A DNA stretch of 64,000 nt from Chitinophagaceae bacterium (GTDB taxonomy: Bacteria > Bacteroidota > Bacteroidia > Chitinophagales > Chitinophagaceae), in the NCBI GenBank assembly GCA_025449645.1, contig JANWIY010000163.1, positions 1 to 64,000 of the forward strand, given 5' to 3'. Positions 1 through 64,000 of the stretch are shown here, piece after piece. The notes below the pieces were generated by a model. It saw only the letters and a program-made list of their open reading frames with translations, ran no database searches and was not told where the DNA came from. Position numbers and translations under genes: made by a program. Numbering within the stretch: position 1 is the first letter of the stretch; the number at the start of each line of letters is the position of its first letter.

Positions 1-984
1 ATCGCCCTTATTTTGCTGGGTGCTGGCGGCCTGAAAAATGCGGATGATGCCATCCCGCAATACATGCGAAAGCGCTTTGACCTCGCTGAAATTGCAGATC
101 CATACGCCGTTTTTCTCCCCGAAACAATCCATGTCTTTCGGCATGACGCGCGTCACAAGGATAGCCACATGGGCGGCTTGCTGACGCATATCGTGTTTCA
201 GTTTATCCACCCAGTCGGTTTCAAAATATTTGGTTCTTTTGCTTTCATAAATAATTGTCCCGCATTCCTGGCCAAGCTGGTTTCTGACGGTAAGTGTACA
301 ATCTGCCCCGCGAACACCCTTTCCTACCGGTGCAACCAGGTCGAATGGGAACGATGCCTGCAATAAGGTTTCCAGCGCAAGCTCCTGCACTTCTCCCTGT
401 AAGTGCATGGAGCCCTGCTCTGCTTTGCGCTGTAATTCCTCAATGAGTTTTTTCTGGTCTTCGAGCTGCTTTTCTTTTTCCTTCAGGCGAAGCTGGTGCT
501 CCGTTTCCTTAGCCGCAGTCTTCTGCTCTTCGATGCTCCGTATTTCTCCGGCGATTTTTTCGCGCTCCTCCTGTAATTTCCTTTGTACAGAAAGCTCCAG
601 TTCGGACTCTTTAATTTTCAAAGCCTGTTCCATTTGCAGAAACTCCAGTTCTTTTTGCCGCGCCAGCTTTAGCTTTTCCTGATTATCGCTGTTGGATTGC
701 TGGAGAAGACTAAGGCGGTTCTCAAAATCAGCACTGATGGCCTTTCGTATGTTTTCTTCCAGGGATTGCTGAAGCTGTTTTTTTTCTTCACTCATCTTTT
801 TCTCGAAGAATTCTTCCTGCTGCTTAAGCTGCCTGGAGTAATCGGCAGTCTTCTGCTGGAATTCTTCTTCTTTTTTCCGCGTGAAACTGATCATCTGTTC
901 ACGCAGGTCTTTTTTGTATTGCTCGGACACGGCTTCTTCCATCGCAAATTCATGCTGACAATTCGGGCACTTGATGGTGGACAT
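1..984 (-). CDS. DUF2130 domain protein (3' end cut by window edge)
   Basis: The frame is open from an ATG at 984 to the window edge, giving 328 codons without a stop. The N-terminus has a single CPNC knuckle (C6, C9). A long charged stretch of about residues 20-210, rich in E, K, Q and R, is predicted to form a coiled coil. The C-terminal part has the DUF2130 look, with a D228 ... E247-S-K249 pattern after hydrophobic strands that resembles a PD-(D/E)XK nuclease core. The DUF2130 assignment is by family resemblance; nuclease activity is only an inference. It is divergent from the gamma-glutamyltranspeptidase gene, with a perfect hairpin between them. Confidence 0.85.
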   Translation of the reverse strand, partial: MSTIKCPNCQHEFAMEEAVSEQYKKDLREQMISFTRKKEEEFQQKTADYSRQLKQQEEFFEKKMSEEKKQLQQSLEENIRKAISADFENRLSLLQQSNSDNQEKLKLARQKELEFLQMEQALKIKESELELSVQRKLQEEREKIAGEIRSIEEQKTAAKETEHQLRLKEKEKQLEDQKKLIEELQRKAEQGSMHLQGEVQELALETLLQASFPFDLVAPVGKGVRGADCTLTVRNQLGQECGTIIYESKRTKYFETDWVDKLKHDMRQQAAHVAILVTRVMPKDMDCFGEKNGVWICNFSEVKALSHVLRDGIIRIFQAASTQQNKGD

Positions 985-1015
985 TTGTCGTTTTTGGGTA
1001 AAGTTAGTGAGGAAT

Positions 1016-1058
1016 GGTTGACGGTTGACAGTTGATGGTTGACTGTCAACCGTCAACC
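1016..1058. repeat. Perfect 17-bp inverted repeat (R1-related words) in a divergent promoter region
   Basis: The left arm is 1016-1032, the loop 1033-1041 and the right arm 1042-1058. The arms are perfectly complementary and are made of GGTTGAC words, as in the dispersed R1 repeats. It lies between the starts of two divergent genes (984 and 1093), so it is not a normal terminator position. No T-run follows. Confidence 0.8.
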
Positions 1059-1092
1059 CTTTTGCCCTATCTTTAAACAACAATTATTGCTC

Positions 1093-3117
1093 ATGAAATA
1101 CCTTCTCGCCGCGGGATTGATTCTATTTTCAATTCCGGGTTTTTCCCAGCGCACGGAAAAACCGCCTTTATACGCAAAACATTGGATGGCTATTACCGGG
1201 AAACCGCTTGGGGCCGAAGCGGGTGCTCAGATTTTTCAGAAAGGCGGAAATGCAGTGGATGCAGCCTGCGCCATGCTCGGTGCTGTTTGTACCATGTGGG
1301 ATGTGCTGAGCTGGGGAGGAGAGACTCAGGCCATTATTTATAATCCAAAAACAAAACAGGTGATCTCCCTGGACGCCCTGGGCTTTGCACCTGGTGCGGC
1401 AACCGTTAGTTATTATAAGAGTAAGGGATATTATTTCCCGCCAGAATACGGCCCCCTTGCTGCAGTGACGCCGGGTACGCCGGGCGGACTTTGCCACCTC
1501 CTTGCTGAGTACGGAACGATGAGCCTGAAGGAAGTGCTGGCTCCGGCAATGCAGATGGCTGCAGGATATCCAATTGATGCCCAAATTGCAAACAGCATCC
1601 AGGCCAACAGGAAAATGATCAGCCAGTGGCCATACAGTAAAAAAGTATTTTTGACACATCCGGGCGAAAAAAGAGAAGCGCCCTATCCCGGGGAAATCTT
1701 TGTTCAAAAAAACCTGCTTGCCACACTGACCAAAATGGTGGAAGCAGAGCAAGAGGCTTTAAAGAAGGGGAAATCGCGCAAAGAGGCCATCTATGCCGCA
1801 TATGACCGGTTTTATAAAGGTGATATCGCCAAAGAATTTGTGCGCGGTTGCCAGGAACAGGGAGGACTGATCACCATGGAAGACCTGGCGCGCTGGAAGC
1901 CGGTTGAGGAAGAGCCGCTCCACGTGAATTACAAAGGTATTGAAGTATATAAACTTCAGCAGTGGAGCCAGGGCCCAAGTTTATTGGAAGGTCTGAATAT
2001 CCTGGAGAATTTTAACCTGAAAGATATGGGTTACAATAGTGCACGCTATATCCATACAATTTATCAGACCATGAACCTGGCGTTTGCTGATCGTGATTTC
2101 TATTATGGAGATCCCTATTTTGCGAAAGAGCCAATGAAGGGACTATTGAGTAAAGAGTATGCAAAAGAAAGGGCCGCGCTCATTCAATACGACCATAACG
2201 ATTCCGTCGCTGCACCCGGCGATCCTTATCCCTTCGAGGGCAAAAGAAATCCTTATGCAGATCAACTGAAGAAAAGATTCGGTCCGTCCTGGCCGAACGA
2301 AGATTCGCGTTCAGCGTTATTCAGTCCGCAATCAGAGTCAAGCCAATCTTCAACCTCTCCATTCGTCCTTATAGCGGACCCATCTGTCAACCGTCAACAG
2401 TCAACGGTCAACGGTCCCCCCGTCAACGGTTCTCCCGTCAACCATCAACCATCAACCATCAACGAAACCTCCTACGCGCTAAGCGACAAAGACGAATCCC
2501 TCTATATGGACCGCCTTTGGCGCGGCACTACATCCATCGAAACCTGCGATGAAGATGGCTGGGTCGTGTCAGTAACTCCCAGCGGCGGATGGACCCCCGC
2601 CTGCATTGCAGGAGAGACCGGGGTGGGCATGAGCGAGCGGATGCAAAGCTTCGTGCTGGATTCCACCATCAATCCTTTTAATGTTCTTGAGCCCTATAAA
2701 AAACCGCGGGTTACTTTAACACCTACCCTGGCCATGAAAGATGGTAAACCTTTTCTCGCATTCGGGGTGCAGGGAGGAGATACCCAGGATCAGAACCTGC
2801 TCCAGTTTTTCCTGAATGTTGTTGAATTCGGTATGACGGTGCAGGAAGCAACAGAAGCGCCCAATATAAATACCGAGCAATTATGGCTTTCCCTCGGTGG
2901 TGACAGGCTGCAGGATCGTCAACCCCGTCCTGGAAGAATTTTATTGAACAGCAATACTTCTCCCTGGATCCGAAAGGAACTGAACGGTATGGGATATAAA
3001 ATGACTTTCGCAGACAGAACCAGCGGGCCTATCAATGCGATTTATTTCGACTGGAAGCACGGCAGTTTTTGGGGAGGCAGCAGTAATTATGGGGAGGATT
3101 ATGGGATAGCGTGGTAG
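1093..3117 (+). CDS. Gamma-glutamyltranspeptidase family protein
   Basis: This is an exported Ntn-hydrolase of the gamma-glutamyltranspeptidase family (674 aa), expected to cleave or transfer gamma-glutamyl groups in the periplasm. The ATG at 1093 is chosen because it begins a signal peptide (MKYLLAAGLILFSIPGFSQ); an upstream in-frame start at 1039 would add a non-signal leader. The early motif GGNAVDAACAM is typical of the family. The likely self-processing threonine is Thr479 in RGTTSIET; the His of the classical TTH motif is replaced by Ser. A Pro/Asn/Ser-rich insert at about residues 412-465 is encoded partly by repeat words also found between genes (2386-2464). Confidence 0.9.
   Translation: MKYLLAAGLILFSIPGFSQRTEKPPLYAKHWMAITGKPLGAEAGAQIFQKGGNAVDAACAMLGAVCTMWDVLSWGGETQAIIYNPKTKQVISLDALGFAPGAATVSYYKSKGYYFPPEYGPLAAVTPGTPGGLCHLLAEYGTMSLKEVLAPAMQMAAGYPIDAQIANSIQANRKMISQWPYSKKVFLTHPGEKREAPYPGEIFVQKNLLATLTKMVEAEQEALKKGKSRKEAIYAAYDRFYKGDIAKEFVRGCQEQGGLITMEDLARWKPVEEEPLHVNYKGIEVYKLQQWSQGPSLLEGLNILENFNLKDMGYNSARYIHTIYQTMNLAFADRDFYYGDPYFAKEPMKGLLSKEYAKERAALIQYDHNDSVAAPGDPYPFEGKRNPYADQLKKRFGPSWPNEDSRSALFSPQSESSQSSTSPFVLIADPSVNRQQSTVNGPPVNGSPVNHQPSTINETSYALSDKDESLYMDRLWRGTTSIETCDEDGWVVSVTPSGGWTPACIAGETGVGMSERMQSFVLDSTINPFNVLEPYKKPRVTLTPTLAMKDGKPFLAFGVQGGDTQDQNLLQFFLNVVEFGMTVQEATEAPNINTEQLWLSLGGDRLQDRQPRPGRILLNSNTSPWIRKELNGMGYKMTFADRTSGPINAIYFDWKHGSFWGGSSNYGEDYGIAW
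2386..2464 (+). repeat. R1-related CAACC/CAACGGT word array inside a coding region
   Basis: Near-tandem GTCAACCGTCAAC, GTCAACGGT and CATCAAC words fill about 80 bases of the gamma-glutamyltranspeptidase reading frame. They translate into a low-complexity V-N-G-P-P / H-Q-P-S-T-I-N stretch. The same words form the hairpin at 1016-1058 and the arms of the intergenic R1 elements. Confidence 0.8.
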
Positions 3118-3139
3118 TTGAGCAAGCCCTTGAATATTT

Positions 3140-3228
3140 GGTGGATGGTATATTGTGGATGGTAGATGGATCTCAGGTGCGGATCCCCAATGGAAGTCCA
3201 TCCACCATCCACCATATTCCATCCACCA
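3140..3228. repeat. R1 intergenic inverted-repeat element, short-core copy
   Basis: GTGGATGG/GGTAGATGG words on the left face CCATCCACC words on the right, around a core of about 30 bases containing TCAGGTGC. That core word also occurs beside the arm in the copy at 44365. The element fills the gap between two convergent genes, and the stop of the TonB-like gene (3230-3232) directly abuts it. Confidence 0.75.
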
Positions 3229-3229
3229 C

Positions 3230-4117
3230 TCAATTCTTAAGCTTAAAATTAAAAATCAACGTTCCTACCGACTCATCCGATCCGGTATTAAACCTGATCT
3301 GGTGGGCTTTGCGCAAAGCAATAGCCTTCAGGGAGGCATCAGCGGTAGTTGAACCCCGGGGCTGAAAATCTGCACTGATCACATTGCCAGCAGCATCAAC
3401 ATGGATATCGACGGCAACTTTTGCATTTTCATTAAAATCGTCAGTGAAGGAGGGAAGGCTTCTTATTGATCTTCCCTGCAATCCACGGGCGATAGCAACA
3501 CCGGAGCCGTTACCCCCGCCTTTATAATTATTTGAGTTCGGATCTCCGCCGGGCTGTCCCTGATCTCCCTTCCCGCCAGCAATGCCCTGATTTCCGCCGG
3601 GTTTAAAATGATCTGCATCATTACCTCCGCTGCCGTCGCCATGTACTCCGTGGAAAACAGCTTTCGGTTTGGGGGGTGCCGGCGTGGGATTGGGAGCAAT
3701 TTCTTTTGCTTTCCTTGGCGTTTTTACGGCAAGATCTTTATCGGGTATTTTTGTTGCGTTGGGTCTGGTCACAGGAGGCTGTTTCACCGCCGGCACATCC
3801 TCAGTCTGCTTATCATCAGTCTCAACACTCTTCAAGGCCTCTTTTTCCCTTGCAACGGCTTTTGGTGGAGTGTATTTTTCCTGGTCCTTTGCGGAAGGAT
3901 TACCCGGCAGGAAGGGTTGGTCGGTTCCAAGACCCTGATCACTGTTGCCCAGATTTACTTCCAGACCTTCTTCCACTGGCTGCGGCGGATTAAAAGGGAG
4001 GGTCCATGATACCAGGAAAAAAAGAAGAAAAAGACTTCCGCTGATAAGGAGAGTATAGAGGGAAGCTAACCGGTTTTTGCGGGCTTCGAATTCTTTATTG
4101 ATGTCCCGATGATTCAC
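3230..4117 (-). CDS. TonB family protein (energy transducer-like)
   Basis: This 295-residue protein has a short cytoplasmic N-terminus and one membrane segment at about residues 20-42. A Pro/Lys- and then Gly/Asn-rich periplasmic linker follows, and the C-terminal domain of about 75 residues has the TonB pattern (VAVDIHVDAAGNV ... FNFKLKN). It would link the inner-membrane proton motive force to outer-membrane receptors such as those in this window. No exbB or exbD lies beside it. The start is GTG at 4117; the ATG overlapping it is out of frame and hits a stop at once. A near-consensus TAACTTCG lies 4 bases upstream. Confidence 0.8.
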   Translation of the reverse strand: MNHRDINKEFEARKNRLASLYTLLISGSLFLLFFLVSWTLPFNPPQPVEEGLEVNLGNSDQGLGTDQPFLPGNPSAKDQEKYTPPKAVAREKEALKSVETDDKQTEDVPAVKQPPVTRPNATKIPDKDLAVKTPRKAKEIAPNPTPAPPKPKAVFHGVHGDGSGGNDADHFKPGGNQGIAGGKGDQGQPGGDPNSNNYKGGGNGSGVAIARGLQGRSIRSLPSFTDDFNENAKVAVDIHVDAAGNVISADFQPRGSTTADASLKAIALRKAHQIRFNTGSDESVGTLIFNFKLKN

Positions 4118-4189
4118 ATGACGAAGTTAGTTCAAACCTTTGTGAATATGCAGAAGAACTCATGCAGCGCACCAAATGCATTTTCCGGA

Positions 4190-5479
4190 TCAAGATGCAA
4201 AATCTTTTTCAAAATTTCCCCGGATGCGTTCCATCGGCGGATTGAAATAACCAAATTTTAACAGCGGGAATTCAGTTTTCAAAAGATCCATAAGATTTTT
4301 TACGCCCATGGCCGTTCCGGTCTCCGCACTGCCTGTCTTCCCCAGGTACCAGTCGGGATCAATATTGAAATTTCGCCATTGGATCATGCGGAGCCCCGTG
4401 GCCTGAATGAATTTCCTCAGCGCCTCATATTCTTCGATACTGTCAGTCATTCCGGGAAACACAAAATAATTGATGGATGTCCACCCACCCGCCTGCCGCA
4501 CGATGCGCAGGCTTTCGATGATATCTTCAAATACATAATTATTGGGCCGGTAATAGGCTTCGTATAAATGCTTTCGCGCAGAATTCATACTAACCCTTAT
4601 GGAATTCAACCCGGCTTCGCAGAGTGCGTGAACTGCTTCAGGTCTCGATCCGTTTGTGTTGATATTGATGCTGCCCCGGGCGGTATGTTTACGGATTTCC
4701 AGAATAGCTTCGCGAATGATTTCCCACATCAGCAAGGGCTCTCCTTCGCAACCCTGTCCGAAGCTCACAATCGGGTAGGCCGCCGTTTGCAGATGAGGGA
4801 CGGTGAATTCAACAATCTCTTCCGATGAAGGCCGGAAACTGAGTCTGTCCTGCGTGGAATGAATGGTTTCCTCCTGCGGCTGAAAAGAAATACATCCGAT
4901 ACAATTTGCATTGCATGCCGGAGAGACGGGCACCGGGCATTCCCAGCGGCCCAATGAAAAATTACGCGCAGCGGGACAATGATACGTCATGCAGCAATTT
5001 TCCATCAGGTGTTTTACAAGCCGGTTATGCGGATAGGATTTCAGTAAATGGCTGGCTCCTTTTTTAATATTTTGTTCGTTATAACCAAGGGCTTCCTGCC
5101 GGATATCCTGTTCGATGCGCAAGGCGGGAACATAGAACCGGTCTTCGTGCCAACCCGTTGCTGTATAACAGAAGAGCGGCAGGGTGGGAGCATCTTTTTC
5201 TGTTTCATAAGCTGCAAGATATAGTCCTGTGTGCGCGGGTGGAATAAATGCTGCAACGGCCCAGCCTTTTTCACACAGCCGCATGTTCCCGGTTCTTACA
5301 TCAATACCGATACCGCGGCGGCCGGGAAGTTCATATAGTGATCCCCCTTCCGGCAGCAGGATCCAGTCTTCCTCATCCACGGGCACGGCATCCCATCCGC
5401 TGCGTCCTGCAGCATAGAGCGAAACATCTTCGAAGATATTTCCGCGGCCATCTGAATAGAGGAGAAAAGGGGAAAACAT
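4190..5479 (-). CDS. Radical SAM domain protein
   Basis: This 429-residue protein carries the radical SAM cluster motif CNANCIGC (CxxxCxxC) near residue 175, so it should bind a 4Fe-4S cluster and S-adenosylmethionine. Shortly before it, NCCMTYHC and WECP supply further cysteines that may bind a second cluster. The N-terminal 130 residues are outside the radical SAM barrel and unfamiliar. Downstream motifs such as FGQGCEGEPLL, NTNGS and SMNSAR fit the barrel core. The substrate is unknown and no partner peptide is visible. Confidence 0.8.
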   Translation of the reverse strand: MFSPFLLYSDGRGNIFEDVSLYAAGRSGWDAVPVDEEDWILLPEGGSLYELPGRRGIGIDVRTGNMRLCEKGWAVAAFIPPAHTGLYLAAYETEKDAPTLPLFCYTATGWHEDRFYVPALRIEQDIRQEALGYNEQNIKKGASHLLKSYPHNRLVKHLMENCCMTYHCPAARNFSLGRWECPVPVSPACNANCIGCISFQPQEETIHSTQDRLSFRPSSEEIVEFTVPHLQTAAYPIVSFGQGCEGEPLLMWEIIREAILEIRKHTARGSININTNGSRPEAVHALCEAGLNSIRVSMNSARKHLYEAYYRPNNYVFEDIIESLRIVRQAGGWTSINYFVFPGMTDSIEEYEALRKFIQATGLRMIQWRNFNIDPDWYLGKTGSAETGTAMGVKNLMDLLKTEFPLLKFGYFNPPMERIRGNFEKDFAS

Positions 5480-5516
5480 TGGGCAAATTTAATTAAAGTT
5501 GATCGTTGGTGAAAAG

Positions 5517-5653
5517 GGTTGATGGTAGATGGTCGATGGTTGATGGAGGAACCTAATCCGGTAATAGCGAAAACGAATTCAACAGCAAGGGAGGAAAATT
5601 CTATTGGAGCCTTGCATCCAAAGTCCATCAACTATCAACCATCTACCATCAAC
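5517..5653. repeat. R1 intergenic inverted-repeat element with conserved core (copy A)
   Basis: The left arm reads GGTTGATGGTAGATGG and so on; the right arm is its approximate complement (CCATCAACTATCAACCATC and on). They flank a core of about 75 bases that contains CGAAAACGAATTCAACAGC. This core is recognisably the reverse complement of the core at 44365-44510. The right arm supplies the last codons (MVDG) and the stop of the gene ending at 5635. Confidence 0.8.
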
Positions 5654-6195
5654 TTCTCTAAGTGCTCCCGGCAATAGAGATTAAACTCATCCTCATCAGC
5701 ATCCGGTTCTTCATCATCCAGCACTTCTTTCTGGAATAATTTATTATTTCTAAAATCCAGGGTCAGGATCCCGTCCTTGAGTATCACGGCATTTAGTTCT
5801 TTCCAGGAAATCTTTTTTTTGAAGAACGTATTCAGCACGATCTCGTTTTTATTGAACCCGATCTCCAGCGGATACTTGGCCTGACTTTCAAATACCGCGA
5901 AAAAAATAAACAAGAGGATCATCCATTGAAAAAAAGGCATCCCGATCCAGAAAACGCCGGCTGCCAGCAACCAGTTCCTGAAAATTATTTCTTTCCCCTT
6001 ACGCGCAGCGAAAATATTCTGCAGCATGCCGGTGATTAGGATGAGGGCCGCAAAGCTGAGGAAATAGCTAAACCGGAAGGAGCGGATCTGCAGGAGGATA
6101 AATGCGAGGACAGAAAAAACTAAAAGGAAAAAACTGGCGAAATCGGTGCGTCGCGCATTTTCCCGCTTCAGGGCAACTACATACTCGTAGCGCAT
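5635..6195 (-). CDS. Hypothetical membrane protein (PH-like tail)
   Basis: I recognise no named family for this 186-residue protein. It has hydrophobic segments at about residues 22-38, 43-62, 75-90 and 88-102. A soluble, strand-rich tail follows (IGFNKNEIVLNTFFKKKISWKEL onward) that resembles membrane-linked PH-like domains of small Bacteroidota proteins, then an acidic stretch (DDEEPDADEDE). The start overlaps the end of the preceding arginase-family gene by 19 bases on the same strand, which suggests translational coupling. Its last few codons are made of R1 repeat sequence. Confidence 0.7.
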   Translation of the reverse strand: MRYEYVVALKRENARRTDFASFFLLVFSVLAFILLQIRSFRFSYFLSFAALILITGMLQNIFAARKGKEIIFRNWLLAAGVFWIGMPFFQWMILLFIFFAVFESQAKYPLEIGFNKNEIVLNTFFKKKISWKELNAVILKDGILTLDFRNNKLFQKEVLDDEEPDADEDEFNLYCREHLEKLMVDG

Positions 6196-7262
6196 TCGGC
6201 CACTTTAGAAGTTACGGGCAAGGGGTTCGAAGCAATCAGCATATTGCAGAGCTTCCACAGGATCCGCGCGCCAACATTGGCATCAACGCTGGTTTCACCA
6301 ACTGCAATTTCATCCAGGTCAAACCCAATCAGCCGCCGTCCGCTTTCCATGATCTTCTTAACGAGATAAAGGACCTGCTCCACTTCAAAACCACCATTCA
6401 CCGGCGTTCCTGTGTGCGGGCACAATTTGGGATCAAGCCCGTCCACGTCAAATGAAATATAAACATGAGAAGGAAGCTGACTCACGATCTCGTCTACAAT
6501 GGTTTGCCAGGTTTGCCCTTCATACAATCTTTCCTTGATCTCCTTATCGAAATACGTGATCACACGGCGCTGACTATTGCATATATAATTCCATTCTTCC
6601 TCACTATAATCCCTTATCCCAATCTGGATAAGGCGCGAGATCTGCGGGATCTCGGTAAGGGCATTATACATGATGCTTGCATGGCTATGGTCAAAATTTT
6701 CATAAGTCTTGCGAAGATCACAGTGGGCATCAATTTGCAACACGCCAAAATCAGCGTATTTCTCGGCAATGGCTTTCAGGTATCCGAACGGGATACTGTG
6801 GTCGCCACCGAGAAGGGCAACCAGCCTGCCCTGGTTGAGCAGGTTAATTGTTTGCTCATAAACCCATTTATTGAGATTTACGCTGCCTTCATTGATTTCC
6901 TTGAGTGACTTGCACATGAAATTATTCTTCTCAACCTGCTCGCCCTTGGAGATATAATTAATATATAGTTCAGCCTCTTTGCGCAGATAGTCACTCTTCA
7001 TTAGGATTTTCCGGTCAGGGTGACGCATATAAATACCCTGTCTCCACGCATTGTTGCTTTCAAGGTCGAACAGGTCCACCTGCATGCTGGCGTTGAAAAT
7101 GTGTTCACCACTACGTGAGGTTCCGGAGCCGTAGCTTACGGTTACTTCCCATGGAACGGGTAAAACGATCAGGCGGGCCTCCTCTTCCGTAAACGGAAGA
7201 CCAAAGATGCTGTTCTTTGGATTGCTGGGTATATTCGCGTCGAATGTGGATAGGTCACTCAT
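6177..7262 (-). CDS. Arginase/agmatinase/formimidoylglutamase family hydrolase
   Basis: This ureohydrolase (361 aa) needs two Mn ions. The metal-binding residues are all visible: H155 in GGDHS, D178/H180/D182 in DAHCD, and D272/D274 in SFDVDGLDP. In Bacteroidota this subfamily is usually called formimidoylglutamase (histidine degradation) or simply arginase family. No other histidine-utilisation gene is nearby, so the substrate is open. A full consensus promoter (7322 to 7292) precedes it, with a predicted leader of about 22 bases. Confidence 0.9.
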   Translation of the reverse strand: MSDLSTFDANIPSNPKNSIFGLPFTEEEARLIVLPVPWEVTVSYGSGTSRSGEHIFNASMQVDLFDLESNNAWRQGIYMRHPDRKILMKSDYLRKEAELYINYISKGEQVEKNNFMCKSLKEINEGSVNLNKWVYEQTINLLNQGRLVALLGGDHSIPFGYLKAIAEKYADFGVLQIDAHCDLRKTYENFDHSHASIMYNALTEIPQISRLIQIGIRDYSEEEWNYICNSQRRVITYFDKEIKERLYEGQTWQTIVDEIVSQLPSHVYISFDVDGLDPKLCPHTGTPVNGGFEVEQVLYLVKKIMESGRRLIGFDLDEIAVGETSVDANVGARILWKLCNMLIASNPLPVTSKVAECATSM

Positions 7263-7291
7263 TTTTTCACTCTCTTCTTTGAAACGGCTGG

Positions 7292-7322
7292 CAAAGTTAA
7301 TGCAGTATGTGGGACGGGCAAA
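7292..7322 (-). promoter_or_regulatory. Bacteroidota-type promoter for the arginase-family gene
   Basis: On the minus strand, TTTG (7322-7319) is followed after exactly 19 bases by TAACTTTG (7299-7292). This matches the Bacteroidota -33/-7 consensus. The predicted transcription start is near 7285, upstream of the ATG at 7262. Confidence 0.75.
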
Positions 7323-7380
7323 AGTTTATCTTTCCTTTCAGAAGGCCCATAAAAGTATATCCCCGAATGTGTTTTTCGGG

Positions 7381-7388
7381 TAACTTTG
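7381..7388 (+). promoter_or_regulatory. -7 element (TAACTTTG) directly before ccmE
   Basis: TAACTTTG lies only six bases before the ccmE ATG (7395). Because transcription normally begins about seven bases after this element, the mRNA would be leaderless or nearly so. No clear -33 TTTG is seen at the right spacing. Confidence 0.55.
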
Positions 7389-7394
7389 CGGCTC

Positions 7395-7811
7395 ATGAAG
7401 CGTCTCCACATCATCCTTCTTGTTTTCATTGCCGCCGCTATCGGGCTGCTAGTCAGTTTTATGGGAAATCTCTCTACCTATGAAACCATTGCTTCTGCCC
7501 GCCAGAAAGAGGGGAAAAGTGTCACCATCATTGCCAAACTGGATAATAGCCAGCCAATTGAATACAATCCGGTAAAGGATCCCAACTATCTCAGCTTTCA
7601 CATTCAGGATACTCTGGGTAACCGCGCCAAAGTCATTTATCATTATGGAAAACCATATGATATGGAAAAAGCAGAAAGGATCGTGCTGAAAGGTAAAATG
7701 CATGGAGATGTGTTTGAAATTTCCCAAAAGGACGGAATTCTGATAAAGTGTCCATCCAAATACAAAGACGATCCGGAGACTGCCAGGAAGAATCTCAGTC
7801 AAACTCAATAG
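7395..7811 (+). CDS. ccmE: Cytochrome c maturation protein CcmE (CxxxY type)
   Basis: CcmE is a periplasmic, membrane-anchored heme chaperone that binds heme covalently before handing it to CcmF. The protein (138 aa) has an N-terminal membrane anchor and an OB-fold region ending in VLKGKMHGDVFEI...ILIKCPSKY. The usual heme-binding histidine (HxxxY) is replaced by cysteine (C119-x3-Y123). This is the alternative form known from Desulfovibrio-type and archaeal CcmE proteins. The ATG at 7395 is preferred to an in-frame TTG three codons earlier. ccmF follows six bases after the stop. No ccmA, B or C is adjacent. Confidence 0.85.
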   Translation: MKRLHIILLVFIAAAIGLLVSFMGNLSTYETIASARQKEGKSVTIIAKLDNSQPIEYNPVKDPNYLSFHIQDTLGNRAKVIYHYGKPYDMEKAERIVLKGKMHGDVFEISQKDGILIKCPSKYKDDPETARKNLSQTQ

Positions 7812-7817
7812 CCCATC

Positions 7818-10271
7818 ATGGATTATGTTGGTGAACACCTGCTGCCCGGAAAGCTGGGTCAGTTTTTTGTGGTACTCTCTTTCGCCGCTTCCTTTGTAGC
7901 CAGCCTTTGTTATTTTAAATCCGCAAATGGAAAAACGCCGGATGATCAGAACACCTGGAAAAAAATGGCCAGGATAGCCTTCTTCATCGATACCATTTCC
8001 ATATTCATCATCTTCGGCACCATCTATTATATTGTCAGGCAGCATTATTTCGAATACAATTTTGCCTGGGAGCATTCCGGGAAGAAACTGGATACGAAAT
8101 ATCTCCTGGCCTGTATCTGGGAGGCCCAGGAAGGCAGCTTTTTATTGTGGATGATGTGGCATGGCGTGCTGGGGATCATCCTGATGTTCAGGGCGGGCAA
8201 ATGGGAAGCGCCCGTTCTTACGGTCATCAGCTTCGCGCAGTTTTGCCTTGGCACAATGATCCTGGGCGTTTATGTTTTTGGTCAGCAGGTCGGGCACAGC
8301 CCTTTTATGCTGGTTAGACAATTATTTCAGGAGGCGCCGATCTTTCAGCAGGCAGACTATCTGTCGATTCCCCAGATGCAGGACGGACAAAGTCTGAATG
8401 CCCTGCTGCAGAATTACTGGATGGTGATTCACCCGCCGGTGCTCTTTCTCGGATTTGCCTCCACCATTATTCCTTTTTCATATGCGATAGCCGGGTTATG
8501 GAAAAAGCAATATGGCAGCTGGACAAAAACAGCACTTCCATGGACCTTGTTTTCCTGTTGTATCCTGATTACAGGCATCATGATGGGAGCGGCCTGGGCT
8601 TATGAGTCCCTGACCTTCGGCGGCTACTGGGCCTGGGATCCGGTTGAAAATGCATCGCTGGTTCCCTGGCTGGTCCTGCTGGCAGGCCTGCATACGCAGG
8701 TCGTTTATAATGCTACCGGTCATTCCCTGCGTGCAACTTATTTTTTCCTCATACTGGGATTTGTGCTGGTATTATATGCTACATTCCTTACGCGCAGCGG
8801 AGTATTGGGAGACACTTCGGTGCATGCTTTTGTCAGTTCAGGCATGGATTTGCAATTGATTCTTTTTATACTGGTCTTTTTCATACCGGCCATCATTCTT
8901 TATTTCCTCCGCTACAGGCAGATTCCGCATATCAAAAAGGAAGAAAATACCTGGTCGCGTGAGTTCTGGATGTTCATCGGCTCGCTCGTTATTTTCTTAT
9001 CAGCCATTTTTATTTGCATTGCCACATCTCTGCCTATAATAAACGATATATTCGGCACCCACCACACGACCGGCGATGACCCTAAATTTTCCTACAACCG
9101 GATTGAGATTTTTGTAGCTATCGTCCTGGGGGTGCTCACAGCTATCGTACAATACCTGAAATATAAAAACACACCCAGGGGACTTGTCTGGAAAAAGATA
9201 TGGCCAGCCACGGTAGTCGCACTTTTGATTTCTATTGGTGTCATCTTGTTTGGCGGTGTGAACTATGATCAGTACGGTAATGGTTTTCTGACCGCCATTC
9301 ACATTGCCATATTTGCCGGCATATATGCATTGGTTGCCAACACCGCTTATATTTTCACAGAACAGAAAGGAAGGTTAAGGGTGGCCGGTGCTTCGGTAGC
9401 ACATGCCGGCTTTGGCTTGTTGCTGGTTGGCATCCTGATGTCTTCATCAAAAAAAGAAGTGCTTTCCTATAATTCCACCGGTATTAATATTCCTTTTGAT
9501 CCAAAGACCAAGGAAAATCCGCTGGAGAATATTACCCTTCTGAAAAATGTGAAGACGGATATGGGCAAATATTTTGCAACCTATCTGAGTAATGATTCCG
9601 TAAACAAGGCCGGGAATATTATTTATTTCAAGATTAATTTTAAAGATAAATCGACGGGTGAATCTTTCAACCTCTGGCCCAACCTGATTAGGAATACAAA
9701 AGGATCAGAAGGATTTTCCAACAACCCTGACAAGCGTCATTACCTCGGTCACGATATATTTACTTATATCAGTTATGCCAATATCCTGGACAACCAAAAG
9801 GATACAGGGGGCTTTGTTTCTCATCCGGTTTCGATTCACGACACCATATATTATTCGAAGGGGATGATGATCCTGGATACCGTATTTGTAAATCCCGACA
9901 ATGAAAAATATCATTTTGCAGCATCGGATACAGCCCTGCTGGCCAGTATCCGGGTGATCAGCCGGGATAGTGAGCGGTACACAATAATGCCTTTGCTGTA
10001 CGTTAAGGACAATAAGATACACCGGATAGCGGATACGCTTTTTGCCCAGAATCTGGCCGTTGAACTGGGAGCAATACTAAATAACCGGAAAATCGAATTG
10101 CGCGTTAAGGAATCAAGTGATATGGTCCCCTTTGTTTCGCTGAAAGTGTACACTTTTCCGGAGATAAACCTGGTGTGGACCGGAATTCTGATCATGGTAT
10201 CCGGAATTGCAATAAGTATGCTTTACCGGCGAAAACAACGCATGCAGGCACCTGACCTTCCTGCAGTGTGA
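7818..10271 (+). CDS. ccmF: Cytochrome c biogenesis protein CcmF/CcsA family
   Basis: This large polytopic inner-membrane heme lyase subunit (817 aa) would attach heme to apocytochrome c CXXCH sites. It has about a dozen membrane segments. The tryptophan-rich heme-handling motif GGYWAWDPVENASLVPW sits near residue 270 and is flanked by histidines (e.g. VIHPPVLFLGF). A long periplasmic stretch of about 250 residues precedes the last membrane helix, and the protein is longer than the enterobacterial one, as is common in Bacteroidota. It is co-transcribed with ccmE. Confidence 0.9.
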   Translation: MDYVGEHLLPGKLGQFFVVLSFAASFVASLCYFKSANGKTPDDQNTWKKMARIAFFIDTISIFIIFGTIYYIVRQHYFEYNFAWEHSGKKLDTKYLLACIWEAQEGSFLLWMMWHGVLGIILMFRAGKWEAPVLTVISFAQFCLGTMILGVYVFGQQVGHSPFMLVRQLFQEAPIFQQADYLSIPQMQDGQSLNALLQNYWMVIHPPVLFLGFASTIIPFSYAIAGLWKKQYGSWTKTALPWTLFSCCILITGIMMGAAWAYESLTFGGYWAWDPVENASLVPWLVLLAGLHTQVVYNATGHSLRATYFFLILGFVLVLYATFLTRSGVLGDTSVHAFVSSGMDLQLILFILVFFIPAIILYFLRYRQIPHIKKEENTWSREFWMFIGSLVIFLSAIFICIATSLPIINDIFGTHHTTGDDPKFSYNRIEIFVAIVLGVLTAIVQYLKYKNTPRGLVWKKIWPATVVALLISIGVILFGGVNYDQYGNGFLTAIHIAIFAGIYALVANTAYIFTEQKGRLRVAGASVAHAGFGLLLVGILMSSSKKEVLSYNSTGINIPFDPKTKENPLENITLLKNVKTDMGKYFATYLSNDSVNKAGNIIYFKINFKDKSTGESFNLWPNLIRNTKGSEGFSNNPDKRHYLGHDIFTYISYANILDNQKDTGGFVSHPVSIHDTIYYSKGMMILDTVFVNPDNEKYHFAASDTALLASIRVISRDSERYTIMPLLYVKDNKIHRIADTLFAQNLAVELGAILNNRKIELRVKESSDMVPFVSLKVYTFPEINLVWTGILIMVSGIAISMLYRRKQRMQAPDLPAV

Positions 10272-10299
10272 AAATCCTGACAAGGGCCATTCCCACAGC

Positions 10300-10330
10300 T
10301 TTGCAGGTGCCATAAAAAATGGTACCTTTA
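10300..10330 (+). promoter_or_regulatory. Promoter-like pair TTTG-N19-TACCTTTA before the DUF4294 gene
   Basis: TTTG at 10300-10303 is followed after 19 bases by TACCTTTA at 10323-10330. This is one mismatch from the Bacteroidota consensus. The ATG at 10339 is only eight bases beyond, so the leader would be almost absent. Confidence 0.55.
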
Positions 10331-10338
10331 GAGACACT

Positions 10339-11010
10339 ATGCGGGCGGTTCGTACTTTATATTTTTTGTTTCTGATTCCACTTATCCTTTTGATTACGGT
10401 TCAGCCTGTTGCTGCCCAGCAATCACCATCTCCTTCCCGGAAAACACCCGGAAGTTTACCGGAAACGCCGGCCGGCCGGTTCGGAAAAAATGATACGATT
10501 TACAGTATGATAGTTGTATATGACGGGGATACTATTCCAGCCGAGACGCTTGAGCTGGTCAATATAGATCGCGAAATGACCCGGGCCCAGCGGCGACGCT
10601 GGGAGGAAATGACCAAGCTGAGAAATGCTGTGTATGTCACCTATCCTTATGCAAGAAAAGCGGGTATCATTTTGAATGATATAAATGGCCAGCTGGCAAG
10701 GATGCGGTCCGAATCTGAGAAAAAAGCCTATATTAAAACCCGCGAGAAAGACCTGAAAAAGGAGTTTACCGATCCTTTAGAGAACATGTCGGTTTACCAG
10801 GGAAAGGTCTTGATGAAACTCATCAACCGGCAAACTGGAAATAATTGCTACGATATCATTAAAGAATACCGGGGCGGGTTTACCGCACGCTTCTGGCAGA
10901 CCATCGCCTTCTTTTTCGGGAGCAGTCTCAAACAACCCTACGATGCGCGAGGTGATGATAAGGAAATCGAAGCGATCGTACTGGAAGTTGAGCGTATGTA
11001 CCGCGGTTAG
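10339..11010 (+). CDS. DUF4294 family exported protein
   Basis: The protein (223 aa) begins with a signal peptide (cleavage likely after VAAQQ). It carries the conserved pattern of DUF4294: a DGDTIP-type strand, then a basic helical region with RRRWEEMTKLRNAVYVTYPYA and a second helix-rich half. The function is unknown and the family is essentially limited to Bacteroidota. A near-consensus promoter precedes it, so it can be transcribed separately from ccmF, whose stop is 67 bases upstream. Confidence 0.75.
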   Translation: MRAVRTLYFLFLIPLILLITVQPVAAQQSPSPSRKTPGSLPETPAGRFGKNDTIYSMIVVYDGDTIPAETLELVNIDREMTRAQRRRWEEMTKLRNAVYVTYPYARKAGIILNDINGQLARMRSESEKKAYIKTREKDLKKEFTDPLENMSVYQGKVLMKLINRQTGNNCYDIIKEYRGGFTARFWQTIAFFFGSSLKQPYDARGDDKEIEAIVLEVERMYRG

Positions 11011-11253
11011 TTTCCGCCATTTTATTAATTATTTACTTATTTCTGCTGGATAAATTTTCCTGGCCATTTGCTTCGCGCGCAATTCCTTTTGCTTAGTACC
11101 CCAATTATCACGTTTCAGTAATCCATTCTTCAGGTTGAGGGTTTTCCGCCGATTTCCTGTACAGCAATTAAGCATATTTGCCTGTCTACTCTAAGCCTAT
11201 ATGACTCACGGAGAACTAATTGACGTCATAATATAAAATCAAAACTACTGCAC

Positions 11254-14200
11254 ATGAGAAGCCTTATCCTTTTGATTTTTCTAGCCTTTGTCGCTATATC
11301 AGTAAATGCGCAGCCAGCAGTAATTACCGGAAAAGTTACCAACAGCAGGGGAGAGCCGATCTCATACGCGACAGTTACGCTCCGAGGAACAAAGGTTTCT
11401 GTTGCAGCCGATATTGACGGCGCGTTCAGTATTCGCGCTGACCGCGGACAAACGCTTTTGGTCACTGCCACAAACTATGGGAGTCAGTCCGTTCTTATTA
11501 ATTCGGATCATCTCGATATACAGTTGTCCGTCCGGGAAACCGCACTTTCAGAAGTGGTTGTCACCGCACTCGGACAATCTCAAAACAAGGCCAAGCTTGG
11601 ATATTCTGCTGCGAGTTTCGGAACGGCCACGATCAATAAGGATGCCCCTGTAGGAATGCTGGATGGCCTGGCCGGAAAGATCGCGGGTGCAGAAATTTCC
11701 ACAACTGGCGGACCCGGCTCCTCTACCAAAGTAATTTTGAGGGGGTTTGGTGTAATTGCAGGAGGCGATAACCAGCCCTTGTACGTAATAGACGGTGTTC
11801 CTTTGACCAATAATCAATTTCAAAATACGTCGAATACATTAAATGCACTCACCAACACGACGGACTTTGGAAATGGCATGAACGATGTGAATCCCAATGA
11901 TATTGAGACCATCACCGTGCTGAAAGGCACGGCGGCTTCTTCTCTCTATGGCGGTCTCGCCAAAAACGGAGCCATAATGATAACCACCAAGAAAGGCAGG
12001 GCGGGCAAATTAAAAGTGGAATACGACGGAGCGTTTACGCTCAGTACCGTCGGCAAGCTTCCGGATTATGAGTCGGAATTCGGACAGGGCTGGGGCGGCG
12101 TTTTTGTATTGTCCGAAAATGGCAGCTGGGGACCCAAACTGGATGGCAAGGAAAGACTGTGGGGATCTATTGTGGACCACAGTCAGCTGGAGAAGCCTTT
12201 TAGTTTCCAGAAAAATAATATAAGGGATTTTTATACAACGGGAACGGAATTAAACAATACGATTGCTTTATCCGGCGGAAATGATGTTTCAAGGTTTTAC
12301 TTTTCCTATGGAAATGTATCCAGTGATGGAGTGATTCCCACCACTTCGGATTATCTGGAACGGAACACGTTTGCGCTGCGGACCAACAGCAATTTTGGAA
12401 ATTTTGCAATAAATACCTCTTTCAATTATGTAAATCGCAGACAGAACGCGGTCGCCGGCGGGCAAACCGGCAGTGATGGCGGTGGAATTTTCCAATCCCT
12501 CCTGCAGATTCCGGTTGATATTCCCATAAATAATTTCAGGGATTACAAAAACAAATTCTTCAATGTAGATAACTATTTCACGCCCTATGCTGAAAATCCT
12601 TACTTCGGCCTGAATGAAAATGGAGACGTTCAGCATACGGACCGATTCTTCGGAAATGTGGATATGAGCCTTAAGTTCCTTTCTTATTTCACTGCGCAAT
12701 TGCGGGTGGGCGGCGACTTCACCGATGCGCGCACAAAAGACTGGAAGCAGCTTGCCATGGCCAATCCGGGAAGCTGGGATGCCGGGAACAATGTGGAGGG
12801 TTTTCCGAGAACACCCGATGTGGGGTCTGTTACAGAAGCTTCTGACAATGAAAGTGTGCTCAACGGCGACTTCATACTAAAATTCAATAAGGATCTCGGA
12901 AATAAATTTAGCGTGGAAGCGCTCGCAGGTGGTAATTATTATGAAAACAGGCAGCAATCCCAGGCAACGCAAGTGACCAATTTAGTGGTTCCCGGTTTTT
13001 TTAATCTTTCCAATACAAGCCTGCCGCCCACTACGGCGAGCACTTATTTTCTGCAGCGCAGAATGGGCATATATGCTCAGGCGACCGTTTCATATGCAGA
13101 TCAGCTCTATCTGACCGGTAATATCCGCAACGATTGGTCAAGCACCCTTCCCATCGAAAATAATTCAATTCTTTATCCGGGAGCCAACCTGTCCTGGGTA
13201 GCATCTCAGAATTTCAATTCGAGAAATATCATCTCTTACCTGAAATTTCGGGCGGCCTATGGTGAGACCGGCTCTGATCCCGCACCTTATCTCACCTATC
13301 CCAGCCTGGCAAGCGGCACCATCAACCTTCCTTTTGGTTCCCTGATCACGCCATTTAACGGAGTCAGCGGATTCAGGGTCAGTAACAATATCGCCAACGC
13401 TACTCTCAAACCGGTGTTCACAACTGAACTGGAGTTCGGTTCGGAAATCAGGTTTTTTAATGACCGGATTGGGCTGGATGTTACAGTATATGACAAAAAA
13501 GACGATGGACAGATCTTTCCGATAACAATTGCTCCATCTACCGGTTATTCCTCACTCACTGAAAACCTCGGTGTGGTTAGTAACCGGGGGGTGGAAATCA
13601 CGCTGAACCTGCGGCCAATCGAGACCAAAGATTTTGTATGGTCCCTGATCTATACATATGCCAAGAACGATAATAAAGTGATCAATCTTACGGGAGGCAC
13701 ATTGAATCCTGTGGTGTTCGGTATTACAAACGGACCGGAATTACGTGCTGTAGTTGGAAAATCGGTTGCATCTGTTTATGCACCCGTTCCGCAAAAAACT
13801 CCGGATGGTAAAATTGTGGTGGACGCTACCACAGGATTTCCTTCCATAAATCAAACACCGCTGGATCAGTTCGGATTGAAAAATGGTTATTTCGGTAGTG
13901 GCCTTTATGATTATACGATGGGTTTATCCAATAACTTCCAGTACAAGAGTTTTTCCCTTAGCTTTTCATTGGACTTCCGCTATGGCGGGGTGATGTACAG
14001 TCAGACTGCTGCTGAAGTCCTGTTCGACGGTAACGGGATTGCCACTACATATAATGACCGCAGGCCATTCATAGTTCCAAATTCTGTAAATGCCGTAACT
14101 GATGGTACAGGCAAAACCGTTTATGTTGAAAATACAACTTTTGTCGGACCCGGTTCCGTAGCTCTGGGAGGAAAAAACCCCGGTGGTGGAAGCGGACAAA

Positions 14201-14523
14201 CGGATTTTCATTTTGGATATTACAATCCATCCTACAATCAGGGCGGCGGTGACGGGTATCAGATCTTCGACAGGTCCTTCCTGAAATTGCGCGATGTCAA
14301 CCTTTCTTTTACGCTTCCCCACACCTGGAGCACAAAGATCAGCGCCGCCAGTGCGTCGCTCGGAATATATGCACGCAACTTTTTATTGTGGACGCCAAAG
14401 GCCAATGTGTATGTTGATCCTGAAGCGACCAACCTGGGCAATGACCTGGGTGGTGAGTTGGGTGAATTTGCCACAGCACCCCTGTCCAAGAGTTATGGCA
14501 TTATCTTAAAACTTGTCTTCTAA
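11254..14523 (+). CDS. SusC/RagA family TonB-linked outer membrane protein
   Basis: This outer-membrane nutrient importer (1089 aa) starts with a signal peptide (about residues 1-20, ending VNAQ). A carboxypeptidase-regulatory-like domain (about 22-95) begins with the typical ITGKVTNSRGEPISYATVTL. A plug domain (about 115-230) has DGVPLTNNQFQN and ETITVLKGTAASSLYG, and a 22-strand barrel ends in an aromatic-type strand (SYGIILKLVF). The SusD partner starts four bases after its stop. A 243-base leader region with no gene precedes it. The substrate cannot be read; there is no glycoside hydrolase in the operon. Confidence 0.95.
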   Translation: MRSLILLIFLAFVAISVNAQPAVITGKVTNSRGEPISYATVTLRGTKVSVAADIDGAFSIRADRGQTLLVTATNYGSQSVLINSDHLDIQLSVRETALSEVVVTALGQSQNKAKLGYSAASFGTATINKDAPVGMLDGLAGKIAGAEISTTGGPGSSTKVILRGFGVIAGGDNQPLYVIDGVPLTNNQFQNTSNTLNALTNTTDFGNGMNDVNPNDIETITVLKGTAASSLYGGLAKNGAIMITTKKGRAGKLKVEYDGAFTLSTVGKLPDYESEFGQGWGGVFVLSENGSWGPKLDGKERLWGSIVDHSQLEKPFSFQKNNIRDFYTTGTELNNTIALSGGNDVSRFYFSYGNVSSDGVIPTTSDYLERNTFALRTNSNFGNFAINTSFNYVNRRQNAVAGGQTGSDGGGIFQSLLQIPVDIPINNFRDYKNKFFNVDNYFTPYAENPYFGLNENGDVQHTDRFFGNVDMSLKFLSYFTAQLRVGGDFTDARTKDWKQLAMANPGSWDAGNNVEGFPRTPDVGSVTEASDNESVLNGDFILKFNKDLGNKFSVEALAGGNYYENRQQSQATQVTNLVVPGFFNLSNTSLPPTTASTYFLQRRMGIYAQATVSYADQLYLTGNIRNDWSSTLPIENNSILYPGANLSWVASQNFNSRNIISYLKFRAAYGETGSDPAPYLTYPSLASGTINLPFGSLITPFNGVSGFRVSNNIANATLKPVFTTELEFGSEIRFFNDRIGLDVTVYDKKDDGQIFPITIAPSTGYSSLTENLGVVSNRGVEITLNLRPIETKDFVWSLIYTYAKNDNKVINLTGGTLNPVVFGITNGPELRAVVGKSVASVYAPVPQKTPDGKIVVDATTGFPSINQTPLDQFGLKNGYFGSGLYDYTMGLSNNFQYKSFSLSFSLDFRYGGVMYSQTAAEVLFDGNGIATTYNDRRPFIVPNSVNAVTDGTGKTVYVENTTFVGPGSVALGGKNPGGGSGQTDFHFGYYNPSYNQGGGDGYQIFDRSFLKLRDVNLSFTLPHTWSTKISAASASLGIYARNFLLWTPKANVYVDPEATNLGNDLGGELGEFATAPLSKSYGIILKLVF

Positions 14524-14527
14524 AAAA

Positions 14528-16048
14528 ATGACTATGCGTATCCCCATTAATAAATTATTGTCGTGCGCCTGCCTTGTTTCATTTCTTTTTTGGGAAACTG
14601 GTTGTAAGAAAGCGCTGGACATAAACTTTAACCCGAATGTTCCCCAACTGTCACAAGGCAATCCTTCACTGATTTTTCCGTCTGCCGTACTTGCAACAAC
14701 AGCAAAGGCGGGTGGCGACCTGGCCATTGTAGGTGGCATGTGGTCCCAGTATTTTACCCAGGCAGCGCTCGGAGAGCAGTATACAGATGTTGATTCTTAT
14801 AATCTCAACGCCAATGACGGGTTTGTTTCCGGTGGTTTTTCAAGCTGGGACGTGTTGTTTGAGTCCGGGCTGAAGAATTATGCCTTTGTGCAGCAAAAAG
14901 CGATTGAAGCCGGTGATTGGAATTTCTATCTGATGAGTACAGTGATGAAAGTATATACGACCACCATACTGGTCGATTTGTATGATCAGATTCCTTATTC
15001 CGAAGCCCTGCTGGGAGCAACGAACCTGCAGCCCAAGTTTGACGATGGTTTTACAATATACCAGGAGTTGCTGGATACCCTGAATATAGCGCTTGGTAAG
15101 GATTTCACGCTTTCAACCAATACAGATCCCGGTACCCAGGACCTGATATTCGGTGGAAATATGGACAACTGGAAAGCATTTGCCAACACGCTTAAACTGA
15201 AAATGTATCTGCGAATGATCAATGCGCATTCGGATGTGGCTACTTCAGGTATCACGGCCTTATATGCCGGCAACCCCGTATTTCTCACGACGGATGCTGC
15301 CGTTACCAACTTTACAGATGCGCCAGGCCTTGACAACCCGCAGTATGAACAGGATAAACGCAATCTGAATACGGCTTCCAATATTAAGGCGAGCACAACA
15401 TTTGTAAGCTGGCTCACCGACAATGGAGACCCGAGGATTATATATTATTATCAGAGCGCATCACCAACTTCCATTAATCAGGGGGATTTTGGTGCGACCA
15501 ATCCAAATTATTCGGCTGCGCCCGTTTACCGGAACATAGATCACACGGCTGCAACAGATCCCGTAGAATTTCTTTCTGCGGCTGAGTCCTATTTCCTGCA
15601 GGCAGAAGCGGACGTACGCTTTTTTGGCGGACTCAATGCAAAGAGTTTATATGAGCAGGGCGTAATGTTAGCCTTTGCAGCAACCGGAAATGACGCCACT
15701 ACCTTTATTGCTCCGGGCGGAGTGTATGAATGGGGGAATGAAAAGGAAGGAGGAGTTGTGCTGGATCCCATCGCACAGATCATCCGCCAGAAATGGGCTT
15801 CATGTGCTTTTGGCGGTCACGGCATTGAAGCTTTTTTTGAAAAAAACAGGACAGGATTCCCGGCCACCAGTCCGGTATATTCCAACGATCCCGCTTATAT
15901 ACCGGGGCAGTTGGTGGTCGTCAGGAATTCAGTACTGCCTCCCGGCATGATGCCTAAAAGATTTGTGTTCCCTATTTCTGAAACTTCAGTCAATAAGAAT
16001 GCGCCCGCCGCCGTGCCAATAACTACACCAACCTGGTGGGGGAAATAA
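14528..16048 (+). CDS. SusD/RagB family lipoprotein (SusD-like 2 type)
   Basis: This surface lipoprotein (506 aa) acts as the lid and substrate capture partner of the SusC protein just upstream. It has a lipoprotein signal with lipobox WETGC near residue 26 and a helical TPR-like body. Motifs such as PSAVLATTAK, YTDVDSYN and WVDLYDQIPYSEA-like text place it in the SusD-like 2 subgroup. The ATG at 14528 is used; an ATG at 14534 is equally possible, while an earlier TTG at 14513 would overlap susC. Confidence 0.92.
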   Translation: MTMRIPINKLLSCACLVSFLFWETGCKKALDINFNPNVPQLSQGNPSLIFPSAVLATTAKAGGDLAIVGGMWSQYFTQAALGEQYTDVDSYNLNANDGFVSGGFSSWDVLFESGLKNYAFVQQKAIEAGDWNFYLMSTVMKVYTTTILVDLYDQIPYSEALLGATNLQPKFDDGFTIYQELLDTLNIALGKDFTLSTNTDPGTQDLIFGGNMDNWKAFANTLKLKMYLRMINAHSDVATSGITALYAGNPVFLTTDAAVTNFTDAPGLDNPQYEQDKRNLNTASNIKASTTFVSWLTDNGDPRIIYYYQSASPTSINQGDFGATNPNYSAAPVYRNIDHTAATDPVEFLSAAESYFLQAEADVRFFGGLNAKSLYEQGVMLAFAATGNDATTFIAPGGVYEWGNEKEGGVVLDPIAQIIRQKWASCAFGGHGIEAFFEKNRTGFPATSPVYSNDPAYIPGQLVVVRNSVLPPGMMPKRFVFPISETSVNKNAPAAVPITTPTWWGK

Positions 16049-16067
16049 TTTATTCAATGTAAAGAAT

Positions 16068-16727
16068 ATGAATAAGAAATTAAGTGTCCATATTTTTTTG
16101 ATCTTCTCGTGCTTGATTTTGTTTTCCTGCAAAAAGGACAATTTCAATTACCCGCCGGGAATGGTAGGCATTTCCAAGATCATCTTTTTTCCTTCCGTGA
16201 CCATTGTGGGAGACAGACTGCTCATACTTCAGCAGGGAGCTCCTTTCACGGATTCCGTAATTTCCACCCTTAACGGGCAACCGGTTCCGTTTACGACCAA
16301 TGTAACGGTAAGTACGGCAAATCCGGGAGTATATAATGTAGTGTATACCGCTTCAAATCCGCAGGGATTTACTGCCACGGACTGGAGAACAATCGTGGTA
16401 ATAGGTAGTGATGTGGCTGCCAACGATTTTTCCGGCACTTATTTAAGAGCAGCCACGGGTGTTACCAGCACATGGACAAAAACGGCTACGGGTGTTTACA
16501 CAGTGGAAAATGCAGGCGGAGCATCTGTTGGAGTCGGGCTGAATGTAATAGCAGTTAATTACACAGGGACGCAAATCGCAATACCAGTGCAGGAGTCAAC
16601 GGATTACGGAGGACTGGTGAGTTCTTCGAGCGAAACGTATACACTGACGCCGGCACCACCAACATATTCCTGGATATTTCACGCGACTAATTACGGCACC
16701 GGACTAAGAACCTTTACTAAACAATAA
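16068..16727 (+). CDS. Lipoprotein with bacterial Ig-like (DUF5011/5012-type) domain
   Basis: The protein (219 aa) has a lipoprotein signal ending at C21 (LILFSC-KKD). Next comes a beta-rich domain whose text (GAPFTDSVISTLNGQPVPF ... NPGVYNVVYTASNPQGFTA) is that of an HYR/Ig-like DUF5011/5012 fold. A second beta-rich part follows. Such proteins are regular third members of SusCD operons in Bacteroidota and probably sit on the cell surface with the transporter. It starts 19 bases after the SusD gene. Confidence 0.8.
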   Translation: MNKKLSVHIFLIFSCLILFSCKKDNFNYPPGMVGISKIIFFPSVTIVGDRLLILQQGAPFTDSVISTLNGQPVPFTTNVTVSTANPGVYNVVYTASNPQGFTATDWRTIVVIGSDVAANDFSGTYLRAATGVTSTWTKTATGVYTVENAGGASVGVGLNVIAVNYTGTQIAIPVQESTDYGGLVSSSSETYTLTPAPPTYSWIFHATNYGTGLRTFTKQ

Positions 16728-16737
16728 AGTCACCTTT

Positions 16738-17223
16738 ATGCGAAAATTATTTTGTGCGTCTGGAATCCTAGCTATTATCTTTTTAGGTGCCTGTAAGAAA
16801 AGTACCTATAATCCCGGTCTGACCGCCACAGAAAAAGCAGCCGGAGGATGGTGGGTAACATTTACCCAGGGTGGTGTTGACGTGTATGGTCTGGGAACTT
16901 TTTTTCTAACTACTTACAATGATGCAGCCAACGATCAGGATTCACTATGGGTAGATGACCTGACGCATTCCTGGGGGTTTAAATGCAAGGTTGGCCTGAA
17001 TTATAAGAACCTGACTTTTTCGGTTACAAATGGAATAAACGAATATCAGAATGATTCGGTGAATATCGCCAACGGCAAGATCCTTACCAAAGCAGGCAGA
17101 TCAAAGGCCGGAAACCCAACGGACAGTATTTATATGGAAGCGACATTCTCAGACGATCCCACAAAATCTACCTATATCATCAGCGGGACGGAGAGAACCG
17201 GTTTTATCGAAGATGATTATTGA
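16738..17223 (+). CDS. Small lipoprotein, lipid-binding (PF12888-like) family
   Basis: This lipoprotein (161 aa) has a lipobox LGAC at C19. The mature part is all-beta with W-rich motifs (AAGGWWVTFTQGG ... LWVDDLTHSWGFKCKV), which resembles the Lipid_bd family often found as the last gene of this SusCD operon type. The ligand is unknown. It follows the Ig-like lipoprotein after 10 bases. Its 3' end overlaps the convergent AraC-type regulator by 20 bases. Confidence 0.75.
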   Translation: MRKLFCASGILAIIFLGACKKSTYNPGLTATEKAAGGWWVTFTQGGVDVYGLGTFFLTTYNDAANDQDSLWVDDLTHSWGFKCKVGLNYKNLTFSVTNGINEYQNDSVNIANGKILTKAGRSKAGNPTDSIYMEATFSDDPTKSTYIISGTERTGFIEDDY

Positions 17224-17611
17224 AATCCCTCGGAGTCATCCCCGTAAGTGCTTTAAAGGTTCTCGCCAGGTGGCTCGTATCAGTGAATCCGGTCAGAGGA
17301 ACTATTTCGGACAAGGGCATTCCCATCTTCAGCAACTGTATTGTTTTCTCCACTCGGAGATTCAGAAGATAAACCTTCGGCGTCATGCCAACTGTTTTCT
17401 TAAATACACGCAACAGGTGACATGGGCTCAACAACGCGATCGTTGCCAGATCATGTAACAGTACCTTGTGTTTTACATTGTCGTGAATATAATCGAGCAC
17501 ATTTTTTATCCGGTGGTCGAGCGGCGGGTCATGAGCTTCATCATGAACGTAATAACCCTTTCTGTCATCAGGGCTGGCCTTGAGATTGCCGGAAGGGTTA
17601 TTTTCAATCAT
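17204..17611 (-). CDS. AraC family helix-turn-helix regulator, domain only
   Basis: The 135-residue protein is little more than the AraC DNA-binding domain. Its two HTH units are at about residues 45-85 (DLATIALLSPCHLLRVFKKTVG) and 95-130 (LSEIVPLTGFTDTSHLARTF ... GMTPRDF). It has only about 30 residues before the domain and no sensor. It is the last of three regulator genes on this strand, 26 bases after a LytTR gene, and overlaps the end of the SusCD operon head to head. Control of that operon is plausible but not shown. Confidence 0.85.
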   Translation of the reverse strand: MIENNPSGNLKASPDDRKGYYVHDEAHDPPLDHRIKNVLDYIHDNVKHKVLLHDLATIALLSPCHLLRVFKKTVGMTPKVYLLNLRVEKTIQLLKMGMPLSEIVPLTGFTDTSHLARTFKALTGMTPRDFNNHLR

Positions 17612-17637
17612 ATGATCTTGTTGTCAGAGCAGCAGCG

Positions 17638-18384
17638 TTAAAGGTCTCCCAGCCATTTTTTAAATGCACTTGAATTCTCACGACTGATCTGTATCTCCGG
17701 ATTGATAGGCAGTGCAAGTTCTACGCTTACCCTGCTTTTGGACAAAGGCTTAAACCGCCGGATATAATTTACATTAATGATAAATTTCCGGTTCGCCCGG
17801 TAAAAGAGCGATTCATCCAGTTTTTTTTCAAGCGAGCTGAGACTGTAATCCTCAACAACATATCTTTTATTGTTCTTGTCTGCCAGGGAGATCAATTTCT
17901 TATCCGCTCTTATATAGACAATATCATCAGATAATAAGGGATAGTAATCGGTTTTTCCCTTTACCAGGAAACGTTTTTTCGTCCTGTTACGCTCATTCAT
18001 GAAGTCAATAAAACGGTCTATGTTATTTACAAAATGATTCCTGATCGTTTTATATTTATCCAGGATATTTTTTAGCTTATTGCAGTCAATGGGTTTGTTC
18101 AGGTAATCAAAACAATTCATTCCGAAGACCTTGGGATGAAGGTTATTTTCGGGGCCCATCAGCACCACGGGGCAAAGTTGCAAATCCTTCAACATTTCGG
18201 CATGCTGAATATCGGATTCCATATCCCTGAAGATAAGATCAGGTATTCCGGCCTCAAGCCTTTTCAGGCAGGATTTTACCGAAGAATGGATTTCAATGGA
18301 TTCGATGCCTGCTTCGATATCCAGCAGGGCTTGCTTTAGCCAAAGAGCCTGCAGGTGGTCAGCTTCAATAATTAATATTTTCAT
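17638..18384 (-). CDS. LytTR response regulator with degenerate receiver (paralog 2)
   Basis: The protein is about 248 residues: an N-terminal receiver-like domain (1-115) and a C-terminal LytTR DNA-binding domain (about 145-248) with the motifs FYRANRKFIINVNYI and SRVSVEL. The candidate phospho-acceptor D54 (PDLIFRD) and the lysine in NKP are kept. The usual acidic pair after the first strand is EAD, and the Thr/Ser of strand 4 is not recognisable. An ATG at 18405 would add seven residues; 18384 is preferred because it aligns with the neighbouring paralog. No histidine kinase is nearby. Confidence 0.8.
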   Translation of the reverse strand: MKILIIEADHLQALWLKQALLDIEAGIESIEIHSSVKSCLKRLEAGIPDLIFRDMESDIQHAEMLKDLQLCPVVLMGPENNLHPKVFGMNCFDYLNKPIDCNKLKNILDKYKTIRNHFVNNIDRFIDFMNERNRTKKRFLVKGKTDYYPLLSDDIVYIRADKKLISLADKNNKRYVVEDYSLSSLEKKLDESLFYRANRKFIINVNYIRRFKPLSKSRVSVELALPINPEIQISRENSSAFKKWLGDL

Positions 18385-18442
18385 AGTGCGGTGATTTTTG
18401 TTCATCCAATAACTAAGCCTGCTGATTGCCGGCCCTTTCGCC

Positions 18443-19201
18443 TTATAATTTTTCTCCGATCCATTGTTTAAAAAACGAAGTATTCTGCTGACTGATCAAT
18501 ATCGGCTCGCTCATTGGCAGAATCAGCTTTAACCTGATCCTGCTGGAATGAGCGATGCTGAACACCTGGATAAAGTCAACGTTCACAATAAATTTCCTGT
18601 TTGCCCTGTAAAAAGTATTCCGGTCCAGCTGGCTGAATAATTCAGAAAGGCTTCTGGCAGCAGTCAGGTATTTTCTGTTTTCCTTGTCAACCAGAAAAAC
18701 GAGCTTATGGTCAGAGAAAAAATAAACCACTTCGCTGATTTTGAAAGTTTGAAATTCGGTGCCTTTTTTTATCAGTATGCGTGACTTTAATTTTTCTTTA
18801 CCGTTTAAATGCTCAAACAGGGAAGAATGGTTCTTGATAAAGAAGTGCTGGAGCTCCCTGTAATGTTCAAGGCATTTTTTGAGACTATACGGATCCAGGG
18901 GTTTTATTAGCACATCAATGCAATTGTGGAGTTGTGAGTCCGCATAATTTTCTTCTGCGTTCAGGATAAAGGCCACGGGGCAGTCCACATCCACAGCCTG
19001 GAATAAATTGAAATAAATGCTGTTTTCAGGATCTATCTCCATGAATAGTAAATCGGGCTGTGCGTTATTCCGGAAATAATGGATCGCCTGGCCAATAGTG
19101 GACAGCGTGGCCAGAATTTCTATCTTGTCATCTATAGAATGAATTTTTTCCCGGAGAGTATCCGACTGTTTTTTCACTGTTTCTAAAATCAATGCTTTCA
19201 T
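18443..19201 (-). CDS. LytTR protein with pseudo-receiver, Glu in place of Asp (paralog 1)
   Basis: The 252-residue protein aligns end to end with the next gene downstream (17638). At the phospho-acceptor position, PDLLFME55 has glutamate rather than aspartate. The acidic pocket is ETV instead of paired acids, while the lysine (IKP) remains. The LytTR domain (about 145-252) keeps FYRANRKFIVNVDFI. Glutamate here often mimics a phosphorylated state, so activity may be constitutive or ligand-controlled (inference). It is the first gene of a likely three-gene regulator operon. Confidence 0.82.
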   Translation of the reverse strand: MKALILETVKKQSDTLREKIHSIDDKIEILATLSTIGQAIHYFRNNAQPDLLFMEIDPENSIYFNLFQAVDVDCPVAFILNAEENYADSQLHNCIDVLIKPLDPYSLKKCLEHYRELQHFFIKNHSSLFEHLNGKEKLKSRILIKKGTEFQTFKISEVVYFFSDHKLVFLVDKENRKYLTAARSLSELFSQLDRNTFYRANRKFIVNVDFIQVFSIAHSSRIRLKLILPMSEPILISQQNTSFFKQWIGEKL

Positions 19202-19785
19202 GTTGGTTCAGAATTGATTTGCACTTGAGTGCCCGGATCTTGATTTTAACCTTAAAATTATCAGGTTCGTTTCTTCGATCTCCCGTTTGGGTAAATGAGC
19301 GAATAAAGAATATTTATTCCTGTTTAAATTTGTGCTAGAGAGTTCAGATTACCAGGGTGCCTGGAATTTTCTCATGTGACTTAGCGGGTGGTTTCTACTA
19401 CCTGCTTTTTCTATAACATAATGCAAGATAAAGAACCGCTTGGCACAACGCCTGTTCGACCTTCACCACTCATCACAATCGCAACATTTTACTATAATGC
19501 ATGAACGCTAATTTGAGAAGCTTAAAATAAAAATAGCATTCTTAAAAAGGCGGCTGATTGAATATTTTATAATTAGGATGAATGGTAACTCGTTCATAAA
19601 AAATTATATTAGATTATGTAATGCGGTTTTTGATTTGGCTGCACAGTAAAGTAATCTTCTGTTCGCAAAATCTGATGCACAAAGGCTCTAATCAGACAGA
19701 CTCAATGCCTGTCAATCGCTTTTATTTGTGTTCCGGGAGATGGAGTTGATCCGGAGAATCGGATCAAGGGAATCGGGAAGAAATA
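19202..19785. other. 584-bp AT-rich non-coding stretch
   Basis: It lies upstream of the LytTR pair and downstream of rfaE2, both on the minus strand. I see no convincing reading frame, tRNA or known RNA. A perfect 8-bp stem (19746-19753 with 19760-19767, six-base loop) lies 19 bases past the rfaE2 stop and could end that transcript, though no T-run follows on the minus strand. The rest probably holds the regulator promoter. Confidence 0.5.
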
Positions 19786-20277
19786 CTACAGGCTCCTGAT
19801 TTTCCCAATGAGACCTGTTGAAGAAAAACCATCCAGCATGGGATTGATCACTACTCGTCCGCCATTGGACTGAACCTCATTTGCCCCCACGATCTGGTCG
19901 ATAGTATAATCGCCGCCCTTCACAAGCACATCGGGTTTTATCAGTTCGATCAGTTCCAGCGGCGTATCTTCTTCAAAAATGACGACGGCGTCTACCACGA
20001 GCAGGGATGCCAGGATGAGGGCGCGGGATTCTTCATCCATCACCGGCCGGCCTTCGCCTTTTAGGCGCCGCGCGGAGCTGTCTGAATTCAGGCCAACAAT
20101 AAGTACATCGGCTTCCTTAGCAGCTGAAGAAAGGGAAGAAATATGACCTGGATGCAGGATGTCAAAACATCCATTGGTAAATGCAATGGTCTTGCTCAGC
20201 AATTTCCAGCGGTTGCGCTGAAAAACGATCTCGCGTGTGGAGAATATCTTATGCTGTATAACCTGCGGGTTTTTCAT
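19786..20277 (-). CDS. rfaE2: D-glycero-beta-D-manno-heptose 1-phosphate adenylyltransferase (RfaE2)
   Basis: This nucleotidyltransferase (163 aa) transfers AMP to heptose 1-phosphate in the ADP-heptose pathway for lipopolysaccharide core. It has the HxGH-type motif in FTNGCFDILHPGH, GLNSDSSARRLKG, and the C-terminal VKGGDYTIDQIVG ... GFSSTGLI signature of RfaE domain II. The kinase half (domain I) is absent here, as usual when the two functions are separate genes. The ATG at 20277 overlaps the end of the flippase-like gene by 29 bases; an in-frame GTG at 20295 is the alternative. Confidence 0.92.
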   Translation of the reverse strand: MKNPQVIQHKIFSTREIVFQRNRWKLLSKTIAFTNGCFDILHPGHISSLSSAAKEADVLIVGLNSDSSARRLKGEGRPVMDEESRALILASLLVVDAVVIFEEDTPLELIELIKPDVLVKGGDYTIDQIVGANEVQSNGGRVVINPMLDGFSSTGLIGKIRSL

Positions 20278-21286
20278 CCGGCTTTTTGTTAACACGATTT
20301 ACGCGGGGAAGTAAAATAAAACTGACCACGCCAAAAATAACGAAGCTGAGGAACTGTCCGAACCAGAGCAGCCAGCCGAGCGCTTGCCCGTATGGTTCTT
20401 TCGGGATCTGATACAGTGCCACCGTTTCCATTACCAGCAGGGCATAGGCGCCAATACCGCCCGGTGATAGGATCATGCCGACACTTCCCATGGCAAGCAC
20501 CGTAAGTGCGTCTGCGAGGGTCAGACGGCTGGTTTCGTCGATGGCAAAAAAGCCGCACCAGGTGCTTAGCAGGTACATGAACCATATGGCCACCGTGTAT
20601 ACGAAGAACAGGGGTTTGTTTTTTAATGCGCGCACACTGATCAGTCCATGCCAAACGCCAATGAGGATAGCTTTTAATTTCTGAACCAGGTTAATGTGGC
20701 CGAAACGGCTGAAGATAATTTTCAGGGTAATAAAAAACAAGATCAGGGCGGCAACGAGGAAAATGATTTTATGGTAAGCTGTTTGTCCGTTACTGTTCCT
20801 GAATGCTGGCAGTATATAATTCTGCACGAGCGAAGAGATAATATCAAATTGGAAAAAAAAAGCGAGTCCGAATACGAGGAGCAGGCAGATCACGTCAAAG
20901 GCCCTTTCGGCCACAATGGTGCCCACCAATTTTTGTGCGGGTACTTTCTCATAACGGGCAAGGACAGTACATTTAACCACTTCGCCGAGGCGCGGAGCGC
21001 CTAGATTTACAAAGTATCCGATCATGACTGCAAAAAAGGTATTCATCATGGATGGCCTGTATCCCATGGGTTCCATCAACTGGCGCCAGCGCAGGGACCG
21101 TATCCAGTGGCTGATCAGCAATAAACCAAAAACAGGAATCAGGAGCCAGTAGTGTGCGCGGTCCATAGCTTTTTTGAGCTGCTCCCATTTTTCATGGTCA
21201 AGTCCCCGAATACTCAGCCAGACGAAAAATATGGCAAGAGCCGCAAAAAAAGCATACTGAAGAGTCGCCAAAAACGTTTTCTTCAT
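20249..21286 (-). CDS. Lysylphosphatidylglycerol synthase-type transmembrane (flippase-like) protein
   Basis: The protein (345 aa) is polytopic, with about eight membrane helices. It shows family signatures such as HWIRSLRWRQLMEPMG, VNLGAPRLGEVVKCTVLARYE and the late SPGGIGAYALLV. It matches the membrane domain of MprF-like proteins (UPF0104/PF03706) without the aminoacyl transfer domain, which suggests a lipid flippase or glycolipid-related role. It sits between panD and rfaE2 in a four-gene operon. Confidence 0.85.
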   Translation of the reverse strand: MKKTFLATLQYAFFAALAIFFVWLSIRGLDHEKWEQLKKAMDRAHYWLLIPVFGLLLISHWIRSLRWRQLMEPMGYRPSMMNTFFAVMIGYFVNLGAPRLGEVVKCTVLARYEKVPAQKLVGTIVAERAFDVICLLLVFGLAFFFQFDIISSLVQNYILPAFRNSNGQTAYHKIIFLVAALILFFITLKIIFSRFGHINLVQKLKAILIGVWHGLISVRALKNKPLFFVYTVAIWFMYLLSTWCGFFAIDETSRLTLADALTVLAMGSVGMILSPGGIGAYALLVMETVALYQIPKEPYGQALGWLLWFGQFLSFVIFGVVSFILLPRVNRVNKKPDEKPAGYTA

Positions 21287-21358
21287 AGAGGCTGGTAAGA
21301 TACGATATTAAAGGGATTTCTCAAGATGCAAGACCTTCATTGTCAGATCAAAACGAAG

Positions 21359-21703
21359 CTATAATTTGTTTCCTTTTTTCGGGAATACAACCCACGGATC
21401 AAATTTTTTTGCCAACTCAAAATCCATCCTCGCATAAGAGATTACGATCACGATATCACCTACTGCTCCGCTTCGTGCAGCCGGACCATTAAGGCAGCAG
21501 ATGCCGGAGCCCCGCTTACCCTTAAGCAAATAGGTTTCTATTCTGGCCCCGGTATTCACATTCACCACCTGCACTTTTTCATTAACGATCAAATGGGCGG
21601 CATCCATAAGATCTTCATCGAGCGTGAGACTGCCCACATAATGCAGATTAGCCTCCGTTATAACTACCCGGTGAACCTTTGATTTCAATATTTCTATTTC
21701 CAT
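21359..21703 (-). CDS. panD: Aspartate 1-decarboxylase
   Basis: PanD makes beta-alanine from aspartate for pantothenate and coenzyme A. The 114-residue proenzyme self-cleaves between G24 and S25 (HYVGSLT) to form the pyruvoyl cofactor. It keeps K9, the TGARIETYL strand and the NGPAAR motif (active-site N and R). It follows panC, which uses its product, after 32 bases. Confidence 0.96.
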
Positions 21704-21735
21704 AGTCGCCCTGAATTTTTAGCCTGCAAAAGTAA

Positions 21736-22581
21736 TCAATTGAGCAGCATATTGTCAATCAGTCGTACTTCGCCGAGAAATGCAGCGACAAGCGCCACTG
21801 CCTTTTCCTTTCCATCCCAGGAGATCAGGGGCTTCAGGTCCTTCGCTCCTGCAATAGCAATATAGTCTGTTTTAAATCCGGCTTCTTCCAGCATTTGTTG
21901 AGCAATATGAAGCACAGGACCAGGGTCGCCGGCATGTAATTCGCTTCTGATATAGCCGAGCATTGCAGGTATGGCCGCGGCCTGCTTGCGCTGTACCGGA
22001 TTCAGCCTGCCGTTCCGGCTGCTCAGTGCAAGGCCGTCAGGAGCCCTCAAAGTCGGAACAGTATGAAACCTGACTTTGAGTTTCATTTGAGAGATGAGTT
22101 GCTTAATCACCAGGCATTGCTGGAAGTCCTTTTGGCCCATAAAAAGATGATGTGGATTTACAACCATCAGCAGCCGGCTCATCACCTGACACACACCCTG
22201 GTAATGACCGGGACGGTACCTGCCTTCGAGAATGGTTTCCAGATACCCGATCTCATATTTTTCCAATGACCTGGCCGGGGGAAAGATTTCATCCACGGAA
22301 GGCAGGAAGAGAATATCTGTTCCCACTTTTTCAAGCAGCTGTATATCGCTCTCTGTGTTAACAGGATATTTTTCAAAATCCTTCCGGTCATTGAATTGAT
22401 ATGGGTTCACAAAAATGCTGCAAATAGTGAGCCCGGCTTCCGCCTGCGATGCCCTGATAAGGCTGATATGTCCATCATGAAGGGCACCCATCGTAGGCAC
22501 GAAACCGGTCTTCAGCCCTTTTACCTGCCGGTTGTTTTCAAGGAAAGTGCGCAGATCGGCCGGGTTCTTAAAAAGTATCAT
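21736..22581 (-). CDS. panC: Pantoate--beta-alanine ligase
   Basis: PanC joins pantoate and beta-alanine with ATP, the last step of pantothenate synthesis. The protein (281 aa) has the nucleotide-binding VPTMGALHDGHISLI, NPYQFNDRKDFEKYP, and FMGQKDFQQCLVIKQL and SSRNGRL motifs. The ATG at 22581 begins right before the conserved FKNPADLRTFL; longer in-frame extensions are not conserved-looking and would run into the divergent promoter region. A stem-loop lies in its leader. It is first in panC-panD-flippase-rfaE2. Confidence 0.95.
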   Translation of the reverse strand: MILFKNPADLRTFLENNRQVKGLKTGFVPTMGALHDGHISLIRASQAEAGLTICSIFVNPYQFNDRKDFEKYPVNTESDIQLLEKVGTDILFLPSVDEIFPPARSLEKYEIGYLETILEGRYRPGHYQGVCQVMSRLLMVVNPHHLFMGQKDFQQCLVIKQLISQMKLKVRFHTVPTLRAPDGLALSSRNGRLNPVQRKQAAAIPAMLGYIRSELHAGDPGPVLHIAQQMLEEAGFKTDYIAIAGAKDLKPLISWDGKEKAVALVAAFLGEVRLIDNMLLN

Positions 22582-22597
22582 TTTCAGGGTTTTATGT

Positions 22598-22618
22598 CTC
22601 CCGGAGCCAGTCCGGGAG
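22598..22618. promoter_or_regulatory. 8-bp perfect stem-loop in the panC leader
   Basis: CTCCCGGA (22598-22605) pairs with TCCGGGAG (22611-22618) over a GCCAG loop, starting 17 bases upstream of the panC ATG. It could affect translation or simply be a remnant repeat. A similar CTCCCGGAGCC word recurs at 61203. No known riboswitch is recognised. Confidence 0.45.
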
Positions 22619-22638
22619 CCGATTTGGGGAATAAACCT

Positions 22639-22646
22639 TACCTTTG
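22639..22646 (+). promoter_or_regulatory. -7 element TACCTTTG for the starch-synthase-domain gene
   Basis: This is an exact TAnnTTTG match, 47 bases before the ATG at 22693. No -33 TTTG is found at 19-base spacing. Confidence 0.5.
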
Positions 22647-22692
22647 CAAACTGATTTTCAGGTAATCTCCTGGTCACCAATTCCCTTTCCTA

Positions 22693-23505
22693 ATGGTCGC
22701 AAAGAAAAGAATTTTATTTATTTCCAATGAAATGTCTCCTTATCTCGAACTTACTGAGTTTGCTGAAACGGTGAATAAATTAGCGATAAAATCAAATGAC
22801 AATGGATTTGAAGTGCGTTGTATCATGCCCCGGTTTGGGGTAATAAATGAAAGGAGGCATCGTTTGCACGAAGTGGTCCGGCTTTCAGGTATTAATGTTT
22901 CGGTAGACAATGACGATTACCCTCTTCAAATTAAAGTCGCCTCCCTTCCCAATGCACGTTTACAGGTTTATTTCCTGGAGAACGAGGACCTTTTCAAGCG
23001 CAAGTTCATCTTTCACGATGAAAAGGAAAAATGGTTTGACGATAATGGATTGCGCACAGTCTTTTTCTGCAAAGGTGCCCTGGAAACCGTTAAAAAATTC
23101 GGCTGGCCCCCGGACATCATCCATTGCAGCGGCTGGATGACGAGCCTGATCCCTTTTTATCTCAAAACGGTTTATAAGAAAGAACCCGTATTTGCCCATA
23201 GTAAAGTAATCTTTACCATTGGCCAGAACACATTTAAGGAAAAACTGGGCGCCGGATTTACCAAGATAGCCAACATACATGCATCGATTAAAGAGAAAGA
23301 CCTGGAGCCCTTCAGCGATGCTACCAACAGTGCATTGTTCCGGGGAGGAGCACTTTTTGCTGATGCCATCACATTTGGTGCAGAGAAAACAGATAAGAAA
23401 CTGGTTGATGAATTCAGCAAGGTGCGCGGCAAAAAAGTACTGCCATTCAACGCGGAGTCCGATCTGACCGATTATCTTCAGTTATACACGGACCTTTCTC
23501 AATAA
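22693..23505 (+). CDS. Glycogen/starch synthase N-terminal domain protein, standalone
   Basis: The 270-residue protein matches only the N-terminal Rossmann half (GT5 catalytic-domain-like) of glycogen synthase: ILFISNEMSPYLELTEFAETVNKLA, PPDIIHCSGWMTSLIPFYLKT and VIFTIG. The C-terminal GT-B half that binds the sugar nucleotide is missing, so it is unlikely to be a normal glycosyltransferase. In Bacteroidota it is typically found, as here, divergent from panC. The end is a natural stop with no sign of truncation. Confidence 0.85.
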   Translation: MVAKKRILFISNEMSPYLELTEFAETVNKLAIKSNDNGFEVRCIMPRFGVINERRHRLHEVVRLSGINVSVDNDDYPLQIKVASLPNARLQVYFLENEDLFKRKFIFHDEKEKWFDDNGLRTVFFCKGALETVKKFGWPPDIIHCSGWMTSLIPFYLKTVYKKEPVFAHSKVIFTIGQNTFKEKLGAGFTKIANIHASIKEKDLEPFSDATNSALFRGGALFADAITFGAEKTDKKLVDEFSKVRGKKVLPFNAESDLTDYLQLYTDLSQ

Positions 23506-23544
23506 GTTCTTTACGATGAACGGGAATCCTAATGGTTCAACTAT

Positions 23545-23552
23545 TATCTTTG
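23545..23552 (+). promoter_or_regulatory. -7 element TATCTTTG for metK
   Basis: This is an exact TAnnTTTG match, giving a leader of about 65 bases before the metK ATG. I looked for a SAM riboswitch in this leader and saw none. Confidence 0.5.
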
Positions 23553-23623
23553 CGTCGCCATCCATTAATTACTCCGTAGTTAGTGGTTTTTTGTTTGTGT
23601 AAGACCAATTTCAAAAGCTCAAC

Positions 23624-24877
23624 ATGTCTTATTTATTCACTTCTGAAAGTGTCTCCGAAGGTCACCCCGACAAAGTGGCGGACCAGATTTCCGATGCCCT
23701 GATTGATCATTTTCTTGCCTTCGACCCGCAGTCAAAAGTAGCCTGTGAAACCCTTGTAACTACCGGGCAGGTGGTACTGGCCGGCGAAGTAAAATCAAAA
23801 GCATACCTGGACGTACAGGAAATTGCACGTTCAGTGATTCGGCGGATCGGATATACCAAGAGTGAATATATGTTCGAGGCCAATTCCTGCGGCATTTTCT
23901 CTTCGATCCATGAACAGTCTGCCGATATTAACCAGGGCGTTGACCGCACCAAAAAGGAAGACCAGGGAGCAGGGGATCAGGGCATGATGTTCGGATATGC
24001 CAGCCATGAAACGGATAATTATATGCCACTTGCTCTGGACCTGGCCCATATGCTTCTTATCGAACTGGCGGCTTTGAGACGGGAAGACAAGCAGATTAAA
24101 TATTTGCGGCCGGATGCAAAAAGCCAGGTCACACTGGAGTATGACGACAATAACAATCCGATCCGGATTGATGCGATTGTGATTTCCACACAGCATGATG
24201 ACTTTGACACGGAAGCGCGGATGCAGGATAAGATCAGGAAAGATATTATCGGAATCCTTATCCCGAGGGTAAAGTCGAAATATAAAAAATACGCACACCT
24301 GTTCAATGATAAGCTCAAATATCATATTAACCCAACCGGAAAATTTGTAATTGGCGGCCCTCATGGCGATACCGGACTCACCGGGCGGAAAATCATTGTA
24401 GATACGTATGGAGGAAAGGGTGCTCATGGCGGAGGAGCTTTCAGTGGAAAAGATCCCTCGAAAGTGGATCGCAGTGCGGCCTATGCAACCAGGCATATCG
24501 CGAAGAATCTGGTAGCGGCCGGCGTGGCCACGGAGGTATTGGTGCAGGTTTCCTATGCGATCGGCGTGGCACAGCCCACTTCGATACATGTTGATACTTT
24601 TGGAACAGCCAGGGTAAAACTGAGTGATGGTGAAATCGGCAAAATTGTAGAGCAGGTTTTCGATATGCGCCCATACTTTATTGAACAGCGGTTGAAACTG
24701 CGCAATCCGATTTATAGCGAAACCGCGGCTTACGGCCATATGGGCCGCAAACCGGAAATTGTTGTTAAAACATTTGTATCCCCCGACGGAAAGACCATTA
24801 AGAGAAAAGTTGAGCTGTTTACCTGGGAGAAACTTGATTACGTAAAGAAAGTAAAGCAGGCATTCAAGATTAAATAA
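23624..24877 (+). CDS. metK: S-adenosylmethionine synthetase
   Basis: MetK makes S-adenosylmethionine from methionine and ATP. The 417-residue protein shows [15 protein letters not shown] (ATP-binding His and Mg-binding Asp), [26 protein letters not shown] and [18 protein letters not shown]. It is somewhat longer than the enterobacterial enzyme, as usual in Bacteroidota. A strong terminator follows. Confidence 0.98.
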
Positions 24878-24895
24878 AAATTCGTTTCAAAGCTG

Positions 24896-24930
24896 AACAG
24901 GGTTAGCCGCTCAGGCTGACCCTGTTTTTG
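24896..24930 (+). terminator. Rho-independent terminator after metK
   Basis: AACAGGGTTAGCC pairs with GGCTGACCCTGTT around a five-base loop (one G-T wobble), followed by a T-run. It ends 53 bases past the metK stop. Confidence 0.85.
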
Positions 24931-24969
24931 TTAAAGCATGTACAGCCATTATAATTAGTATTTTCGATC

Positions 24970-25533
24970 ATGAACATTCATAAAAATCCATGGGAAATTC
25001 TTGACCAGCAAATGGTATACGAAAACCCATGGATCCAGGTTACTGAATTTCAGGTATTGAATCCCTCCGGAGGAAGGGGCATCTACGGAAAAGTACATTT
25101 TAAAGGTATTGCCGTTGGGGTAATTCCCCTGGATGATGAATTCAATATTTATCTCGTTGGCCAGTACAGGTTTCCACTTCAAAAATACAGTTGGGAAATT
25201 CCTGAAGGTGCGGCACAAATGGAAGAGGATCCTCTCCAGGCTGCAAAAAGGGAATTGATCGAAGAAACGGGATTGGTAGCAAATGAGTGGACGCAGTTGC
25301 TCAGCATGCATCTTTCCAATTCTGTAACGGATGAACTGGCTGTGGTATTTCTGGCAAGACGGCTGGAGCAACACAATGCCATGCCGGAAGAAACGGAATT
25401 ATTAACCATAAAGAAAATTCCCTTTGAGCAGGCATATGAAATGCTGGAATCCGGCGGAATTTCAGATTCGATTTCGGTAGCTGCCATTCAGCAGGTCCAG
25501 CTTATGCTGCTCGAGGGCAGAATTAAAAAATAA
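24970..25533 (+). CDS. NUDIX hydrolase (ADP-ribose pyrophosphatase-like)
   Basis: This 187-residue protein has the complete Nudix box GX5EX7REUXEEXGU, read here from GAAQMEE through RELIEETGL at about residues 79-101. The preceding QYRFPLQKYSWEIPEG is typical of ADP-ribose/ADP-sugar pyrophosphatases. It probably hydrolyses ADP-ribose or a related nucleotide sugar. The rlmB-like gene starts four bases after its stop, so the two are likely co-transcribed. Confidence 0.9.
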   Translation: MNIHKNPWEILDQQMVYENPWIQVTEFQVLNPSGGRGIYGKVHFKGIAVGVIPLDDEFNIYLVGQYRFPLQKYSWEIPEGAAQMEEDPLQAAKRELIEETGLVANEWTQLLSMHLSNSVTDELAVVFLARRLEQHNAMPEETELLTIKKIPFEQAYEMLESGGISDSISVAAIQQVQLMLLEGRIKK

Positions 25534-25537
25534 ATAT

Positions 25538-26272
25538 TTGAAACCTTCTTCAATAATCATCGGGCGGCAGCCTTTAATCGAGGCCATTCAATCTGGCAGG
25601 GGAATCGATAAAATTCTTTTTCAACGGAATGTGAGTGGTGAATCCATCGGCGAGATCCGCAAACTGGCGGAGAAGCTCGGCATTCCTATCCAACAGGTTC
25701 CGCAGGAGAAATTGTACAGCTTCACCCGCGCCAACCACCAGGGCGTGCTCGCGCTGGCTTCGCTTTTTCAATACATAGATCTGCAGCAGGCCATTGATCA
25801 TGTGGTATCCCTGGGCCAGGTGCCGCTTTTTATCCTGCTGGAGGGCATTACTGATGTAAGAAATATCGGGGCCATCGCGCGGAGTGCGGTTTGTTGCGGG
25901 GCCCAGGTGATGATCATTCCGGACAAAGGCATTGCGGCTCTGAATGAAGAGGCCCTGAAATCCTCTGCCGGTGCGCTGGAAAAAATTCATATCTGCCGCG
26001 TAAGCAGTTTATTGAAGGCTGTGGACACCCTGCACCTCAATGGGATAAAGGTTTATGCGAGCGAAAGGGAAGCAGATAAAAAGCTGTTTGAATTGAACCT
26101 GAAAGACCCTTTCTGCGTGATGATGGGCAGTGAGGACAAAGGATTGCAGCCTCATTTGCGGAAGGCGGCGGACGAACTCTTTACGATTCCGATGGCCGGG
26201 AGTTTTGATTCGTTCAATGTTTCCGTAGCTGCAGGAATTATTTTGTATGAGGCGATGAAAGGGAGAATTTGA
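25538..26272 (+). CDS. rlmB: TrmH/RlmB family 23S rRNA 2'-O-methyltransferase
   Basis: This SPOUT-fold enzyme (244 aa) is expected to methylate the ribose of G2251 in 23S rRNA using SAM. The N-terminal substrate-binding domain starts with IIGRQPLIEAI. The knot motifs are LLEGITDVRNIGAIARSA, MGSEDKGL and IPMAGSFDSFNVSVAAGI. TTG at 25538 must be the start, since no ATG occurs for over 100 codons and the first conserved motif begins six residues in. The stop codon lies inside the R2 repeat that follows. Confidence 0.9.
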   Translation: MKPSSIIIGRQPLIEAIQSGRGIDKILFQRNVSGESIGEIRKLAEKLGIPIQQVPQEKLYSFTRANHQGVLALASLFQYIDLQQAIDHVVSLGQVPLFILLEGITDVRNIGAIARSAVCCGAQVMIIPDKGIAALNEEALKSSAGALEKIHICRVSSLLKAVDTLHLNGIKVYASEREADKKLFELNLKDPFCVMMGSEDKGLQPHLRKAADELFTIPMAGSFDSFNVSVAAGIILYEAMKGRI

Positions 26273-26520
26273 TAATTTGAAAATGAAAGGCAAATGTGGT
26301 AATGTGCAAATGTGGAAATGCTTTGGCTGCTGAAGGGCAGCTAAGATGGACAGTGATTTGAAAATTTGATAATTTGAAAATGAAAGGCAAATGTCGCAAT
26401 GTGCAAATGTGGAAATGCTTTGGCCACCAAAGCGCAGCGAAAGCGGGTGGTGATTTGAAAATTTGAAAGTTTGATAATTTGAAAATGCTTTGCCAACCGC
26501 AGGGCAGAGAAGGTGGGCGG
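26266..26520 (+). repeat. R2 tandem repeat, about 97-base unit, three copies
   Basis: The unit begins AATTTGATAATTTGAAAATG and runs through AAATGTGGAAATGCTTTGGC to a variable GC-richer tail. Copies start at 26266, 26363 and about 26468; the third lacks an internal part. The first copy supplies the stop codon of rlmB. Unit sequence drifts between copies, and spacers are not unique, so this is not a CRISPR array. The unique stretch 26521-26644 between R2 and R3 holds only a 33-codon frame (26542-26643) that I do not support as a gene. Confidence 0.8.
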
Positions 26521-26644
26521 AAATTTGAGAATATATTAAAACATGAGGCCCGTCGAAGTTGTTTGCGATGAGAAAGATCAGTGGGTAGAAATAATGAATA
26601 TAAGTTTTGCAAAACAAGTATTTGATTCAATAATCGGAGGCTGA

Positions 26645-26676
26645 TTTTTACTTTTTACTTTTTAATTTTTAATTTG
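26645..26676 (+). repeat. R3 tract (TTTTTACTTTTTA type), copy 1, containing a start codon
   Basis: TTTTTACTTTTTACTTTTTA is followed by ATTTTTAATTTG. The terminal TTG (26674-26676) is the only plausible start of the HMG-CoA lyase-like gene. The same 3' half occurs at 57880-57912. Confidence 0.8.
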
Positions 26677-27537
26677 ACCCAACAAATCAAACTAATCGAA
26701 TGTCCGCGCGATGCGATGCAGGGATGGCCCCACATTATTCCCACGGAAAAGAAGATTGAATACCTCAATGCGCTCCTGAAGGTGGGATTTAACAGTCTTG
26801 ATTTCGGCAGTTTTGTTTCCTCAAAAGCCATTCCGCAAATGGCGGATACTAAGGAGGTTCTTGCCGGGTTGAGATTGAATGGGTCAGAAACGAGATTGCT
26901 TGCCATTGTTGCCAATACGCGGGGTGCGCGCGAAGCCTGTGGCTATTCCGAAATTAGCGATATCGGATTCCCCTTTTCTGTTTCGGAAACTTTTCAGCAG
27001 CGAAACGCGAATAGTTCTATAGAAAAATCTTTACTCACTGTTCATGAGATCCTGGAACTCTGCGGGGAAAATTCAAAACGGCTGGTTATTTATATTTCAA
27101 TGGCCTTTGGAAATCCTTACCGCGATCCATGGTCGGAAACCATCGTGCAGGATTGGATTCATAAGTTCGTCGAAATGAAAGCAGACGTTATCTCACTTGC
27201 GGATACGGTGGGTCTTGCAACTCCTGAACAGGTGTATTCCCTGGCCAGATTCACAATCACGCGGTTTCCCACAATTGAAACAGGCGTACACCTGCATTCG
27301 CGCAAAGAACACAGCATCCAAAAAGTGGAAGCTGCTTTTTCTGCTGGCTGCCATCGGTTTGACGGAGCATTGCGCGGGATCGGCGGCTGCCCGATGGCCG
27401 GTGATGAACTGGTTGGCAATTTGGATAGTTTGCTGCTGATTGACTATTTCCGAAACAAAAAGAGACCTGCAATATTGCACGAAGAGGCTCTGGAGCATGC
27501 TGTTGCCCTGACTGATGATATTTTTTTAAATCATTGA
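26674..27537 (+). CDS. Hydroxymethylglutaryl-CoA lyase family protein
   Basis: This TIM-barrel lyase (287 aa) would split HMG-CoA into acetyl-CoA and acetoacetate (leucine degradation) or act on a related acyl-CoA. Catalytic features are R12-D13 in ECPRDAMQGW, the metal-binding HLH in ETGVHLHSRKE, and the Cys loop in GGIGGCPMAGDELVGN. The start is TTG at 26674; the next ATG (M15) would remove the catalytic Arg-Asp. The TTG lies at the end of an R3 repeat tract. The GSCFA gene follows after one base. Confidence 0.88.
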   Translation: MTQQIKLIECPRDAMQGWPHIIPTEKKIEYLNALLKVGFNSLDFGSFVSSKAIPQMADTKEVLAGLRLNGSETRLLAIVANTRGAREACGYSEISDIGFPFSVSETFQQRNANSSIEKSLLTVHEILELCGENSKRLVIYISMAFGNPYRDPWSETIVQDWIHKFVEMKADVISLADTVGLATPEQVYSLARFTITRFPTIETGVHLHSRKEHSIQKVEAAFSAGCHRFDGALRGIGGCPMAGDELVGNLDSLLLIDYFRNKKRPAILHEEALEHAVALTDDIFLNH

Positions 27538-27538
27538 T

Positions 27539-28522
27539 GTGGAATCCTTTTTTTTGCCGATCCAGATAAACCCGCCCGCGGAAAGGATCCGCTACCAGCA
27601 GAAAATATTGCTGACCGGTTCCTGCTTTACTGAACACATTGGCAACTGGCTGGAAGATGTGAAATTTGATGTATTGCAAAATCCAAACGGGATTCTTTTT
27701 GATACGCTAAGCGTAGCAGGCAGCCTGGTCTCTTATGTCGAAGGAAGACAATACCAAAAAGGCGATCTTTTTTTTCTGAATGATCTTTGGCAAAGCTGGA
27801 AGCACCATGGCTTGTTCTCAGATACCAGCCAGCAACGCTGCCTCGAAAAGATAAACGAATCGCAGTCGGCCGCTCATGAATTCTTAAAAAAATCAGACTG
27901 GCTGATCATTACCCTCGGATCCGCTTTTTCTTACACGCTGAAGGAAAATCAAATGCCGGTTGCCAACTGCCATCGTGCACCTTCGGATTGGTTTACAAAG
28001 ACGCTATTGTCAATTGAGGATATGCTGGCCGTATTTGATGAAACTCTTCATCGCCTGTTTCAATTTAATCCTGCTCTGAGAATAATATTTACCGTTAGTC
28101 CGGTTCGCCATATCCGCGATGGAGTTATAGAAAATAACCGGAGTAAAGCGCGGCTCATTGAGATGGTTCACCATTTTGCGAATAAGTTTGACCGCATTTA
28201 TTATTTTCCCGCCTATGAACTGGTAATAGATGTGCTTCGTGATTACCGGTTTTTTGACAAAGACCTGGTGCATCCTAATTACCAGGCGACAGACTTCGTA
28301 TTGGATAATTTCATGCAACACTATGTGGAATCTTCATCCAGGGCCATCGCTGACGAAGTAAAAAAAATAAAAACCGCATACAGACATAGGGCGCTTCATC
28401 CGGATACCGAGGCGCACAAGCGCTTTCTAAATGAGTACCTGTTAAAAACAAAAGTACAGGCTGAAAAATACCCGTTCCTGGATTTTAAAAAGGAGATTGA
28501 CCACTTTTCCTCGTGGCCCTGA
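27539..28522 (+). CDS. GSCFA domain protein
   Basis: The 327-residue protein carries the signature GSCFTEHIG near residue 27, followed by NPNGILFD. The second half has LVHPNYQATDFVLDNF, with the D-x-x-H-type catalytic pair of SGNH-like hydrolases (VHPNYQA). GSCFA proteins are usually regarded as SGNH-hydrolase relatives of unknown substrate. The start is GTG at 27539, one base after the stop of the HMG-CoA lyase-like gene, so the two are an operon. Confidence 0.85.
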   Translation: MESFFLPIQINPPAERIRYQQKILLTGSCFTEHIGNWLEDVKFDVLQNPNGILFDTLSVAGSLVSYVEGRQYQKGDLFFLNDLWQSWKHHGLFSDTSQQRCLEKINESQSAAHEFLKKSDWLIITLGSAFSYTLKENQMPVANCHRAPSDWFTKTLLSIEDMLAVFDETLHRLFQFNPALRIIFTVSPVRHIRDGVIENNRSKARLIEMVHHFANKFDRIYYFPAYELVIDVLRDYRFFDKDLVHPNYQATDFVLDNFMQHYVESSSRAIADEVKKIKTAYRHRALHPDTEAHKRFLNEYLLKTKVQAEKYPFLDFKKEIDHFSSWP

Positions 28523-29066
28523 TGATTATTTTTTTAAATAAAGACCTAAAAACATGATTACCAGGGATACCCAGAAGGTAAACATCCATTTTGACCAGGC
28601 CAAATTTTGTTTGCGCAAGATTATCTTTTGTTGCATACCTAAGCTCATTTCTTCTTTCCATTTCTGACAGATCTGCCTTGGTCGCGAATTGCCTCAATTC
28701 ATTTATTAAGTCAGCTGCCATGGAATGGATGGATGAATGAACCTGTTTCAGTTCAGCTTTCATTTCAGCCCGCAACGAAATGTTGCCTTCATGAACCTGT
28801 TTCAGTTCATCTTTCATTTCGGCCCTAAAGGAATCGAATCTTAAATCAGCTTGTTTGAATTCATCCTTCATTTCAGTTTGCATGGAATGGATGACTGAAT
28901 GTACCTGTTTCAGTTCATCTTTCATTTCAGCCCGCAACGTATTGAGTTTTGAATCGGGTAGCTTGAAATCATTCTTTGTTTCTAACCGATTCGATTCGAT
29001 CTTTGAATCAAAGCGCTGCAGGTCTGATAGAATCAGTTGGAATTCGCTGTTGGAATCTTCATTCAT
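28485..29066 (-). CDS. Coiled-coil membrane-anchored protein, frameshifted near its C-terminus
   Basis: I do not recognise a named family. The protein is a coiled coil built from repeats of about 22 residues (AEMKDELKQVHSSIHSM and variants). At an A4 run (28589-28592) the frame as written turns into a non-hydrophobic tail and runs 38 bases into the convergent GSCFA gene. Reading with one A fewer gives instead a clear membrane helix (KWMFTFWVSLVIMFLGLYLKK) and a stop at 28526-28528, four bases from that gene. So the sequence carries a +1 frameshift, real or a sequencing error. The start is uncertain: ATG 29066 is used, but ATG 29126 and TTG 29174 are in frame. Confidence 0.7.
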   Translation of the reverse strand: MNEDSNSEFQLILSDLQRFDSKIESNRLETKNDFKLPDSKLNTLRAEMKDELKQVHSVIHSMQTEMKDEFKQADLRFDSFRAEMKDELKQVHEGNISLRAEMKAELKQVHSSIHSMAADLINELRQFATKADLSEMERRNELRYATKDNLAQTKFGLVKMDVYLLGIPGNHVFRSLFKKIIIRATRKSGQSPF

Positions 29067-29270
29067 GGTAAGTGCCGGTTTTGCAAGGATGTTTGTTTTG
29101 TTCCTGAACTGAAGCGGGCGGTTCATAATATCTGATGTAATTGTTCTGGACCAGCCTTTTTCAATGATGGACAAAACCTGAATGGCTTAATGCTGCTTTC
29201 CAAAATTAATCAAATACTTTTCCGGCTCGAAATGAATTCGTGAAAAAAGCATAAGTAAAATCACCCTTTT

Positions 29271-29870
29271 TTAATGGATCCGGTCGCCGCGGACATCCAT
29301 TTTTGAAATGACGGTGGCTTCGTATTTGAGCCATTCTGCCCAGCGATTGCGCACTTTTTCCTTTCCAAGAAAAGTTTCCGCGAGATCGATGAAGAGATGG
29401 TAATGGCCGGCTTCACTTTCCATAAAGCGGCGGTAGAAATTTTTCAGGTATTCGTCTTTGAGTCCTTCACTCAGGCGCTTGAACCGTTCACAACTGCGTG
29501 CTTCGATCATCGCCATGGTCAGGAGCTGATCCAGGAAGCGATCCTCGAAATCTCCTCCCCTGCGCTGAAAAGTGATGAGCTGATTTACATATTCATCCTT
29601 CCTTTGTTTTCCCAGCTTTAGTCCGCGTTTGGTCAGTTCGGCAAGAACCATCCGGAAGTGTCCCCATTCTTCCGTAACAATGGGCGCGAGCTCACTCACC
29701 AGTCTTGGCCGATCAGCATATTTCTGAATGAGTGAAATGCAGGTCGTCGCTGCCTTTTGTTCACAAAAGGCATGATCCGTCAGGATCTCCTCTATGGATA
29801 TGCCGGCCAGATCCACCCATCGCGGATCTGTGGGTAGTTGAAGCCCCAGGATGTTTTTGGTGATGGTCAT
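29271..29870 (-). CDS. miaE: tRNA-(ms2io6A)-hydroxylase MiaE-like
   Basis: This di-iron ferritin-like enzyme hydroxylates the isopentenyl side chain of ms2i6A37 in tRNA. The 199-residue protein has the family start (LGLQLPTDPRWVDLAG), then EEILTDHAFCEQKAA, TEEWGHFRMVLAEL (ExxH) and MESEAGHYHLFIDLAE (a second ExxH), with MIEARSCERF between. These supply the iron ligands. ATG 29870 fits the family length; an ATG at 29909 would add 13 residues. It is divergent from the BioF-type gene. Confidence 0.88.
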   Translation of the reverse strand: MTITKNILGLQLPTDPRWVDLAGISIEEILTDHAFCEQKAATTCISLIQKYADRPRLVSELAPIVTEEWGHFRMVLAELTKRGLKLGKQRKDEYVNQLITFQRRGGDFEDRFLDQLLTMAMIEARSCERFKRLSEGLKDEYLKNFYRRFMESEAGHYHLFIDLAETFLGKEKVRNRWAEWLKYEATVISKMDVRGDRIH

Positions 29871-29984
29871 CGTTTTGCAAATGTCTGAATTAAGGAGATC
29901 TTTGAACATTAAAGTTAATAAACCTCAATCCCTTATCAACGGCAGGCGGGCGGCCGCTATTAAAAATTGGGAGACCAACCATGT

Positions 29985-31103
29985 ATGCCTCAGGATTTTC
30001 TCGATAGAAAATTGCAGGACAGATTTCAAAGAAATGCTTATCGCCGTTTGCAACTGGCAGCGGGCGAGCATGATTTCTTTTCCAACGATTACCTGGGTAT
30101 TTCCAGGAACGGGCTGATCGACGAGAAGCTTAAAGGGAATTCTTTTTCACATGGATCTACCGGCTCGAGGCTGCTGGCAGGGAATTATCCATTAATTGAA
30201 GAAACAGAGCGAATGATTGCGAACTTCCATGAATCGCCCTCCGCCCTGATATTCAATTCCGGTTATGATGCAAACCTGGGTCTTTTGTCATGCATTGCCG
30301 AAAGAGGCGATACTATTTTGTATGATAAGCTGAGTCATGCTTCAATCCGTGATGGGGTCAGGCTCTCGCAGGCGCAAGCCTTTTCTTTTGGTCACAATGA
30401 CCTGGAGGATCTGAAAAATAAATTACTGAGAAAAAAGGGGGAGTGCTTTGTTGTTACCGAATCAGTTTTTTCTATGGATGGAGATATGGCACCAGTCAGG
30501 GAAATGCTTGCCCTTTGCGAGTCTGCTGATGCACGCCTGATCGTTGATGAAGCACATGCAACAGGCGTGGTTGGCAATCATGGAGAAGGCCTGATTCAGC
30601 ACGAAGGCATCCACCACAATTGTTTCGCGAGGATCATAACCTTTGGCAAAGCGCTGGGCTGTCATGGTGCTGCCATCTTATCCGGTGAACTGCTCCGGAA
30701 TTTCCTGATCAATTTTTCAAGGTCTTTTATTTTTACGACAGCCCTTCCTCCTGTTGCCATTGCTGCCATTAAAACTTCTTACGAGATTTTTCCGGACATG
30801 CATGCGGAAAGAGAGCAATTAAAAGATTTGATCCGTTTCTTCAGGCAAAATCAGACCATTCATACAGCTTCGGGGGAAACATATTTATTCAAAGAATCCG
30901 GTACGCCCGTTCAGGGGCTCATTGTTCCGGGAAATGCAAAAGTAAAAGCGGTTGCAAGTCAACTGGGCAGGATGGAGATGGACGTTCGGCCCATACTGTA
31001 TCCCACAGTTCCGGAAGGCGAAGAAAGGCTTCGGATTGCATTGCACAGTTTCAACAGCGTGGAAGAAGCCGGCGCGTTAGTCTCGGCGCTAAGAGAAATT
31101 TAA
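29985..31103 (+). CDS. bioF: 8-amino-7-oxononanoate synthase (BioF) / alpha-oxoamine synthase family
   Basis: This PLP enzyme (372 aa) would condense an acyl-CoA or acyl-ACP with alanine, as in biotin synthesis. It has FFSNDYLGISR, GSTGSRLLAGN, ESVFSMDGDMAP, LIVDEAHATGVVG and the PLP lysine in TFGKALGCHGAAI. No other bio gene is next to it, so a related oxoamine synthase is possible. The ATG at 29985 is chosen over an in-frame TTG at 29967. Its stop is four bases from that of the convergent DUF5686 gene. Confidence 0.87.
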   Translation: MPQDFLDRKLQDRFQRNAYRRLQLAAGEHDFFSNDYLGISRNGLIDEKLKGNSFSHGSTGSRLLAGNYPLIEETERMIANFHESPSALIFNSGYDANLGLLSCIAERGDTILYDKLSHASIRDGVRLSQAQAFSFGHNDLEDLKNKLLRKKGECFVVTESVFSMDGDMAPVREMLALCESADARLIVDEAHATGVVGNHGEGLIQHEGIHHNCFARIITFGKALGCHGAAILSGELLRNFLINFSRSFIFTTALPPVAIAAIKTSYEIFPDMHAEREQLKDLIRFFRQNQTIHTASGETYLFKESGTPVQGLIVPGNAKVKAVASQLGRMEMDVRPILYPTVPEGEERLRIALHSFNSVEEAGALVSALREI

Positions 31104-31107
31104 TTTG

Positions 31108-33684
31108 TCATTGGCGCGGGGGAGCCGGTGGGCGGCCTCCGGGATTACTCAATGCAGCGCTGAAAAATCCGCCGAACAGTCCATCCATTCCAAGCCTCAC
31201 TCCAACCTGGCCGGTTTTCCCATTGAGATAGGAAGCCACTACGTCCACACGGAATATTTTTAAGATATTTTCCAATCCGCCAAAGACTTCCACATAATTA
31301 TTATTGCGGTTTACATAAAAAGCATTGGATCCGGCGACCAGGTTCCACTGCAAATTTCTCAGGAGCGGAATCTTATTGGTGATCATGCCATTAAAATGCT
31401 GTTCAATATGGCCCACGGCGTAGAAAGCTGCAGTGGTGCTGTTTGCATAGTATGGGGCCAGCTGGAAGCTGTTGAGGTAAGGGGTTGCATAAAAAGTCTG
31501 GTTTCCATTGAAATGCTGGTAATCCTGGATAAACAATTTTCTCGTATTGAGGAAACCACCGATACTGAAACGGTATTTAAAAACACCTCGAAGTTTCAGG
31601 TTGAGGTAATCCCAAAATGAAAACTGCCATTTATCATAGTCCACATCGGACCCAAAAATGTCCGGAATTCCTTTACGGTAACTGAAAGCCAGGGTTGGGT
31701 ATTTGGAACCGATGGCCAGCTTGTTGTCCGGGAACTCGATATAACGCTGTCCGGGTTTGAACTGAAGATCGACGCCTGCAATCAATGCCTGATGCTGCTT
31801 GAACGGAGCATTCAGTTTTTCAAAAGGGTAATTCGGACTGAACGGAATGTTCTTATTTCCGAAGAAAGAAAAATCAGTTGTATTGGTCAGGGGGATACGG
31901 TCTTCGTACAATAGTGAACCCGTTATTCTGAATCCATTGTCAAAACGTGTTTTATATTGGACGGAGCCAAAATTATTTTCATAGATTTTCATGTAGTTCT
32001 TTCTAAACATCAGGGTATAGATCTCGTTGATAAATGGTCCGATCGGATTTTCCGGATTGAACTGGCTTACCCTTTTGCCTCCCGAGAAGGATAAGGAGGT
32101 ACGGCTGGCGCTGCCTCCGTTCAGATCGAAGACTCCTTTTTTCCGGTTAAAGTTCAGGGTGCCCCATGCATTCAGCCGGGTATTGCTGAATCCGTAACGG
32201 ATATGCGGGATGAATTCGGTACTATTACCTGTATTCGTATTTTCTTTCAGAAAGGCGGCTTCTCCGTTTAATACCAATCCCTCCACCGTATTGTATTCAA
32301 CCTTTAGCAGGAGGGGTTGGGTTGTGAATGACAAAGGATGTACAGGATTGTAGTCAGAGCGCTTGATCCCGTTGAATAAAATGTTTGTTATTGTAATGCC
32401 ACCTTGTTTTTTTCGCAGCGAGTCGATTACCCGTTTACTGGATGCAGAATCGTGATTGCTCCTGAAAATACTGTCCTTTATCCGGTAGTCTTCCAGTTCC
32501 TCCGGTTCCAATGGAACGGGTCTCAGGGAATCCCAGTAAGCAATTGTTTTTTTATTAACTCCTGTATCGTATTTTATCACTACGTTGTTGAAATATTTTT
32601 TCCTGAACCTGGGGCCCAGGTCGTACTTGCCGTAGACATTTAAAATACTGCCATCGGCATCTATCCCGAATTTTTTAAAATTGATATTCACTATCTGGTT
32701 CTGAGTCCTCCATACGTCCCGGGTAATGGGGGCCTGAATTTGCCGGATATTAAAAGTGTCTACAATTTCGAGCCCGTAATCCTTTGTCAGGGTTAAATCC
32801 AGACTGTGTATCCTCCAGTCACCGTCCGTAATATTGATCGTACCGGTAAAAAGCGGTTCAAACCTTCTTTTCGGGATCACCTGGATCTTATTGATTTCCT
32901 TTCCATCTTCAGTAAATGATCCCAGATATTTATAATGGTAATAATTTAATGCACCGTCTGCAATCGGGGAGACATATCCGCGAGGGCTCAATTGGGTAAT
33001 AAAAACGTTTACGTTATTGTTATAGAAATTGATGAAGGTGGGAAAATTAAAACCAAATCCATTTGTTCCGCTTTCTCTGCCTGATATGACCTCAAGTTTA
33101 ATCTTGTCCGGTTTTTTGTATGAGATTTTGGTCACCGATTCTGAAAGGTAAATGATGCCCTTTCCTACGGAATCCACGCCCAGTGCTTTCCGATCTTCTT
33201 CCTTCATTGACTTTCCCATTATCCTGGTGGGAAGGGTGCGGGTTTTCAGCAGCGTTTTAATATATGCTTCGCAGGTAAAGGAGTCCAGCGGGTTTTCATA
33301 GGATTTTCTCTTTTTGATAGCGTGGCGGATGATCTCATAGGCCGGATCTTCGGCGCCGGATTTTACTATGATCTCTTTCATGGAAGTTTGCTGAAGCGAC
33401 AATTTGAAATCCAGGGTCAGCGGTTCCGTTCCAAGGTTTATTGTTTTCTCCTGGCGGCCATACCCGACGTATTGGCAAACAATGGTATATTTTCCGGCGG
33501 GAAGGTCAATGAAATACCTGCCGCTGTTATTACTTGTTGTTCCGCGCGAAGTCCCTTTTACAAAAACAGAAGCATAGGGAAGAAGGGTACCCTTGTTGTC
33601 GGTTACTGTCCCGCTGATCCTGGCTGCCAGGAGGGGGTGAAAATGGACAAAACAAAATGAAAAAAGAATAAGGGCCTGCTTCAT
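31108..33684 (-). CDS. DUF5686 protein with carboxypeptidase-regulatory-like domain
   Basis: This large outer-membrane protein (858 aa) has a signal peptide, then a carboxypeptidase-regulatory-like beta-sandwich (ISGTVTDNKGTLLPYASVFVKGT, about residues 22-105), then the long DUF5686 beta-barrel region. It is not a TonB receptor: no plug is seen. The function of the family is unknown, and it is common in Bacteroidota. The tail is proline/arginine-rich. It is third in a minus-strand run after the penicillin acylase gene and a small membrane protein. Confidence 0.85.
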   Translation of the reverse strand: MKQALILFSFCFVHFHPLLAARISGTVTDNKGTLLPYASVFVKGTSRGTTSNNSGRYFIDLPAGKYTIVCQYVGYGRQEKTINLGTEPLTLDFKLSLQQTSMKEIIVKSGAEDPAYEIIRHAIKKRKSYENPLDSFTCEAYIKTLLKTRTLPTRIMGKSMKEEDRKALGVDSVGKGIIYLSESVTKISYKKPDKIKLEVISGRESGTNGFGFNFPTFINFYNNNVNVFITQLSPRGYVSPIADGALNYYHYKYLGSFTEDGKEINKIQVIPKRRFEPLFTGTINITDGDWRIHSLDLTLTKDYGLEIVDTFNIRQIQAPITRDVWRTQNQIVNINFKKFGIDADGSILNVYGKYDLGPRFRKKYFNNVVIKYDTGVNKKTIAYWDSLRPVPLEPEELEDYRIKDSIFRSNHDSASSKRVIDSLRKKQGGITITNILFNGIKRSDYNPVHPLSFTTQPLLLKVEYNTVEGLVLNGEAAFLKENTNTGNSTEFIPHIRYGFSNTRLNAWGTLNFNRKKGVFDLNGGSASRTSLSFSGGKRVSQFNPENPIGPFINEIYTLMFRKNYMKIYENNFGSVQYKTRFDNGFRITGSLLYEDRIPLTNTTDFSFFGNKNIPFSPNYPFEKLNAPFKQHQALIAGVDLQFKPGQRYIEFPDNKLAIGSKYPTLAFSYRKGIPDIFGSDVDYDKWQFSFWDYLNLKLRGVFKYRFSIGGFLNTRKLFIQDYQHFNGNQTFYATPYLNSFQLAPYYANSTTAAFYAVGHIEQHFNGMITNKIPLLRNLQWNLVAGSNAFYVNRNNNYVEVFGGLENILKIFRVDVVASYLNGKTGQVGVRLGMDGLFGGFFSAALSNPGGRPPAPPRQ

Positions 33685-33746
33685 GAACAGAAAATAAAGA
33701 CGAAGCTAAGTGATAGATCGTTGCTTTTCTCTGCCGGGCTTCTGAT

Positions 33747-34115
33747 TTACTTCGATGAAGGAGCGTGGAAAACAATTCTTCTTCCGTAAGATCCTGCCAG
33801 GGCAGCAAAACCCGCAACAAGGGCTCCGATGAGCGAGGTGATTATTATCAGCAGAAGAGAAGATCCGTCCAGGCCGAAGATATAAGCTATTTTTTGAGAA
33901 AGGATCCCGTTGTTTTTATTATCTATCCACCAGGCAAGTACTTCCCATAAAAGAAATACGCCAAGGAAACCAGAGAGAAAAGAATAGGCCGGCTTCTGCG
34001 GTATGGCTGCACTTACTGCAAATGCGGCAATGGCGATTCCCCACCAGGGAAGATACAGCCCGCTTACGAATGAAAGCAACGCCGTAACCAGAATGGAAAG
34101 TATGTATTTGAACAT
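33747..34115 (-). CDS. Hypothetical small membrane protein
   Basis: I recognise no family for this 122-residue protein. Four hydrophobic segments are visible (about 4-22, 24-40, 45-63 and 83-108), with conserved-looking WW pairs (LPWWG, LAWWID). It lies 12 bases after the penicillin acylase gene on the same strand and is probably co-transcribed with it. Confidence 0.7.
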   Translation of the reverse strand: MFKYILSILVTALLSFVSGLYLPWWGIAIAAFAVSAAIPQKPAYSFLSGFLGVFLLWEVLAWWIDNKNNGILSQKIAYIFGLDGSSLLLIIITSLIGALVAGFAALAGSYGRRIVFHAPSSK

Positions 34116-34127
34116 AATGATGCAGCT

Positions 34128-36665
34128 TTATAATGCAGTTATCCTGATAATGGCCTTTACTCTTTTATCGGTCTCCTCATCTTTTGTCATCATCCATAAA
34201 AGATAATATTTACCATTGGCCCAGTTGTCAACAAAATTATCATAATAAGGACTACCGGGATTTCCGCTTTGTCCGCCTGGATATATCCCATAAGCTTCGG
34301 TACTTGCCGTAAGCTGAACGATCATGCGCCAACTCGGGCCGTGATCCTCCTTAACAGAATTTATTGCATAAGTGCCGCCGGAATCCATGATGTTCAAACG
34401 GCTGAATGGATCGAGGTTGGCCAGGTGTTCGATGCGGGTTGCTTTCATTTTTCCCCAAACCAATTTTCCTTCACTGTCCAATTGTCTGCATGCGCCTGCA
34501 GCTTTCTTAAAGGCCAGATTTACATCCTGTTTAAGGGTTTCCTTTTCCGGGGTGCGTACATCGTCCAGGAATTCGTAAGCGGAATCCCGCAATATACCTT
34601 CCAGCAGGGTGCTTTCATGAGGATAAAATCCCGGCATATTGTCTTTTTCAAGATCATCATCCCATACAATACTGGTGAGACTGTCCCACACTTCCTTAAA
34701 AATGGATGGTCCTTTGCCTTCGGCTTCATAGTGGAGATCCCATTCCCTCAAAAGGTCATAATACTTTCTTTCCGTTGCGTTCAGGTCGGAAGAATCTATA
34801 TTTCTTAGAAGCACGGGTCTGGCCATTTCGGCAAACAGGTTGTACGTGTCCGTTTGCAACTTCATCATGTCTTCAATACCGATATCCTTCATCTGGTTAA
34901 GATAACGGTTGATCATCATGCCACGGTAGTTAGGGTAAGATCCGCCTAAATAATAAGGATATACGCCGGGGTCCACGGGATACTGGTTTGCGCTGCTTAC
35001 ATACCCGCGTTCGGGATTCACCATGATTGGATTTTCATCCTGGGGGATCATTCCCTGCCATGCATAGCTGCTGTCGGTCCCGGGCATTACAAAATCTCCC
35101 TGCCTTTTCCACTTGGCAGGAAATTCCCCCTGATCGCAAATGGCAATTTCACCCTGCTTGGAGGCAAAGGCAACGTTTTGTCCGGGCGTATGCAGCCATT
35201 TGATTGCTGCGAGATAATCGGAATAATTTCTGGCGTGATCCAGTGCATTGAAAATCATCAATTCATTTCCGGCATCATGGGCTTTCCAGCGGACGGCATA
35301 ATATTTATTATTTGTCAGCCTGTTGCCGGAATAACTTTTATCATACATCACAGGACCAAAAACAGTATAGGCAACGGTATCAACATATTCCGGCTCGCCC
35401 TTCTGCAAAATATGTTCATAGCGGAATTCGGCCGGCTTCCATTCACCATTATACCAGTATTCCTTTTTGCTGTCATCTTTGAATTGTATTTCATAATAAT
35501 CCCTGACATCGCGCATGGCATTGGTGAATCCAAATGCGCAACTGTCGTTAAAGCCGATAATGATGCCGGGAGCGCCGGGAAAACTTGCACCATAAGCGTT
35601 AAAGGAAGGACAGCTTAATTGCATTTCGTACCAAAGGGATGGAAGGTGCAGGCCCAGGTGTGGATCATTGCAGAGTATGGGAGCTCCGCTCTTTGTCCTC
35701 TTTCCGCTGATTGCCCAGTTATTGCTGCCATTATCCCGGTCGGGCTTGGTCGCTTTCACACTAACGGTGTCCGTGCTATGAAGATATGCTGAGTCGCTGC
35801 CGGGCGGAGGTTTTGGTATTAGTCTGGAGCCCCAGATTGAATCGCCGCGAACGCTCATATTTGGGTAAATTGTCCATCCATCCTTTGCTTCATGCGGGGT
35901 TTTACCTGAATGCGAAGCCAATAGGCCGGGTTTTGCTGAAAGCGTATCAAATGGAACAATCGGATCCAGGGAATCCTGTTTAACCGGGAACATTTTATTA
36001 AAAGTCGTATAACCCAGCAGGGACCTGAGGTTGGTATATTCGAAATCGTCTTCCGCTCCGGCGAGATCGAGCGACATAAATTTCAGGAATAGGGCTGTCT
36101 TCAGATTGCTCCACAATTCCGGCTTATAATTCAATAATTTATATTCAACCGGGAGCTCGCTTTCTTTGAGGTTCGTGATATAGGCATTTACACCCGCAGT
36201 ATAAGCGTCTGCCTCAGCTTTGGAAACCGAATCCTGTTCCAATGCCACTACTGCTTTCTCGGCGGCATAGCCCATGCCCAGTCTTCTTTTTTCCCGGTCG
36301 AAATTCAATGCCCTGGGCCCGATCAATTCACTTATCCGGCCGGCAGCTGCATAGGTCTGGAATTCCATCTGCCATAAGCGGAACTTAGCATGCAGGTAGC
36401 CCTGAAGATAAAATGCGTCTGCGTCATTTCCGGCAAAAATATGGGGAACAAGGCGCTCGTCCAGGTACACTTCAGCAGGTTCCCTGAGTCCTGGCAGCTG
36501 CAGATCCTGTCCGAAATCCTTATCTACCGGCTCTGCGTTCTGCCAAAAACCATGTTGCGGGCTCAGGAACTTTCCTATTGGCGGAATTTTCCCCCAGGGA
36601 GAGTTGAATGCAATGACCAGTAAAACGGTTATGGCTACGGATATCAGGAATGGAATAAACTTCAT
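34128..36665 (-). CDS. Penicillin acylase family protein (Ntn hydrolase precursor)
   Basis: The 845-residue precursor has an N-terminal membrane/signal segment (about 5-20) and an alpha chain with LRDEYLIPHI-like text (VYLDERLVPHIFA). The beta-chain start is at S314 in NGSNNWAISG, and autocleavage before S314 would create the active N-terminal serine nucleophile. NDPHLGLHLPSLWYEMQL and GFTNAMRDVRDYYE are standard beta-chain motifs. It acts in the periplasm on amides, with natural substrates possibly acyl-homoserine lactones or others (inference). It is divergent from trhO. Confidence 0.93.
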   Translation of the reverse strand: MKFIPFLISVAITVLLVIAFNSPWGKIPPIGKFLSPQHGFWQNAEPVDKDFGQDLQLPGLREPAEVYLDERLVPHIFAGNDADAFYLQGYLHAKFRLWQMEFQTYAAAGRISELIGPRALNFDREKRRLGMGYAAEKAVVALEQDSVSKAEADAYTAGVNAYITNLKESELPVEYKLLNYKPELWSNLKTALFLKFMSLDLAGAEDDFEYTNLRSLLGYTTFNKMFPVKQDSLDPIVPFDTLSAKPGLLASHSGKTPHEAKDGWTIYPNMSVRGDSIWGSRLIPKPPPGSDSAYLHSTDTVSVKATKPDRDNGSNNWAISGKRTKSGAPILCNDPHLGLHLPSLWYEMQLSCPSFNAYGASFPGAPGIIIGFNDSCAFGFTNAMRDVRDYYEIQFKDDSKKEYWYNGEWKPAEFRYEHILQKGEPEYVDTVAYTVFGPVMYDKSYSGNRLTNNKYYAVRWKAHDAGNELMIFNALDHARNYSDYLAAIKWLHTPGQNVAFASKQGEIAICDQGEFPAKWKRQGDFVMPGTDSSYAWQGMIPQDENPIMVNPERGYVSSANQYPVDPGVYPYYLGGSYPNYRGMMINRYLNQMKDIGIEDMMKLQTDTYNLFAEMARPVLLRNIDSSDLNATERKYYDLLREWDLHYEAEGKGPSIFKEVWDSLTSIVWDDDLEKDNMPGFYPHESTLLEGILRDSAYEFLDDVRTPEKETLKQDVNLAFKKAAGACRQLDSEGKLVWGKMKATRIEHLANLDPFSRLNIMDSGGTYAINSVKEDHGPSWRMIVQLTASTEAYGIYPGGQSGNPGSPYYDNFVDNWANGKYYLLWMMTKDEETDKRVKAIIRITAL

Positions 36666-36772
36666 GAAGTGTTTTTCTGCGTTGAAATTCGTTTAAAAGT
36701 AAAATATTTTTAGCCAATTCTGAAGGGTTTGATGAAATCGCAGCTCAGTTTCTTAAAACCTCAACCCTTTAG

Positions 36773-36780
36773 TAAATTTG
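36773..36780 (+). promoter_or_regulatory. -7 element TAAATTTG directly before the trhO GTG
   Basis: This exact TAnnTTTG match ends four bases before the GTG start (36785). The expected transcription start falls on the start codon, pointing to a leaderless message. Confidence 0.5.
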
Positions 36781-36784
36781 CGGC

Positions 36785-37840
36785 GTGGCACTACTTCATA
36801 ACCGGATATCGCAAAAAGAGCTTAAACAAAGGCTGTTTGAAGAAACAGAACCGCGGACGACCATTTCGTTTTACCGTTACTTTCCCATTGCCGATCCTAT
36901 GTGTTTCCGGGATGAATTATACCTTGCGCTTTCCGGTTTACAATTATTCGGAAGAATCTACCTGGCCCGGGAAGGCATCAACGCGCAGGTGAGTGTACCC
37001 ATTTCCAGGTTAGAGGCATTCCGTGATTTTCTTGAATCACAGGCACCATTAAAAGGTCTCCGGCTGAACAGGGCCGTAGCGGATGACGGCAAATCGTTCT
37101 GGGTTTTAAAGATTAAGGTCCGGAATAAGATTGTAGCGGACGGCATCCGGGATGAGAACTTCAGCATGGAGAAGAAGGGAATGTATGTAAACGCAGAAGC
37201 GTTTAATGAACTCAGTAAGGATCCCGAGACGGTGGTCGTGGATATGCGGAATCATTATGAATATGAAGTGGGGCATTTCGAATGCGCCATGGAGATTCCC
37301 AGTGATACTTTTCGGGAGCAACTTCCCATGGCGGCCAGATTATTAAGGGAAAAGAAGGATAAGCCGGTGATCATGTATTGCACGGGTGGCATACGTTGCG
37401 AAAAAGCCAGTGCTTACCTGCTGCATCAGGGTTTCAGGAAAGTATATCATTTGGAAGGCGGCATCATTCACTATGCAAATACCGTAAGGGAAAAAGGGCT
37501 GGAAAATAGGTTCCGTGGTAAAAATTTTGTATTTGATGAGCGCCTCGGCGAGCCGATTTCGGAAGACGTGATCGCGCACTGCCACCAATGCGGCAAACAA
37601 GCCGATACGCATACGAATTGTAAAAACAGCGCCTGCCATCTGTTGTTTATCCAATGTCCGGAATGCGCGGCGAAATACGAAGGGTGCTGCAGCCCGGAGT
37701 GCCAGGAAATTTACAATCTCCCCGAAGAAGCACAAAAATTAATCCGCAGGGGAAAGAAAAATGATCAGCGGATTTTTAGTAAGGGGAGGAAGGGGAGGGG
37801 TGATTTGAAAATGTGGAAATGTGGAAATGTGAAAATGTGA
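36785..37840 (+). CDS. trhO: tRNA uridine 5-hydroxylase TrhO (rhodanese family)
   Basis: TrhO (YceA family) makes 5-hydroxyuridine at tRNA position 34 in an oxygen-dependent way. The 351-residue protein has the N-terminal acylphosphatase-like domain ([11 protein letters not shown] ... [17 protein letters not shown]), a rhodanese domain with active-site C199 in YCTGGIRC, and a Cys-rich C-terminal region (HCHQCG ... [16 protein letters not shown]) that may bind zinc. The start is GTG at 36785, giving the family-typical MALLHNRIS. The last 12 or so residues and the stop are encoded by R2 repeat sequence. Confidence 0.92.
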
Positions 37841-37870
37841 AAATGTGAAAATGTGAAAATGTGAAAATTA
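37802..37870 (+). repeat. R2-type short tandem (GAAAATGTG), copy 2
   Basis: GATTTGAAAATGTGG followed by repeats of a 9-base GAAAATGTG word. It covers the 3' end of trhO, including its stop, and resembles the AT-rich half of the unit at 26266. Confidence 0.8.
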
Positions 37871-37917
37871 AGACCCTTATGAGGAATGCAATTTCACTTA
37901 AAATCCGCAGTGACCCA

Positions 37918-37950
37918 TTTTTACTTTTTACTTTTTACTTTTTACTTTTT
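37918..37950 (+). repeat. R3 tract (TTTTTACTTTTTA), copy 2, containing the purC stop
   Basis: Four TTTTTAC-type words. On the minus strand they supply the purC stop (37944-37942). As at 26266-26676, an R2 array lies to its left. Confidence 0.8.
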
Positions 37951-38868
37951 CCCTTTTAATTCCCCGACAACCACCTCATAAATCTCATCCCCGGTCATCG
38001 TAACCCGAACGAATTTCTCCCCGATAACTTTTTCATATAATTCGATATAGCGGTTGGAAATGGTTTGTATCCATTCGTCAGTCATTTCAGGCACCTGCTG
38101 ACCTTCTTTGCCCATGAAATTATTGCCAATTAACCACTCCCGTACAAATTCCTTACTGAGCTGCTTTTGCTTTTCCCCCCTTTTTTGCTTTTCTTCAAAA
38201 CCGTCAGTGTAAAAGTACCGGGAGGAATCGGGTGTGTGGATCTCATCCATCAGATAAATCGTGTTGCCGATCTTTCCAAATTCATATTTGGTGTCCACCA
38301 GGATCAGCCCTCTTTTGCCCGCAATCTCTTTTCCCCGCTGAAAAAGCGCCAGTGTATATCGTTCCAGGATCTGATAATCGTTTTCATTCACAATCCCGCG
38401 TGAAATAATTTCTGCTCGGGAAATGTCTTCGTCATGACCGGCTTCTGCCTTTGTGGACGGGGTTATGATGGGCTGGGGAAAGTAGTCGTTTTCTTTTAAC
38501 CCCTCAGGTAAGGCCACACCACATAAGTTTCTTTTTCCGTCGGAATAGGTTCGCCACGCATGTCCGGTCAGGTTTCCCCTGACCACCATTTCCACGCGGT
38601 AAGGAATGCATCGCTTTCCGATACTTACCTGCGGAGCGGGGACGGACAGCAACCAATTGGGGCAGATATCCCGTGTGGCATTCAACATATATGCAGCAAT
38701 CAGATTCAGAACCTGTCCTTTGTAGGGGATGGGACGGGGAAGGATCACATCAAATGCAGAGATCCTGTCGCTCGCGACCATCACCAGCAATTCTTCTTTA
38801 ATGCTATATACATCGCGAACCTTGCCACGGTAAAAACCAGTCTGATCCGGAAAATTAAATCTGTCCAT
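37942..38868 (-). CDS. purC: Phosphoribosylaminoimidazole-succinocarboxamide synthase
   Basis: PurC ligates aspartate to CAIR with ATP in purine synthesis. The 308-residue protein has [47 protein letters not shown] and LVDTKYEFG ... [12 protein letters not shown]. The length fits the longer SAICAR synthase type. ATG 38868 is used; the in-frame TTG at 38886 adds six residues. The near-consensus element AATATTTG (38890-38883, minus strand) precedes it by about 14 bases. Confidence 0.96.
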
Positions 38869-39054
38869 CTGTCGATTTGATTGCAAATATTGGAATTAGA
38901 TTTTAATTCCCGCTTTTTAAACCATTATTCAACTGGAAATTAATCCCGGAAATACAAGGCAGGGTATCATCATCCGGCAAATAATTTTTATTTAACCGGA
39001 ACAAGGCTGTATTTTCCCTCCAGCTTACCAATTCAATAACAAAAATTGCTGGCC

Positions 39055-41847
39055 ATGAAACATCATTTGGGCACCATATGCATCCTTTTGATTTGCATTT
39101 TATTTCATACTCGCCTCATCGCACAAACTTCAATCCTTTCCGGAAGAATTATTAATTCAGAAACAAAAGAAGGAATTCCTGCGGCATCCGTGCTGCTGAA
39201 AGGAGCTACCTCCGGAACATTTACAGATAGCCGGGGTAATTTCAAACTCAATACGAGCCATTCGTTTCCTGTTATACTTGTCATTTCCTCCGTTGGATAT
39301 CGATCCAAAGAAATTCCGGTAGACAATAGTGCGCAATTTCTGGAGCTAACCCTTGAGCCGGTCTCAACCATGGGAACTGAAGTCGTGGTTTCTGCAACAC
39401 GCTCCCAAATCAGAAGCCTGGAATCCCCTGTTTCCATCGAACGATTGAGCGGCGCAGCAGCCCTGGAAGTTCCGGCGCCTTCTTTCTATGATGCGCTTGC
39501 AAATCTGAAAGGCGTAGACGCGGTCACTTCCTCCATCTTTTTTAAAACCTTGGGTACAAGAGGATTTAACGGAAGCGGAAATCTGAGAATGAACCAGCTG
39601 GTGGACGGAATGGATAATCAGGCACCGGGATTGAATTTTTCCGTAGGCAATATTGTAGGTCTGAATGAACTGGATTTGGACAATGTGGAACTTCTGCCGG
39701 GAGCGTCTTCGGCACTGTACGGGTCGGGTGGCATGACGGGCACCATATTAATGACCAGTAAGGATCCATTTAAGTACCAGGGACTGAGCGTTCAGGTGAA
39801 ACAAGGTATAAATCATATTCATGATGCCCAAAGTAATCCTTCTCCCTACTATGACTGGATGGCCAGATATGCTAAAGCATTCAACAATACATTCGCATTC
39901 CGGATTTCAGCCGAATATACCAAGGCCAGGGACTGGATGGTTTCTGATTACCGCAACTTCAGCGCCTTAAAAGGGCAACCCATTGCAGGCGACCGCAGCC
40001 TGTCCGATTATAACGGAATAAACACTTATGGGGACGAGAGTGCTTATTTTAATGTAAAGGATCAATTGAATATTGCGTCTGCAAATTATGCTTCTGCATC
40101 GCAGGCCGCTGCTGCTGCCGGGAATCCGGTACTGGCAGGGCAATACCACGCTATGTCGGTGGAGGTTGGCCAGCTCGCTTTCCTCACACCTGCCAGTTCA
40201 AACGTTACCCGCACAGGTTACAATGAAAATAATTTAACGGATTATAAAGCCTACAATTTCAAAACCTCCGCGGGGCTGTTTTACAAAATTAGCGATAATA
40301 TCACCGCCAGTCTGAGCGGCAACTTCGGAATTGCAAGTACCATTTATCAGGGAACAGACCGTTTCAGTTTGAAAAATGTACGCATTGGCCAATACAAGGC
40401 CGAAATAACAGGCAGCCGGTTTTATGCGCGCATATATACCACGCAGGAAAATGCGGGTGATTCTTATGATATGGTGGCAGCAGCAACATTGCTGAATGAA
40501 GTGTATGCGCCCACTGCTTCGGTTTGGGCGCCTAATTATATTGAAGCCTATGCGCAGACGCTCAGTTCGGCCATTGGGTTAGGACAATCTCCGAGTCAGG
40601 CTTATGTTATCGCGAGCGCAGGTGCACGGGGGTACGCGGATACACACCGGCTGCAACCGGGCAGTACTGCTTTTAGAAATGCACTGGCTTCCATTGAAAA
40701 GCAACCCATCCCTGAAGGAGCTAAATTCAATGACCAGACAGACCTGTATGTCGGGGAAGGCATGTACAATATTTCCGATCTGATTAAATGGGCCGATCTC
40801 ACGGTGGGCGCGGATACCCGTGAATTTATTTTGAATTCCCATGGAACCATTTTCTCTGATACGGCCGGGACGATCCCCATCAATGAGACAGGAGCTTTTG
40901 CACAGCTGCAAAAAGGATTTCTGAATAATCTGTTGAAAATGACCCTGGCAGGAAGGTATGATAAGAATTCCAATTTCGCGGGCCGGTTTACACCCCGGGT
41001 AACTGCCGTGTTTCGTGTTGCACCGGACAATTTTATACGGGCTTCTTATCAGACAGCCTACCGCTTTCCTTCAACCCAAAATCAATACATCAACCTGCAA
41101 ACCGGATCAGCGCGTTTAATAGGAGGTCTGCCCCAATTTATTGATGCGTATGGTTTAAGAACTGACACTTATGACACGGCTTCGCTCGGTAATTATGCAC
41201 GGACGGGGGCTCCGCCCGTGCAATATCAGTTCAGGGAGTTTAAGCCGGAAACCGTGGCTTCCTGGGAGTTGGGATATAAAGGACTTATAGCAAAGAAACT
41301 GCTGATTGATATTTATGGCTTTTACGCTCAATACACTAATTTTATAGGCCTCACGGTGCTGGTAAAGAATCCTTTTACGCAGGGACAGACGCCGGTAAAC
41401 ACATTCGGGATCTATACGAACAGCAGTAATAAGGTGAATACAGTGGGAGCGGGCCTGGGGCTGGATTATTCTCTGCCCCTGGGATTTATTGCCTCCGGAA
41501 ATATTGCTTACAACGATATATCCAACAAGGATGTTTCGGTGCTCACCCAATTCAACACACCCAAAATAAAATTCAATCTTTCTATTGCAAACTATACCCT
41601 TGCGAAATATTATGGGTTTAATTTCAGTTACCGCTGGCAGGAAAGCTATATTTATGAATCTTCTTTTGTGAGTGGGACTACTCCGGAATTTGGCACGCTG
41701 GACGGACAGATCAGCAGAAAACTTCCGAAGATCAATTGCCTGATCAAGATCGGCGCAACCAATTTATTAAATAAATATCATGTGGATGCAATCGGCGATT
41801 CGAGGATTGGCGGATTATATTATGTTAGCCTGGGTTATAATTTATGA
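39055..41847 (+). CDS. TonB-dependent receptor with carboxypeptidase-like domain
   Basis: This outer-membrane importer (930 aa) has a signal peptide ending near IAQ, then a carboxypeptidase-regulatory-like domain (LSGRIINSETKEGIPAASVLLKG). A plug domain carries LVDGMDNQAPGLNFSVGN and NVELLPGASSALYGSGGMTG, and a long barrel follows. No SusD partner is near, so it is not a SusC pair. The ligand is unknown. The ATG at 39055 is chosen over an in-frame TTG at 39046. Confidence 0.92.
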   Translation: MKHHLGTICILLICILFHTRLIAQTSILSGRIINSETKEGIPAASVLLKGATSGTFTDSRGNFKLNTSHSFPVILVISSVGYRSKEIPVDNSAQFLELTLEPVSTMGTEVVVSATRSQIRSLESPVSIERLSGAAALEVPAPSFYDALANLKGVDAVTSSIFFKTLGTRGFNGSGNLRMNQLVDGMDNQAPGLNFSVGNIVGLNELDLDNVELLPGASSALYGSGGMTGTILMTSKDPFKYQGLSVQVKQGINHIHDAQSNPSPYYDWMARYAKAFNNTFAFRISAEYTKARDWMVSDYRNFSALKGQPIAGDRSLSDYNGINTYGDESAYFNVKDQLNIASANYASASQAAAAAGNPVLAGQYHAMSVEVGQLAFLTPASSNVTRTGYNENNLTDYKAYNFKTSAGLFYKISDNITASLSGNFGIASTIYQGTDRFSLKNVRIGQYKAEITGSRFYARIYTTQENAGDSYDMVAAATLLNEVYAPTASVWAPNYIEAYAQTLSSAIGLGQSPSQAYVIASAGARGYADTHRLQPGSTAFRNALASIEKQPIPEGAKFNDQTDLYVGEGMYNISDLIKWADLTVGADTREFILNSHGTIFSDTAGTIPINETGAFAQLQKGFLNNLLKMTLAGRYDKNSNFAGRFTPRVTAVFRVAPDNFIRASYQTAYRFPSTQNQYINLQTGSARLIGGLPQFIDAYGLRTDTYDTASLGNYARTGAPPVQYQFREFKPETVASWELGYKGLIAKKLLIDIYGFYAQYTNFIGLTVLVKNPFTQGQTPVNTFGIYTNSSNKVNTVGAGLGLDYSLPLGFIASGNIAYNDISNKDVSVLTQFNTPKIKFNLSIANYTLAKYYGFNFSYRWQESYIYESSFVSGTTPEFGTLDGQISRKLPKINCLIKIGATNLLNKYHVDAIGDSRIGGLYYVSLGYNL

Positions 41848-41911
41848 TGGATACAAACTTTAGATTTTGAAAATAGCTGGGCCTGCGAATCTGAATATAA
41901 AATGATGCCAA

Positions 41912-43012
41912 TCAGACGTTAAACCGGAAATGCATCACGTCGCCATCTTTTACAACATAGTCTTTTCCTTCAATCCGGAGCCTGCCTGCTTCACGACAGG
42001 CAGCTTCTGATTTATATTTTAAGAAATCGTTGTATGCGATCACTTCGGCCTTGATGAATCCTTTTTCAAAATCTGTATGTATCACGCCTGCAGCCTGAGG
42101 GGCCTTCCACCCAGTATGGATTGTCCATGCCCGCACTTCCTGAACTCCGGCTGTAAAATAAGTTTGTAAGGAAAGCAGGGTATAGGCAGCCCGGATCATT
42201 TTATTGAGGGCCGGCTCTTTCATTTGATACTCTTCCATGAACATGCCTTTGTCCTCGGCATTTTCCAGTTCTGCGATCTGTTGTTCTATGGAATTGTTCA
42301 TGATGATCATCTGTGCCATTTCTTCTTCGACCGCCTTTTTCAATGCTGTTGTAAACATGTTCCCGGTATGCATGGATGCTTCATCCACATTGGCTACGTA
42401 CAATACGGGTTTATCTGTAAGTAAAAAAAGATCGGCGATAGCAGACTTATCCTCCTTGCGCAGGTCGAGATCCCGGATATTATTTCCTTTTTCAAGATGC
42501 TGCTTGCATCGTTTAAGTATTTCATATTCGGCTTTCACTTTCGGGTCAGCCGTACGCAATAGTTTTTCTGTGCGTGAAAATTTTCTTTCTACACTATCGA
42601 GATCTTTGAGCTGGAGTTCGGTATCAATAATTTCTTTGTCGGATATGGGATCGATCCCGCCTTCGTCACGCAGTATATTTTCATCTTCAAAACACCGGAT
42701 AACATGCACGATGGCATCCACTTCACGGATATTGGCAAGGAACTTATTTCCCAGACCTTCCCCTTTGCTGGCGCCCTTCACCAAACCCGCTATATCAACG
42801 ATTTCAATCTGTGTTGGAACGATCCGGTTGGGATTCACCAGCTCTGCGAGTTTTTCCAGCCTGGAGTCTGGAACATCTACAAGTCCTATATTGGGTTCGA
42901 TGGTACAGAAACGATAATTACTGGCCTGCGCCTTGGCACTGCTGCTGACTGCATTGAAAAGGGTGGATTTGCCTACATTGGGTAGGCCGACAATGCCTGC
43001 CTTTAACGACAT
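41912..43012 (-). CDS. ychF: Redox-regulated ATPase YchF
   Basis: YchF is a conserved OBG-family ATPase linked to ribosomes and stress response. The 366-residue protein has the P-loop GLPNVGKSTLFN, VDIAGLVKGASKGEGLGNKFL, YVANVDEA in place of the GTP-specific NKxD (hence ATP preference), and a C-terminal TGS domain ending in YVVKDGDVMHFRFNV. A TATCTTTG element lies about 47 bases upstream. Confidence 0.97.
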   Translation of the reverse strand: MSLKAGIVGLPNVGKSTLFNAVSSSAKAQASNYRFCTIEPNIGLVDVPDSRLEKLAELVNPNRIVPTQIEIVDIAGLVKGASKGEGLGNKFLANIREVDAIVHVIRCFEDENILRDEGGIDPISDKEIIDTELQLKDLDSVERKFSRTEKLLRTADPKVKAEYEILKRCKQHLEKGNNIRDLDLRKEDKSAIADLFLLTDKPVLYVANVDEASMHTGNMFTTALKKAVEEEMAQMIIMNNSIEQQIAELENAEDKGMFMEEYQMKEPALNKMIRAAYTLLSLQTYFTAGVQEVRAWTIHTGWKAPQAAGVIHTDFEKGFIKAEVIAYNDFLKYKSEAACREAGRLRIEGKDYVVKDGDVMHFRFNV

Positions 43013-43058
43013 GGGTTATATTATTTTTAGGATTGGGAACGGATTGTTTTTGAGCCCG

Positions 43059-43066
43059 CAAAGATA
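43059..43066 (-). promoter_or_regulatory. -7 element TATCTTTG for ychF
   Basis: Exact TAnnTTTG match on the minus strand, 46 bases before the ATG at 43012. No -33 element at the expected distance. Confidence 0.5.
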
Positions 43067-43126
43067 GAAGTATTTGAGAGATCGTTATTTTATTACTTAT
43101 ATTCATTCCACAATTAATGGAAGGAT

Positions 43127-44359
43127 ATGGCGCTGAATCTCATCTGGATCATTTTTTTTCTGATAGCCTTCATTACTGCCCTGGTGCGCCTCATCGTTTA
43201 CGGAGATACGGATATTTTTAAAACCATCGTGGACGGCGTTTTCGATTCTGCGAATACGAGTGTTCAGATCGCTATCGGACTGATCGGCGTGATGGCGCTT
43301 TTTCTGGGATTTATGAATGTGGGGGAAAAAGCCGGAGCCGTCAGGTTCCTTTCCCGGATCATCGGACCTTTTTTCAACCGTTTGTTTCCCGAAGTGCCGA
43401 AGGATCATCCTTCCATGGGACATATGGTTATGAATTTCTCTGCCAACCTCCTCGGCCTGGACAACGCGGCCACTCCATTCGGCTTAAAAGCAATGATAAG
43501 TCTTCAGGAGCTTAACCCGAATAAAGACACCGCATCAAATGCACAGATCATGTTCATGGTGCTTCATGCTTCCGGACTTACTATTATCCCTGTGAGCATT
43601 ATTGCTCAAAGGGCCATCCTAAAATCAAATGACCCCACGAGTATTTTCATTCCATGTATGATCGCCACTTTTGCTGCGACCGTGGTTGCGCTGACGGTTG
43701 TGGCCATAAAGCAAAAGATCAATTTATTTCAGCCCGTGATCCTGCTTTGGGTTGGCGGAATTTCTTTGCTGATTGCTTCTCTCGTTTATGTATTGCATAT
43801 GCACGGTGATTTCATTGTTCCATTTTCCAAGATATCCAGTAACGGGCTCATTCTTTTGCTATTTATTATTTTCATCGTAGGCGGAATGATCAAAAGGATC
43901 AATGTTTACGAAGCTTTCATTGATGGTGCCAAGGAAGGTTTCCAGGTGGCAGTCACGATTATTCCATACCTGGTAGGCATGCTCGTGGCCATCAGCGTGC
44001 TCAGGAGCTGCGGCGTGTTTGATTATATCGTGCAGGGAATCGGATCTTTTTTCCATATGCTTCATGTGAACACCGATTTTGTTTCGGCTTTGCCGACGGC
44101 GCTGATGCGCCCGCTGAGTGGCAGCGGGGGAAGGGCCATGATGATTGATACTATGAAGACTTACGGACCGGATTCTTTTCCCGGACAGCTTTCAGGTATA
44201 TTTCAGGGCACCGCAGATTCTACCTTCTATATTGCCGCATTATATTTTGGCTCGGTAGGCATTAAAAGGATACGGTATGCTATTCCTGCAGCATTGATTG
44301 CAGACCTTGCGGCGATTGTTACCGCTATTTTGATTGGGTATTTGTTTTTTCCCCATTAA
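43127..44359 (+). CDS. Nucleoside-recognition (SpmA-SpmB fused) membrane protein
   Basis: The 410-residue polytopic protein joins two homologous gate-domain halves, like spore maturation proteins A and B fused. The first half has MNFSANLLGLDNAATPFGLKAM. The second half begins near residue 210 and has PYLVGMLVAISVLRSCG ... ALMRPLSGSGGRAMMI. Despite the name it occurs widely in non-sporulating Bacteroidota. A transport role, perhaps for nucleosides or small metabolites, is an inference. An R1 repeat element follows its stop. Confidence 0.88.
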   Translation: MALNLIWIIFFLIAFITALVRLIVYGDTDIFKTIVDGVFDSANTSVQIAIGLIGVMALFLGFMNVGEKAGAVRFLSRIIGPFFNRLFPEVPKDHPSMGHMVMNFSANLLGLDNAATPFGLKAMISLQELNPNKDTASNAQIMFMVLHASGLTIIPVSIIAQRAILKSNDPTSIFIPCMIATFAATVVALTVVAIKQKINLFQPVILLWVGGISLLIASLVYVLHMHGDFIVPFSKISSNGLILLLFIIFIVGGMIKRINVYEAFIDGAKEGFQVAVTIIPYLVGMLVAISVLRSCGVFDYIVQGIGSFFHMLHVNTDFVSALPTALMRPLSGSGGRAMMIDTMKTYGPDSFPGQLSGIFQGTADSTFYIAALYFGSVGIKRIRYAIPAALIADLAAIVTAILIGYLFFPH

Positions 44360-44364
44360 TAATT

Positions 44365-44510
44365 GGTTGATGGTAGATGGTAGATGGTAGATGGTTGATG
44401 GAATTCAGGTGCAACAGTTTATTTGAATTTACCAACCTTGTTTGTCAAATTCGTTTTCGGTATATATCCGTCGGAGGCTTCCATCAACCATCTACCATTT
44501 ACCATCAACC
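44365..44510. repeat. R1 intergenic inverted-repeat element with conserved core (copy B)
   Basis: The left arm is a run of GGTTGATGGTAGATGG words; the right arm is CCATCAACCATCTACC words. The core of about 80 bases contains AATTCGTTTTCGG and an AACCTTG word, the reverse complement of the core in copy A (5517-5653). TCAGGTGC beside the left arm also occurs in the short copy at 3140. It fills the gap between two convergent genes. Confidence 0.82.
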
Positions 44511-44515
44511 GCAAC

Positions 44516-46147
44516 TCAGTCTTTATACAATTCTAGCTTCGTCTTCGGTCTCCTCTTCTCCAGCCACTTAAAATTCCGGAGTTTCATATCATCGAGGTTT
44601 ACCTTGCGGATGGGATACATAACTCCGTCTGCGTCGTTTCGAAGCACGACCTTGTTCAATAGTTTGTCCTTGAAGATCATGTCGATGATGTCTGCTTTAT
44701 TCACCCTGTTCACCCCTACCAGGGCCATGCTGTCGTCTTTGATATAATACACGCTTTCCGCACTTCCCTTGGCCCGCATATAATCGATGACACCGCCTTT
44801 GAAATAACCTGTTATTGTATTTCCCTTCACCTGGTTATACATGTAATCTCCGGCCTTCCCGACAACCAGTCCGTTTTCAAATACATAGAGGCGGTCCGGT
44901 TTTTTATTTTTGGTATAGAGGAACATGGTGTCGCCTGTAACCTGGTAGCCGCTGGCCCAGGCCACCGGATTCGTATAGAGCCGGAATATGGAATCAAGCC
45001 CGGAATAGTAGAGGCTGTCGGCGACCGCCTGGAGCGAATCCGAGAAGATGCGCACATGGTGATAAGCAGTCAGATAACGCAGGCTGCTGTCGTTTGGATT
45101 GCTTGCCGTTTTCACGATGGCCATACCCTGAACGGAATCTGTCCGGTTTAATATTGAATCCGGGATCTTTCCTGAAAAAAGTGTGTCGGCACGGATATAA
45201 ATGTAATCCTCATCACCCTTTAAAATCAGAAGCGGCTTTTGAGTGGCTAGGAGCGTATTGCTCTTTTTATCTGCAACCATATTATCCGAGATAACGGAAA
45301 ATCCTTCTGCTGTGTCTTTATAAACTGCATTTCCATGGGCGGTACTCAACCCGAGGCTGTCGTCAAAATGGATTGAATCTGCGGTGATGACCTGGGATCC
45401 GTCTGTTATTGTAGGTCTTTTGCCAAATTCCGCGCGGTGATTCTTCAAATCATAAAACCCCTGCTCTGTCCGGATCGTGCGCCCGCTGCTGTCGCGTATG
45501 TAGGTAGTCGTGATAAAAGTGGCGAGTTGCTTATCGCTGTTGTACAAAAGTGAATCTGCTTTGAGGTCGTATGCAGGGTCTTTCAGCACCACATCATTCC
45601 TGAACAACACGTCTTTGGTATCTGCATAATATGTTCCTTCTTTGCTGGTAACCGTGGTTTTTTGATTTACCACCTTTCCGCCATTCAGGTAATTTCCCAC
45701 ATGGATATTCATATCGTAGGTCAGTTCTTCTGTACTGAGTATTCCCCTTCCATCCTTAAGCAATACATTCTTCCGGAAAATAATGAATTTGGTATCCACA
45801 AAATATTTCATGTACTGGGAATAAATATCGGTGGAATCATTGTCGTTGATATGCACGTTCCCGAAGGCTTCAATGAAGTTTTCCTTATGATTCATTGCGA
45901 GGCTGTCACAATAGAAAAAAGTTTTTTCGCTTTGTAGTTTCACGTGACCAAACAAACTCTGTATGGCAACGGAGTCTTTCTGCACTTCCCGCAGCGTATC
46001 AGAATGCCATATGTAAACGGTGTGGGTGCTGCCTCCGGTTTTAGACTTGAAAGGGACAGCCACCTGCGCGGAGGAATAAAAACCCAGGCAGCAGGATCCG
46101 AAAGTCATCAGCATTGCTGCCAGTTGTTTCATCCATTGATTTGTCAT
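44516..46147 (-). CDS. OstA/LptA-like exported protein
   Basis: The 543-residue protein has a signal peptide (MKQLAAMLMTFGSCCLGFYSSAQ) and repeated OstA-type beta-strand units such as GHVKLQSEKTFFYCDSLAMN and GNVHINDNDSTDIYSQYMKYF. These resemble the beta-jellyroll of LptA and the N-terminal part of LptD. It probably helps move lipopolysaccharide across the periplasm, or is otherwise tied to outer-membrane assembly. It is longer than LptA. It is downstream of mlaD in the same operon; ATG 46147 is chosen over an overlapping GTG at 46192. Confidence 0.82.
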   Translation of the reverse strand: MTNQWMKQLAAMLMTFGSCCLGFYSSAQVAVPFKSKTGGSTHTVYIWHSDTLREVQKDSVAIQSLFGHVKLQSEKTFFYCDSLAMNHKENFIEAFGNVHINDNDSTDIYSQYMKYFVDTKFIIFRKNVLLKDGRGILSTEELTYDMNIHVGNYLNGGKVVNQKTTVTSKEGTYYADTKDVLFRNDVVLKDPAYDLKADSLLYNSDKQLATFITTTYIRDSSGRTIRTEQGFYDLKNHRAEFGKRPTITDGSQVITADSIHFDDSLGLSTAHGNAVYKDTAEGFSVISDNMVADKKSNTLLATQKPLLILKGDEDYIYIRADTLFSGKIPDSILNRTDSVQGMAIVKTASNPNDSSLRYLTAYHHVRIFSDSLQAVADSLYYSGLDSIFRLYTNPVAWASGYQVTGDTMFLYTKNKKPDRLYVFENGLVVGKAGDYMYNQVKGNTITGYFKGGVIDYMRAKGSAESVYYIKDDSMALVGVNRVNKADIIDMIFKDKLLNKVVLRNDADGVMYPIRKVNLDDMKLRNFKWLEKRRPKTKLELYKD

Positions 46148-46157
46148 GCACGATTCA

Positions 46158-47153
46158 TCATTTGTGCGTTGGAGCATTGCCGGTGGTATCACTGAGTGGA
46201 GCGCCCAGTGGGGCGCTTTTATCCTTTTTTCCGAAAACGGTAATCGTCACGTAGCGTTTTGGATGCATGCGCACATCATCCAATAAGGTGTTCAAGCTGC
46301 GCGTGGTCGATTCCAGGTTTTGATACAATTTCTTATCATTCAGCAATAACCCCAGAGAGCCATTGGTACTGTTCATTTTATTTACGGCATCTTTAAGGGA
46401 GTTCATGGCATCCTGGGCGCTTTTCAGGGTCTCATCAATTTTCGCATTGGCCAGCTTGTTTGTCGTCTTTTCGAGATTATCAAGGGTTCCGTTGATCCGC
46501 TCGTTATTCCTGTTGAGGTTATTGGTGAAGCTGTCCAGGTGCGTGAGGGAATGGGAAAGTGCTCCGGTCTTTTCATTCAGCAACACCTGAAGGGAAGCCG
46601 ATGATTTTGCCAGGTTGGCGATTATTGAACCAAAATTGTTTTTCACATTAGGATCGAAAAGTCCGCCAATAACCCGGATCAGGGAATCCAGGGATCCGAG
46701 TGTGTTGCTCAGGCCCTCCACGACCGGACTTATATTACTTTGCACTTCTGATAGAATATTTCCTTTTTCCTGGGTTGATAAGGTATCTCCGTCCTTTAAA
46801 TATTCTGTGGCGTCTCCCTTCTTAATGATGATATTGGCTGACCCGATAAGACCTGCGTTAATGATAGCAACGGAATTCTTCGGGATGTTCACCTCTTTTT
46901 TCATACTGATGGAAACGACAATGCCGTCCACATTTTTGTCTGTCGGACTGATCGCGTAAACGGAGCCGACTTCCAGCCCTTTAATGTTTACAGAATTTGA
47001 ATTTTCCAGCCCTTCCACATTTTTAAATACCGCATAGATCTTTTTGCTGTGTTCAAACAAATCCTTTCCCTTTAGAAAATTAAATCCAAAGAACAGCAGG
47101 GCAATGGCAATGGCCGTGAGTGCACCTATCTTAGTTTCGTTTGAAATTTTCAT
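46158..47153 (-). CDS. MlaD family (MCE domain) lipid-transport protein
   Basis: The 331-residue protein has one N-terminal membrane helix (about 10-28) and an MCE domain (about 38-115: YAVFKNVEGLENSNSVNIKGLEVGSV ... IINAGLIGSANIIIKKG). A helical tail of about 200 residues, with coiled-coil character, follows. It should form a hexameric ring in the periplasm for phospholipid traffic. The permease and ATPase partners (MlaE/MlaF) are not in this window. It follows the amidase gene after about 105 bases and precedes the OstA-like gene by 10. Confidence 0.9.
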   Translation of the reverse strand: MKISNETKIGALTAIAIALLFFGFNFLKGKDLFEHSKKIYAVFKNVEGLENSNSVNIKGLEVGSVYAISPTDKNVDGIVVSISMKKEVNIPKNSVAIINAGLIGSANIIIKKGDATEYLKDGDTLSTQEKGNILSEVQSNISPVVEGLSNTLGSLDSLIRVIGGLFDPNVKNNFGSIIANLAKSSASLQVLLNEKTGALSHSLTHLDSFTNNLNRNNERINGTLDNLEKTTNKLANAKIDETLKSAQDAMNSLKDAVNKMNSTNGSLGLLLNDKKLYQNLESTTRSLNTLLDDVRMHPKRYVTITVFGKKDKSAPLGAPLSDTTGNAPTHK

Positions 47154-47258
47154 TCAGGATCTTTTAAAGGAATTCCGCTCTTCTTCCTTACCAACTATAT
47201 GCTTACAAACCTACACGAAAAAGCTCATTAGGCAAACAAGGACAGGATGGTCTGCAAC

Positions 47259-48242
47259 TTATTGCTGGGAAGTATTGGCCGGTGCGGCTTCGATGGTATC
47301 AGGAGAACCTTCCAGTTGGTCCTTATATCGTTTCAGGGCGTCCACAATATTCTGCACCACTTCATCCTGTCCTTCATTGCTGTTAAGGTATTCTTCTTCT
47401 TCTTTATTGCTCAGGAAGCCGACCTCGATTAAGACGCTGGGCATGCCGGTAGCCTGCAGCACCTGGATACCTTTGTCACGCTGTTTTACGCCTCCACTCA
47501 GGCGGCCTGCAGTTGCAAATGATTGTTCTACGAGTGTTGCGAACAAGGCGCTGTTGTCAAAATACTTCTTTTCGTAAAGTTGGGCGCGCATACGTGCCTC
47601 GGGAGAACTCAGGTCGAATGATTCTTCCGAACTATCGGAAATATCTTCACCACTTTCATCCCGCTCATTGATGGCATCTCCCTTTTTCGTGTTCCGGTCA
47701 GCTTTCCAGATATAAGTTTCTGTGCCTACCCGGGTATTGATCACCCAATACGATTGATAGATCGGTGCATTTATCCATATTTTCCTTTTCTTAGTTCCCC
47801 TTCCCACATATGCAAGCTTTTTCTTGTGACCGATTACTCTTTTTTCATAGTAACCGCCCGGGGGCTGGCGCGTGGAATTGCAGTGAATGCTGATGAAAAG
47901 ATCTCCTTTGGCCTGGTTTGCGATCTCGGCCCGGCCATGAAGATCGTCGTGCAGGTTGGTGGCATTGTTCACGCACGCATCCGTGGTCCTGGTGAATACC
48001 ACTTTCATATCGGGGAATCTTTTCTTGACAGCCTCGCCCAGTTTCAGGGAAATATCCAGGGTTACATCTTTTTCAGTGGAAATTAGTCCGCGGGCTCCCG
48101 GGTAAAGACCACCATGTCCGGGGTCTATGATCAGTGTGCGAACTTTAATGGGCTTCCGGAAGCGAGCACTTCCGTTTTGAAAAGAACTGCATAAAAATAG
48201 AAAAGCAAGTGAAAAAATGAATCCGGAAACCGCTCTCTGCAT
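47259..48242 (-). CDS. N-acetylmuramoyl-L-alanine amidase (amidase_3)
   Basis: This exported zinc amidase (327 aa) cleaves the peptide stem from murein. It has a signal peptide from the ATG at 48242, then IIDPGHGGLYPGARG (first Zn ligand His), AEIANQAKGDLFISIHCNS (Zn ligand His), and SVLIEVGFLSNKEEEEYL with the catalytic Glu. A family-typical insert of about 80 residues sits between the strands. An in-frame GTG at 48278 would add a non-signal leader. It is divergent from lptD. Confidence 0.93.
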   Translation of the reverse strand: MQRAVSGFIFSLAFLFLCSSFQNGSARFRKPIKVRTLIIDPGHGGLYPGARGLISTEKDVTLDISLKLGEAVKKRFPDMKVVFTRTTDACVNNATNLHDDLHGRAEIANQAKGDLFISIHCNSTRQPPGGYYEKRVIGHKKKLAYVGRGTKKRKIWINAPIYQSYWVINTRVGTETYIWKADRNTKKGDAINERDESGEDISDSSEESFDLSSPEARMRAQLYEKKYFDNSALFATLVEQSFATAGRLSGGVKQRDKGIQVLQATGMPSVLIEVGFLSNKEEEEYLNSNEGQDEVVQNIVDALKRYKDQLEGSPDTIEAAPANTSQQ

Positions 48243-48300
48243 ACTTTTCTTTTTGACAGTCAATATGTTAATCTTCACAATTTCTTAGATAGGATACTCC

Positions 48301-48308
48301 TATTTTTG
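48301..48308 (+). promoter_or_regulatory. -7 element TATTTTTG for lptD
   Basis: Exact TAnnTTTG match; the leader to the ATG at 48323 would be only about eight bases. Confidence 0.5.
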
Positions 48309-48322
48309 TACCATTACTATGT

Positions 48323-51028
48323 ATGAGTAACGGAGGCAAAATTAGTTTAAAATACCTTTCCACGTTAATTATTGCGTTGTTAATATTTTGCATAACTATT
48401 AACAGTTCAGCAGGTTATTCGATCCGAACCCATATCATTTCACGCATTTCAAACGACAGCATCCCGGAAAAAATTGTATCAAAGGCCCGTGATACTATTC
48501 CTGCCGATTCCACCCTGGAAGACAGCATTCCTTTCGGCAGTGATTCCCTCGGTCTGAGGACCGATACGATTCATTTTAAGGTTTCAAAGGATTCCCTGGA
48601 CGCGCCCATTACTTATAGTGCCGCTGATTCCGTAGTGCTCGATGTGCCCACCAAAAATGTGACGCTGTACAATAAGGCTAATACGAAATATAAAGACATA
48701 AACCTGGATGCCTACAAGATCCAGTTGGACCAGCCCCATCAGCTTCTCACGGCATCTTTTATACGGGATACAGCAAACCTGATTATCGGCAAGCCGAAAA
48801 TGACCCAGACAGAAAGTACGCTGGAATCTGATTCCATCGTGTTCAATATGAAAACGCAGAAAGGGATCACTTTAAATACGTTCACCCAGAGCAATGACAT
48901 GTATGTGATGGCTGAAAAGATGAAGAAAATATCTAAGAACGAATACTTTGCTTTTCACGGACGGTTTACGACCTGCAACCTGGACACACCCCATTTTGCT
49001 TTTCGTACCAATAAAATGAAGCTCATCAATAAAAAAATGGCGATATCAGGGCCCGTGCATCCCGAGTTCGAAGGCGTGCCCCTTCCTATTTATATACCCT
49101 TCGGTTTCTTTCCGATATCCCAGGGCAGGCATTCCGGATTCCTTCCTCCCACGTTTGATGTGAGCTCCCAGTACGGACTGGGACTGGAAGGGCTTGGATA
49201 TTACAAAGTGCTGAACGATAATTTCGACGTCACCATGCGCACCAATCTTTATTCCTATGGTGGGTATAATTTGTTTCTGACTCCGGAATACAGGGTCCGT
49301 TACCGTTATAGCGGGCGATTGAGTTTCACTTATCAGTTAACACGCTTACTTAGCAATACCGGGAAATCGCCCTATGAGGATACCAAGACCTGGAGTCTCG
49401 CCTGGAATCATACGGTTGACAGCAAGGCACATCCGGGCCAAACCTTTGGTGCGAACCTCAACCTGATGTCACAGAAATTCAACAAGCTTGTCTTAAACAA
49501 CCCTACTGCAAATTTCTCAAACCAGATCAGTTCGTCCATTTCCTATTCAAAAACCTGGGATGGGAAATACAACCTGACCGTGAGTGGAAACCACAACCAG
49601 AATAATCAGACCGGGCAGGTTAATGTAAATCTGCCCAGCCTCGGATTTACAGCTGTTACGATATATCCATTCGTGCCGAAAGAATTTGTCGGCGCCCCCA
49701 AATGGTATCAGAAACTCGGGATCGGCCTTCAGACCAATGTGACGGGTCTGACCAGTTTTTATGATTCACTTTTCAGCATCAAGCATGTGCTGGATACTTT
49801 TCAATATGGGGCCCAGAACAATATTCCAATTTCATTGGCGCTTCCACCCCTCGGTGCTTTGCAGATCTCTCCCGGGGTCAGCTTTCAGAACAGGATATTG
49901 TCAAGGAAATATGATTATGTATGGGATAATGCCCGCCAAAAAGTGGATACGAGTTTCAATAAAGGCATATTCACAGCAAATTCAGTTGCCTTCTCACTCA
50001 ATTTCAGCACTGCCCTTTTCGGGACCTTTCAGAATTTCGGGAAAAACAGCAATATCCTTGGCATCAGGCATACCGTACGACCTACTTTCGGTTTTTCTTA
50101 TTCTCCCGATCTGGCAAAAAGTTATTATGAGAATATTCAGGTGGACCCTGTAGGTCACTTCCAGAATTTTAACAGGTATTCAAATAATATATATTCGGGA
50201 TTCTCCCCCGGGGCATTCGGCGGAATCAATTTTGGCATCGACAATAATCTCGAGATGAAAATGAAATCGAAGACAGACAGCTCGGCGGGAGCAAACCAAA
50301 AAATGAAACTGATTGACGGATTTGGGTTTACCGGAAGTTATAATTACCTGGCTGATTCCTTCAAACTGCAACCTTTTAGCATTTACTTCAGAAGTACCCT
50401 CTTCCAGAAAGTTAATATCAGCGCCACAACTGTACTCGATCCCTATCAATATGATAATTATGGTTACCGCCTGGATAAATATACCTGGCAGGGAGGCAAA
50501 GGGTTTAATCTCGGCCATATTACCAGCGGCACTATTGCAATCACCACTTCGTTCAAAAGCAAGCCTAAAGATGAAAAGAAAGCGGAGGAAGAAAAAAAAG
50601 GGGAAGACAGCCAGCTGCCCATGACCCTGGAGGAACAGCAGGCCGAGCTGAATTATATTAACAGCCATCCGGCAGAATTCGTAGATTTTAATATAACCTG
50701 GTCGGCGAATATTTCCTATTCACTTATTTTCAGCCGGGAATTGAAGCCGGATTACACAGGATATACTATCAACCTGAGTTCATCACTGACGCTGAATGGA
50801 GATTTCAATCTTACGGAGAAATGGAAAATGGGTTTCAATACTTATTACGACGTTAAGAACCTGAAAGTGCAATCCCTCACCGGTTTCCTTTCGAGGGATA
50901 TGCATTGCTGGCAGCTTTCAATCAACGTTACGCCAGTTGGAATATACCGTTCCTTTAGCGTAACCATTAATCCGAAGTCAAGCATTCTGAGAGACTTGCG
51001 CATTAACCGGAACCGGACATTTGATTAG
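48323..51028 (+). CDS. lptD: LPS assembly protein LptD-like outer membrane protein
   Basis: The 901-residue protein has an N-terminal signal segment and an OstA-type domain (about 90-250: DVPTKNVTLYNKANTKYKDI, TESTLESDSIVFNMKTQKG). A large barrel follows, starting near the PVHPEFEGVPLPIYIPFGFFPIS motif that is typical of Bacteroidota LptD. It would insert lipopolysaccharide into the outer leaflet. The neighbouring OstA-like, MlaD and amidase genes fit an envelope assembly cluster. The 3' end overlaps the convergent plsC-type gene by 26 bases. Confidence 0.88.
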   Translation: MSNGGKISLKYLSTLIIALLIFCITINSSAGYSIRTHIISRISNDSIPEKIVSKARDTIPADSTLEDSIPFGSDSLGLRTDTIHFKVSKDSLDAPITYSAADSVVLDVPTKNVTLYNKANTKYKDINLDAYKIQLDQPHQLLTASFIRDTANLIIGKPKMTQTESTLESDSIVFNMKTQKGITLNTFTQSNDMYVMAEKMKKISKNEYFAFHGRFTTCNLDTPHFAFRTNKMKLINKKMAISGPVHPEFEGVPLPIYIPFGFFPISQGRHSGFLPPTFDVSSQYGLGLEGLGYYKVLNDNFDVTMRTNLYSYGGYNLFLTPEYRVRYRYSGRLSFTYQLTRLLSNTGKSPYEDTKTWSLAWNHTVDSKAHPGQTFGANLNLMSQKFNKLVLNNPTANFSNQISSSISYSKTWDGKYNLTVSGNHNQNNQTGQVNVNLPSLGFTAVTIYPFVPKEFVGAPKWYQKLGIGLQTNVTGLTSFYDSLFSIKHVLDTFQYGAQNNIPISLALPPLGALQISPGVSFQNRILSRKYDYVWDNARQKVDTSFNKGIFTANSVAFSLNFSTALFGTFQNFGKNSNILGIRHTVRPTFGFSYSPDLAKSYYENIQVDPVGHFQNFNRYSNNIYSGFSPGAFGGINFGIDNNLEMKMKSKTDSSAGANQKMKLIDGFGFTGSYNYLADSFKLQPFSIYFRSTLFQKVNISATTVLDPYQYDNYGYRLDKYTWQGGKGFNLGHITSGTIAITTSFKSKPKDEKKAEEEKKGEDSQLPMTLEEQQAELNYINSHPAEFVDFNITWSANISYSLIFSRELKPDYTGYTINLSSSLTLNGDFNLTEKWKMGFNTYYDVKNLKVQSLTGFLSRDMHCWQLSINVTPVGIYRSFSVTINPKSSILRDLRINRNRTFD

Positions 51029-51770
51029 GTTGCTGTTTAAGTATATAATTCTTCATTATATCATGAACCCGCAGCTTGAGTTGCTCCACCGATTCATCCG
51101 GTAATGCAGATATTTCGGGTAGGAAATCCATATAGAGCCTGACCGGAAGAAGAAAAAATCCTTTTGTTGGCGGATTGGCCCGGCGGCTGTTGAAGATGAC
51201 CATGGGTATAATGGATTTACCGCTGCTCAGGGCCAGGCGGAAAGCGCCATCATGAAAAGACTTCAGGGGTTCGGAGGTGGTATTTCTTGTTCCTTCCGGA
51301 TAAATGCACATATGCAGGCCCATATCCAGCACCTCTTTCATCTTTACAAAACTGTCACGCCGGCTTTTTTCATTTTTCCGGTCGACCAGGATACTTCCGG
51401 TTTGATAGATCAGACCGAATACCGGAATTTTTGCCATCTCGGCTTTGGCAATCGTTTTATTTCCCCCCGGAATTCCCGGAGAAGAAACAGGGACATCAAT
51501 CAGGGCATTATGGTTTGAAACCACGATATAGGTCTGGCCCTTGCGAAAATATTCGCGTCCCCTGATCCTGAGTGGACATCCTATAATAGAAAGATAGACG
51601 CCCATCCATACCCGGGAATATGTGATGAAGCGGATGGTCTTTTTCGGATCCTGCTTAAAATAAGAGAAGGCGAAGAATGGGATCAGGAAAATGATCATGG
51701 TGCCAACAAATGCAATGGCGCCCCAGACTGCCCAAACCCGGCCGAAAATATTTTTAATGGATCGCATCAT
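51003..51770 (-). CDS. 1-acyl-glycerol-3-phosphate acyltransferase (PlsC family)
   Basis: This membrane-bound acyltransferase (255 aa) would make phosphatidic acid in phospholipid synthesis. It shows the HX4D motif (NHNALID), a PVFGLIYQTGSILVDRKN stretch, and YPEGTRNTT (substrate-binding). An N-terminal hydrophobic segment lies at about 12-38. The ATG at 51770 is chosen; a longer in-frame frame reaches back into the ung gene. It follows ung after 22 bases. Confidence 0.9.
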   Translation of the reverse strand: MMRSIKNIFGRVWAVWGAIAFVGTMIIFLIPFFAFSYFKQDPKKTIRFITYSRVWMGVYLSIIGCPLRIRGREYFRKGQTYIVVSNHNALIDVPVSSPGIPGGNKTIAKAEMAKIPVFGLIYQTGSILVDRKNEKSRRDSFVKMKEVLDMGLHMCIYPEGTRNTTSEPLKSFHDGAFRLALSSGKSIIPMVIFNSRRANPPTKGFFLLPVRLYMDFLPEISALPDESVEQLKLRVHDIMKNYILKQQPNQMSGSG

Positions 51771-51792
51771 TTTTAAAAAAGGGTTTCTGTAT

Positions 51793-52464
51793 TCAGAGTT
51801 GCCAGTCCACCGGATCAATACCATTCCTCATCAGATATTCATTGGCCTTTGAGAAATGCCGGCAGCCAAAAAAACCCTTGTCAGCCGAGTATGGAGAAGG
51901 ATGGGCAGCTTTCAGCACCAGGTGCTTGGTTTCATCAATGAGCACTTGCTTTTCCTGGGCGAATTTGCCCCAAAGTAAAAACACGATATTTCTTTTCAGA
52001 TCAGAAATTTTATGAATGACAGTATCCGTAAATTCTCCCCATCCCTGTTGCGAATGGCTCATGGGCGCCCTGGCCATCACAGTCAGGTAGGCGTTGAGCA
52101 GCAAAACTCCCCGGGATGCCCAGGGGCTGAGATCTCCGGTCTGAGGTAGGGGAAGCCCTGTATCTGATTTAAGTTCTTTGAAAATATTCTGGAGAGAAGG
52201 TGGCGGAAGGATTCCGTCCGGAACGGAGAAACTTAATCCATGCGCCTGTCCCGCACCATGATAAGGGTCCTGACCAAGAAGTACAACCTTTACTTGGTCG
52301 AAAGAAGTTTTATTGAATGCATTAAAAATAAGGCTTCCCGGCGGATAGATGACCTTTCCGGCATTCTTTTCTGTCTTAAGAAAATGGACAATTTGTAAGA
52401 AATAAGGTTTTGAGAATTCGGAGTCCAATACTTTTTTCCAGCCCGGCTCGATTTGAACGTTCAT
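51793..52464 (-). CDS. ung: Uracil-DNA glycosylase
   Basis: Ung removes uracil from DNA. The 223-residue protein has the catalytic D66 in GQDPYHG, the uracil-binding LSFSVP and LLLNAYLTV segments, and the His loop HPSPYSADKGFFG. It matches family 1 in length. A TACATTTG element (52492-52485) lies just upstream on the minus strand, giving a leader of about 13 bases. Confidence 0.97.
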   Translation of the reverse strand: MNVQIEPGWKKVLDSEFSKPYFLQIVHFLKTEKNAGKVIYPPGSLIFNAFNKTSFDQVKVVLLGQDPYHGAGQAHGLSFSVPDGILPPPSLQNIFKELKSDTGLPLPQTGDLSPWASRGVLLLNAYLTVMARAPMSHSQQGWGEFTDTVIHKISDLKRNIVFLLWGKFAQEKQVLIDETKHLVLKAAHPSPYSADKGFFGCRHFSKANEYLMRNGIDPVDWQL

Positions 52465-52484
52465 ACGGAATTGCTGATAAGTAA

Positions 52485-52492
52485 CAAATGTA
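52485..52492 (-). promoter_or_regulatory. -7 element TACATTTG for ung
   Basis: Exact TAnnTTTG match on the minus strand, 20 bases before the ung ATG (52464). Confidence 0.5.
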
Positions 52493-52530
52493 TAATCATC
52501 TTTTACACAAAATCAATTAATCATAAGCCC

Positions 52531-52538
52531 TAATTTTG
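52531..52538 (+). promoter_or_regulatory. -7 element TAATTTTG for the aldo/keto reductase gene
   Basis: Exact TAnnTTTG match, 35 bases before the ATG at 52574. Confidence 0.5.
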
Positions 52539-52573
52539 CAGGGTCTACTATTCAATGGCTAAAATCACGAAAC

Positions 52574-53578
52574 ATGAAATACAGAAATCTGGGAAAAACA
52601 GGACAAAAACTTTCCGCAATCGGACTCGGCTGCATGGGTATGAGCTTTGCGTACGGGCCCAGGGACGATAATGAATCCATTGCAACCCTTAACCGGTCTA
52701 TAGAGCTGGGTATCAATTTCTGGGATACGGCGGACATGTACGGCCATGGGCACAATGAAGAACTCATTTCGAAGGTTCTTGTGCCGAACCGTAATAAGAT
52801 CTTCCTGGCAACTAAATTTGGATTTCGTCAAAAGTCGGAAACTTCCGGGATCACGGGTACCCCAGGAACTTATTTTGATGGTTCACCGTCTTATGTAAAA
52901 GAAGCCGTGGAGAAAAGCCTTAAGCGGCTTAAAATCGAAACGATTGATCTGTATTATGCCCACAGGGTCGACCAGCAGGTTCCTGTAGAGGAGACAGTTG
53001 CTGCCATGGCTGAACTGGTGAAACAGGGCAAAGTAAAATACCTTGGACTTTCTGAAGCTTCAGCATCTTCCATCCGCAGGGCTCACGCCGTTCATCCTAT
53101 TACGGCACTACAAAGCGAATATTCGCTGATGACAAGGGATGTGGAGGGAGAAATTTTGAACACCATCAGGGAATTGGGGATCACCCTGGTGCCTTATTCT
53201 CCGCTGGCCAGGGGTTTGATCACGGCAACTGTTCCTGATAAGGATAAGCTCCCATCCGATGATTTCAGGAGAACGCTTCCGCGATTCGACCAGGATCACT
53301 GGAAGAACAATCTGCAGCTGGTTAATGAATTTGCAGAAATTGCAAAAGGCCAGGGTTGCACAGCTGCCCAACTCGCGCTCGCCTGGGTATTAGCACAGGG
53401 AGAGGATATGATCCCCATCCCGGGCACCAAGAAAAGAAAATACCTGGAGGAAAATGCAGCCGCAGTCGACATCAGGTTAAGCGAAGCGGTTTTGGACGAA
53501 CTCGATTTACTTTTGAACAAATATCCGGATACCGGAGACCGGTACGGAGCAGGTTCGATGAAACTCGTGAATAAATAA
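52574..53578 (+). CDS. Aldo/keto reductase
   Basis: This NADPH-dependent oxidoreductase (334 aa) has a full catalytic tetrad: D51, Y56, K81 and H130 (DTADMYG, ATKFGF, YYAHRVD). The C-terminal [18 protein letters not shown] is the cofactor-binding end of the AKR13-like/YakC group. The natural substrate cannot be told. The TMEM175-like gene starts three bases after its stop. Confidence 0.94.
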
Positions 53579-53581
53579 ATT

Positions 53582-54274
53582 ATGCCGCGTCCGCATAAAG
53601 ATATTTTTGAAAACCGGAGAGAATTTCAGCTCGAGCGCATGATCCTCTTCAGTGAGGGGGTATTTGCGATTGCTATTACGCTGCTCATCCTGGATATCCG
53701 TCTTCCCGACCAGGCAATAAATACCGAATCGGCAGTAGTCAATATGCTAATGGGAAAAATTCCCCAATTGATTGGATTTGCATTCAGCTTTGCTGTGATC
53801 GGACAGTTCTGGGTGAATCATCACCGGTTGTTTTCTTATATTTCTGACTACGACACAGGTCTGCTATGGCTAAATCTGCATATGTTGTTCTGGATCGTAC
53901 TCTCTCCTTTTTCAACCAGTTTTAATTTCCGGTACGGCAGCGTGGATCTCACCTGGAGCTGGTATTCGGTGAATATGGGCATGATTGGTTTAGCCATGTA
54001 TTTAATCTGGCGTTACATTAGTAATCCCAGGCGCAACCTATCTTATCTTCTCAGCGAGCCCAGAAGACTAAAATACGGAAGGGTCCGAAGCCTGGCTGTA
54101 ACCCTTATTTTTTTTATGGGATTCATCCTTTGTTTATTCCATAACGAAATGTTGTCTGTTCTTTCCCGGTTTATTTTCTTCCTTATCTTCCCGACCATGT
54201 GGTTTATATCCCGCCGTTATCATAGAAAAAATGCGAAACAACAAGCGGTAATTTCAGGTCCTTTGGCAGAATAA
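53582..54274 (+). CDS. TMEM175-like (DUF1211) membrane protein, possible K+ channel
   Basis: The 230-residue protein has six hydrophobic segments. Helix 1 has the family signature in the form ERMILFSEGVFAIAITLLIL (about residues 18-37). In the usual FSDGVFAIAITLL motif the Asp is here replaced by Glu. Bacterial relatives form tetrameric potassium-permeable channels. It is probably co-transcribed with the aldo/keto reductase. Confidence 0.88.
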   Translation: MPRPHKDIFENRREFQLERMILFSEGVFAIAITLLILDIRLPDQAINTESAVVNMLMGKIPQLIGFAFSFAVIGQFWVNHHRLFSYISDYDTGLLWLNLHMLFWIVLSPFSTSFNFRYGSVDLTWSWYSVNMGMIGLAMYLIWRYISNPRRNLSYLLSEPRRLKYGRVRSLAVTLIFFMGFILCLFHNEMLSVLSRFIFFLIFPTMWFISRRYHRKNAKQQAVISGPLAE

Positions 54275-54281
54275 GTATATT

Positions 54282-54289
54282 TAGGTTTG
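54282..54289 (+). promoter_or_regulatory. -7 element TAGGTTTG for the VOC protein gene
   Basis: Exact TAnnTTTG match, 31 bases before the ATG at 54321. Confidence 0.4.
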
Positions 54290-54320
54290 GTTCCTTATTG
54301 TATTTCTTAAAACTTTTTTT

Positions 54321-54743
54321 ATGGCAACACGAAATATTGAGCTTATTCCCTATGTTAGTTTTGACGGAAATTGTGAAGAAGCGCTAAATCTCTATAAGGA
54401 GATCCTGGACGGGCGCGTTGAAATTGCAAGCCGGTATGACAATCCCGCAATGAAGGCGCCCGACGACTATAAGAATAAAATTCTGCACGCCCGTTTTCAT
54501 TTCGGAAACCAAACTATTTTTGCCTCCGACGTAATGCCCGGAAAATCAGGCAAAGGGCATGCGGGAAGAATTGCCCTGTCATTGGGCCTGCATGATGAAG
54601 AACTGGCCAAAAGGATTTTTGATCAACTTGCTGTGGGAGCTGAGATTGGCGTTCCCTTTGCAAAACAATTTTGGGGTGACTGGCACGGTAATCTGGTTGA
54701 CCGGTTTGGGGTGCGCTGGATGCTGAATTCCAGCAAGGCCTGA
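54321..54743 (+). CDS. VOC family protein (PhnB/YjdN-like)
   Basis: The 140-residue protein belongs to the vicinal-oxygen-chelate fold, PhnB type: ELIPYVSFDGNCEEALNLYKEIL at the start, ARFHFGNQTIFASDVMPG in the middle and PFAKQFWGDWHGNLVDRFGVRWMLN at the end. PhnB-type proteins usually lack clear enzymatic activity; the role is unknown. Confidence 0.9.
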   Translation: MATRNIELIPYVSFDGNCEEALNLYKEILDGRVEIASRYDNPAMKAPDDYKNKILHARFHFGNQTIFASDVMPGKSGKGHAGRIALSLGLHDEELAKRIFDQLAVGAEIGVPFAKQFWGDWHGNLVDRFGVRWMLNSSKA

Positions 54744-54817
54744 TTGTTCAGGGAGCAAAGGTAGCTTCGGTATTCGTAAATTGGAGCGAATTGAATTTCC
54801 CAGAGTAAAATGAATTT

Positions 54818-55486
54818 ATGTTTATTGGACATTTTGGAGTTGGATTAGGAGCGAAAAAAGCGGCCCCTTCCTTATCACTCGGAGTTTTATTTATTGCGGC
54901 TCAGTTCCTGGATTTGCTTTGGCCCACTTTACTATTACTGAACCTGGAGCATGCGGTGATAGATCCTGCAAATAAGAATCAACCGCTGATTTTTACAGAT
55001 TACCCCATCTCCCATAGCCTCCTGATTGTTTTGATCTGGAGTTTATTATTCGGACTGATTGGCTGGCTCTGGAAAAGAAATATCCGGATAGCCCTGGTTC
55101 TGGGCCTTTGTGTTCTGAGTCATTGGGTCCTGGACCTGATTGTTCATTTTCCGGATCTTCCTTTGTATCCTGGTCATTCTCCGATGGTCGGCCTGGGCCT
55201 TTGGCAATCGCTACCGCTGACGGCCGTGGTGGAAGGTTCCATCTTTATCATCGGCCTGATATTATATCTCCAAACGACCAAGGCAAAAAATGCCGTTGGG
55301 CGTATTGGGTTTTGGGTCCTGATCCTGCTCCTCGTATTTTCTCATATAGCCAGCATTATCGGGCCGGCACCCGCAAGCATGAATGCCGTAGCCTGGGGCG
55401 CACAATTACAATGGATATTCGTTTTCCTTGCATTTTGGGTGGATAAAAACAGGGTTATCCGCGAATTGCCCATACGTGGAATATAA
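54818..55486 (+). CDS. YdjM-like membrane-bound putative metal-dependent hydrolase
   Basis: The 222-residue protein has about six membrane helices. Conserved His and Asp residues (FIGHFGVGLGAKK, AQFLDLLWP, YPISHSLLI, SHWVLDLIVHFPDLP) are the pattern of the YdjM/LexA-binding membrane hydrolase family. The biochemical role is unproven. Two CTGCGCAG palindromes follow downstream (55543-55570). Confidence 0.8.
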   Translation: MFIGHFGVGLGAKKAAPSLSLGVLFIAAQFLDLLWPTLLLLNLEHAVIDPANKNQPLIFTDYPISHSLLIVLIWSLLFGLIGWLWKRNIRIALVLGLCVLSHWVLDLIVHFPDLPLYPGHSPMVGLGLWQSLPLTAVVEGSIFIIGLILYLQTTKAKNAVGRIGFWVLILLLVFSHIASIIGPAPASMNAVAWGAQLQWIFVFLAFWVDKNRVIRELPIRGI

Positions 55487-55542
55487 TGCCCGGAATTGAC
55501 CGGAACTTCCCCTTTAATATTTTTTCATATAGGTTCTGAAGG

Positions 55543-55570
55543 AAATGCTGCGCAGCATTTTTCTGCGCAG
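55543..55570. terminator. Perfect 18-base palindrome plus second CTGCGCAG; possible terminator
   Basis: AAATGCTGCGCAGCATTT (55543-55560) is self-complementary and runs into a T5 tract. CTGCGCAG occurs again at 55563-55570. It lies 56 bases beyond the stop of the YdjM-like gene, so a terminator is likely, although the repeated octamer could also be a protein site. Confidence 0.5.
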
Positions 55571-55648
55571 GCTTTGAATTTCCAACTTGCCGAAAGCTGG
55601 CACAGAATTTTAAACCATTCGTTATGACATTATTTAAAAAGTAAAAAA

Positions 55649-56224
55649 ATGAATATGGAAACAAAAACAGTCAAGAAAACCGGCACGCCTAAATTAACAT
55701 CTTCCGGCAGACCTGCCGCCAGCGATTCCAGGCTGGAAGAATTTTTTATTGATGAGCTCAAAGACATCTACTGGGCAGAAAAACATATTGTCCAGGCACT
55801 GCCTAAAATGAAAAAAGCAGCGAGCGGAGAGGAATTGAAGAATGCATTCGAAGAACATCTGGCCACAACAAAAACGCATGTCACCCGAGTTGAAAAAGCG
55901 TTTGAAATGATGGGTGAAAAAGCAACGGCCAAGAAATGTGAAGCTATGGAAGGAATTATTAAGGAAGGAACAACAATTGTGGAAGATACAAAGGATGGGA
56001 CGGCCACCCGCGACGCAGGTTTAGTGCTTGCCGCGCAAAAAGTAGAACACTATGAAATTGCCACTTATGGCGGGCTGATTCAGCTGGCTAAAACACTGGG
56101 TCACGATGATGTTGGTAACCTGCTGCACCAGACACTGGAAGAGGAAAAACAAACCGACGAACTATTGACAAGAATTGCTGAAAATCATATTAATTATGAT
56201 GCGGCGCAGGAAGTGGAAGACTGA
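55649..56224 (+). CDS. DUF892 ferritin-like protein (YciE/YciF family)
   Basis: This 191-residue protein has a basic, probably disordered start of about 27 residues, then the DUF892 four-helix bundle: LEEFFIDELKDIYWAEKHIVQALPKM, a middle ExxH-like EEHLATTKTH, and QKVEHYEIATYGGL with further acids and His that would bind two metals. Family members are stress-induced; the function is not settled. A strong terminator follows. Confidence 0.92.
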   Translation: MNMETKTVKKTGTPKLTSSGRPAASDSRLEEFFIDELKDIYWAEKHIVQALPKMKKAASGEELKNAFEEHLATTKTHVTRVEKAFEMMGEKATAKKCEAMEGIIKEGTTIVEDTKDGTATRDAGLVLAAQKVEHYEIATYGGLIQLAKTLGHDDVGNLLHQTLEEEKQTDELLTRIAENHINYDAAQEVED

Positions 56225-56239
56225 TCATTTTTTTTTGAT

Positions 56240-56266
56240 AACCCCGCTGAATGCGGGGTTTTTTTT
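56240..56266 (+). terminator. Rho-independent terminator after the DUF892 gene
   Basis: AACCCCGC pairs perfectly with GCGGGGTT over a TGAAT loop, followed by a T-run. It begins 16 bases after the stop. Confidence 0.92.
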
Positions 56267-56321
56267 GGAATTTATTGAACGGATTCTACAAAGATGTTAC
56301 TTTGACATGTAAAATTCCCGG

Positions 56322-57869
56322 ATGAAAAAGACTCGGATTGCACTTTTAACGATAGCTCTGTTTTATTACTTCGCTATATATGGTCAGCAGGCTGCGATTA
56401 TCCTGCATGCCGGTGAAGTCAGATACAGGATAAGCAAAAATATATATGGTCATTTTGCGGAACACCTTGGTCATGGCATTTATGGCGGAATTTATATCGG
56501 TGATACCAATAAACTGATCCCGAATTCGGATGGAGTGCGGGATGATATCATTGCCGCACTGAAAAAACTCAAGGTCCCGGTGTTGCGCTGGCCCGGCGGC
56601 TGTTTTGCGGATACCTATCACTGGAAAGACGGTATAGGGCCGAAAAAAAACCGCCCTTCGATGGTGAACAAATGGTGGGGCGGGGTAACAGAAGACAATA
56701 GTTTCGGTACGCATGATTTTTTAAATTTCTGTGAGCGTATTGGAGCAGATCCCTACCTGGCTGGGAATGTGGGCAGTGGCTCTGTGCAGGAGCTTTCCCA
56801 GTGGGTTCAATATGTAAATTCGGACGGCCAGGCCCCCATGTCGAACTTGCGAAAAGCCAATGGCCGCAAGCAACCCTGGCATGTGAAATACTTTGGTGTG
56901 GGGAACGAGGCCTGGGGATGCGGAGGGAACATGACACCGGAATATTATGCTAATATTTTCAGGCAATACGCCACTTTTATGACTGACTGGAATAACAGCG
57001 ATCATATTTTTCGCGTAGCATCCGGAGCAAACGGCGACGATTACCATTGGACTGAAGTATTGATGCGGGACATTCCGCATCAATTGCTTGAGGGCGTGGC
57101 ATTGCATTATTATTCCGTCATTGACTGGAAAGCAAAAGGACCTGCCATTGATTTTACCCAGCAGCAATATTTTTCCATTTTAAAACAGGCTCTCAGGATG
57201 GAAGAGCTTGTATCCCGCCATTCCGCAATCATGGATAAATACGATCCGCAAAAGAAGATCGCCCTGGTTGTGGACGAGTGGGGTGGGTGGTATGATGCGG
57301 AGTCCGGGACCAATCCGGGTTTTTTGTTTCAGCAAAACACCATGCGCGATGCCATGATAGCTGGTGTTACATTGAATATTTTTAACAATCATTGCGACCG
57401 GGTGCGCATGGCAAACCTTGCGCAAATGGTGAATGTATTGCAGGCAGTCATTCTTACTGACAAAGAAAAAATCATTCTGACGCCAACCTACCATGTTATG
57501 GAAATGTATAATGTGCACCAGGATGCCGGGCTTATCCCGGTTACTGTTAAAAATATCAGCTACGTGTACGGAAAGGATTCCCTGCCGGCCATTTCAGTCT
57601 CTGCTTCAAAAGATGCGAAAGGCATCACTCATCTTTCTATTGTAAATATAGATCCGGGTAAAACCAATATGGTGTCTGTCCAACTTCTGGGTGAAGTTTA
57701 CAAAGAAGTGACCGGAAGAATACTCTCTTCCCATGAAATACAGGATCATAACAGTTTTGATGACACCGATAAAATCAAACCAGTTCCTTTTTGGGGAGCG
57801 GAAATAAAAAATGATATGCTGCAAGTCAAATTGCCTCCGGCATCCGTAGTAGTACTTACATTGAGATGA
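56322..57869 (+). CDS. Alpha-L-arabinofuranosidase, GH51 family
   Basis: This exported retaining glycoside hydrolase (515 aa) should release arabinofuranose from arabinan, arabinoxylan or arabinogalactan. A signal peptide (about 1-22) precedes the (beta/alpha)8 domain. E196 in [13 protein letters not shown] is the acid/base and E319 in [10 protein letters not shown] the nucleophile. [20 protein letters not shown] is a classic GH51 motif. No other pectin or xylan enzymes lie near. Confidence 0.95.
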
Positions 57870-57879
57870 ACTGGTTCCC

Positions 57880-57912
57880 TTTTTTACTTTTTACTTTTTA
57901 ATTTTTAATTTG
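57880..57912 (+). repeat. R3 tract (TTTTTACTTTTTA), copy 3, just before a start codon
   Basis: It is the same sequence as copy 1, including the terminal ATTTTTAATTTG. The TTG is in frame two codons before the ATG of the dehydrogenase (57916). Confidence 0.8.
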
Positions 57913-57915
57913 CCA

Positions 57916-58902
57916 ATGAAAGTATTTGTAACAAGAATAATTCCTGATGCAGGATTGCAACTGATGAAGGATGCCGGTATAGAAATTATCCAATGGACGG
58001 AAAAGAGAGATTTAACAGCAGAAGAATTAATTCACCATTGTAAACCTGCTGATGCACTGCTCAGTGCGGGTAGTAACCGGATTGATAAATCATTTTTAAA
58101 TGCCTGTTCACACTTAAAGGTGATAAGCCTTCATTCTGTAGGGTACGATAAAGTTGATGTTGCTGCTGCAACCGCATTAAAAATTCCGGTTGGAAATACG
58201 CCCGGCGTATTGAGCGATGCAACTGCAGACATTGCTTTTTTGCTGATCCTCGCTACTTCCAGGAAGGCGTTTTTTATGCACAATACGATTATCGGGGGAA
58301 AATGGGGATTTTTTGAACCCACTGCCAATCTCGGAATTGAAATCAGAAATAAAACACTCGGCATTTTTGGCCTCGGTAAAATTGGTTTTGAACTTGCATC
58401 CAGGTGCGCTTCCGCTTTTCATATGAAGATCATATATCATAACAGGAACCATAACGAAAGGGCGGAAAAAGAATTGAATGCAGTTTGGGTTTCGTTTGCG
58501 GATTTGTTAGAACAGAGCGATGTATTAAGCGTACATACATCACTGACAGAGCAAACGACAGGAAAGTTTAATAAAGCAGTATTTGTAAAAATGAAACATA
58601 CATCAATATTTATCAATACAGCAAGAGGTGCGATCCATAATGAACCCGATCTGATGGACGCTTTGCAAAAAGGAGTTATTTGGGGAGCGGGGCTTGATGT
58701 TACGGATCCTGAGCCCATGCAAAGCAATAACCCTTTGCTTCAGATGCCGAATGTATCCGTGCTGCCGCACATTGGTTCTGCTACGGAAGAAACGCGAAAT
58801 GCCATGGCGGTGATTGCAGCAGAAAATGTGATCTCCGGATTAAAAGGAGAGAGATTGCCTTTTCCGGTAAATCCGGAAGTATGGGAGGGGGATGAATCAT
58901 AG
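57916..58902 (+). CDS. D-2-hydroxyacid dehydrogenase (NAD-dependent)
   Basis: The 328-residue protein has the two Rossmann domains of the D-isomer 2-hydroxyacid dehydrogenase family. GIFGLGKIGFELASR binds NAD(P). The catalytic Arg is in NTARGAIHNEPDL, the Glu in DVTDPEPM and the His in LPHIGSATEETR. It is closest in look to glyoxylate/hydroxypyruvate or 2-ketogluconate reductases; the exact substrate is uncertain. The ATG at 57916 directly follows an R3 tract. Confidence 0.93.
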   Translation: MKVFVTRIIPDAGLQLMKDAGIEIIQWTEKRDLTAEELIHHCKPADALLSAGSNRIDKSFLNACSHLKVISLHSVGYDKVDVAAATALKIPVGNTPGVLSDATADIAFLLILATSRKAFFMHNTIIGGKWGFFEPTANLGIEIRNKTLGIFGLGKIGFELASRCASAFHMKIIYHNRNHNERAEKELNAVWVSFADLLEQSDVLSVHTSLTEQTTGKFNKAVFVKMKHTSIFINTARGAIHNEPDLMDALQKGVIWGAGLDVTDPEPMQSNNPLLQMPNVSVLPHIGSATEETRNAMAVIAAENVISGLKGERLPFPVNPEVWEGDES

Positions 58903-58941
58903 GTGATGGGTGATGAAGATGAGTGATGGATGATGGATTGA
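58901..58941 (+). repeat. GTGATGGGTGATG word repeat
   Basis: GGTGATGGGTGATGAAGATG is followed by AGTGATGGATGATGGATTGA. It begins at the stop of the dehydrogenase gene. The words resemble one R1 arm, but no opposite arm is seen. Confidence 0.6.
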
Positions 58942-58989
58942 TTTCAAACCTCATTCAGCTTGCCCAAAGAAATGAGCGATTGCGCTTTT

Positions 58990-60336
58990 TTACAGGCCAA
59001 AGGGATGGGTGATGCCCAGGTGAAGTCCGGCGCTTGCAATGGGGAGATTGCCAATACCTACGCCAGCCAAAGGAATTTTCACATAAGGTTCAATCCGGAT
59101 CTGGCCAATCTTCCTCCATTTATATACATATCCGGCGCTGAATTGCATAATGGAAAAAAGGTTATTTCCTGAGTTATGGTAATATATATTCTGTGACCAC
59201 GAATTTCCGTAGCCTTCAGCATTGTAGGCATAGTTTTCTTTATTCATGATATAGGCGGATAGCCCGAATGTTGCAAAGAAGCGGCCTTTGTGGTTGTAAG
59301 CAAAATCATATCGCAAAGCCACTGGAATTTCAAACATGTTGCAACTACCGTCAAGATCCTTGATACTTACTGCGTTAGGTATATTTGTCTTGCTTGTATT
59401 GAAATATTTCCCATCACTGTAATATTGTTTCTTATCCCAGAAAAGACCGGCTTCAAAGGATATATGTTTGCTAAAACGGTAACCCGCCTCCAAGCCGATA
59501 CTGTAACCGATATTCTTAACCGGTTGAAATTTAACTGTACTAAAATCAGGGCCCGCCAACAGACTTATGTACATGCCCTTTTCTTGTCCCTGTGAAACCT
59601 TAGCCGGCTTACTCTCTTTTTGGCCGGTTTGCCCTTTAACGACAGGTTCCTTAACGGATGCTGTTGCAATGGATTTTTGAACCTGATCAGGCCCGGCGCC
59701 AGCTGGATTTTTATCTGGCGCGGCCCTGGCAGCCTGATCTTTTTCGGTCAGGCTGTTCCGTGCCGGAGTCGGATTTTCTGATGAATCTTTTTTATTCGGA
59801 GAAGAGGATGCCTGCGATAATTTTTCTGCAGCGAAATCCCGATTATCCGCTCTCTGATATAAATTTTCATTTGAATTAGCGGAGTGCCGCTGGGTTTTAA
59901 TTGAAATCGCGGCAAGAGAAGATTTCAGAATATTGTTATAAAGATGTGCAGTTTGCTGTTGCCGGACACTTTTATTGATCCTCCGCTCTAAAATTGCAAC
60001 ACCTGAGGCACTCATTGTATTTGCAGGGGCTTTTTTGCCGGCAGTTGATAAACGGGAGGGAATGGTTTTTTGTGCAACCTGTACATTTCTCTTTTCACTT
60101 GATCCGGAAAAATAGAGAATAGTGATCATGCTGAATGGAAGCAGGAGTAAAAGCCATAAAAACTTTTTCTTATTATTCCCTTTTCTCCCGGTTTCGAATT
60201 CGTAGGAAGATACGCCTCCAACCTGCGGCTGCAGTCGGCCAAGTACCCCGTTCCAATCTGAATTGTTTGTTTTTAGGGGGTATTGTTCACCAGCTTTGCG
60301 AAACAGATCATCCATATCTTCGTTTAGATATTCCAT
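58990..60336 (-). CDS. Trans-envelope protein: cytoplasmic N-domain, membrane helix, long linker, outer-membrane beta-barrel
   Basis: The 448-residue protein has a short soluble N-terminus (1-58; DDLFRKAGEQYPLKTNNSDWNGVLGRL), one membrane helix (about 59-77) and a Ser/Pro/Lys-rich disordered linker of about 175 residues. The C-terminal beta-barrel (about 254-448) is of the PorT/outer-membrane-protein type (GMYISLLAGPDFSTVKF ... GYSIGLEAGYRFSKHIS). The order implies that one chain crosses both membranes. It starts 13 bases inside the end of the ECF sigma gene, so the two are coupled, and an anti-sigma role for the N-domain is likely (inference). The layout recalls the dual membrane-spanning anti-sigma (Dma) proteins of Bacteroides. 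Confidence 0.8.
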   Translation of the reverse strand: MEYLNEDMDDLFRKAGEQYPLKTNNSDWNGVLGRLQPQVGGVSSYEFETGRKGNNKKKFLWLLLLLPFSMITILYFSGSSEKRNVQVAQKTIPSRLSTAGKKAPANTMSASGVAILERRINKSVRQQQTAHLYNNILKSSLAAISIKTQRHSANSNENLYQRADNRDFAAEKLSQASSSPNKKDSSENPTPARNSLTEKDQAARAAPDKNPAGAGPDQVQKSIATASVKEPVVKGQTGQKESKPAKVSQGQEKGMYISLLAGPDFSTVKFQPVKNIGYSIGLEAGYRFSKHISFEAGLFWDKKQYYSDGKYFNTSKTNIPNAVSIKDLDGSCNMFEIPVALRYDFAYNHKGRFFATFGLSAYIMNKENYAYNAEGYGNSWSQNIYYHNSGNNLFSIMQFSAGYVYKWRKIGQIRIEPYVKIPLAGVGIGNLPIASAGLHLGITHPFGL

Positions 60337-60911
60337 GATTTAACATCCTCCTTTTCTTTAATTAACTTTTGTAAGAATGCCCTTGCCCTCGACAGATTTG
60401 ATTTTGAAGTTCCTATGGAAATTCCCAGTGCGTCCGCTATCTCAAAATGAGAACAACCATCTATGACAAACATGTTAAACACAATTCTGTACGTTGGCGG
60501 GAGACTCTTTACGTAGGTGATCAGCTCTTTATATAGCAGCAGCTGATCAGCTTTCTGGCTCCTGTCTGCCTCTTCCCACACATATTCCGGAATCCCCCCG
60601 ATCTCGGGTGTCATGTTGTTCTTTCGCAATTCATCGATTGAAGTATTGATCACTATACGTCTGATCCAGCCCATAAGCATCCGCTCCAGTATTTCATCGT
60701 CTTCATTTCTGAATTTTTCAAAATGACGGAAAAGCTTTACAAAAGCATCATTGACTACATTCGCCGCGATATCATACCGGTAAATGTAGCGGAAACTGAT
60801 TTTCAGCGCATAGCCATAATACCGCTCATAGAGTATCTTCTGATACCGCGGCTCCTGCTTTTTGCATCCTTCAATAAGCTGTTTCAGACTCTCCAATGTG
60901 ATCGTATGCAA
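60324..60911 (-). CDS. ECF-type RNA polymerase sigma factor
   Basis: The 195-residue protein has sigma region 2 (about 25-95: LYERYYGYALKISFRYI, DAFVKLFRHFEKF, GWIRRIVINTSIDELRK) and region 4 (about 125-180: LPPTYRIVFNMFVIDGCSHFEIADALGISIGTSKSNLSRAR). It directs RNA polymerase to a private promoter set, probably controlled by the double-membrane protein encoded downstream. TTG at 60911 follows an in-frame TAA directly and no ATG is near, so a TTG start (here or at 60896) is unavoidable. Confidence 0.9.
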   Translation of the reverse strand: MHTITLESLKQLIEGCKKQEPRYQKILYERYYGYALKISFRYIYRYDIAANVVNDAFVKLFRHFEKFRNEDDEILERMLMGWIRRIVINTSIDELRKNNMTPEIGGIPEYVWEEADRSQKADQLLLYKELITYVKSLPPTYRIVFNMFVIDGCSHFEIADALGISIGTSKSNLSRARAFLQKLIKEKEDVKSWNI

Positions 60912-61488
60912 TTAACTGAGTTAAATCTTGAATGCTTATATTCCTGGTTCCTCTACAGTTTAATCAGGGGCCACAATTTGACCAATATATGCTGGTCCGG
61001 CAGTGCTGTCCGGATAAAGGCCGACGCCCATTGAATTTTGGTTTGGCTTATCTTCAAGGATTGGATTTAACAAAGATAAAAGAGTATCGGATGATTTTTG
61101 ATCCGGCTGGAAGGAAAACGACCTGACGTCGCCGTCATTAACCATTTCTGCCAGGATTGTCTGATATATGATGATTTACAGGCTTTTTTAAGGAAATTGG
61201 ACTCCCGGAGCCCTGATTTGGCTCCGGAATGGCCGGAAACGGATTATTCAGCAGCATTAAGGATTTTCTCAATATAACTGAAATTTCCGTATCGCCATTG
61301 TTAGAAATGTATACGTTAAGTAAGGATCCGGGTTGCGTATTACTTGAAATGGAATGTTAGTCGACTGAAGGGTGCTGTTTGTCGATTTGCCATTCTGTAA
61401 TTCCATTTTTCTGGTAACTTTCAAACCTGTTTTTCCCTACTCCCAATTTATTTGCTGCAGCCCGAACACCACATAAATCGTTTTAGTC
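60912..61488. other. 577-bp non-coding stretch
   Basis: It lies between the divergent sigma factor and ankyrin genes. No credible reading frame, tRNA or known RNA is seen. A perfect 8-bp stem (CCGGAGCC at 61205-61212 with GGCTCCGG at 61220-61227, seven-base loop) is present. It shares CTCCCGGAGCC with the panC leader hairpin. No clear TAnnTTTG element was found for either gene. Confidence 0.5.
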
Positions 61489-62493
61489 ATGCAAATCCTT
61501 TTGTATATGTCCCTTACGCGCAAATGGATCATGTTGGTCTTTTTGCCTGCCCTGATTTTTCCTGCTATCAATCAGGCCCAACCCAATACCGGCACCCGGA
61601 GTATGAATCAGGAAATTTTTAGGATCATCCGCTCGGGTAGTGCGGAAAAACTGGAAAACCTGCTCCGGAACGGCGCCGACGCAAATGCGATTGAAGATGG
61701 TAGTTCCGCATTAATGGCCGCCGCGCTCACCGGCACAAGAGAAGAGATGGAATTGCTGATCCGGCATGGTGCCAATGTAAACCACCAGGATTCGGATGGT
61801 ATAACCGCCTTGTGGTACGCTATTCCGGACTTTGACAAATCAGATCTATTGTTAAGCCACGAAGCCGACCCGCAATTGCGTTCCAGGGAAGGATTCTCGG
61901 TTCTGGTTAAGCTTGCAAACTATCCGGGCACGGAGAGGTTGTTTCGTTTGCTGATGGAACGCGGTGCGAATCCCCTGAAAAGCGGACCTGATAATTCCCT
62001 GCTATATAATGCAGCTTCTTCCTGCGATACTGCTATTCTGGGATTGCTGCTGCGAAGCGGTCTGCACGCTAATGATACCATTTCTTTCGGCGACTATCCG
62101 ATAAATAATGCATTGAATTTTCGTTGCTTTCCCAGCGTGAAAATGCTTGTCGATTACGGAGCTGATGTAAACGTGGCCCCCATGAATTTTAGCCTCGATC
62201 TGATCAACGGGATTACCCCGCTGATGTTTGCCGCTGTGAGCAATGACAGCCTTTCTTTTTTTTACCTGCTCGAACATGGCGCAAACCCCAATGCCCGAAG
62301 CAAGAGAGGGTATAGTGTACTCATGTATGTGCAGCAGGCTGAAAAAGAGGAACCGGCCATGACCAGGGCCTTAATCGAAAAGGGGGCAGACCCAAATGTA
62401 AAAGCGCCGGATGGAACTGATGCCTTCTCGCTGGCGCAGTTAAAAGGAAATACCGAAACCGTGAAACTGTTAAAAAAATATTCAACTAACTAA
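61489..62493 (+). CDS. Exported ankyrin-repeat protein
   Basis: The 334-residue protein has a signal peptide (RKWIMLVFLPALIFPAINQAQ) and then about eight ankyrin units over residues 40-330, for example DGSSALMAAALTGTREEMEL and GITPLMFAAVSNDSLSFFYL. It should sit in the periplasm or on the surface and mediate protein contacts. An ATG at 61507 is an equally good start, right at the signal peptide. It is 20 bases upstream of the CxxCH/cyclase-like gene, so the two are probably translated as a pair. Confidence 0.85.
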   Translation: MQILLYMSLTRKWIMLVFLPALIFPAINQAQPNTGTRSMNQEIFRIIRSGSAEKLENLLRNGADANAIEDGSSALMAAALTGTREEMELLIRHGANVNHQDSDGITALWYAIPDFDKSDLLLSHEADPQLRSREGFSVLVKLANYPGTERLFRLLMERGANPLKSGPDNSLLYNAASSCDTAILGLLLRSGLHANDTISFGDYPINNALNFRCFPSVKMLVDYGADVNVAPMNFSLDLINGITPLMFAAVSNDSLSFFYLLEHGANPNARSKRGYSVLMYVQQAEKEEPAMTRALIEKGADPNVKAPDGTDAFSLAQLKGNTETVKLLKKYSTN

Positions 62494-62513
62494 GTGCTTA
62501 AAATTGCATCGCC

Positions 62514-63566
62514 ATGAAACTAAAAAGTTTTTCTACTATCCTGATTTTTTCAATGGCTGTTTGTCTGGCTGCGACACTTACCAGCTGGACAAAAAAAACG
62601 TCTACCATTGACCCCGGTATCATTGGCCGTTCCGCAGAAAAAGGTTTGGTGCTCCTGCAAAAAAGCGGCTATAGCTTTATGCAACGGGGACATTGCGTAT
62701 CCTGTCATCACAATATTCTGACGGCCATGGCCCTGGAAAAAGCCAAACAAAAAGGGATTACATACAATGATTCATTGTCAAAGCAATGGATCAGGGGCAT
62801 GGAAATGGGGTTAAAGAATGTGTGTAATCTCAACCTGGTAAATGAATTCATCACAGCTAAGTTTATTGCGCCCTATATGCTTTTAGGACTCTATGCCGAG
62901 AAATATCCCGCCAGCAAAGCTACAGATATCGGGGTGGACTATCTCCTGGGACAGGCCCGGCCGGATGGCAGTTTCGGAGGCGAAGCCATGCGTGTGCCTT
63001 TGGAATCGGGGGATATACATTTAGCTGCCGTTGCCATTCGCGCAATCACCGTATATGCCCCATCATCACGGATGGCCAGGGTAAAGGAGGTCGTCAACCA
63101 AACAAGAGAATTTCTCGAGCAGGCCGATCCCTCCAACCAGCAGGAACTGGCATTTCAGTTAATGGGACTTCAATGGACCGGCGGAAGCACAGAAAAAAAA
63201 TCAGCAGTTGTTAAGAAATTAATTTCTCTGCAATGCGCCGATGGGGGTTGGGCCCAGTTGCCGACCCTTGCGAGTGATGCTTATGCAAGCGGAGAAGCAC
63301 TTTGTGCCTTGTACGAAAGTGGCATGGTTAAGGCCGATGATGAAGTGTATCAGAAGGGGATACTTTATTTACTAAAAACGCAGGACGGCGAGGGAGCCTG
63401 GGTTGTTCAAACGAGGGCAAGCCCCATTCAACCTTTCTTCAGCAGTTATTTCCCGCCTTATGATGAAAACCAGTATATTTCTGCCGCGGCCAGCAACTGG
63501 GCGGTGATGGCTTTGCTGAACGCGATTCCGGATAAATCATATGGCTCGCTAAGTGCGGAAAATTAA
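62514..63566 (+). CDS. Exported CxxCH protein with prenyltransferase/squalene-cyclase-like repeats
   Basis: The 350-residue protein has a signal peptide (about 1-24), a CVSCHHN motif (C61, C64, H65, H66), and then alpha-helical repeats with terpene-cyclase-type turns: YLLGQARPDGSFGG, LISLQCADGGWAQLPTLASDAYASGEAL and YLLKTQDGEGAW. The cyclase active-site DXDD motif is not seen, so cyclization is unlikely. The CxxCH could take heme (the window also has ccmE/ccmF) or a metal. I recall related proteins in Acidobacteria and Planctomycetes with ankyrin repeats and this domain in one chain; the function is unknown. Confidence 0.75.
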   Translation: MKLKSFSTILIFSMAVCLAATLTSWTKKTSTIDPGIIGRSAEKGLVLLQKSGYSFMQRGHCVSCHHNILTAMALEKAKQKGITYNDSLSKQWIRGMEMGLKNVCNLNLVNEFITAKFIAPYMLLGLYAEKYPASKATDIGVDYLLGQARPDGSFGGEAMRVPLESGDIHLAAVAIRAITVYAPSSRMARVKEVVNQTREFLEQADPSNQQELAFQLMGLQWTGGSTEKKSAVVKKLISLQCADGGWAQLPTLASDAYASGEALCALYESGMVKADDEVYQKGILYLLKTQDGEGAWVVQTRASPIQPFFSSYFPPYDENQYISAAASNWAVMALLNAIPDKSYGSLSAEN

Positions 63567-63646
63567 ATGAGCACGGATAGAAATGGCCAGGAAATAAATA
63601 TTCCGGCCTATTTTGTGCATTCAATTTTTACAAGCAAATTGAAATT

Positions 63647-64000
63647 ATGAATACAGGAAAGTTTGAATCCGGAAATCAGGCATCGCAGGAAATTCACCGC
63701 AGGAAATTTTTACAAACGGCGGGAATGGGCGTATTAGGCGCCGCAGTGCTTCCGGGACGGCTTTTTAAGGGGTTTGAAATTCCCTCATCCGCGCCCGCGA
63801 AAATCGGTTTACAACTCTACACTGTACGAAATGAGATCAGCCACGATATTGAGGGCACACTTCGCAGGGTTGCGTCATTTGGATTTGAGGCTGTTGAAAC
63901 AGCCTTCTGGCCGGAGCATGTTTCTATTCAGCAGGGCGGGAAATACCTGAAGGCAGCAGGACTTACAGTTTCCTCTGCACATGTGGAGATACCCATCGGG
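63647..64000 (+). CDS. Tat-exported sugar phosphate isomerase/epimerase family protein (3' end cut by window edge)
   Basis: The frame is open from the ATG at 63647 to the window end (118 codons). It has a twin-arginine signal (HRRKFLQTAGMGVLGAAVLPG, about residues 17-37). It then has the beginning of a TIM barrel of the xylose isomerase-like family (KIGLQLYTVRNEI ... LRRVASFGFEAVETAFW ... GLTVSSAHVEIP). Exported members act on sugars or cyclitols in the periplasm; the substrate is unknown. It is 80 bases downstream of the CxxCH protein gene, so it may belong to the same unit. Confidence 0.85.
   Translation, partial: MNTGKFESGNQASQEIHRRKFLQTAGMGVLGAAVLPGRLFKGFEIPSSAPAKIGLQLYTVRNEISHDIEGTLRRVASFGFEAVETAFWPEHVSIQQGGKYLKAAGLTVSSAHVEIPIG

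Follow-up and report, generated by a model that had tools for sequence, protein, structure and literature searches.

Work on dual membrane-spanning anti-sigma factors (Dma) has chiefly concerned gut species of Bacteroides and Phocaeicola. Two such systems of Bacteroides thetaiotaomicron, Dma1/Das1 and Dma2/Das2, were reportedly described by Pardue in 2024, as cited in a later paper (Pardue 2026, PMC13088901). They consist of an N-terminal sigma-binding domain, a transmembrane (TM) helix, a long disordered tether and a C-terminal barrel, together with an adjacent ECF sigma factor. Anti-sigmas of the CnrYXH / RseA class also begin with a short helical cytoplasmic segment followed by one TM helix, as does the protein studied here, but differ in having a soluble periplasmic part and no fused outer-membrane barrel. 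Published genetics have established that Dma-type proteins restrain their sigma factor (PMC13088901; PMC9308784). PMC9308784 further describes an anti-sigma of Phocaeicola vulgatus that is predicted to reach across the periplasm and whose C-terminal part is an outer-membrane barrel, and names envelope stress as the likely trigger of the pair.

In this study, we analysed a stretch of 64,000 nucleotides (the window) from a soil-type Chitinophagaceae bacterium whose genome assembly (G000) comprises 3.6 Mb and is 86% complete. The Dma design itself is already known. New are a conserved operon in relatives of this bacterium, its predicted promoter and the loss of the operon in a lineage that retained the regulator.

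An ECF sigma gene and its overlapping partner

Both genes of the pair are encoded on the (-) strand. The ECF sigma gene (60324-60911; TTG start, 195 aa) matches the Pfam families Sigma70_r4_2 (5e-15) and Sigma70_r2 (3e-7), and a PDB sequence search places its product among RpoE-type ECF factors (e.g. RpoE, PDB 1or7). TTG also appears to be the start codon of many orthologous sigma genes. The Dma-type anti-sigma gene (58990-60336; ATG start, 448 aa) begins within the sigma gene, with an overlap of 13 nt; the coordinates and the overlap given in the first-pass annotation were exact on re-reading. The partner matches OMP_b-brl (PF13505) above cut-off (1.1e-7, residues 249-369).

We assembled 47 orthologous sigma/partner pairs. 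The 13-nt overlap is kept in nearly all pairs examined, and wherever examined the N-terminal domain (N-domain) and the barrel share one open frame behind the sigma gene. Comparison of the window genome with its closest relative, the MAG palsa_953 (G019), gave a dN/dS of 0.034 for the sigma gene and, for the parts of the partner, of 0.078 (N-domain), 0.13 (TM helix), 0.35 (linker) and 0.10 (barrel). Sigma and anti-sigma are thus held under strong purifying selection, with a relaxed linker. Given the 47 pairs, the near-universal overlap and the low dN/dS, the arrangement is not due to chance.

An alignment-based AlphaFold2 model of the 448-aa partner (28 sequences) recovered the layout that had been proposed at first reading, namely a cytoplasmic domain, one inner-membrane helix, a disordered linker and a barrel; single-sequence AlphaFold2 prediction of the partner gave no usable model (pLDDT 36). 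The N-domain (residues 1-54; 60175-60336, (-) strand) is predicted to be cytoplasmic and is presumed to bind sigma. It is modelled with two short helices (7-17 and 28-35) at low confidence (pLDDT 50-60), and a PDB sequence search with residues 1-58 returned no meaningful match. A mirror-tree analysis gave partial correlations with sigma of 0.46 for the N-domain and 0.41 for the barrel, so that the N-domain is not singled out. The inner-membrane helix (residues 55-77; 60106-60174, (-) strand) is the single TM segment, has 23 residues with a pLDDT of 60-76 by block, and carries a K/R-rich N-side (N-in) and a mid-helix proline (Pro67) which is found in 42/47 orthologues.

The tether (residues 78-253; 59578-60105, (-) strand) is disordered over residues 79-242 (pLDDT<50) and contains 77% disorder-promoting residues. 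Among the 47 orthologues the linker measures 125-337 residues (median 182) and is never shorter than 125. It lacks sequence conservation in this set; across Chitinophagaceae the conserved elements are the overlap, the N-domain and the barrel. A minimum length combined with a variable sequence would be the pattern expected of a tether that crosses the periplasm.

The outer-membrane barrel (residues 254-448; 58993-59577, (-) strand) is modelled with eight strands (254-447) and a pLDDT of about 93, and structure comparison of the model assigns it the OmpA/NspA/OprF/OmpW fold (Z 15-17). A soluble periplasmic beta-fold of the C-terminus had been named beforehand as the outcome that would overturn the barrel claim. 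This objection fails because the C-terminus models as a real outer-membrane-type barrel, and the soluble fold was rejected in view of the eight-stranded model and its OmpA-type fold matches. The model thus predicts one polypeptide running from the cytoplasm through both membranes. Cys332 (window 59341-59343), the only cysteine of the partner, lies in strand 4 toward the outer rim of the barrel in the model; it is present in 45/47 orthologues, usually as the sole cysteine.

Relationship to known Dma proteins

The published layout of Dma1-3 of B. thetaiotaomicron is the same as that of the window protein (PMC13088901). The likeness to Dma of Bacteroides claimed at first reading holds for every element, i.e. 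N-domain, TM helix, tether, barrel and adjacent ECF sigma. The Bacteroides fragilis pair formed by EcfO and its partner has the same architecture, as has M0N98_03761/03760 of P. vulgatus (PMC9308784).

Homology was assessed with sigma/Dma pairs located beside nigD in genomes of the same class, not with the named B. thetaiotaomicron proteins. Genomes with NigD genes were found first, then long barrel ORFs adjoining these genes. As a position beside nigD is the setting of Dma1 and EcfO, the nigD-linked pairs served as the Dma comparison. Profile comparison matched the barrel to the nigD-linked Dma barrel with 97% probability. The N-domain matched its nigD-linked counterpart in hhalign over 35 columns (pairwise E 7.5e-6, probability 84%) with a score of 27.6, which none of 100 column-permuted control profiles reached (best 15.0). 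The window sigma is about 35% identical to the sigmas of the nigD-linked pairs. Since both the N-domain and the barrel profile match nigD-linked Dma, the locus represents a diverged branch of that family and no new kind, and the window protein is best read, from these profile matches, as a diverged Dma (EcfO/Reo-type). Of the first-pass suggestion of a distinct branch, what stands is a Chitinophagaceae branch with its own Cys332, TM Pro67 and operon; a separate invention is not borne out.

Several features set the window protein apart from its described relatives. Compared with Dma1/Das1 and Dma2/Das2, it has no NigD gene, a different operon, Cys332 and the TM proline, and low sequence identity; NigD_C has no match in the 86% complete window genome, and no nigD adjoins the locus. 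The EcfO / Phocaeicola regulon contains NigD and LPS glycan genes, and linkage to YceI or DUF5777 is not mentioned in the accessible part of PMC9308784. In the Dma3 type, sigma is fused to the barrel protein in one chain (sigma-TM-linker-barrel), whereas the window has separate overlapping genes and an N-domain. A Dma3-like fusion of 547 aa was also encountered among the loci inspected (L166:2263-3906); it joins an ECF sigma, a TM helix, a linker and a barrel without a separate N-domain.

A conserved operon and its loss

Half of 98 relatives carry a homologue. The named relatives either belong to Chitinophagaceae or are Bacteroidota MAGs; among them are Pinibacter, Filimonas, Chitinophaga, Segetibacter, Flavisolibacter, Cnuella, Niastella and Terrimonas. 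Remoter homologues extend to other families of the same class and to one more family elsewhere in the phylum. Behind the pair, the relatives encode an OB-fold membrane protein (PF12869), a lipoprotein with a CxxCH motif whose cytochrome-like match is weak and below cut-off, a YceI protein (PF04264) and a barrel of the DUF5777 family (PF19089); some also carry a Lipoprotein_15 (PF03640) gene ahead of sigma. DUF5777 is located <=6 kb from a Dma-like gene in 25/45 Dma-bearing relatives, with 0.24 expected, and is linked in 19/28 loci of named relatives, including loci with altered gene order. In the literature searched, we found no description of a YceI/cytochrome-like/DUF5777 envelope operon and no paper on DUF5777.

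None of these genes follows the pair in the window. At the junction (58903-58989) the genes that the relatives have for the OB-fold protein, the CxxCH lipoprotein, YceI and DUF5777 are all absent, and 87 bases past the Dma gene lies a convergent gene for a 2-hydroxyacid dehydrogenase. As this dehydrogenase gene lies beyond the whole operon in the relative G007, the operon genes were evidently deleted in the window. On the other side, the leader (60912-61300, (-) strand) corresponds to the Lipoprotein_15 site of the relatives; it holds no intact gene, and a collinear remnant near 61183-61278 is weak and only suggestive (E 0.08-0.23). DUF5777, present in 82/98 genomes searched, was found neither in the window genome nor in G019. 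The window species and G019 have thus lost the operon genes and kept sigma and anti-sigma. At 86% completeness the lost genes could sit in gaps; yet the local junction is complete, and G019 agrees.

Divergently from the sigma operon, the window encodes an ankyrin-repeat protein (61489-62493) and a repeat protein (62514-63566) that resembles squalene-hopene cyclase, though below cut-off, and contains a CxxCH motif (CVSCHH). Both genes adjoin the pair in G019 too.

Predicted promoter and candidate targets

The motif GCAACC-N15/16-CGTW precedes the sigma genes, or the Lipoprotein_15 gene where that comes first. It was found upstream of 14/27 sigma genes, against 0.08 expected and a maximum of 2 in any of 300 shuffles. 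In the window, a predicted sigma-dependent promoter, GCAACC-N15-CGTA, is located at 61312-61336 on the (-) strand, 400 bp upstream of the sigma gene. The surrounding block (61301-61339) is 79% identical over 39 bp to the operon promoter of G007 (E 1e-5).

Genome-wide, the numbers of motif sites (14 and 9) do not clearly exceed those of reversed-pattern controls (9 and 12). Across the two genomes, an ORF begins 40-130 nt after 9/23 motif sites, compared with 0/21 control sites. Matches inside coding regions, such as those in contigs C12, C73, C120 and C153, were dropped as chance occurrences. The candidate targets found to be conserved between the two species comprise a collagen-like lipoprotein (C15), a secreted protein with a PKD domain (C48) and, from a paralogous pair, the sigma factor (C96). 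Assignment of these to the window sigma is tentative, because the genome contains at least four further sigma/Dma-like pairs, on contigs C80 (L036), C89 (L037), C96 (L038) and C144 (L035), and not unique, since at least one paralogue (C96) has a similar promoter motif. The collagen-like lipoprotein carries GPxGP repeats, and its GCAACC promoter is strongly conserved in both species (L061 on G000 contig C15, L058 on G019 contig C4).

Proposed mechanism and alternative explanations

We consider it quite probable that the locus encodes a Dma-type ECF sigma/anti-sigma pair in which a change in the barrel frees sigma to act on its own GCAACC operon, and on unlinked targets in the window species. 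The N-domain would retain sigma at the inner membrane, with the barrel of the same chain inserted in the outer membrane. Any change in the barrel, caused by a surface ligand or by failed barrel assembly or loss of outer-membrane integrity, would pass down the tether by pull or proteolysis and free sigma, which would then transcribe its operon from GCAACC-N15/16-CGTW promoters. In the window species, where the operon is gone, the pair would most likely work on unlinked targets. The direct signalling from the outer membrane to RNA polymerase anticipated in the first-pass annotation, and a signal of its own, are putative features of the window protein. The operon content of the relatives suggests an envelope response serving outer-membrane lipid or redox maintenance. 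The likely induction of the Phocaeicola pair by envelope stress (PMC9308784) favours sensing of outer-membrane damage or assembly. A more specific proposal, which we put forward tentatively and regard as rather unlikely, is that the Chitinophagaceae Dma branch senses the lipid or redox state of the outer membrane via its Cys332 barrel, controls the YceI/cytochrome-like/DUF5777 module by acting directly on RNA polymerase, and was rewired to unlinked targets in the window species.

A mid-helix proline can mark helices for intramembrane proteolysis, and the conservation of Pro67, together with the long, unfolded and poorly conserved linker, would agree with cleavage, regulated or constitutive, by signal peptidase, by a site-2-type protease at the proline helix or within the tether. 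Barrel and anti-sigma would then be separate molecules, and no single two-membrane chain would exist at rest. The linker floor of 125 residues, however, fits a tether and not a disposable spacer, the N-domain and barrel stay in one frame throughout, and a single sigma-TM-linker-barrel chain exists in the fusion described above. We therefore regard cleavage as possible but doubtful. It is very unlikely that the regulator is a decaying, non-functional leftover in the window species. The absence of every operon gene in this species and in G019 could be read in that way, as could a second copy of the pair on contig C112, in which only about the first 38 residues of the anti-sigma are left. But the low dN/dS values of sigma, N-domain and barrel were obtained between precisely these two operon-less genomes, the genes contain no stop or frameshift, and the promoter is conserved. 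FecR/TonB-type and RseA-type systems are common in Bacteroidota, and one might suspect an ordinary anti-sigma of either type beside an unrelated barrel. This is almost certainly not the case: no FecR, Plug or TonB-dependent-receptor domain was found and OMP_b-brl families are the sole above-cut-off matches in the partner, the neighbours are the 2-hydroxyacid dehydrogenase and the ankyrin protein, and the barrel, eight-stranded and of OmpA type, lies in the open frame of the N-domain itself.

Of the new facts, two seem most useful: relatives share a conserved YceI/cytochrome-like/DUF5777 operon, and a lineage that kept the regulator has lost it. Through its tightly conserved operon, this branch offers a concrete target set for a Dma sensor outside gut Bacteroides and Phocaeicola, and the predicted promoter gives a basis for a reporter. 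Two related species with the sensor but without the operon constitute a natural experiment, and DUF5777 gains a lead to its function from the operon linkage.

Further copies in the window genome

Among the additional sigma/Dma-like pairs, that on contig C144 has an apparently frameshifted sigma gene (84 + 110 aa). The damaged copy on contig C112 (L004:926-1701; L057) retains an intact sigma, 51% identical to that of the window, and the usual 13-nt overlap. Its anti-sigma remainder lies in a 70-aa ORF, and the deletion of the remaining operon reaches as far as a flippase-like gene.
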